This document shows, piece by piece, positions 1 through 35,580 of a stretch of DNA of 35,580 nucleotides (the first letter of the stretch is position 1; the number at the start of each line of letters is the position of its first letter). Source of the stretch: Bacteroidales bacterium. GTDB taxonomy: Bacteria; Bacteroidota; Bacteroidia; Bacteroidales; 4484-276. The notes beneath the pieces were generated by a model. The model worked only from the letters and a program-made list of their open reading frames with translations, did no database searches and had not been told where the DNA came from. The translations under genes and the position numbers were made by a program. The stretch spans positions 1-35,580 of the forward strand of contig JAOZMX010000007.1 in NCBI GenBank assembly GCA_029934065.1, read 5' to 3'.

Positions 1-431
1 CCCCAGATCAGTTTCTTTCCGAATCCCAGCCTGTTGTCCGTCATTTTGATAAAATCGGGCCGGATACCCCACAAGTGCAAGTCTTTCAGCCGGGCAACCG
101 GAAATTTCTTCAGGTATGCTTTGGCGGCTTTTTTCAGCATGCCGCCTTCCAATTCGAACATTGTGCCGGTAAACTGTATCCCTCTGATTTTCCCCACCAT
201 GGTAGTTTCCAGTGCCACTGCACCGGCCACCCTGTCCTGCTGTTCCACATCGCGGATGTGCCTGGTATCCCTGTCGGAAGTACAAACAAACAAATTTTCG
301 TCATCGAGGTAAACATAAAAACAGGAACAGGTATAGGGCCGGTTATCGTTTGAAGTGGCCAGCGTCAGAATATGATGTTCGCGGATGAATTCGATAATTC
401 GCAGGTCAATGGTGTTTGTGTGGTTTGTCAT
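1..431 (-). CDS. pyridoxamine 5'-phosphate oxidase-like (FMN-binding split barrel) family protein, C-terminus truncated by window edge
   Basis: Manual minus-strand translation from ATG at 431: MTNHTNTIDLRIIEFIREHHILTLATSNDNRPYTCSCFYVYLDDENLFVCTSDRDTRHIRDVEQQDRVAGAVALETTMVGKIRGIQFTGTMFELEGG..., open to the window edge. HHILTLAT...PY...FYVYLD resembles the YhbP/PNPOx-like fold. Confidence 0.75.
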   Translation of the reverse strand, partial: MTNHTNTIDLRIIEFIREHHILTLATSNDNRPYTCSCFYVYLDDENLFVCTSDRDTRHIRDVEQQDRVAGAVALETTMVGKIRGIQFTGTMFELEGGMLKKAAKAYLKKFPVARLKDLHLWGIRPDFIKMTDNRLGFGKKLIW

Positions 432-477
432 CGGTTTTCGGTTTTCAGCAGTGGTACTCTTTCTCTTTGATACCGGA

Positions 478-3400
478 TTAAAAATCAAGACTCAATGAAA
501 AGTAGAACTTGGGTTTTTTGTTGATTTTACCGTCTTCCACGCCCCATGCCAGATCGCCTTTGACAAAATACCCCAGCATTTTGGTTCGTGCACCAAAGCC
601 GAATCCTCCGATAATGGGGTCTTTTTCGTACTGAACACGGATGTGCAGCGGGCCGGAATCAACATAGCGCGTGAAGAGGATATTGTCCTTGTCGTACGGG
701 TTCCATCCGCTCCATGCCGTCCCGACATCACCGAAGGTTACCAACTGGAAATTATTGATCATCTCCGATTTGATGGGCCGGTTGAGAAGATAACGAAACA
801 CCGGAAACCGCAGCTCGGAATTGATCAGTAAAAAGTTGTTTCCGTTGCGTATGTTCTGATTGAACCCGCGCATGTTGGTCGCCAGCGCCTGGTAAGCCCA
901 ATGCTGACTGTAATCAACCGGTGTTCCCTGCTCAAAGTCGGCAGCAATCCAACTGTCGGTACCACCCATGTAGTACATCAGCTTTTCCGACCCGAAATTG
1001 GTGCTTCCCGCAAAGCGGTTTGCCCAGATAAACTGTCTGTGGATGCGGATGTATTTCCTGAAATCAAAACCGAGTACGATCAGATTTCTTCCCTTGTAGC
1101 TCAACAATTGGTTGTATTCGCCGAAGATCATAAAACGGTTGCCTTCGAGCAGGTTGAGGCCGATGGGCTTGCTGTCGTCGTAAATGAGTTGTCCTTTGGC
1201 GCCTGTCCAGTTGTAGTTTGTGTTGGGATACATGAGTGAATAATCATCCGGGCCGGCCAGCACATAAGTTTCATTCCGGAATGAGAAAGTGGCCCGCACA
1301 CGCAGCACCCTGCTCAACGGATAGGTGAGCATAAAAAACCCTTCATTGGAATACTGGCGTCGCACATAGGCCGAAATGATCGGCTGTTCCGAAGAACGAC
1401 GCTGGAAAACAAATTCTTTGTCCAGCCGCTTTTTCAGGTTGGCAAAACTGGCAAAATACTCCTTGCTCACCAGATCAAGCGAAATCCTGAAACCGCCGAT
1501 GATACGGTAGTCTTCCATCAGGTCGGTGATTCCCAGTTTGAAAGTCGGACTCAATCCCGGAGGCTCGTAATAAGGATTCAGGTTGAATCCGGGAACGGGA
1601 CTGTTGGTGTTCTCGGTTGGAGTGAGGTAACCCGAAAACGGCTGATACGTTTGGTTGAGGTAGGAAAAATCAATTTGTGTAACAATTTTGTTGACGGAAA
1701 ATTCCACATTGTAATTTCTCTGCTTCGGGATGACGAATTCGTCATTTTTCTTTTGTTTTCCGGCGATTTGTTGATAATGCTTTTGGATGAAAGACATGGT
1801 GCTGTCCGACATGTTCATTTTAACGATCCCCTGCTTGTCGAGCTGATAATTTTCGAGATCGATTTTACCCGGTATTTGATTGCCGGAGTTGTCCGTCTCA
1901 AACGGCAACTGGTCATTCTTCATCACATTTCTGAAACTTTTTCGCTGTCGTTTGGGTACGGGAGGGCTGATGATTGTTGTCGTATCCGGAGTTGTTGATT
2001 CCGGCTTTCGGGTGGTTTTTGCCGGGGCCGAAACAACAAGCCGGTTCATAAAGGATGTGTTTTGGAGTTGCTCGCTTTGAAGATAACCGGGCAACAGAAG
2101 CTGGTCGGTATAAAGATAATCGTAAAGATCACGGTTCATGATAAATGTTTTCATGCCCGACCGGGGTGTGATGCAATGTTCGGTAATGTTGCGCGAGAAG
2201 TTGGTTACAGGGAACGACCGCGTAAAATACCTGTAATGTACCGTTGTGTCAACAAAAGCAACGGTGCTGTCGAGTTTCCCGATGTATTCGTTGTAAATGC
2301 CGTTCTCGTCGCTCAAGTACGAAACGTAACCGGGAGCATATTCCATGGGTTGCATCTCGTTGGCCAAAGGCGTGTTGGTTACCCTGCGCAAAAGCGGGCT
2401 TCTGTTCTTATAGTTGAGAATAAAAACGTCGTAGGTCTCCGGCAAAAGCTCGTTGGGATGTGGCGTGAGGCCGAAATGCAAGGTGTCGCCCGTACGGTTG
2501 GAACTGAAAATGATCCGTGAAGAGTGATCGAGGAAGTGGGGATTCAGATCGTCGTAAATGTCGTTGGTAAGTTGTTCGTAACTCCCCGAAGAGATATGAA
2601 AAACAAAAATATCCGATTGTCCTTTTTGTACCGCCGAAAAGACCAGCGAACGCCCGTCCTGGGAATAGGAAAAATCAACGATCTTTTCAAACCCGAAAAT
2701 ATTCTGATTGTTCCACTTCCGCTCGTCAACATCATAAAACCAGAGCCATATCAGCCCTTTTTTCTCAACGATCATCGCCATGACTTTTCCTGTGGGATGC
2801 CATGCAATGAGTGGATAAGAATAATCCACTTTTTCGTCAAGCTTGTATCCTCCCGTAAATATTTTTTTCAGTTTCCGGGTCTCAAGGTCGTAAAGCCAGA
2901 TTTTGTACTTCCCCGATTCATTGGTGGCAAAAGTTGCGTAAACCCCGTCGGGACTTACCTGCAACTCACTGTATTTCCTTTTGGTCTTAAAACGTTTCAA
3001 AACCCTTCTTCCTTCCATGTGCAGTTGCTCGTCGGGAAGGTTTGCCAACGCAGTATCATTTTGATAGATATCCTTGTAAAAATCAAACCATTCTTTGTAG
3101 AGGGTTTTCATCGAAGCACCCAAAACATATTGAAATCCCGTTTCCACATTGCGGCTTACCTGGGTCATGTTGATGATGTTGGGCACAACGGCCTTGCCGT
3201 ATTTCAAAGCAATGAACCTCCAGAATGAATGACCTGCGTTGGTAACAAGCGTTTCGTCCATGGTGAGCTGGGTGAATTTTTTATACTTACCCGACAGGAT
3301 CACATTTCGCATCCAGTTGTCGATTTCGGTATTCCACGGATCACTCAAATAGGTGATCAGACCTTTGGTGTACCATGCGGGAAAACTTTGGAAAATGTTG

Positions 3401-3927
3401 TTCATCATCTGCGACCCCAGATTTGTCCCGAAAATCGCATTGCTCAATAGGACATGAATAATGCCCTCCCTGATCTGTAGGTCGAAATTGACCAGACTGC
3501 CGTCGAAATAGAGAACAACCTTATTGCCCAAAACATGCGTTACACCGCCAATGTTGTATTGTTCGTCGGCTGCCAGCCCGATATTACTTTGTTTGAGCTC
3601 ATTAAGATTATTGAAAATGATGAACTGGATTTTCCCTTCCAGATAGGTGTCCAGCTCATTTTCCAGATGAGGCAATTCTTTGGAAACATATTTGGCCGTA
3701 TGGACGGCAAGCTCTTTCCCGTTCAGGTAAAAATAGGTGTCGAAACGTTTAAATTTGTAATAGGTCCAGAAAAATTCTTTGAACTGAACGCGGCTTCTGC
3801 CGAATTCCATTTGATAACCATTGTAAAATTGTGCACTTGCAGGCATGGGAATAGCCAAAGGAGCCAGCACTACAATGGCCAGCAACCATAACATACGGTA
3901 GCGAAAACGTTGTACAGATACCTTCAT
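478..3927 (-). CDS. TolB/PD40-like beta-propeller protein with C-terminal Omp85/D15-like outer-membrane barrel
   Basis: 1149-aa ORF with signal peptide (LLAIVVLAPLAIPMPASA), propeller motifs (LQVSPDGVYATFATNESGKYKIWLYDLETRKLKKI; FSYSQDGRSLVFSAVQKGQSDIFVFHISSGSYEQLTNDIYDDLNPHFLDHSSRIIFSSNRTGD), and a C-terminus with NMRGF and terminal aromatic F typical of Omp85 barrels. Confidence 0.8.
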   Translation of the reverse strand: MKVSVQRFRYRMLWLLAIVVLAPLAIPMPASAQFYNGYQMEFGRSRVQFKEFFWTYYKFKRFDTYFYLNGKELAVHTAKYVSKELPHLENELDTYLEGKIQFIIFNNLNELKQSNIGLAADEQYNIGGVTHVLGNKVVLYFDGSLVNFDLQIREGIIHVLLSNAIFGTNLGSQMMNNIFQSFPAWYTKGLITYLSDPWNTEIDNWMRNVILSGKYKKFTQLTMDETLVTNAGHSFWRFIALKYGKAVVPNIINMTQVSRNVETGFQYVLGASMKTLYKEWFDFYKDIYQNDTALANLPDEQLHMEGRRVLKRFKTKRKYSELQVSPDGVYATFATNESGKYKIWLYDLETRKLKKIFTGGYKLDEKVDYSYPLIAWHPTGKVMAMIVEKKGLIWLWFYDVDERKWNNQNIFGFEKIVDFSYSQDGRSLVFSAVQKGQSDIFVFHISSGSYEQLTNDIYDDLNPHFLDHSSRIIFSSNRTGDTLHFGLTPHPNELLPETYDVFILNYKNRSPLLRRVTNTPLANEMQPMEYAPGYVSYLSDENGIYNEYIGKLDSTVAFVDTTVHYRYFTRSFPVTNFSRNITEHCITPRSGMKTFIMNRDLYDYLYTDQLLLPGYLQSEQLQNTSFMNRLVVSAPAKTTRKPESTTPDTTTIISPPVPKRQRKSFRNVMKNDQLPFETDNSGNQIPGKIDLENYQLDKQGIVKMNMSDSTMSFIQKHYQQIAGKQKKNDEFVIPKQRNYNVEFSVNKIVTQIDFSYLNQTYQPFSGYLTPTENTNSPVPGFNLNPYYEPPGLSPTFKLGITDLMEDYRIIGGFRISLDLVSKEYFASFANLKKRLDKEFVFQRRSSEQPIISAYVRRQYSNEGFFMLTYPLSRVLRVRATFSFRNETYVLAGPDDYSLMYPNTNYNWTGAKGQLIYDDSKPIGLNLLEGNRFMIFGEYNQLLSYKGRNLIVLGFDFRKYIRIHRQFIWANRFAGSTNFGSEKLMYYMGGTDSWIAADFEQGTPVDYSQHWAYQALATNMRGFNQNIRNGNNFLLINSELRFPVFRYLLNRPIKSEMINNFQLVTFGDVGTAWSGWNPYDKDNILFTRYVDSGPLHIRVQYEKDPIIGGFGFGARTKMLGYFVKGDLAWGVEDGKINKKPKFYFSLSLDF

Positions 3928-4020
3928 GGTCTGCTGTTATTTACCCTTTGGTGTTGCAAAGAAAACCAAAATACGGTAAAATACCCCGGTGGTTTTGTCT
4001 GTCGTACACAATTTTATTGA

Positions 4021-4028
4021 TAACTTTG
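4021..4028 (+). promoter_or_regulatory. putative Bacteroidota -7 element TAACTTTG upstream of the MBL hydrolase
   Basis: Matches TAnnTTTG; TTTG at 3994-3997 lies 23 nt upstream (slightly long); CDS starts at 4100. Confidence 0.45.
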
Positions 4029-4099
4029 TAAAAGATAAAATATTTTGTTGCACGGTGTGCAATGTCATTTCGTTACACCAACAAAAACACCTTTAATAT

Positions 4100-4741
4100 A
4101 TGACACGGATAGAAAAGCTTGTTTTCAACCCTTTTCAGGTAAATACGTATGTGGTTTTCGACGAGACGGGGGAGTGTTTGATCATTGACCCGGGATGCCA
4201 TGAGCCATACGAAGAGAAAAAACTGTTTTCCTTTATTGAATCAAACGGGCTGAAACCCGTGTGGCACCTTTATACCCATTGTCACATCGATCACATTTTG
4301 GGGAATGCTTATGTTTACAACACATGGGGATTGAAACCCGTCATGCACAAAGATTCGCTCCCCGTTTTCCGCGATGCACCCGATCATGCCCTGATTTATG
4401 GGATTGAAGGTTGTGAAATCGTTGAACCGGAGAAGTTCCTGAAAGAAGGCGACCGGGTGGATTTCGGCAATTCAAACCTCGAAGTGTTGCATACTCCGGG
4501 ACATGTTGACGGACACCTTTGCTTTGTTGCGCCGGAAGAAAAATTTGTGATTGTTGGAGATGTTTTGTTCAAAGACAGCATTGGCCGTACCGACTTGCCT
4601 ACGGGCGATTTCGATCTGCTGGCCGGTAGCATTCGCAACAAGCTTTACACCCTTGCTCCCGATTATGTGGTTTATCCGGGGCACGGGCCCGAAACCACCA
4701 TCAGCTACGAAATGGCCAACAATCCCTTTGTCTCCGGATAG
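4100..4741 (+). CDS. MBL-fold metallo-hydrolase (glyoxalase II-like)
   Basis: 213-aa ORF with THCHIDHILGN (HxHxDH), HTPGHVDGHLCF, GDVLFKDSIGRTDLPTGD and VYPGHGPETT motifs. Confidence 0.92.
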   Translation: MTRIEKLVFNPFQVNTYVVFDETGECLIIDPGCHEPYEEKKLFSFIESNGLKPVWHLYTHCHIDHILGNAYVYNTWGLKPVMHKDSLPVFRDAPDHALIYGIEGCEIVEPEKFLKEGDRVDFGNSNLEVLHTPGHVDGHLCFVAPEEKFVIVGDVLFKDSIGRTDLPTGDFDLLAGSIRNKLYTLAPDYVVYPGHGPETTISYEMANNPFVSG

Positions 4742-4985
4742 GGCGTTTAGGCGTTTGGCCTTCGGCCGTTCGGTGTTCGGTGTTCAGCGTTCGGCGTTCA
4801 GGGTTCAGCGTTTTGCCATCTCTCCAGTCGCTTCAGTCTCTTCGGTCGCTCCAGTCCTTCCAGTTCTTCTATCTCTTCGTTCCATCGTTCTATCGTCTCT
4901 CCATCTCCTCGTCTCTTCAGTCTCTTCAGTCCCTTCGCCCTCACTTTTGCCTTTTGATATCAGATTGATGATTAACGATTTCCCC

Positions 4986-5043
4986 TGTCCGCCGTAGCTT
5001 TAGCGATGGCGGATCGTTCGCCGAAGCCTTGGCGAAGGCGGTA
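4986..5043. repeat. REP-like double hairpin element
   Basis: TCCGCC(4988-4993)...GGCGGA(5008-5013) followed by TTCGCC(5017-5022)-GAAGCCTT-GGCGAA(5031-5036)GGCGG. Confidence 0.6.
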
Positions 5044-5120
5044 GATTTTAGAAGTAGCCTCCCCACACATCCAGACAGTGGCTAAATCCCTGACCACTAT
5101 TTTTTTCACTCCTAACGCAT

Positions 5121-5303
5121 CACTCCTAACCCCTTAACCCATAATTCTTTCCTTCTGCCTTCAGTCTTCCCCTGCGCCAGAAATTGATCATTGAGTGGTG
5201 AGTGTTGCTTATAGCTTATTTCCATCAAACCCACTTTCCACTGCCAATCACTTTCCACACTTAACTCCTTAACCCATAACTTTTTACTTTTGCCTTCTGC
5301 CTT
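5121..5303. repeat. imperfect direct repeat pair (copies ~5121-5160 and ~5258-5303)
   Basis: CACTCCTAACCCCTTAACCCATAATTCTTTCCTTCTGCC versus CACTTAACTCCTTAACCCATAACTTTTTACTTTTGCCTTCTGCC. Confidence 0.6.
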
Positions 5304-5317
5304 TTTACTTTCACTCC

Positions 5318-5989
5318 TCATAATATCTCAACCGGTATAATGATCTCGGAAGTGTTGTTTTTTGGTGAATTCACCATGTCGGAGATGCGGTAGGCATCCA
5401 TCAGCTTTGCCGGAAATGGGCGGAGCATGCCGGCAAGTTGTGTTTCATCATTACTTTTCAGCCAATGTTTTTCCATGTCGCGGGGAATGATAACGGGCAT
5501 CCGGTGATGGATTTCGGCCATCAGTTCGTTGGGTGAGGTAGTGATGATGGAAAATGTGTGAAGGATTTCACCGTCACGGTTTTTCCATTGATCCCATATC
5601 CCCGCCATCGAAAACAGCGGACGGTCTTTCAGGAAGATGCGGTAGGGGGTCTTTTTGCCGGTGAGGGGTTCTTTTCGCCATTCGTAAAAAGCATCGGCGG
5701 GAATTAGGCATCGCCGTTGCCGGAACGAACTCCTGAAAGCACCCTTTTCCGTAATGGTTTCGGCCCGCGCATTGATCAGCCTGTTGCCGATGGCCGGGTC
5801 TTTGGCCCAAAAGGGTATCAACCCCCAGCGGAAGCGCATCATTTTCCCTGGATTCTTGTTCGTGATCACCGGTAACATTTGCGAAGGTGCACAGTTGTAG
5901 TTGGGTTCGATCTCGCCCGCATCGACAGTGATGTCGTAATGCTCGTTAACGATTTTCAGCTCGGGGGCAAATGAATATCTACCGCACAT
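5318..5989 (-). CDS. SOS response-associated peptidase (SRAP / YedK / HMCES family)
   Basis: Starts MCGRYSF (catalytic Cys2); contains PNYNCAPSQMLPVI, RWGLIPFWAKD, INARAETITEKGAFRSSFRQRRCLIPADAFYEW and HHRMPVI. Confidence 0.95.
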   Translation of the reverse strand: MCGRYSFAPELKIVNEHYDITVDAGEIEPNYNCAPSQMLPVITNKNPGKMMRFRWGLIPFWAKDPAIGNRLINARAETITEKGAFRSSFRQRRCLIPADAFYEWRKEPLTGKKTPYRIFLKDRPLFSMAGIWDQWKNRDGEILHTFSIITTSPNELMAEIHHRMPVIIPRDMEKHWLKSNDETQLAGMLRPFPAKLMDAYRISDMVNSPKNNTSEIIIPVEIL

Positions 5990-6074
5990 GTAAATTATGA
6001 GTTAAAATGTTTTCAAATCCTGTTCCTGTAAGAAATTGTACTTTTTGGTATATGACTGACAAAGATAAAAATAT

Positions 6075-6082
6075 TACTTTTG
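6075..6082 (+). promoter_or_regulatory. putative -7 element TACTTTTG upstream of ahcY
   Basis: Matches TAnnTTTG, 37 nt before the ATG at 6119; no well-spaced -33 TTTG. Confidence 0.4.
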
Positions 6083-6118
6083 CGCACCGATTTGAAAATT
6101 TATTTAAAACGCTGAAAA

Positions 6119-7546
6119 ATGGGAAATACAGTAGTTGATACAAAATTGAAATACAAAGTTAAAGACATTTCTCTGGCCGAATGGGGGCGCAAAGAGATTG
6201 AAATTGCCGAAAAGGAGATGCCCGGATTAATGGCGATCCGCGAGAAATATTCCGGCGAAAAGCCGCTGAAAGGGGCTCGTATCAGCGGGTCGTTGCACAT
6301 GACGGTTCAAACCGCAGTGCTGATTGAAACACTGGTGGCTCTTGGCGCCGATGTCAGGTGGGCAAGTTGCAACATCTTCTCTACGCAGGATCATGCTGCT
6401 GCTGCCATCGCCGAACGCGGGATTCCCGTTTTTGCATGGAAAGGCGAAACGCTGGAAGAGTACTGGTGGTGCACCAATCAGGCATTGACATTCCCCGACG
6501 GTAAAGGCCCCAACCTGGTGGTGGATGACGGCGGCGACGCCACACTTCTGATCCACAAAGGCTATGCGGCAGAAGAAAAGCCCGAGCTTTTGAAATCAAC
6601 ACCGGCCAACAGCGAAGAAAAAGTGATCCTTAAGCTGCTTCAGGATATTTACGTCGAAAATCCCAATAAATGGCATCAGGTTGCTGCCGAATGGAAAGGT
6701 GTTTCGGAAGAGACCACCACCGGCGTACACCGCCTCTATCAGATGAAAGAAAGGGGTGAGCTGCTCGTGCCGGCCATCAACGTCAACGACTCGGTAACCA
6801 AATCGAAGTTCGACAATCTGTACGGTTGCCGCGAATCGCTTGCCGACGGCATCAAAAGAGCTACCGATGTGATGCTGGCCGGAAAAGTAGTGGTGATCCT
6901 CGGATATGGTGATGTGGGCAAAGGCTCCGCCAAATCCATGCGCTCGTACGGCGCCAGAGTTATCGTCACCGAAATTGACCCCATTTGCGCTTTGCAGGCT
7001 GCCATGGAAGGTTTTGAAGTGACAACGATAGATGAAGCCCTGAAGGAAGGTCAGATATTTGTAACGACCACAGGGAACAAGGATGTGATCACGCTGGAGC
7101 ACATGAAGCAAATGAAAGATGAAGCCATCGTTTGCAACATCGGCCATTTCGATAACGAGATACAGGTTGAAAAACTGGAAAGCGATCCCGATGTGAAGAA
7201 AGAAAATATCAAGCCGCAGGTGGATCGTTACCGTTTCGGTGACGGACATTCCATTTACCTGCTTGCCGAAGGGCGCCTCGTCAATCTGGGTTGTGCCACC
7301 GGACACCCCTCATTTGTGATGAGCAATTCGTTCTCCAATCAAACCCTGGCGCAAATCGACCTTTGGAAAAAAAGAGGTCAGTACGAAGTGGATGTGTACA
7401 GACTTCCCAAATACCTTGATGAAGAAGTTGCCCGTTTGCACCTCGATCAATTGGGTGTGAAACTTACCAAGCTGACACAGGAGCAGGCCGATTACCTTGG
7501 CGTACCGGTCGAGGGGCCATTCAAACCCGATCATTACAGGTATTAA
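6119..7546 (+). CDS. ahcY: adenosylhomocysteinase
   Basis: 475-aa [89 protein letters not shown]-terminal KPDHYRY. Confidence 0.98.
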
Positions 7547-7554
7547 ATTACAAT

Positions 7555-7586
7555 AAAAAAAGCATCCCAAAAGGATGCTTTTTTTT
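7555..7586. terminator. bidirectional intrinsic terminator between convergent ahcY and lipoprotein gene
   Basis: AAAAAA-AGCATCC-CAAAA-GGATGCT-TTTTTTT: 7-bp stem flanked by A tract and T tract. Confidence 0.85.
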
Positions 7587-7600
7587 ATTGGTTGAATAAC

Positions 7601-8077
7601 TTAATTGTAAATCTGAAGCATGTTCCCGTCGTAAACGGTTTTGAAGGCATACAGCGGAATGGTTGCAGGTCCCTTGGTCACCGATCCGTCCAGCAAAAGG
7701 TATTCCGAACCTGAACAGGTGTCCACAGCAAGTATCCCCGAATCGTCAACAATGATCCTGGCACAGCTTTCGGTTGATGTGGTGGTACAGCACTGCTCGG
7801 GTTTGTATGTGGGTGTCCGTTCATAAGCCTTGAATTCGTCCTGTGTGAACCGGTAAACAATGATCCCGCGGCTTGGCGGATTGGCGTACAGATAGGCCCA
7901 CCCTCCCACATTGTTCAGTTCGATGTATTCCGGGCTGTTGGGATTGATGGTGATGTTCACATAACCGGGATCAATCAGGGTGTCTTCATCCTTGTTGCAT
8001 CCTTCAAGCGCAATCGCCCCTGCAAATAATACGATTGCTCCGAGAAATAATGTTCGTGTTTTCATCAATCTTTTCAT
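7601..8077 (-). CDS. putative lipoprotein of unknown function
   Basis: ORF track starts at 8128, but MKRLMKTRTLFLGAIVLFAGAIALEGCNKDED (ATG at 8077) gives a lipoprotein signal with lipobox-like LEGC. Confidence 0.7.
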   Translation of the reverse strand: MKRLMKTRTLFLGAIVLFAGAIALEGCNKDEDTLIDPGYVNITINPNSPEYIELNNVGGWAYLYANPPSRGIIVYRFTQDEFKAYERTPTYKPEQCCTTTSTESCARIIVDDSGILAVDTCSGSEYLLLDGSVTKGPATIPLYAFKTVYDGNMLQIYN

Positions 8078-8189
8078 TGTTGTTATTTTACAACCAAACG
8101 CCAACACAACGGGATTATTTTTTGGCACTTACATCAAAGCATTCAATATTTTCGAATGGTAAACTTCGGCTCCGGTAAGAAAAAAAGAT

Positions 8190-8197
8190 TAATTTTG
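8190..8197 (+). promoter_or_regulatory. putative -7 element TAATTTTG upstream of the sensor kinase
   Basis: Matches TAnnTTTG; TTCG at 8165-8168 is 21 nt upstream; ATG at 8241. Confidence 0.45.
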
Positions 8198-8240
8198 AAT
8201 CAACTTTTGTTTCGGGAGATTTGATGTTTTGGTAATATTT

Positions 8241-11200
8241 ATGAAAAAAATTCTATTGTCCGTTACTTTTGCGGTTTGTTTCGGAGTATTGGCGTTGTCG
8301 CAAAACATCGACCCGGTCAGCATGCAATTTACGCGCCTGACTTCCGAAAATCAAATCCTGCAAAGAGGCCTTTCGCAAAATACGGTTTATTGTATCATAC
8401 AGGACAAAGTGGGATACATGTGGTTTGGAACATGGGACGGATTGAATAAATATGACGGATATCAGTTTACCGTTTACAAAAGACAGAATGGTTTGAGCGA
8501 TGAAACCGTTCATGCACTGCTTGAAGATGAAAAAGGGAGGATTTGGATCGGTACCGAAGCAGGCCTCAACTGCCTTGACCCTGTCACGGGGAAAATCAAA
8601 GTTTTTTTGCATGACCCTGCAAGTACTTCTTCGCTTTCCGGTGACAAAATCAATTATTTGTTTCAGGATATTCCCGGGAAAGTCTGGGTTTGTACCGCTT
8701 CGGGATTGAATCTGTTAGATATTCAAACCGGAAAAGTTTTTCATTACAACAGCCGGTTTACGGGCGAGAGGAGCTCTCCTGCCAACGACATCACCTTTAT
8801 TTGTAAAGACAGCCGGGGTTTTTACTGGATCGGCTCGCATTTCGGTGTGGTACGCTCCAATCCGTCAACCAGGGAGAGCGTCCGTTATCTGCATCGTCCC
8901 GGCGACGAAAGCAGTTTGTCGTGCAATCATATCACCTGTATCTTCGAGGATTCCGCACATCATATTTACATCGGTACCGAAAAAGGGTTGAATTTATTCA
9001 ACGAAGAAAATGGAACCTTCCGCAGAATGCTCTACCAACAGGATGAGGCCTCAAAGGCTGAAACCTGTCATATCACAAGCATCCTTGATGATGATGAGGG
9101 TAATCTGTGGGTGACAACCGACGGCAACGGCGTGAAAATATTAAATGGTGCCGATAGTGTGTTTTCCATTCTGAATGATCCGAAAAACCGGAGATCAATA
9201 AATAACAACAGGGTTTACGACATGTTTCGCGATAAAATCGGGAATCTTTGGTTCGGTACCATGATCGGTGTGGCCAAATTGAATAAATATTCGGCCGATT
9301 TCGAGTTGTTTTTACATAACCCCAGTAGCACAAACAGCGTAAGAAACAATATCATCTGGTCGTTTTTGGAATACAAACCCGGTGTTTTCTGGGTCAGCAC
9401 CGAAGATGGCATCAGTATTTACGACCGGCCTGCGGGAAGGTTCTCACGATTTGAGGACAAGTATCCGTTTGCTGCACGGTTGGTCAAAAAAAGAGTATGG
9501 GCTTTTTCCAGGGATTATACGGGGGGTGTGTGGATAGGTACTGAAAAAGAAGGGCTTTATTTTTTTGACGGGAAAAACAGGATTCTGGAGAATCACCGGC
9601 CTTCAAGTCAGGAGAAATTTACCATTAGCGGATTGAATATTCATGCCCTCTTGGAGGATAGCAACCGGCAACTTTGGGTGGGGACAAATAATGGTTTGGA
9701 TGTTATTGATTTGCAAACCAAAGCCGTGAAGGTTTTCAGACACGACCCCGGCGACGACAAATCCATTGCCGGAAATACCGTTTACGACATTTTGGAAGAC
9801 GAGCACGGCAATATATGGCTCGCTGCCTCCAATGGACTTTGCCGGTACGATAAAACATCGGATTCATTCGACACATATTCGGTTATGCAACAAAATAACT
9901 TTGACCTCCTCCCCGTCAGGTTCTTCAGTATTTTTGAAGATGCAAATGGCGATTTCTGGCTCGGAAGCCGCGAAAGCGGTTTGTTTATGTTTGACAAGGA
10001 AAAAAAGGTTTTCAAATCGTTTACGACGAAAGACGGATTGCCCGATAACATGGTTTACAACATTATTGAAGATGACGAAGGATTCCTGTGGCTGACTACC
10101 AATTGGGGGATTTCACGGTTCGACCGGCAAAATGATTCATTCCTTAATTTTGACGTTACCGACGGTTTGCAAAGCAACGAATTCAATTCAAATGCAAGTT
10201 TGAAAAGCAGCTCGGGCCTGATATTTTTTGGCGGGATGAAAGGATTTAATGTTTTTGACCCCGCCCGGATAAAGCTCAATACCAATGTCCCGGAAATTGT
10301 CATTACCGGTTTCAAGATTCTCAACCGGGAACAACCCGGAGAGCTTTTCCCGGGAGATACCATCAGGCTGAACCACAAAGATAATTTTTTCACCTTTGTG
10401 TTTGCGGCAATGGATTATACCAATCCCCTGAAAAATCATTTTTCCTACAAACTTGAAAATTACAACAGGGACTGGATTGATGTGACCGCAGGCCATCATT
10501 TTGCCAATTTTACAAAAGTGGAACCGGGAAATTATGTTTTTCGCGTCATCGGGTCAAACAACAACAATGTGTGGAACCGTGAAGGTACAGCAATTCACAT
10601 CATCATAACCCCGCCATGGCATCAGACATGGTTTTTTAAAATCGCACTGGCAATAATTATTATCGGGGCAATTTGGCTTTTCCTTGTGTTTAGGATCAGG
10701 CATATCAGGCGCAAACACGAAATACAGAAAAAAGTTCTTCAAATCGAAAAACAACTTTTCGAGATTCAACAAAAAGCCTTGCGTCTGCAAATGAACCCCC
10801 ACTTTATTTTCAATTCACTCAATTCCATCCAGAGTTACATTTTGAGCAACGATACGGACCTTGCGGTGAATTATCTGGGTCGCTTTTCGCAATTGATGCG
10901 GCTTATCCTGAGCAATTCCCGTGAATCGCTCATTCCGCTGGCCGACGAATTGCACGCATTGAAACTTTACATCGAAATCGAACAGCTCCGGTTCGAAAAT
11001 AAATTTACCTACGAAATTGTTGTCGATCCCTCCATTGATGAAGAATTCACAGGTGTGCCACCCATGATCATCCAGCCGTATGTAGAAAATGCCATCATCC
11101 ATGGCCTGGTTCACAAACCGGATCGGGGACACCTTAAACTACAGTTTACACAGCAAGGGCCAAATATCCTTTGCCTGATTGAAGACGATGGAATAGGGCG

Positions 11201-11399
11201 GGACAAAGCCACCGAAATAAAACGCAATTCAGGGATCAATACCGAATCGAAAGGCATGATGATCACAAACGAACGCATCGAGATCCTCCGGAAAAAAACG
11301 CACAAAGATTTTGATGTAAAAATTATTGACCTGAAGGACAACAAGGGGAATCCTGCCGGTACAAGAGTAGAACTGGTAATCGCAATCCAGGAAATGTAA
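8241..11399 (+). CDS. two-component-regulator-propeller / Y_Y_Y domain sensor histidine kinase, LytS-type (His_kinase family)
   Basis: Signal peptide; repeated GLSQNTVYCIIQDKVGYMWFGTWDGLNKYDGYQF-type blades; single TM (ALAIIIIGAIWLFLVF); QMNPHFIFNSLNSIQSYILSND kinase motif; VPPMIIQPYVENAIIHG and DDGIGRD ATPase motifs. Track start at 8229 (TTG) is probably not used; ATG at 8241. Confidence 0.93.
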   Translation: MKKILLSVTFAVCFGVLALSQNIDPVSMQFTRLTSENQILQRGLSQNTVYCIIQDKVGYMWFGTWDGLNKYDGYQFTVYKRQNGLSDETVHALLEDEKGRIWIGTEAGLNCLDPVTGKIKVFLHDPASTSSLSGDKINYLFQDIPGKVWVCTASGLNLLDIQTGKVFHYNSRFTGERSSPANDITFICKDSRGFYWIGSHFGVVRSNPSTRESVRYLHRPGDESSLSCNHITCIFEDSAHHIYIGTEKGLNLFNEENGTFRRMLYQQDEASKAETCHITSILDDDEGNLWVTTDGNGVKILNGADSVFSILNDPKNRRSINNNRVYDMFRDKIGNLWFGTMIGVAKLNKYSADFELFLHNPSSTNSVRNNIIWSFLEYKPGVFWVSTEDGISIYDRPAGRFSRFEDKYPFAARLVKKRVWAFSRDYTGGVWIGTEKEGLYFFDGKNRILENHRPSSQEKFTISGLNIHALLEDSNRQLWVGTNNGLDVIDLQTKAVKVFRHDPGDDKSIAGNTVYDILEDEHGNIWLAASNGLCRYDKTSDSFDTYSVMQQNNFDLLPVRFFSIFEDANGDFWLGSRESGLFMFDKEKKVFKSFTTKDGLPDNMVYNIIEDDEGFLWLTTNWGISRFDRQNDSFLNFDVTDGLQSNEFNSNASLKSSSGLIFFGGMKGFNVFDPARIKLNTNVPEIVITGFKILNREQPGELFPGDTIRLNHKDNFFTFVFAAMDYTNPLKNHFSYKLENYNRDWIDVTAGHHFANFTKVEPGNYVFRVIGSNNNNVWNREGTAIHIIITPPWHQTWFFKIALAIIIIGAIWLFLVFRIRHIRRKHEIQKKVLQIEKQLFEIQQKALRLQMNPHFIFNSLNSIQSYILSNDTDLAVNYLGRFSQLMRLILSNSRESLIPLADELHALKLYIEIEQLRFENKFTYEIVVDPSIDEEFTGVPPMIIQPYVENAIIHGLVHKPDRGHLKLQFTQQGPNILCLIEDDGIGRDKATEIKRNSGINTESKGMMITNERIEILRKKTHKDFDVKIIDLKDNKGNPAGTRVELVIAIQEM

Positions 11400-11592
11400 T
11401 TTCCCGCTCAACAAATTATGCCAGGCTTGTTTCCCGAAAAGAACTGCTTTCGGCGCTGGTTATGAGCACCAAATAAATAAAGGCTTATTTATAATAACTA
11501 AAAATTATCCTTCACTGTCAATTTATTGTACGACAATTAAACTATTTTGTTGATATTTGACCCTTTGTTTAATTCAAACATATCCGTTTGCT

Positions 11593-12348
11593 TTGGTAAA
11601 AGCTGTAATTATAGAAGATGAGAAAAAATCGCGGGATGCGCTGGTGAGCCTTTTAGGGAGGTATTGTCCCAATGTGCTGATACAGGCCGAAGCCACCGGG
11701 GTGCACGACGGCATTGAAGCCATCAGGAAAAACGAACCTGATGTGATTTTTCTCGATATTCAAATTTCCGATGGCAGCGGATTCAAATTATTGGAAGAAG
11801 TGGGATTGATTAACTTCGAGATCGTTTTTACCACGGCATTCGATCAGTATGCCATCAAGGCCATCAAATACAGCGCACTCGATTACCTGCTCAAACCGAT
11901 TGTCCCCGAAGAACTGATCAACGCAGTTGAAAAAGTTGAAAAACGGAAGGCCGAGAAGGATTTCAGAATGAATGAAAATATTGAGGTTTTAATCAATAAT
12001 TTGAAGCATCCGCAAAAAGAGTCGCAAAAAATCATACTTTCTACCTCCGGAAAAATCCATGTGGTTAAAGTGGATGACATCATCAGGTGCGAATCGGACA
12101 ATTACTACACGCTTTTCTTTTTCGTTGACGGGAAAAAATTAATGATTTCCAGAACACTGAAAGAAAATGAAAAACTTTTGAAAGAACATGGTTTTATCCG
12201 GCCGCACAAGTCACATCTTGTCAATACAAAGTACATCAAAGAATACATAAAACAGCAGGGAGGATATATCCTGATGAGCGACGAAACGAAAGTTCCCGTT
12301 TCGAGACGCAAGAAAGAAACGGTGATTGAAATAATCAATAATTTATGA
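11593..12348 (+). CDS. LytTR-family DNA-binding response regulator
   Basis: VKAVIIEDEKKSRDAL, DVIFLDIQISDGSGFKLLEEV receiver; KPIVPEELINAV; LytTR tail IRCESDNYYTLFFF...FIRPHKSHLVNTKYI. Start appears to be TTG at 11593 (or TTG at 11557). Confidence 0.9.
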   Translation: MVKAVIIEDEKKSRDALVSLLGRYCPNVLIQAEATGVHDGIEAIRKNEPDVIFLDIQISDGSGFKLLEEVGLINFEIVFTTAFDQYAIKAIKYSALDYLLKPIVPEELINAVEKVEKRKAEKDFRMNENIEVLINNLKHPQKESQKIILSTSGKIHVVKVDDIIRCESDNYYTLFFFVDGKKLMISRTLKENEKLLKEHGFIRPHKSHLVNTKYIKEYIKQQGGYILMSDETKVPVSRRKKETVIEIINNL

Positions 12349-12908
12349 AAATGGATGATTTTTTATACGTTTTATTTATTATCGGTTGGTTGGCTTTCTC
12401 CATTTACCAGCAGAATTTAAAGAAAAAACGCAGGGAAGCACAGCGTCTTGCATCGGAAGCACACAACGGCATTTCGGAAGAAGATGCAAGCACGGAAGAA
12501 ATTTTTGATGCCGAAACGCAGCAGCCTGAAGTGCAGCCTGCGGCAAAACCGGGCCTGACAGCCATGCTGGAAAAACTCCTTTCCGATGAACAGTCCCTCG
12601 AAATCATCCCTGAAGACGAAGCACAATCGTTGGAGGTGATCCCGGATGAAATCACACCTCCTTCAAAAACATTTCCCGTGCAGGATGATGAGGAGATACC
12701 ATGGAAAAAAGAACATCAAAAAATGAAATCGGTGTTCGCAAAAGAAGCTTTATCCGGAGAAGACAACAAAGAAAAAGAGGACAAAAAACAAGAAAATGAA
12801 TTTTTTTTGCAGGAAGATAAAAGTGATTTTTCTCAACAGGAATTTTATTTCAACCTTAGGGATGCAGTGATTTACAACGAAGTTTTAAATGCAAAATATG
12901 TTAATTAA
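12345..12908 (+). CDS. small acidic protein with N-terminal membrane anchor, unknown function
   Basis: 187 aa; N-terminal TM (FLYVLFIIGWLAFSIYQQ), then KKKRREAQR and a long Glu/Asp-rich tail; ATG overlaps the stop of the response regulator (ATGA). Confidence 0.75.
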   Translation: MKMDDFLYVLFIIGWLAFSIYQQNLKKKRREAQRLASEAHNGISEEDASTEEIFDAETQQPEVQPAAKPGLTAMLEKLLSDEQSLEIIPEDEAQSLEVIPDEITPPSKTFPVQDDEEIPWKKEHQKMKSVFAKEALSGEDNKEKEDKKQENEFFLQEDKSDFSQQEFYFNLRDAVIYNEVLNAKYVN

Positions 12909-12942
12909 ATGTTAATTTTTTAAAAATGTAAACGCAAAAAGG

Positions 12943-12975
12943 TTTGGTTAATACATTTTTTTATTTGTAATTTTA
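12943..12975 (+). promoter_or_regulatory. putative promoter of the TonB receptor operon (TTTG-N21-TAATTTTA)
   Basis: TTTG at 12943-12946; TAATTTTA at 12968-12975 (7/8 match to TAnnTTTG); ATG at 13021. Confidence 0.45.
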
Positions 12976-13020
12976 CCGCCCTTTAGCACAATAGTATAAT
13001 CTAACGTAAAATTATATGGT

Positions 13021-16000
13021 ATGTTAAGAAATCTACTTTTAACAATTGGAATTATACTGACCGCCAGCCTGGCTGCATTTTCCCAGTCGGGCGCATTACA
13101 GGGGAAAATCTATGATAAGGATACGAAGGAACCCATCCCCTTTGCAAATGTGGCAATACTCTCGGGAGGTCAGGTATTAACAGGAGCGACATCGGATTTT
13201 GACGGGAAATATGTGATTAAACCGTTAACCCCCGGGACGTACAATGTCAGGGCTTCTTTTGTTGGGTATCAATCCAAGGAAATTGCCGGACTGATCGTGA
13301 AAGGTGATCAGATCACCTTTCAGGATTTTGAACTGACTTCAACCACAGAAACGCTGTCAGCGGTGGAAGTTGTGAGTTATAAGGTCCCGCTGATTTCCAA
13401 AGATAAAACGGTTTCGGGAGCAACGGTTACTGCCGAGGAGATCAAGAAAATGCCGAACCGCAGTGCTTCTTCGATCGCAACAACGGTGGGAGGTGTTTAT
13501 TCCAATGCCGATGGAGGAAACATCAGTATCCGTGGCCAGCGTTCCAGTGGTACCGTTTATTATATTGACGGTATGAGGGTCATTGGCTCCACAGCGTTAC
13601 CGCAGTCCTCCATCGATCAGGTTTCTGTGATCCTTGGTGGTACTCCGGCTAAATATGGTGATGCAACCGGTGGTATTATCAGTATTACAACAAGAGGTCC
13701 TTCAAGGCATTTTGGAGGGGGTGTGGAACTCGAAACATCCCAGTTCCTGGATCATTACGGATACAATCGGTTAGGGATTGGTATCAACGGCCCGCTGTTC
13801 AGCAAAATGGAAAATAATACCAAAACTTCGATTTTAGGTTACTCCCTGAACGGGGATTTTATCTTTCGTAAAGACGGACGTCCTTCGGCCAAAGGTACCA
13901 TCGACAAAGTGAAAGATGATTATCTGCAATTCCTGAAAGAGAATCCTCAAAGACCAACCGGAACAGGCTTCGGTTTGTACAATAATTCACTCTATACACG
14001 GATGGAGAATACAGAGACTTTAAAAAGTACGCTGAATACGGAAAGGACAGAAATTAATCTATCCGGAAAAATAGATGTGAGAACTTCACCGACAATTAAT
14101 CTATCTTTTGGTGGTACCTTCAGTTATCGTGATTACAATGCCTTTGATTATTGGGGCTCACTGTTTAATTATGAAAACAATCCGCATGTACGGAATACAA
14201 CATGGAGGGTTTTCGGTAGGTTCTCCCAAAGATTTCCCGATAAAAAGGAAAGCACATCATTGCTCAGGAACGTTTATTACACCATTCAGGCTGATTACAG
14301 TAAAGTTGATCAAACGGTTGAGGATGCATCTCACGGCGATAATCTGTTCAATTACGGGTATCTTGGTAAATTCGAAACTTACAAACGCAGGTCTTATGAA
14401 TTGGGTACCGATACCGTTAACGGTCACGTTTACACGGATGTTTGGTTGCACAATGCATATCAGGATACGGGATTTTATTTTACTCCTTCTGATATCAACC
14501 CGGTTGTGGCTCGCTATACGGAACAATATTATGAATTTTATCCGGACAAGGGAGATTGGAGATTTCCTCAAACGGGTCATTGGCTCAATTACAATCAGGT
14601 GCAGTTGTATGGAGGGTTATTAAACGGTCAGTCTCCGGAAAGTGTTTACTCCAATAGTTTGTGGGCAAATGTGGGAGCTCAGTACAATGGCTATAGTGTT
14701 ACGGATAATTCCAAGATTGGAGTTACCGTTGAAGCCTCGGGTGATATTGGGAATCATGCTATTCAATTTGGTTTCCAGTACGAACAGCGTAACGATCGCG
14801 GATATGGTTATGCCCCCGTTGGTTTATGGAACCTTATGCGTCTCATCACTAACTCGCACATCAATCAGCTTGACAAAGAATCAGCCGAACTGGTCATTGT
14901 GGATGGCGTTTTTCAGGATACCATCAATTATTCCAGACTTTACAGTGAAGTTGAACAAAGGGTTTTTGATATCAATTTGAGGAAAAAACTCGGATTGCCG
15001 CTTCAGGGTACCGATTGGGTTGATATTGATTCGTATGATATCAATACGCAAACCATCAATTACTTTGACGAAAATAATAACCTGATTAAAAATGTTCCTG
15101 TGAACGGAGGACTTACCATTGATATGTTCAGTCCCAGCGATCTGTTGAACAATGGTACACCTTACGTTTATTATTATGGTTATGATCCATATGGTAATAA
15201 GCAAAAAGATCAACCCTCATTCGACGATTTCTTTTACAATACTTACAAAGATGATTTGGGAAGAGCACAATTCACACGTGATATCGGAGCGTTCCAGCCG
15301 ATTTACATGGCAGGTTATATTCAGGATAAGTTTGCTTTCGACGATTTGATTTTTAACATCGGTGTTCGTATCGACCGTTTCGATGCCAATCAGATGGTGC
15401 TAAAAGACCCGTACCTGTTTTACCCGGCATTTACGGCTGACGAGATCAAAACCATTGACGGAATACCTGTTGACCATCCGGACAATATCAGCGGCGATGC
15501 AGTGGTTTATGTTGATAACAAAGACAATCCTTCTGAAATCACGGGTTATCGCGAAGGAAGCATATGGTACAACGCACAGGGTACTGTTATTCAAAATCCC
15601 GATGTTTTGGATGCCGGAAACGGTATTACTCCATATTTAGTGAACCCGCAGCAGGAAAATGTTTCTCCGGATGTGTTCAAAGATTACGAACCGCAAATCA
15701 GTGCGATGCCGAGGATCGCTTTTTCGTTCCCCATCTCGGATGAAGCTTTGTTTTTCGCACACTATGATATTCTTACGCAAAGGCCGACAAGTTATTTGCG
15801 GATGAATCCCGTTCAGTATTACTACATTGAAAAACAAAGCAGCATCAGTAATCCGAATCTGGAACCAACCCAATCCATCGATTACGAATTGGGGTTTCAG
15901 CAGAAGGTAAGTACAACTTCATCACTCAAGATATCAACATTTTACAAAGAGATGCGTAAGCAAATCCAGTATTACAGATACACGGGAGCTTACACCGGAG

Positions 16001-16779
16001 GTTCTAACCTTTATTATTCCTATAATAATATTGACTTCGGTACCGTAAAAGGTTTAACGGTTACCTACGACCTTAGAAGGACCAACAATGTTAGGGCAAG
16101 GATCAGTTACACGCTTCAGTTTGCCGAAGGTACGGGTTCGACACCGACCACGGCAAGAGCGCTGGTTAATGCGGGCCTTCCGAATTTAAGGACAATTTTT
16201 CCGTTGAACTGGGACAGAAGACATGCTTTCAACATTATGCTTGATTATCACTTTGGAGAGGGGAAAGCATATAACGGTCCCACTTCTACCCGGAAAATCA
16301 AAGGAACAGATCAGGTGAAAACCACGCGTTGGCTTGAGAATTTCGGGATAAACCTTACACTTGGCGGTGGCTCGGGGACTCCCTACACACGCTCGGCAAA
16401 TGTGATCGGAACGTATGCTACCGGTGGATCCCGTTTACTTGAAGGAAGTATTAACGGTTCCAGGCTGCCTTGGGAATTCAGGGTGGATATGCGTGTAGAT
16501 AAAGATTTCAAATTGTCGAAAAAACCCGATTCAAGGACATCACTCAACGTTTATTTCTTGTTCCTGAATTTGTTCAATACACAAAATATCATGAGTGTTT
16601 ATCCCGCAACAGGTTCCCCTACCGACGACGGGTATCTTACTGCTCCCGAATGGCAGGAAAATATCAATTCGCAGTTGGATCCTCAGGCCTACCGCGATTT
16701 ATATACGTTAAGGGAAAATTCACCTTATAACTTTAGTACACCTCTACAGATCAGATTCGGTGTAATCTTTGGTTTCTAA
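13021..16779 (+). CDS. TonB-dependent outer-membrane receptor with N-terminal carboxypeptidase-like regulatory domain
   Basis: Signal peptide; GALQGKIYDKDTKEPIPFANVAIL...TSDFDGKYVIKPLTPGTYNVRASFVGYQSKEI; plug motifs SSIATTVGGVYSNADGGNISIRGQRSSGTVYYIDGMRVIG, PAKYGDATGGIISITTRG; C-terminal LQIRFGVIFGF. Confidence 0.95.
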   Translation: MLRNLLLTIGIILTASLAAFSQSGALQGKIYDKDTKEPIPFANVAILSGGQVLTGATSDFDGKYVIKPLTPGTYNVRASFVGYQSKEIAGLIVKGDQITFQDFELTSTTETLSAVEVVSYKVPLISKDKTVSGATVTAEEIKKMPNRSASSIATTVGGVYSNADGGNISIRGQRSSGTVYYIDGMRVIGSTALPQSSIDQVSVILGGTPAKYGDATGGIISITTRGPSRHFGGGVELETSQFLDHYGYNRLGIGINGPLFSKMENNTKTSILGYSLNGDFIFRKDGRPSAKGTIDKVKDDYLQFLKENPQRPTGTGFGLYNNSLYTRMENTETLKSTLNTERTEINLSGKIDVRTSPTINLSFGGTFSYRDYNAFDYWGSLFNYENNPHVRNTTWRVFGRFSQRFPDKKESTSLLRNVYYTIQADYSKVDQTVEDASHGDNLFNYGYLGKFETYKRRSYELGTDTVNGHVYTDVWLHNAYQDTGFYFTPSDINPVVARYTEQYYEFYPDKGDWRFPQTGHWLNYNQVQLYGGLLNGQSPESVYSNSLWANVGAQYNGYSVTDNSKIGVTVEASGDIGNHAIQFGFQYEQRNDRGYGYAPVGLWNLMRLITNSHINQLDKESAELVIVDGVFQDTINYSRLYSEVEQRVFDINLRKKLGLPLQGTDWVDIDSYDINTQTINYFDENNNLIKNVPVNGGLTIDMFSPSDLLNNGTPYVYYYGYDPYGNKQKDQPSFDDFFYNTYKDDLGRAQFTRDIGAFQPIYMAGYIQDKFAFDDLIFNIGVRIDRFDANQMVLKDPYLFYPAFTADEIKTIDGIPVDHPDNISGDAVVYVDNKDNPSEITGYREGSIWYNAQGTVIQNPDVLDAGNGITPYLVNPQQENVSPDVFKDYEPQISAMPRIAFSFPISDEALFFAHYDILTQRPTSYLRMNPVQYYYIEKQSSISNPNLEPTQSIDYELGFQQKVSTTSSLKISTFYKEMRKQIQYYRYTGAYTGGSNLYYSYNNIDFGTVKGLTVTYDLRRTNNVRARISYTLQFAEGTGSTPTTARALVNAGLPNLRTIFPLNWDRRHAFNIMLDYHFGEGKAYNGPTSTRKIKGTDQVKTTRWLENFGINLTLGGGSGTPYTRSANVIGTYATGGSRLLEGSINGSRLPWEFRVDMRVDKDFKLSKKPDSRTSLNVYFLFLNLFNTQNIMSVYPATGSPTDDGYLTAPEWQENINSQLDPQAYRDLYTLRENSPYNFSTPLQIRFGVIFGF

Positions 16780-16788
16780 TTTCAGGAA

Positions 16789-16818
16789 ATGATAAAAGAT
16801 AATATGATAAAAGATAAT
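16789..16818 (+). repeat. perfect 15-bp tandem duplication ATGATAAAAGATAAT x2
   Basis: Read directly at 16789-16803 and 16804-16818; in frame with the downstream CDS (MIKDN MIKDN). Confidence 0.9.
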
Positions 16819-16836
16819 CAAAAATTAATGATAAAT

Positions 16837-19800
16837 ATGAAAAACATATTACGAACTCTGCTGGTTACGCTTGGGTTGTTTTTTGTAACTCAGGGAATTT
16901 ATGCAGATAAGTTACTGACAGAAAACACACACGAAACAAACGAATTGAAATCAGGCGCAGCAGGCTGTTCTGCCGGAGCAGGATTTGCCTTTCTGGATAT
17001 TAACAATATCAGGTGCCGTATCAATACCGGTGGTGATATGTGGTGGAATTTCGACCGTGCACAATACTTTGTGCCGGCCAATACCGAAAAAACCTCCATG
17101 TTCTCCGCTTCACTCTGGATTGGTGGCCTTGACGTTAACGGACAATTGAAACTTGCCGGCCAGCGCTATCGTGGAAACGGTGATGACTATTGGCCGGGGC
17201 CGCTAACCATTGACGGTACTGCTGCAATAGATGCCGAAACATGTTCGCAATACGATAAATTTTTTATCATTACAAGAGCAGAAGTGGATGAATATTTGTC
17301 ATGGTGGAACAGTACCAATCGTAGTGAAGAGTTCCCAAATTATTCCATTCCGCTTTCTATCCAGGATTGGCCTGCCCATGGTGATGTTGCCAAAGGCCAA
17401 AGTTATTACCTCGCTCCGTTTTACGATCAGAACGGCGATGGCGATTATGATCCTAATCAGGGAGATTATCCCTATTACGATATTGACAACAGTCTTTGTA
17501 AAACCCTGACGCCAACCATGGATGCTGTATATTACCATCCCAATGATCCGGAAAACTGGAAATACGGTATCCTTTCCGACCAGGTGATCAAAGGTGATAA
17601 AACACTCTGGTGGGTTTTCAATGATAAAGGAAATGTACATACCGAAACCACCGGTGCTCCCATTGGAATGGAGATCAGAGGACAGGCTTTCGGATTTGCC
17701 ACCAACGATGAGATCAACAACATGACTTTTTACAGTTATGAGATCATCAACAGGTCAACTTTTACATTGACGCAAACTTATTTTAGTCAGTGGGTGGATA
17801 CCGACTTAGGTTATGCCTATGACGACTACGTTGGTTGTGATGTAAAACGCGGACTCGGATATTGTTACAACGGTGTTGCTGTTGACGGGACCGGACAGCC
17901 TGAAGCATACGGCATCCAGCCTCCGGCCATTGGTGTTGACTTCTTCCAGGGCCCTTACATGGATCCCGATGGTTTGGATAACCCGAAATACACTTACGTT
18001 TATGATCCCAATAATCCAACCGTTGTCATCGACAGTATTCAGATTTGTGATGTGAGCATCAATGGGGTGAACTTTGGTGACGGGATTGTTGACAACGAAC
18101 GTTTCGGGATGCGGCGTTTTGTATATCACGACAACTGTGGTGGTGGCCCGACCTGCGACCCGCAAATCGCTCCCGAATATTACAACTTCCTGCGTGGTAT
18201 TTGGAAAGACAATACCAAAATGCAGTATGGCGGTAATGCTCACTTCCCGGATGCTGACGGCCCGGATTGCGACTTTATGTTCCCCGACGATACGGACCCG
18301 TGTAACTGGGGTACAGGAGGTGTTCCTCCCAATGCAGGATGGAATCAGAACGGTAAGTTCTGGAACGAAATTACTGCCAATAACAATCCGTATGACCGTC
18401 GATTCATGCAGTCGGCAGGACCATTCGACCTGTTGCCCGGAGCAGTCAACTACATTACCGTTGGTATTCCGTGGGCACGTGCCACTTCCGGTGGCCCATG
18501 GGCTTCGGTACAGTTGTTAAGGGTTGTTGACGACAAATGTCAGGCTCTGTTCGATAACTGTTTTAAAGTGCTCGACGGCCCGGATGCACCGGATCTTTCC
18601 TTCCTTGAAATGGATCGCCAGATTATTGTTTATATTTCAAATCGGAAAGGATCGAACAACTTCCGTGAATCCTACAGGGAAATTGATCCCAACATTCAAA
18701 TTTCCGACACCATTCCGGAGCCAATACGCGATTCGTTAAGAACCTATTTTTTCCAGGGATATCAGATATTCCAGTTCAGAGATGCTGACATCAGTGTTGA
18801 AAACCTGCACGATCCCGATTACTCACGCCTTGTGGCCGAATTTGATGTGAAGGACGGGGTTACAAAACTGGTCAATTACTATTTCGACCAATCCATCGGC
18901 GGTAATGTTCCGGTGATAGAAGTAGTGGGAAAAGATGAAGGGATCAGCCATTCGTTCGTTCTTCAGGAAGATATGTTTGCCGAAAAGGATAAAAAACTGG
19001 TGAACAACAAGCAGTATTATTATCTGGTTGTAGCTTATGCTTACAACGAATACCAGCCTTATTCGCAGGAACCCGGTGTTGTGAATGGATTGTACGGACA
19101 AAAAAGACCCTATCTTGCAGGTCGTAAGAACATAAAGGTTTACACAGCCATTCCTCATAAGACCGTTAATGGTATGACGCTTAATTCATCCTATGGTGAT
19201 GGCTTTGAAATTACGAGATTATCCGGACAGGGTAACGGTGGTATCGAACTGGAACTTAAGCAGGAATCCATTGATAAAATAATGTCAAAACCACCGGCAA
19301 GCGCTGATAATCCTATGGGAAGTGACGATTATCCTATCGATTACAATCCGGTTTATTTAAAAGATCATGGGCCGGTTAATGTTAAAGTTGTTGATCCGTT
19401 GAATGTTCAAGGGGGTACTTATACACTCAGGTTCATTAATGTTTCCACAGCATCCTCAGATAGCATTCAAATAAAAAATGCAAATTGGGTCATTACTGAT
19501 GAAGATGGGAATAATTATTACTCCGACACAACCATCAACATCAGGAACGAGAAAATCATTCCCGAACTCGGGATTTCCGTACTTATCCAAAAAACACCCT
19601 ATCCGGGAGATTCAAGTTCGGCTAACAACGGTCTTATCAGAGCTTCAATTAAATATGTTGACAGTTCGCAATTCTGGTTTTTCGGTGTACCTGACATTGA
19701 TGTTCCGCAGGCACCTTCCAACTGGATCAGATCAGGTATTTATAAAGATGATCAAAATGCCAAATTCAATGACTGGGATATGGGAGGCAATAATCCCTGG

Positions 19801-21063
19801 GATGCCGGTCAGGATTATGAAAAAATGATTTTTGGAACATGGGCGCCTTATTGTTTGACTGCTGCAAGCGATCAGATCGATGTAGGGCCGGCATTTAACA
19901 AGATATCAAAAAGCACTTCGGTACTTGGTGGTCTTGCAAGTGTCAATGTGGTGATTACGGCCGATAAAACAAAATGGACACGATGCCCTGTTATCGAAAT
20001 GTGTCCTGATCCTTTACAGGCACAGGGAGGAGCAACTCAATATAAGTTGAGGGTTTCGCCTTCGATAGATAAAGAGGGCAATTTTGCAGCACCCGATGCC
20101 GTGGCAAGCGATAGCCCGGACGACCCTGCTTACATTAGCCCGACGGGTATGGGGTGGTTCCCGGGATATGTTATCAATGTAGAAACCGGTGAACGCCTTA
20201 ATGTCATGTATGCTGAAAATTCATGGCTTGGTGGTCAGAACGGCCGGGATATGCAGTGGAATCCTACTTCAAAAATATATGATCAGCAATTTAATCCTAT
20301 TTTTGGAGGAATGCATTACCTGTACATCATGAAGCATATTGATCTGAAGTACGGGGCCAATGTTTACCATTTTCCTGCTTACGATGCCGGTAAAACGATT
20401 CATGATTCCATTGATGGTACATTACCTGATATTTTGAATCTTACGGCACTCTATTCCAGTGCAATGTATGTAAACATTCCGCTTGCGGGAAATGATTCGG
20501 TTTGGTTGCCCGAGGGTAATCCCGTAACCATTAAAATACGGATTGCAAAACCTTACGAACGCTATTACTCAACAGCATTGGATTCACTGAGTGATAAAAA
20601 TGTGAATGATTTCAATCCGATGTATTCGTTTTCGAGTTCAGATTATGAATCGGTGGAATACTCTGACCAGAAGAGCGATTCGGATCTTGATCTGATAAAT
20701 GTGGTTCCCAATCCGTATTATGCTTTTGCAAATGGGCCGGGCTACGAACGAAACCAACTGGATACAAGGGTTAAGATCACTAATCTGCCACAGAAATGCA
20801 CTGTTACAATTTATACCATTAACGGTGTGTTGATCAGACAATACAATGTGGATAAATCAGGAATTTCGAATCCAAGAGCCTCAATCAATGGCAACGAAAC
20901 CGAAGCCCTGACATCCATTGATTGGGATTTGAAGAATTTTGCCGGAATTCCCATCGCAGGTGGTATGTACCTGATACATGTTAAAGAGACAGGAGGACGT
21001 GGCGGAGAAAGAGTAATCAAATGGTTTGGTGCTATGCGGCCAATTGACCTGAATACCTTCTAG
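16837..21063 (+). CDS. giant secreted protein with C-terminal T9SS-like sorting domain
   Basis: ORF from 16789; likely start ATG 16837 giving signal peptide MKNILRTLLVTLGLFFVTQGIYA. C-terminus NVVPNPYYAFANGPGYERNQLDTRVKITNLPQKCTVTIYTINGVLIRQY...IDWDLKNFAGIPIAGGMYLIHVKE resembles a T9SS type A-like domain. Confidence 0.85.
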   Translation: MKNILRTLLVTLGLFFVTQGIYADKLLTENTHETNELKSGAAGCSAGAGFAFLDINNIRCRINTGGDMWWNFDRAQYFVPANTEKTSMFSASLWIGGLDVNGQLKLAGQRYRGNGDDYWPGPLTIDGTAAIDAETCSQYDKFFIITRAEVDEYLSWWNSTNRSEEFPNYSIPLSIQDWPAHGDVAKGQSYYLAPFYDQNGDGDYDPNQGDYPYYDIDNSLCKTLTPTMDAVYYHPNDPENWKYGILSDQVIKGDKTLWWVFNDKGNVHTETTGAPIGMEIRGQAFGFATNDEINNMTFYSYEIINRSTFTLTQTYFSQWVDTDLGYAYDDYVGCDVKRGLGYCYNGVAVDGTGQPEAYGIQPPAIGVDFFQGPYMDPDGLDNPKYTYVYDPNNPTVVIDSIQICDVSINGVNFGDGIVDNERFGMRRFVYHDNCGGGPTCDPQIAPEYYNFLRGIWKDNTKMQYGGNAHFPDADGPDCDFMFPDDTDPCNWGTGGVPPNAGWNQNGKFWNEITANNNPYDRRFMQSAGPFDLLPGAVNYITVGIPWARATSGGPWASVQLLRVVDDKCQALFDNCFKVLDGPDAPDLSFLEMDRQIIVYISNRKGSNNFRESYREIDPNIQISDTIPEPIRDSLRTYFFQGYQIFQFRDADISVENLHDPDYSRLVAEFDVKDGVTKLVNYYFDQSIGGNVPVIEVVGKDEGISHSFVLQEDMFAEKDKKLVNNKQYYYLVVAYAYNEYQPYSQEPGVVNGLYGQKRPYLAGRKNIKVYTAIPHKTVNGMTLNSSYGDGFEITRLSGQGNGGIELELKQESIDKIMSKPPASADNPMGSDDYPIDYNPVYLKDHGPVNVKVVDPLNVQGGTYTLRFINVSTASSDSIQIKNANWVITDEDGNNYYSDTTINIRNEKIIPELGISVLIQKTPYPGDSSSANNGLIRASIKYVDSSQFWFFGVPDIDVPQAPSNWIRSGIYKDDQNAKFNDWDMGGNNPWDAGQDYEKMIFGTWAPYCLTAASDQIDVGPAFNKISKSTSVLGGLASVNVVITADKTKWTRCPVIEMCPDPLQAQGGATQYKLRVSPSIDKEGNFAAPDAVASDSPDDPAYISPTGMGWFPGYVINVETGERLNVMYAENSWLGGQNGRDMQWNPTSKIYDQQFNPIFGGMHYLYIMKHIDLKYGANVYHFPAYDAGKTIHDSIDGTLPDILNLTALYSSAMYVNIPLAGNDSVWLPEGNPVTIKIRIAKPYERYYSTALDSLSDKNVNDFNPMYSFSSSDYESVEYSDQKSDSDLDLINVVPNPYYAFANGPGYERNQLDTRVKITNLPQKCTVTIYTINGVLIRQYNVDKSGISNPRASINGNETEALTSIDWDLKNFAGIPIAGGMYLIHVKETGGRGGERVIKWFGAMRPIDLNTF

Positions 21064-21109
21064 TAAATCCTTAAATGAAATTATGATTCAAACTATAAAA
21101 TCAGAGAGT

Positions 21110-22180
21110 ATGAAAAATATTTATAGCTATATCATCGCAATTTTCTTAACAGGATTAATGATGGTCCCGATAGAAAACGTTGAAGCAGGAAATAAGGACA
21201 GGTCGGGTCAGGCCGGTGCTATGGAGTTGTTGATCAACCCGTGGGCAAGAAGCTCAGGGTGGGGAGGAGTAAATGTAGCATGCGCACGCGGTTTGGAATC
21301 TGTTTTCACCAATATTGCAGGAACAGCTTTTACACCACATACCGAAATTATCTTTGCAAATACAAATTACCTTTCCGGTGCTGATATTCATCTCAATGCA
21401 TTCGGGTTGACACAGCATGTCGGTGAAACAGGGGCATTAACGCTTGCCATCGTGGCGATGAATTTCGGAGATATTGAGATCACGACCATTGATAATCCTG
21501 ATCCGTCCGATGGGAGTATCGGAACATTCTCGCCCACATTGTTGAATATTAACATCGGATATGCCAAAGCATTTTCCAATAGTATTTACGGTGGTTTTAA
21601 TTTGAAGATCATTTCGGAATCCATTTACGACCTGAGTGCCATGGGAGTTGCCATTGATGCCGGGATACAATATGTTACCGGTGAGATGGAAAACATCAAG
21701 TTCGGTATTGCCCTGAAAAATATCGGCCCTCCCATGAAATTCTCCGGAGACGGTCTGTCGTTCAGAGGGTTTTACACGCAGTTTTCAAAAACATCGCCTA
21801 CGTTCGAACAGCGTTCGGAAAGTTTTGAACTTCCGGCAATGCTTGTTATCGGGATGGCTTATGATTTCCTCTTTGGTGGAGACAGCCGGTTTACATTGGC
21901 TGGTGATTTCAAATCCAACTCGTTTGGTAAAGACCAATTTACCATTGGGGGTGAATTTTCGCTGAAAAAATATCTTATGCTGAGAGGTGCATATACTTAT
22001 GAGGACGGAATTACCAATTCAGCCGATAGAACCACGGTTTACACCGGGCCAAGTGCCGGGATGACTGTACAGGTTCCCATCAGTAAGAAAAGAGAATCTA
22101 CATTATCAATTGACTATTCCTATCGTGCAACCAATCCGTTCAACGGAGTTCATACATTTGGTGTGCGCATTAACTTATAA
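21110..22180 (+). CDS. PorV/PorQ-like outer-membrane protein
   Basis: ORF from 21083; likely start ATG 21110 (MKNIYSYIIAIFLTGLMMVPIENVEA). AGAMELLINPWARSSGWGGVNVACARGLESVFTNIAGTAF and FTIGGEFSLKKYLMLRGAYTYEDG...HTFGVRINL are typical of the PorV family. Confidence 0.85.
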   Translation: MKNIYSYIIAIFLTGLMMVPIENVEAGNKDRSGQAGAMELLINPWARSSGWGGVNVACARGLESVFTNIAGTAFTPHTEIIFANTNYLSGADIHLNAFGLTQHVGETGALTLAIVAMNFGDIEITTIDNPDPSDGSIGTFSPTLLNINIGYAKAFSNSIYGGFNLKIISESIYDLSAMGVAIDAGIQYVTGEMENIKFGIALKNIGPPMKFSGDGLSFRGFYTQFSKTSPTFEQRSESFELPAMLVIGMAYDFLFGGDSRFTLAGDFKSNSFGKDQFTIGGEFSLKKYLMLRGAYTYEDGITNSADRTTVYTGPSAGMTVQVPISKKRESTLSIDYSYRATNPFNGVHTFGVRINL

Positions 22181-22183
22181 AAA

Positions 22184-22214
22184 TTAGCAACATACAAAAA
22201 TATTTGTATCTTTG
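22184..22214 (+). promoter_or_regulatory. putative greA promoter (TTAG-N19-TATCTTTG)
   Basis: TATCTTTG at 22207-22214 is a perfect TAnnTTTG; TTAG at 22184-22187 is a 3/4 match to the -33 TTTG with 19-nt spacing. Confidence 0.6.
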
Positions 22215-22225
22215 CATCAAAAATT

Positions 22226-22252
22226 AAGACCCTTTTCCGGAAGGGTCTTTTC
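22226..22252 (+). terminator. terminator-like hairpin in the greA leader / end of PorV operon
   Basis: AAGACCCTT-TTCCGG-AAGGGTCTT followed by TT; short T tract interrupted by C. Confidence 0.65.
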
Positions 22253-22287
22253 TATTATTATGTTTCAAAATAAAACCAATTATAGTT

Positions 22288-22761
22288 ATGCCAGGAGTTC
22301 AGTATTACAGTAAAGAAGGAATAAAAAGATTAAAAGATGAATTAAACAGGCTGGTTACGGTTGACAGGCCTGCCATCTCACGGCAAATTGCCGAAGCCCG
22401 CGATAAAGGTGATCTGTCGGAAAATGCAGAATATGATGCAGCAAAAGAGGCCCAGGGATTACTTGAGCTGAAAATTTCGAAATTGCAGGAAACCATCATC
22501 AATGCAAGAATTCTTGACGAATCAAAACTGGATACTTCCAAAGTGTTGCTGCTGTCAAAGGTTAAGATCAAAAACCTGAAAAACAACAGTGTAATGGAAT
22601 ATACAATTGTTCCCGAAAGTGAGGCTGACCTGAAGTCTTCGAAAATATCCGTTAGTTCTCCAATCGCCAAAGGACTGCTTGGCAAAAAAATAGGGGATAA
22701 GGCTGAGATCAAGGTGCCTGCCGGAGTGATCGAATTTGAAATCATTGAAATAACAAGATGA
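22288..22761 (+). CDS. greA: transcription elongation factor GreA
   Basis: 157 aa; YYSKEGIKRLKDELNRL, RPAISRQIAEARDKGDLSENAEYDAAKEAQGLLELKI, ISVSSPIAKGLLGKKIGDKAEIKVPAGVIEFEII. Confidence 0.97.
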   Translation: MPGVQYYSKEGIKRLKDELNRLVTVDRPAISRQIAEARDKGDLSENAEYDAAKEAQGLLELKISKLQETIINARILDESKLDTSKVLLLSKVKIKNLKNNSVMEYTIVPESEADLKSSKISVSSPIAKGLLGKKIGDKAEIKVPAGVIEFEIIEITR

Positions 22762-22850
22762 TCCGACGGTGAAATAAATGTGAAATAGCATCAAAGGGCA
22801 TCACTGATAAAAGACTTCCATTGCCCTGAACGAAAATGTGAATATGAAAG

Positions 22851-22889
22851 TGCTAAATAGTTTATGAAGACTATTTGGCATTTTTTTTT
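22851..22889 (+). terminator. intrinsic terminator downstream of greA
   Basis: TGCTAAATAGT (22851-22861), loop TTATGAAG, ACTATTTGGCA (22870-22880; one G-U pair), then T9. Confidence 0.85.
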
Positions 22890-22907
22890 GGAGAATTATT
22901 AACTTTG
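22874..22907 (+). promoter_or_regulatory. putative promoter of the HIT gene (TTTG-N22-TAACTTTG)
   Basis: TTTG at 22874-22877 and TAACTTTG at 22900-22907, 28 nt before the ATG at 22935. Confidence 0.55.
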
Positions 22908-22934
22908 TTAACTGAAATTAAATCAAGTAATAAA

Positions 22935-23330
22935 ATGAGCACAATTTTTACTAAGATCATCAGGGGTGAAATACCCTCCTACAAAATTGCCGAAGATGAG
23001 AACTATTATGCTTTTCTCGACATCAACCCGTTGGCAAAAGGACATACGCTTGTCATCCCGAAGCAGGAAGTGGATTATATTTTCGACCTCGACAGCAAAA
23101 CACTGGAAGGTTTGTTTTCTTTTGCACAAAAGGTAGCCAAAGGAATTGAGAAAGTGGTTGAGTGCAAAAGAATAGGAATTGCGGTACTGGGACTTGAGGT
23201 TCCCCATGCCCATGTGCATCTGATCCCCATCAACGGAATTTACGACATTGATTTCAGCAAGCCGAAACTGAAATTTACGGCGGAAGAATTTAATGAAATT
23301 GCCGAATCCATCCGGAAGCAGTTGATCTGA
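22935..23330 (+). CDS. HIT family protein (histidine triad hydrolase)
   Basis: MSTIFTKIIRGEIPSYKIAEDENYYAFLDINPLAKGHTLVIPKQEVDYIFDL...VLGLEVPHAHVHLIPI. Track start at 22875 lies inside the upstream terminator, so ATG 22935 is preferred. Confidence 0.95.
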   Translation: MSTIFTKIIRGEIPSYKIAEDENYYAFLDINPLAKGHTLVIPKQEVDYIFDLDSKTLEGLFSFAQKVAKGIEKVVECKRIGIAVLGLEVPHAHVHLIPINGIYDIDFSKPKLKFTAEEFNEIAESIRKQLI

Positions 23331-23350
23331 CTTTCGGTAAATAAAGACAA

Positions 23351-24946
23351 ATGAGAAAAAAAGTTGATTTTTTGGTTATCGGAACCGGCATTGCCGGTTT
23401 GAGCTATGCACTGAAGGTTGCAGAGCATGGCAGTGTGTGCATCGTTACCAAAGCAGTGATGGACGAAACGGCAACACGTTATGCTCAGGGGGGCATAGCT
23501 GCCGTAATGTATCACCCCGATACCTACGAAAAACATATTCGTGATACGCTCATTGCCGGAGACGGCCTCAACAATGAAAAAATTGTAAGAATAACAATTA
23601 CCGAATCAACGGAAAGGATCAAAGAATTAATTGCCTGGGGGGCCGAATTCGACAGGACTTCTACGGGGAAATATGATCTTGGCAAAGAAGGCGGACATTC
23701 CGAATACAGGGTTTTGCATCATAAAGACAATACGGGTTTTGAGATACAAAGGGCTTTGATCTCTCAAATTGCCGCCCATCCCAATATCGAAGTGCTTGAA
23801 CATACCTTTGCCCTTGACATCATCACGCAGCATCACCTTGGCGAGGAAGTGACCCGGCATCGCAACGACATTGAGTGTTATGGTGCCTATGTGCTTGAGA
23901 TACCGACAAACACCATACATACGATTCTTGCCAAAACCACCATGATCGCCACCGGAGGTGCCGGGAACGTCTATGCCGTGACGACCAATCCTACCGTAGC
24001 TACGGGCGACGGAATAGCAATGATCTACAGGGCAAAGGGGATCATCGAGAACATGGAATTTATCCAGTTTCACCCCACGGCGTTGTACAACCCGGGGGAA
24101 AAACCCTCGTTTCTGATCACCGAAGCATTGCGTGGTTTCGGCGCTGTTTTGAAAAATGCCGAAGGCGAGGAGTTCATGCATAAGTATGACAAAAGGCTTT
24201 CGCTCGCCCCGCGCGACATCGTTGCAAGAGCCATTGACAATGAACTGAAATTAAGCGGAAGTGAATTTGTTTACCTCGATTGCCGTCATCTTGACAAAAA
24301 CGAGCTTATTACCGGTTTTCCAACCATTTATGCCAAATGCTTGAGTATCGGTATTGATATCACAAGAGACATGATTCCTGTGGTTCCGGCGGCGCATTAC
24401 ACTTGTGGCGGGATCAAGGTTGACGAATATGCCAGAAGTTCCATCACCCGCCTTTATGCCAGCGGCGAATGTGCTTCCACAGGTTTGCACGGCGCCAACC
24501 GGCTGGCTTCAAATTCGCTGCTTGAATCGGTGGTTTTCTCGCACCGTGCTTTTGTTGATGCCATTGAAAAGATCAAAACCGTCGAATTCAGGGAGGATGT
24601 TCCCGAATGGAATGCCGAAGGGATGGTGCTGAATGAAGAGATGATCCTTATCACACAGAGTTTGAAAGACCTGCAATCCATCATGAGCAGTTATGTGGGA
24701 ATTGTCCGCTCCAACCTAAGGCTGAAGCGTGCACTCGACAGGTTGGAAATCCTATACCGCGAAACCGAGGATCTGTACAATAAATCCATCCTTACCGTGA
24801 AATTGTGTGAACTGCGAAATATGATCAATGTGGCTTATCTGATCATCAAAATGGCACAGCAGCGCAAAGAGAGCCGCGGGTTGCATTATTCGCTGGATTA
24901 TCCCGAGGCAAATGCCGGAAAAAACGGAAATAAAATAGGCAACTGA
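23351..24946 (+). CDS. nadB: L-aspartate oxidase
   Basis: 531 aa; VDFLVIGTGIAGLSYALKVAEHG, RYAQGGIAAVM, EGGHSEYRVLHHKDNTGFEIQRAL, MEFIQFHPTALYNPGEKPSFLITEALRGFGAVL, PAAHYTCGGIKVD, YASGECASTGLHGANRLASNSLLE. Confidence 0.97.
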   Translation: MRKKVDFLVIGTGIAGLSYALKVAEHGSVCIVTKAVMDETATRYAQGGIAAVMYHPDTYEKHIRDTLIAGDGLNNEKIVRITITESTERIKELIAWGAEFDRTSTGKYDLGKEGGHSEYRVLHHKDNTGFEIQRALISQIAAHPNIEVLEHTFALDIITQHHLGEEVTRHRNDIECYGAYVLEIPTNTIHTILAKTTMIATGGAGNVYAVTTNPTVATGDGIAMIYRAKGIIENMEFIQFHPTALYNPGEKPSFLITEALRGFGAVLKNAEGEEFMHKYDKRLSLAPRDIVARAIDNELKLSGSEFVYLDCRHLDKNELITGFPTIYAKCLSIGIDITRDMIPVVPAAHYTCGGIKVDEYARSSITRLYASGECASTGLHGANRLASNSLLESVVFSHRAFVDAIEKIKTVEFREDVPEWNAEGMVLNEEMILITQSLKDLQSIMSSYVGIVRSNLRLKRALDRLEILYRETEDLYNKSILTVKLCELRNMINVAYLIIKMAQQRKESRGLHYSLDYPEANAGKNGNKIGN

Positions 24947-24947
24947 T

Positions 24948-25925
24948 ATGAATCAAAAACATTTTCTTTCACTCGTCAATCATCCTGAAAAACTCAAGCA
25001 GGGAGATTCGCAAAAGATCATTGATCTTTTGGATCAGTTTCCTTACTGCCAATCGGCGCAAGTGTTGTATCTGTTGTCGTTGCTGAACGAAAATGACATT
25101 CGCTCGGCTGCACGGCTGAAAGTTACAGCAGCATACGCAGGCAACAGGGCCGTGTTGAAAGACCATGTTGACCGGTTTTATATGATTCGCAAAAAAGAAA
25201 CTGTTGTTGCCGAAAAGACAAAAATTGAACGTGAACATCGCATCGAATCCGGTGGGGAGTCCAAAACCGGAACCGGACAAAAGGATCGGGGTAAAAAGAT
25301 TGAGGCCAAAAGCCGACACGAAAAAACACCTGAAAACAAGCATTTTCCAAAAAAAACCGTTCCGGAAGGATTTGAAGCTTTAAAAGCGGAACTGGAAAAA
25401 ATCAGACGTGAAGTAGAATCGTTGGAAAAGCTGATCGAAGAAACCGGGGAAAAAATTAAAAAACGAAAACCGGAAACCGTTGAAACGAAAACCGGACAAA
25501 AGGAAGAGCCCGTTGTAGAAAAGGATGCCGAAGAGAAAAGGGTTGAACAACAACAGGAACAAGGGAAATCAGAAGAAAAAATGCAGCCGGAAATATTGCA
25601 ACAAACCGAACCTGCCGAAGAAACACCACAGGAGAAGAAGTTCAAAAGCTCCAAATCGGAAATTATTGATCAGTTTATCAGAAATGCACCGCGCATCACC
25701 CGTTCCAAAAAAGATTTCTTCAACCCCGTTGACTGGGCAAAGAACAGTGCTGTGGATAATGAGGAAATTGTTAGCGAAACATTGGCGGGAATCTATTACA
25801 ATCAGGGCAATACGGAAAAAGCAATAAAAATTTATCAAAAATTAAGTTTGAAATATCCGGAAAAAAGTAGTTACTTTGCAGCCCTTATTCAAAAAATAGA
25901 GTCTGAAAATAATCTAAATCATTGA
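24948..25925 (+). CDS. hypothetical protein with charged linker and C-terminal TPR-like motif
   Basis: 325 aa; N-terminal conserved-looking helical part (FLSLVNHPEKLKQGDSQKIIDLLDQFPYCQSAQVLYLLSLL), K/E-rich middle, C-terminal ETLAGIYYNQGNTEKAIKIYQKLSLKYPEKSSYFAALIQKI. Confidence 0.8.
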   Translation: MNQKHFLSLVNHPEKLKQGDSQKIIDLLDQFPYCQSAQVLYLLSLLNENDIRSAARLKVTAAYAGNRAVLKDHVDRFYMIRKKETVVAEKTKIEREHRIESGGESKTGTGQKDRGKKIEAKSRHEKTPENKHFPKKTVPEGFEALKAELEKIRREVESLEKLIEETGEKIKKRKPETVETKTGQKEEPVVEKDAEEKRVEQQQEQGKSEEKMQPEILQQTEPAEETPQEKKFKSSKSEIIDQFIRNAPRITRSKKDFFNPVDWAKNSAVDNEEIVSETLAGIYYNQGNTEKAIKIYQKLSLKYPEKSSYFAALIQKIESENNLNH

Positions 25926-25929
25926 TACT

Positions 25930-26280
25930 ATGGGAGTTTTCGTGTTAGTTACCGTATTGATCCTGATCATTGCAGTACTGATTGTACTGGTAGTTTTGGT
26001 GCAAAATTCAAAAGGCGGAGGACTTGCTTCCAATTTTGCCGGTTCAAACCAGTACATGGGTGTGAGAAAAACTGCAGATTTCCTTGAAAAAGCAACCTGG
26101 GGTCTGGCAATTGCCATGTTGTTTTTTGTATTGATATCGTCAAAAATAATCCCCAAATACGAGGTAAAAACAGAGGTTGTTAATTCGGAAGTCAATGTTG
26201 AAGATATTCCGATCCAAACGGTACCGTTTGAGCCGGGTCAGAATGCTACACAGGATAACCCGGGAGATACGGCGAAATAA
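25930..26280 (+). CDS. secG: preprotein translocase subunit SecG
   Basis: 116 aa; two TM segments with VLVVLVQNSKGGGLASNFAGSNQYMGVRKTADFLEKATWGLAIAMLFFVL. Confidence 0.92.
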   Translation: MGVFVLVTVLILIIAVLIVLVVLVQNSKGGGLASNFAGSNQYMGVRKTADFLEKATWGLAIAMLFFVLISSKIIPKYEVKTEVVNSEVNVEDIPIQTVPFEPGQNATQDNPGDTAK

Positions 26281-26302
26281 ATTTTCATTTTTACCAAAAA
26301 AC

Positions 26303-26340
26303 AAATGTCAGAATGTCATAGATGTTCTGACATTTTTTTT
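26303..26340 (+). terminator. intrinsic terminator downstream of secG
   Basis: AAATGTCAGAA (26303-26313) ... TTCTGACATTT (26325-26335) followed by T tract to 26340. Confidence 0.88.
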
Positions 26341-26476
26341 GCCCTGACAAATCCACATGGTGCTAAAACGGCAAATAAATGACAAAAGGTGCTTTGGCAT
26401 ATAATGTGATAAGGGCTCGGATACTAATTTGAGTTAGCAAAAACATATTCATTCATTAAAATTAAAAAGGAAAGAT

Positions 26477-26755
26477 ATGGCAAAAATAAACATCAAACCG
26501 TTAGCCGACAGGGTTGTGATCAAACCTTCGGAAGCTGAAGAGAAAACAGCAGGCGGACTAATTATTCCCGATACCGCAAAAGAAAAACCGCAAAGGGGTA
26601 CCGTTGTGGCGGTAGGCCCCGGGAAAAACAATGAACCCCTTACTGTTAAGGAAGGTGATGTTGTGCTCTACGGCAAATATGCCGGGACGGAAATTACCAT
26701 TGATGGTGATGATTATTTGATCATGCGCGAGTCTGATCTGGTAGCGATCATTTAA
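26477..26755 (+). CDS. groES: co-chaperonin GroES
   Basis: 92 aa; [45 protein letters not shown]...[14 protein letters not shown]. Confidence 0.98.
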
Positions 26756-26776
26756 GGATAAAAAGAAGTAAAATAA

Positions 26777-28447
<1,671 letters not shown>

Positions 28448-28472
28448 TAGAAAAAAACCGTTTCGAAATATT

Positions 28473-28500
28473 AAAGCTCTCCTGCGGGAGGGCTTTTTTT
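28473..28500 (+). terminator. intrinsic terminator downstream of groEL
   Basis: AAAGCTCTCC-TGCG-GGAGGGCTTT followed by T tract; overlaps the last bases of the convergent amidohydrolase gene. Confidence 0.85.
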
Positions 28501-29698
28501 ATGCCAGACGTACGACTTTTGAACCGGATGAAAAGACCGCTTGATCTTCCGGTATGTTTGTGATCAGGTTGATGCCCGGTGTTTTTCCCGCCTCGAAGCT
28601 GCCGAACCGGTTGTCGATGCCGAGAAATTTCGCACCGTTCAGGGTGCCCCATTCGATGAGCTCACCGATATGGATGCCGGGGAAAGCACGGTTGATGGTT
28701 TTTATTTCTTTCCAAACCGACAAATCATCGTTTGAGGCCAGACTGTCGGTACCGATGGTCAGTTTTTGGGTTTTGCTTTTAAGCAATGGAATGTCGGGAA
28801 GGCGGTCTTCGATGTACAGGTTGGCGTTGGGACAAAGTGAAAAGTGGACATTCACGAATGTTTCCAGTGCAAAATCCATCTCCCCGGGCGAGGCAAAAGT
28901 GTTGTGCACCAACAACAGCCTGTTTCCTGCGGGAAGCCCATCGGCGATGGATTCAAGCGGCGGTTTTCCGGTGGGTTTGAACCATGAATAATCCACTCCC
29001 AGTTTTTTCATGTTTTCCACAATCCATCCCGTCTTATTAAGGAACAACAGGCTTTCGTCCCTTGTTTCCTGATGATGAATGCTCAAAATGGAATGTGTGG
29101 TTTCGGCATGTTGCCGGATCAGTTTAAAAAGCGGTTGGGAAACCGAATAGGTGGCATGGGGCGTGATGGAACCCGGCAACAAATACTCCCGGGTCAGTTG
29201 ATCCCACAGTGCTTTTGCCCGGATGAATTTTTCTTCGGCCATTTCAGGGATGGAACCGTAAATTTCGATAAACGTATGGTAATGAATATTGCTTGATCGT
29301 TTTACACGGAACGAAATGTTTGTGTTGGAAATATCGCCTGCAGCCACAATTCCGCTTTCGTACATTTTCCTGTCGGCATCAATTACGGCTTGATGTATCT
29401 CCTCATCCACTGTTTCTCTTTTGGCTTTTTGCACTGCAATCACAAATTCGCTCAAACCGGTTTTTTCGGGAATTTTGCCTTTCAACCACGAAAGCTCAAG
29501 ATGGCAGTGGGTATTGACAAATCCCGGGCAGAGTATCCCCTTGAACTTTTCGATCGCTCCGGGAATGTTTTCAGCCTTCGAAGGATCAAGTAAGTCAAGG
29601 ATTTTTCCTTTTTGATCAAAAATCAATATCCCGTTTTCGACCGGAGGTGATGAAACCGGAAAAACCCAATCGGCGGATATTTTTCTTGATGCTGACAT
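28499..29698 (-). CDS. amidohydrolase family protein (cytosine deaminase / aminofutalosine deaminase-like)
   Basis: GILCPGFVNTHCHLELSWLKGKIPEKTGLSEFV, GSITPHATYSVS, LSIHHQET, LLVHNTFASPGEMDFA, FSLCPNANLYIEDRLPDIPLL, LTIGTDSLASNDDLSV. Likely start MSASRK at 29698. Confidence 0.9.
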   Translation of the reverse strand: MSASRKISADWVFPVSSPPVENGILIFDQKGKILDLLDPSKAENIPGAIEKFKGILCPGFVNTHCHLELSWLKGKIPEKTGLSEFVIAVQKAKRETVDEEIHQAVIDADRKMYESGIVAAGDISNTNISFRVKRSSNIHYHTFIEIYGSIPEMAEEKFIRAKALWDQLTREYLLPGSITPHATYSVSQPLFKLIRQHAETTHSILSIHHQETRDESLLFLNKTGWIVENMKKLGVDYSWFKPTGKPPLESIADGLPAGNRLLLVHNTFASPGEMDFALETFVNVHFSLCPNANLYIEDRLPDIPLLKSKTQKLTIGTDSLASNDDLSVWKEIKTINRAFPGIHIGELIEWGTLNGAKFLGIDNRFGSFEAGKTPGINLITNIPEDQAVFSSGSKVVRLA

Positions 29699-29709
29699 GA
29701 ACAAAACGA

Positions 29710-30468
29710 TTATTGGCGAATGAGATGAACAACCACAATGCCGGTAACAATCGCGATGATGAAACTGATCATGGTGCCGATGAGAATAAATTCCGCACTT
29801 TTCCGGTTATCGGGATTTTTAACGTCTCCAAAACGGAGTACCGATTTTGCAGCAATAAGAAATCCGATCGCAGCATATTGGTTTACGAGTACAAAGGTGA
29901 GGATAAGCACTCTTTCGAATATTCCGATCCATCGTCCTGCATCCTGAAGCCCTTTTACATCTCCCAACTGATCCTGCCAGTGTTTGGTAAATTTTGTGAT
30001 CATGTATCCCGATGGCCAGATAATGAAAATGTATGCCGTGATCAGAATGAGAAAATTCCGGTTGTTGCCAAGTTCATAAAGAAAATCACCCGTATGAAAT
30101 TCGGGATAAACATAAAAATACCACGCAATAAGAATGGTTGCAAAATGAATCAGTTGATCGGACAAAAATACCAGTATGTTATCGCGGCGATAAGATTTCC
30201 ACAGATCGGTTAAAAAATGCAATACAATCAATGCCGCGGGAATCAGGAAGTTGTGATAGTAACCCGAAAACAAATAGGTCAGCCCACCGATGATCAATAC
30301 GTGAACATATAACGACGGTGCTTTTGCATGTAATTTCTGCCGTTGAAGGATCCAGCTTTTGCGCTGAAGTAAAAAATCACCGATCAAATGAGCGATCAGC
30401 AACCTTAACAAAAGTAAAAAATCATTACCGGTAAAAAATTCATTCATGATCGTAAAGATTTTAGCCAA
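29710..30468 (-). CDS. DUF3307-like integral membrane protein
   Basis: 252 aa, multiple TM segments, N-terminal LLRLLIAHLIGDFLLQRKSWILQRQKLHAKAPSLYVHVLIIGGLTY characteristic of DUF3307. Exact start uncertain (track MAKIFTIMNEF). Confidence 0.8.
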   Translation of the reverse strand: MAKIFTIMNEFFTGNDFLLLLRLLIAHLIGDFLLQRKSWILQRQKLHAKAPSLYVHVLIIGGLTYLFSGYYHNFLIPAALIVLHFLTDLWKSYRRDNILVFLSDQLIHFATILIAWYFYVYPEFHTGDFLYELGNNRNFLILITAYIFIIWPSGYMITKFTKHWQDQLGDVKGLQDAGRWIGIFERVLILTFVLVNQYAAIGFLIAAKSVLRFGDVKNPDNRKSAEFILIGTMISFIIAIVTGIVVVHLIRQ

Positions 30469-30481
30469 TGAAAAATCAATT

Positions 30482-30559
30482 ATAACCCCACAAGGTTATA
30501 ATCACAAATAATAACCCCACAAGGTTATAAAAGCATATTATAACCCCACAGGGTTATAT
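30482..30559. repeat. three 20-bp palindromic units with exact 29-bp period
   Basis: ATAACCCCACAAGGTTATAA at 30482-30501, identical copy at 30511-30530, ATAACCCCACAGGGTTATAT at 30540-30559; 9-bp spacers TCACAAATA and AAGCATATT. ATAACC/GGTTAT arms are inverted repeats (8-bp TTATAACC/GGTTATAA in copy 1). Confidence 0.95.
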
Positions 30560-31230
30560 TTATGGTGAATTAATTGTTCAAATCGCGTCAGGGTCATTTC
30601 AATTTCGTCAATATTTGCCTTTTCAATTCTTTTTCTGACGCCGGGTTGCGAAATGTTCAGGTTTTCAGCAATTTGTTGTTGTGTTAATCCTTCAAAATGC
30701 ATGAGCAATACTTCGGCCTGTTCGATGGACCATCGCGAGATGATCACATCCAGCAGCGCACATTCGACATTCAATTCCCGGTTGACCTCTTCCCATGGGG
30801 TTTTTACCACAAGAAGCCTGTTCTTTTTTTCCATCATGTCGAGCTCCGGCCCGGAATTCCGGTAAGCTTCTCCGTCGCCTTCGCCACTGCTTTTGTCCGG
30901 AAACAGAGAGATGCTGCCGATTCCGACGGCAATCCTTGCATCGAAGGCATTTTTGAGGGTTGTCTTAAAACTGCTTCTTATGGTTGCCCGGATGATGACC
31001 GATGCTTTCAATGCCGATTCGGGGACTTTTAAAACCCCCTGAAAACTATCGCCCCGGAATATCTCAAACGGATAAGCCATTACACTTTTCCCAAGTAGTT
31101 TTTCAACGTTCCCGAAGGATCTTTTCAAGTTATTGAGCAATTTGATCCGTTGCTCTCCTTGCAAACGCGAAGAACCTGCAATATCTCCCGTGATTACGGC
31201 GAATAAATTTTGATTTTCTTTATCTGACAT
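30538..31230 (-). CDS. SatD-like family protein with C-terminal helix-turn-helix
   Basis: MSDKENQNLFAVITGDIAGSSRLQGEQRIKLLNNLKRSF... and C-terminal WSIEQAEVLLMHFEGLTQQQIAENLNISQPGVRKRIEKAN HTH. Track start at 31275 is TTG; ATG at 31230 preferred. Confidence 0.75.
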   Translation of the reverse strand: MSDKENQNLFAVITGDIAGSSRLQGEQRIKLLNNLKRSFGNVEKLLGKSVMAYPFEIFRGDSFQGVLKVPESALKASVIIRATIRSSFKTTLKNAFDARIAVGIGSISLFPDKSSGEGDGEAYRNSGPELDMMEKKNRLLVVKTPWEEVNRELNVECALLDVIISRWSIEQAEVLLMHFEGLTQQQIAENLNISQPGVRKRIEKANIDEIEMTLTRFEQLIHHKYNPVGL

Positions 31231-31271
31231 GGTGGTTGCGATTTTAAAGTTCACTTCACTTTCGGCCGGAC

Positions 31272-32951
31272 TCAATCGTTTTTCAGTTTTTTATATCTGA
31301 TCCTTTTGGGTCCTTCGTCGCCGAGGCGTTTTCTTTTGTTTTCTTCATATTCGGTGTAGCTTCCTTCGAAATAATAAACCTGCGAATTGCCCTCGAAAGC
31401 CAGAATGTGTGTGGCTACACGGTCGAGAAACCAGCGGTCGTGCGAAATGATTACCGCACAGCCGGCAAAATTTTCAAGCCCTTCTTCGAGTGCTCTCAGG
31501 GTGTTTACGTCAATGTCGTTGGTGGGTTCGTCGAGCAGCAGTACGTTGGCTTCCTGCCTGAGTGTCATGGCAAGATGCAGTCTGTTGCGTTCGCCCCCGG
31601 AAAGGACACCGGTCTTTTTGCCCTGATCTGCTCCGCTAAAATTGAATCGTGCAACGTAGGCTCTCGAATTCATCAGCCGGTTGCCGAGACGAATGGTGTC
31701 GTGTCCTTGCGAGATCACTTCCCAAACGGTTTTTTCGGGGTCAATTTCAGCATGGGCCTGATCAACGTAACCGATCTTTACCGTTTCGCCGATCTTAAAC
31801 TCCCCTTCGTCGGGTTTTTCTTCGCCCATGATCATTCTGAAAAGGGTGGTTTTCCCTGCGCCGTTGGGGCCTATTACCCCCACAATCCCTGCAGGCGGCA
31901 GGCTGAAGTTCAGGTTCTCGAAAAGTAATTTTTCATCAAAAGCTTTTTTAACGTTCACGGATTCAATCACCTTGTTACCCAATCGCGGTCCGTTGGGAAT
32001 AAAAATCTCCAGTCGTTCTTCTTTTTGTTTTACATCTTCGTTGAGCATCTTCTCGTAGGCCGACAGTCGGGCTTTGGCTTTGGCGTGTCGGGCTTTTGGA
32101 GCCATCCGTACCCATTCGAGCTCCCGTTCCAGTGTTTTGTGGCGTTTGCTTTCCGATTTTTCTTCCATTTCAAGCCGCCGGGTTTTTTGTTCCAGCCACG
32201 ACGAATAATTTCCTTTCCAGGGAATCCCCTCACCGCGGTCGAGTTCCAGTATCCAGCCGGCGACATTGTCGAGGAAATAACGGTCGTGCGTAACGGCAAT
32301 AACGGTTCCTTTGTATTGCCGGAGATGCTGTTCGAGCCATTCCACCGACTCCGCATCCAGATGATTGGTCGGCTCGTCCAGCAGCAAAATGTCGGGCTCT
32401 TTCAGCAGCAGGCGGCACAAGGCCACACGCCGCCGTTCACCGCCCGACAGGATACGGACCGGAGTGCCGGGTTCGGGACACCGCAAGGCATCCATGGCAC
32501 GTTCCAGTTTCGAGTCCAGCTCCCATGCATCCTGTTGATCGATCATCTCGGTGAGCTTTCCCTGTCTGTCGATCAGGGCGGCCATCTCTTCGTCGCTCAT
32601 GGGCTCTGCAAACTTTTCGTTGATTGCCTCGTATTCCTTCAGCAAATCAACTATCCCCTGAACACCCTCTTCCACAATTTCTTTTACGGTTTTGTTCTCG
32701 TCGAGGTGCGGCTCCTGTTCCAGTAAGCCGATTTCGTAGCCGGGTGAAAAGGTCACTTTTCCCTGATAAGATTGCTCCTTTCCGGCAATGATATTCAGCA
32801 ATGTGGATTTCCCCGAGCCGTTCAGTCCGATGATACCGATTTTGGCACCGTAATAAAAAGAGAGGTAAATGTCTTTCAATACCTGTTTGTTGGGAGGATA
32901 GAGCTTGCCTACTCCGATCATCGAGAATATTATTTGCTTATCATCAGCCAT
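31272..32951 (-). CDS. ettA: energy-dependent translational throttle protein EttA (ABC-F)
   Basis: 559 aa; two ABC modules GLNGSGKSTLLNIIAG / GPNGAGKTTLFRMIMG, LSGGERRRVALCRLLL / LSGGERNRLHLAMTL, LLDEPTNHLDAESVEWLE / LLLDEPTNDIDVNTLRALE. Confidence 0.95.
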   Translation of the reverse strand: MADDKQIIFSMIGVGKLYPPNKQVLKDIYLSFYYGAKIGIIGLNGSGKSTLLNIIAGKEQSYQGKVTFSPGYEIGLLEQEPHLDENKTVKEIVEEGVQGIVDLLKEYEAINEKFAEPMSDEEMAALIDRQGKLTEMIDQQDAWELDSKLERAMDALRCPEPGTPVRILSGGERRRVALCRLLLKEPDILLLDEPTNHLDAESVEWLEQHLRQYKGTVIAVTHDRYFLDNVAGWILELDRGEGIPWKGNYSSWLEQKTRRLEMEEKSESKRHKTLERELEWVRMAPKARHAKAKARLSAYEKMLNEDVKQKEERLEIFIPNGPRLGNKVIESVNVKKAFDEKLLFENLNFSLPPAGIVGVIGPNGAGKTTLFRMIMGEEKPDEGEFKIGETVKIGYVDQAHAEIDPEKTVWEVISQGHDTIRLGNRLMNSRAYVARFNFSGADQGKKTGVLSGGERNRLHLAMTLRQEANVLLLDEPTNDIDVNTLRALEEGLENFAGCAVIISHDRWFLDRVATHILAFEGNSQVYYFEGSYTEYEENKRKRLGDEGPKRIRYKKLKND

Positions 32952-33723
32952 GATTTAATGCTTTTAGTATTTCAGGGATATGTTTTTCGGTTTCTTCGGC
33001 ACCTATTTTAAACAAAGCCTCGTCGTCTTTTTTGTTGAACAATCCGTGGTGTGCCGATTTTTTGGGTTGGATAACAAAATCACATTGCTCCAGCTGGTGT
33101 TTGGATTTTTCCCAAAGCGAAAGACTTACCGCACGGTCGAATACTTCTCTCCATGTTGAGAATTTTTCCGGATCTTGCATGGCATCATGCGAATGGACAT
33201 AAACTCCGATGAGAATATCAACATGCGGCCTTACGGGTTCAACAGGCATGTTGTTCAGGATGCTGGCATCCACGTATTTGTATCCGTTGATCTGCTGCGG
33301 CTCAAAAATCAGCGGCACTGCAGAAGATGCCATTACCGGTTTAGTGAGCTCTCCCGTATTGAAAATATCAAGTTTTCCCGTGTTGAGATTGGTTGCTGCC
33401 ACAAAGAATTTTTTTTTCAATTCTTCGAAAGTTCCGGCCCGGAGGTGTTTTTTGAGTAAGGATTCCAAATAATTCAAATTGCTGATCCCCTGAAATTTCA
33501 ACGACGGAGTAAAAATCTTGATCATCGTGCTTTGTTTGGAAATTTCCAAAATCTCTTCCGGTGAAAATCCGTCGGCATAAAATGCGCCGATAATGGCTCC
33601 GATGCTGGAACCGGAAACATAATCCGGAGAAATGCCCGCTTTTTCAAGAATATGCAATACGCCGATCTGACTCAATCCTCTAACACCGCCGCCACAAAGT
33701 GTAATCCCAACCGTTTTTGCCAT
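32944..33723 (-). CDS. patatin-like phospholipase family protein
   Basis: GVTLCGGG-type oxyanion loop (ITLCGGGVRGLSQIGVLHIL), nucleophile motif GSSIGAIIGAFYA, D-x-G/A-like YKYVDASILNNMPVEPVR. Confidence 0.93.
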   Translation of the reverse strand: MAKTVGITLCGGGVRGLSQIGVLHILEKAGISPDYVSGSSIGAIIGAFYADGFSPEEILEISKQSTMIKIFTPSLKFQGISNLNYLESLLKKHLRAGTFEELKKKFFVAATNLNTGKLDIFNTGELTKPVMASSAVPLIFEPQQINGYKYVDASILNNMPVEPVRPHVDILIGVYVHSHDAMQDPEKFSTWREVFDRAVSLSLWEKSKHQLEQCDFVIQPKKSAHHGLFNKKDDEALFKIGAEETEKHIPEILKALNHG

Positions 33724-33746
33724 CGTATTTTCGTTTAATTTGATAA

Positions 33747-33754
33747 CAAAGATA
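33747..33754 (-). promoter_or_regulatory. putative -7 element TATCTTTG (minus strand) for the patatin-ettA-satD-DUF3307 cluster
   Basis: CAAAGATA on plus = TATCTTTG on minus, 23 nt upstream of the ATG at 33723. Confidence 0.5.
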
Positions 33755-33822
33755 AAAAATCTTCCGACGGTTGATAAATGCCGGACAATTTGGGAACAAA
33801 AAAGAATTGCGTGTTCGTAAGA

Positions 33823-35355
33823 TTAAGGGAATACGATCGAGCCGTCCGCGGTGGTTTTAACAAAATATGCTTTGCCGGGTTCTAACCATTCTAAAGTGTA
33901 AATGTTTTTTGACGGCCAATAAATTTTATTTCCGGCAACCTCTTTTACAATGATCAATGTATTTTGCATATTTTCGAACAAACCGGAAACGGAAATATTA
34001 TTTCGGTGTAATACCGGGATCAGATTCCATCCGGTGGCAAGAGCAATTTCTTTCGAAACCGGCATGGCTCCATCGATTTCCAAAGTTATGCCGGTGTTGG
34101 TTTTAATGCTGTAACCTTCAAAAGTATTCCATTCTCCTATGGTATTCGTGCCGGATTCGGGATAGAAAAACCCGTTTGAATTTTCGAGGATGATCATGTT
34201 GTTGATGACATTTTGAAACACAATGGTTAAATCTGTATTTTCAGGGATCAGATACCCCGAAAGCCCGCTCCATCCCGGCGGGATGATGATGGTTTGGGTT
34301 TCGGGTAAAACGGTAATATAATCTTCTTTGGTTACGGTGGATGTGGTTGCTCCTGAAGTAACGGTTAACGAAACATCGAAAGTTCCGTAGGAGTTATAGG
34401 TTATTAAAGGATTTTCGGAGGTTGATGAGGCAGGATTTCCACCTTCGAATGTCCATTGGAATGATTCGGGATTTCCTGTGGAGTTATCAAAAAACTGAAT
34501 GTTTTCTCCCATCGGAATTGTTGTAGCCCCTGCAATGAAATCGGCTGACAGATTTTGCTGTACCTTGAGAATATTGAATCCGTAAATCCCCCATGAATAA
34601 TTATTTGACAAGCCTCTCCACTGATACCAGTGAATTGATTGATCCCACGTATCGTAAATGGCATAAAGCATATTATCTTCATCGTATCCGATGCCCGTCA
34701 CAAAATGATCGGTGTATCCGTTGCCGTCGCTGTCAACAAGAAGAACAACCGGCCGGTTGTGGTCAATCTCGTTGATGTATTTGCTCCAGCTAAAAGAATT
34801 GAACCAGACAAAATTGGTGTTGATGATGTATTCGTCGTTCCTCATCTGGATGTACTGTTCAAATGCAGGGCCGATATCGGAGCTCCAGCTCCATCCCCAA
34901 AAGTTGTTCCTGCTGCTCCATGATGTGTTCATGAAATCGGCGATGCAATTGGAAACATGTGCTCCGCCCAGTTCCGATTTGTCCTGCAAGAGATTCGGGT
35001 AATAGTCGAGTGGCAAAGAATAATCATTGTAATGTTCGTCGTTGGCAATGGCGTTGTTTACATTGCTGTTCTGCACCGAAGCATTGCCCGGAATCAGATC
35101 GGGAAACCCGTGTGTATCGTAATAACCGATGACCATGCCCAAAGCTGTCGGGCCACAACCGTATCGCCATAAATAGGACGGTACGCCACTGATCAGTGTG
35201 GCGCTTTCCGGATTGATGTTTTTAATCCCTTTGTCAACTCCTTCCGGTCTGACAGGGCCGGTGGTGCTCTGCTGTGCAAAAACTTGTTTTTCACCAATCA
35301 GCATCAATATCAAGACTAAAAGAACAAAAGGCATTATTTTTAAAAACTGTTTCAT
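33823..35355 (-). CDS. secreted C39-like (papain-fold) peptidase with PKD domain and duplicated C-terminal domain
   Basis: Signal peptide (LLVLILMLIGEKQVFA); YGCGPTALGMVIGYYD Cys motif; VTGIGYDEDNMLYAIYDTWDQSIHWYQW His region; PKD (ADFIAGATTIPMGENIQFFDNSTGNPESFQWTFEGGNPASSTSENPLITYNSYGTFDVSLTVTSG); two ~70-aa C-terminal repeats. Confidence 0.82.
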   Translation of the reverse strand: MKQFLKIMPFVLLVLILMLIGEKQVFAQQSTTGPVRPEGVDKGIKNINPESATLISGVPSYLWRYGCGPTALGMVIGYYDTHGFPDLIPGNASVQNSNVNNAIANDEHYNDYSLPLDYYPNLLQDKSELGGAHVSNCIADFMNTSWSSRNNFWGWSWSSDIGPAFEQYIQMRNDEYIINTNFVWFNSFSWSKYINEIDHNRPVVLLVDSDGNGYTDHFVTGIGYDEDNMLYAIYDTWDQSIHWYQWRGLSNNYSWGIYGFNILKVQQNLSADFIAGATTIPMGENIQFFDNSTGNPESFQWTFEGGNPASSTSENPLITYNSYGTFDVSLTVTSGATTSTVTKEDYITVLPETQTIIIPPGWSGLSGYLIPENTDLTIVFQNVINNMIILENSNGFFYPESGTNTIGEWNTFEGYSIKTNTGITLEIDGAMPVSKEIALATGWNLIPVLHRNNISVSGLFENMQNTLIIVKEVAGNKIYWPSKNIYTLEWLEPGKAYFVKTTADGSIVFP

Positions 35356-35453
35356 GTTTGTATCAAGTTTAATATGTTTTGAGAAATATGACCGAAAAGC
35401 AATTTTTCCGGTTCGTTGTTTTACTTTGTAAAATTAATAAGTTACGGAAACTT

Positions 35454-35461
35454 CAAAGATA
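35454..35461 (-). promoter_or_regulatory. putative -7 element TATCTTTG (minus strand) upstream of the C39-like peptidase gene
   Basis: CAAAGATA on plus = TATCTTTG on minus, ~99 nt upstream of the ATG at 35355. Confidence 0.4.
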
Positions 35462-35516
35462 AAGGAGCAGTTTATTTTTCCATGAAGGGACATAATACGT
35501 TTTTAGTTTCAGTCCG

Positions 35517-35579
35517 TCAATGCTTTCCCTTCATCACCCTTTCGAGTTCTGCCGTTGCACTTTCCCAGTCGTAATTGTT
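35517..35579 (-). CDS. C-terminal end of an unidentified protein (possibly a glycosyltransferase), truncated by window edge
   Basis: Manual minus-strand translation NNYDWESATAELERVMKGKH* ends at TGA (35517-35519); open to the window edge. Confidence 0.45.
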   Translation of the reverse strand, partial: NNYDWESATAELERVMKGKH

Positions 35580-35580
35580 G

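Follow-up and report, generated by a model that had tools for sequence, protein, structure and literature searches.

In a Bacteroidales genome, three palindromic units lie between a satD gene and a gene encoding a DUF3307 membrane protein, and their regular spacing raises the question of what they do there. The initial annotation of the window (the whole stretch of 35,580 nucleotides analyzed here) offered three answers: a regularly phased protein-binding array, an RNA stability or attenuation element, and a proliferating REP-like unit. Our computations establish the array together with its conservation and its association with satD, the SatD fold, and, in specific cases, the covariation of recognition helix and operator. 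The first of the three answers is strongly supported by the fixed pitch, the locus specificity, and the satD link, and, as judged from these comparisons, the array is very probably a cooperative, phased DNA operator bound by SatD.

Geometry of the array

Each unit is an 18-bp dyad of the form ATAACC-n6-GGTTAT (Table 1). Two identical 20-mers (30482-30501 and 30511-30530) and a near-identical third (30540-30559; two mismatches) were recovered, with no match in 100 shuffles, and the exact 29-bp step between the unit starts (30482, 30511, and 30540) was borne out by measurement. The helical repeat of DNA is 10.5 bp per turn. The pitch of 28–29 bp thus corresponds to ~2.7 turns, a non-integral number, so that neighboring dimers would be rotated around the helix; taken by itself, the pitch points to an assembly that winds around the DNA instead of forming a flat row.

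Two details of the initial annotation need adjustment. Unit 3 does contain the stop codon of satD together with the sequence encoding the final SatD residues (NPVGL), but this C-terminus is particular to this genome: satD of the relatives ends differently, in or before the array, and the captured stop codon is incidental. The spacers, described as unrelated, are not wholly so, given that those of the family are AT-rich and often read AATTGatgATT. Elsewhere in the window, an intergenic stretch after an MBL-fold-like gene contains, at 4818-4943 and 5121-5303, a cluster of GTCTCTTCAGTC-like repeats at 9-bp steps and two 48-bp copies that lie 135 bp apart and are 81% identical.

Table 1 Features of the satD–DUF3307 locus (window coordinates).
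Feature	Position	Strand	Description
DUF3307 membrane protein gene	29710..30447	-	PF11750; five predicted membrane segments; ATG at 30447 used as the start, matching the relatives; proposed target
Operator unit 1	30482..30499	.	ATAACCCCACAAGGTTAT; closest unit to DUF3307; 29-bp pitch conserved in relatives
Operator unit 2	30511..30528	.	ATAACCCCACAAGGTTAT; 29-bp pitch conserved in relatives
Operator unit 3	30540..30557	.	ATAACCCCACAGGGTTAT; overlaps the satD stop codon
satD (230 aa)	30538..31230	-	Predicted cyclase-fold sensor domain with C-terminal HTH; PF16264 and Sigma70_r4 matches; similar in profile and fold to class III cyclases and GGDEF domains; proposed array binder
SatD HTH (residues 168-205)	30616..30729	-	Sigma-70 region 4-like; recognition helix SQPGVRKRI
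SatD N-terminal cyclase-fold domain (residues about 10-145)	30796..31203	-	Invariant D16 and G60-D61
ABC-F gene	31272..32951	-	41 bp upstream of satD; same neighbor in relatives; no array between ABC-F and satD

Conservation of array geometry across phyla

From a PF16264 search of the phylum, 70 Bacteroidota satD loci were picked without regard to motif, and the 220 bp upstream of satD were scanned for the best dyad pair at any lag of 18–60, a pair being significant if it beat all 30 shuffles. A significant upstream dyad repeat was present in 49 of the 70 loci, and every lag was 27–29 or 55–58 (two periods), compared with one to three significant loci at scattered lags in each of the control windows (480–700 and 980–1200 bp upstream, inside satD, and 600–820 bp downstream). 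When run separately with other shuffles, the scan returned 45/70 loci with the same lags. No significant array was found in the 220 bp upstream of satD in 21 of the 70 loci; two loci, L132 and L137, have no credible upstream array and carry one directly 3′ of satD, as in the window. Among Bacillota, 12 of 30 loci were significant, the array lying either upstream of satD or shortly after it, at lags of 28, 29, or 57 only. The dyads fall into clade-specific types (ATAACC, TTTAAC, TGAAC, GTTTCA, TATAAG, TATCGG, and ATCTGC) at a constant pitch, and plasmid satD copies also carry arrays that agree with the chromosomal ones. Array geometry is kept across phyla while the dyad sequence changes by clade, and the dyads hold a conserved position beside the regulator gene, as is characteristic of an autoregulatory operator array.

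The reverse search, for two units separated by any gap of 2–32 in about 85,000 species genomes, returned 51 stretches: 38 with a gap of 11 (29-bp pitch), six with a gap of 10 (28 bp), and seven with other gaps. satD adjoins 39 of the 44 stretches of 28- or 29-bp pitch (one satD remnant included) and none of the seven with other gaps. The satD profile itself finds the gene in 37 of the 44; in two further stretches, a satD remnant borders the array (L054, L163) or satD lies just beyond the stored stretch (L080, L161). These matches span Bacteroidota, Halomonas and kin, Nesterenkonia, WOR-3, and Bipolaricaulota. In the Paludibacter MAG with the remnant (L054, L163), the array precedes what is left of satD: its initial ~33 codons lead straight into a DUF3307-like end, as though satD and DUF3307 had been fused by a deletion.

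For five pairs of 28- or 29-bp pitch (L057, L059, L066, L070, and L082), the fetched locus contains no satD; the gene occurs elsewhere in the genome of L059 and was not found in the genomes of the other four. Two of these pairs are in Puteibacter, one lies between hisA-like and hisF-like genes of a Chlorobiota MAG, one is from Verrucomicrobia, and one is in a Clostridia genome with satD at another site. They possibly reflect a related regulator or chance.

Domain structure of SatD

The initial assignments of SatD (PF16264; 49.3 bits, cut-off 29) and DUF3307 (PF11750) both exceeded the Pfam cut-offs; by its Pfam score, the window protein is a member of the family that includes S. pyogenes satD and that of the S. 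mutans sat operon. The N-terminal part of the SatD profile matches class III cyclases (Ma1120, E 3e-7) and the C-terminal part matches HTH proteins. When the AlphaFold2 model (pLDDT 94, pTM 0.92) was compared using Foldseek, adenylyl/guanylyl cyclases and GGDEF domains were retrieved (best E 1.6e-4), with a TM of about 0.4 over the whole query because the N-terminal domain alone matches. D16 and G60-D61 are invariant in 32 diverse SatD members, suggesting that SatD retains a metal/nucleotide site. Class III cyclases usually carry a transition-state Asn/Arg pair. In the stretch that we take to be the SatD counterpart of this position, there is no invariant Asn or Arg, and most members read SGxxLD; the absence of the catalytic pair makes the domain likelier to be a sensor than an enzyme. 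SatD shares with class III nucleotidyl cyclases and GGDEF proteins (Ma1120, CyaC, PycC) the predicted fold and two metal-binding aspartates (D16, D61), but differs in that the domain is fused to an HTH and the Asn/Arg pair is not among the invariant residues.

A close parallel among the known systems that we compared is NrdR, which also joins a small nucleotide-sensing domain (a proposed role in the case of SatD) to a DNA-binding domain and uses tandem boxes at fixed spacing beside the controlled operon. NrdR consists of a zinc ribbon and an ATP-cone and recognizes two boxes, usually 15–16 bp apart and three turns centre to centre (PMC12051234, PMC12176259), with binding that depends on the helical phase of the boxes (PMC12051234). 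The two proteins are non-homologous: SatD combines a cyclase fold with an HTH on 2–5 units at a 28–29 bp pitch, and neither the zinc ribbon nor the ATP-cone was found in it by the Pfam scan.

No DNA binding, operator, or ligand is assigned to SatD in the open literature searched. In S. pyogenes, satD has been reported as essential for the strains examined but is nevertheless an accessory gene, being present in 178/249 genomes and absent from about 29% (PMC11323703), as one might expect of the regulator of a harmful partner. No convincing match to an anti-phage family was returned by PADLOC, and no SatD was found in the phage records searched.

Recognition helix and operator

An acidic residue at recognition position 200 of SatD is associated with ATC[GT] half-sites in 8/8 loci vs 3/32 others (motif-blind loci; Fisher 2e-6, a figure from which kinship is not fully removed); the eight loci share 40–64% N-domain identity. 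L132 and L137 have near-identical recognition helices with a change from K to Q, and their operators change from TACAACC to TACAAGC, which is the same C-to-G change that distinguishes the ATAAGC (Q) class from the ATAACC (K) class. In these specific cases, SatD recognition-helix changes track operator changes. A partial Mantel test of operator vs recognition helix, given the N-domain, was significant with motif-selected loci included and non-significant when restricted to motif-blind loci (r 0.04, p 0.16), so that only the residue-level cases, and not covariation in general, are separated from phylogeny; this equivocal test is not our main evidence.

Both this motif-blind result and the five right-pitch arrays without satD in the fetched stretch would be compatible with an operator for a factor other than SatD that controls satD–DUF3307 operons. 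We regard this as improbable, because the operator differs by clade yet stays at satD, the SatD recognition helix changes to match, the cassette is shared among phyla and, on a 3.77-kb plasmid, brings an array of its own, and an HTH is present in SatD itself.

DNA or RNA

Acting in RNA, the array would place three hairpins between co-transcribed genes and stabilize, process, or attenuate the satD–DUF3307 transcript. The transcribed strand does fold well (z -6.1), although this is expected of any palindrome array, and two of the three window units have a sense-strand G-U instead of a mismatch. Over more sequences this preference does not persist: non-Watson–Crick stem cells on the sense strand comprise 5 G-U vs 9 A-C in the family and 13 vs 31 in the upstream arrays, and the preservation of sense-strand pairing expected of attenuator or stability hairpins is thus not apparent. 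Hairpins need no strict pitch with freely changing spacers, and no Rfam family matches the array. In many relatives, the array overlies the promoter upstream of satD, so transcription would miss most of the units. The -7 element of one clade overlaps the last unit in its right arm, 12 bp short of the start codon, so that every unit would fall upstream of any RNA. An RNA element at this locus is accordingly very unlikely.

For the upstream arrays of Bacteroidota, overlap with a promoter is supported: 22/51 loci contain the -7 element TAnnTTTG within the array region (6.4 expected, and 7 on the antisense strand), a count in keeping with repression by occlusion. No clear promoter was placed in the array of the window, where a sigma-70-type promoter scan remained at chance level.

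A single genomic site

When searched genome-wide and in relatives, the unit proved to be confined to the satD–DUF3307 junction in its own genome, and this junction is kept across relatives. No other array was found in the 3.64-Mb genome, in which allowing ≤2 mismatches added four isolated single look-alikes. Exact units are present in only 8 of 197 genomes searched (own included), and seven of those eight belong to the family of the window. In the window and in 7/7 family relatives with a satD ortholog, there are 2–5 units, always at a 29-bp pitch and always between satD and DUF3307, with unit sequences that vary symmetrically (ATAACC/GGTTAT or ATAGCC/GGCTAT) and spacers that drift. Three relatives (G004, G009, and G010) lack both satD and DUF3307 and, judging by the pattern, the exact units as well; satD, DUF3307, and the array are all present in G008, the sister of G004. 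The only satD in G005 is divergent and has no significant array. A REP-like or other dispersed repeat that landed here by chance, which the palindromic units and their variable copy number (2–5) bring to mind, is refuted by the absence of further genomic copies and by the same junction in every satD-ortholog relative, across several genera, with a fixed pitch and a position that persists though the sequence diverges.

Neighboring genes and the plasmid cassette

In the window, the ABC-F gene (EttA-like, as identified by reading its sequence) probably drives satD. Since satD lies so close behind this gene with no array before it (Table 1), the array can act on DUF3307, and it probably does not act on the start of satD itself. 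ABC-F is directly 5′ of satD in the family of the window and in Lentimicrobium (L061) and Salinivibrio (L201), which are distant lineages. With satD of the family behind ABC-F and the array after satD, the constant target would be DUF3307. The gene after satD matches a DUF3307-seeded profile in 109/115 loci with a gene found, although this iterated profile is permissive and may take in membrane proteins of other kinds; membrane segments are predicted for each of the 109. The DUF3307 protein of the window matches a PHROG membrane-protein family, and the annotation of a Ralstonia jumbo phage lists a DUF3307 protein (PMC8504454).

The two-gene satD–DUF3307 cassette is also found, with its own array, on plasmids (L196-L201), one of which is E. 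coli pEC34A, with a length of 3770 bp and five annotated genes. In Pseudomonas fragi pPFL, the cassette sits among toxin–antitoxin-like genes. The plasmid records annotate satD merely as a hypothetical protein.

A proposed SatD switch

We propose that each dyad would be occupied by a SatD dimer, bound through the two C-terminal HTHs of the dimer, and that contacts between adjacent dimers would fix the 28–29 bp pitch. A nucleotide-like ligand may bind the N-terminal nucleotidyl-cyclase/GGDEF-fold domain and loosen or tighten the assembly. In most relatives, where the array lies over the promoter of the satD–DUF3307 operon, SatD would be an autorepressor, and it would control, probably by repression, the DUF3307 membrane protein. 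We infer binding by SatD, its dimers, cooperativity, a ligand, and repression rather than activation. More tentatively, SatD–DUF3307 might be a mobile nucleotide-sensing switch, in which a harmful membrane protein is silenced on the phased array until a nucleotide signal (stress or phage) releases it, as in addiction or defense, and in which the operator code evolves by single recognition-helix changes; we consider this combination possible but doubtful.

The array architecture appears to be family-wide and is undescribed as far as the open literature shows. It provides a function hypothesis for two families of unknown role, SatD and DUF3307, which the cassette on a small E. coli plasmid makes directly testable. 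An operator geometry that is conserved across phyla while its sequence changes is, moreover, a natural data set for the rules of DNA recognition.
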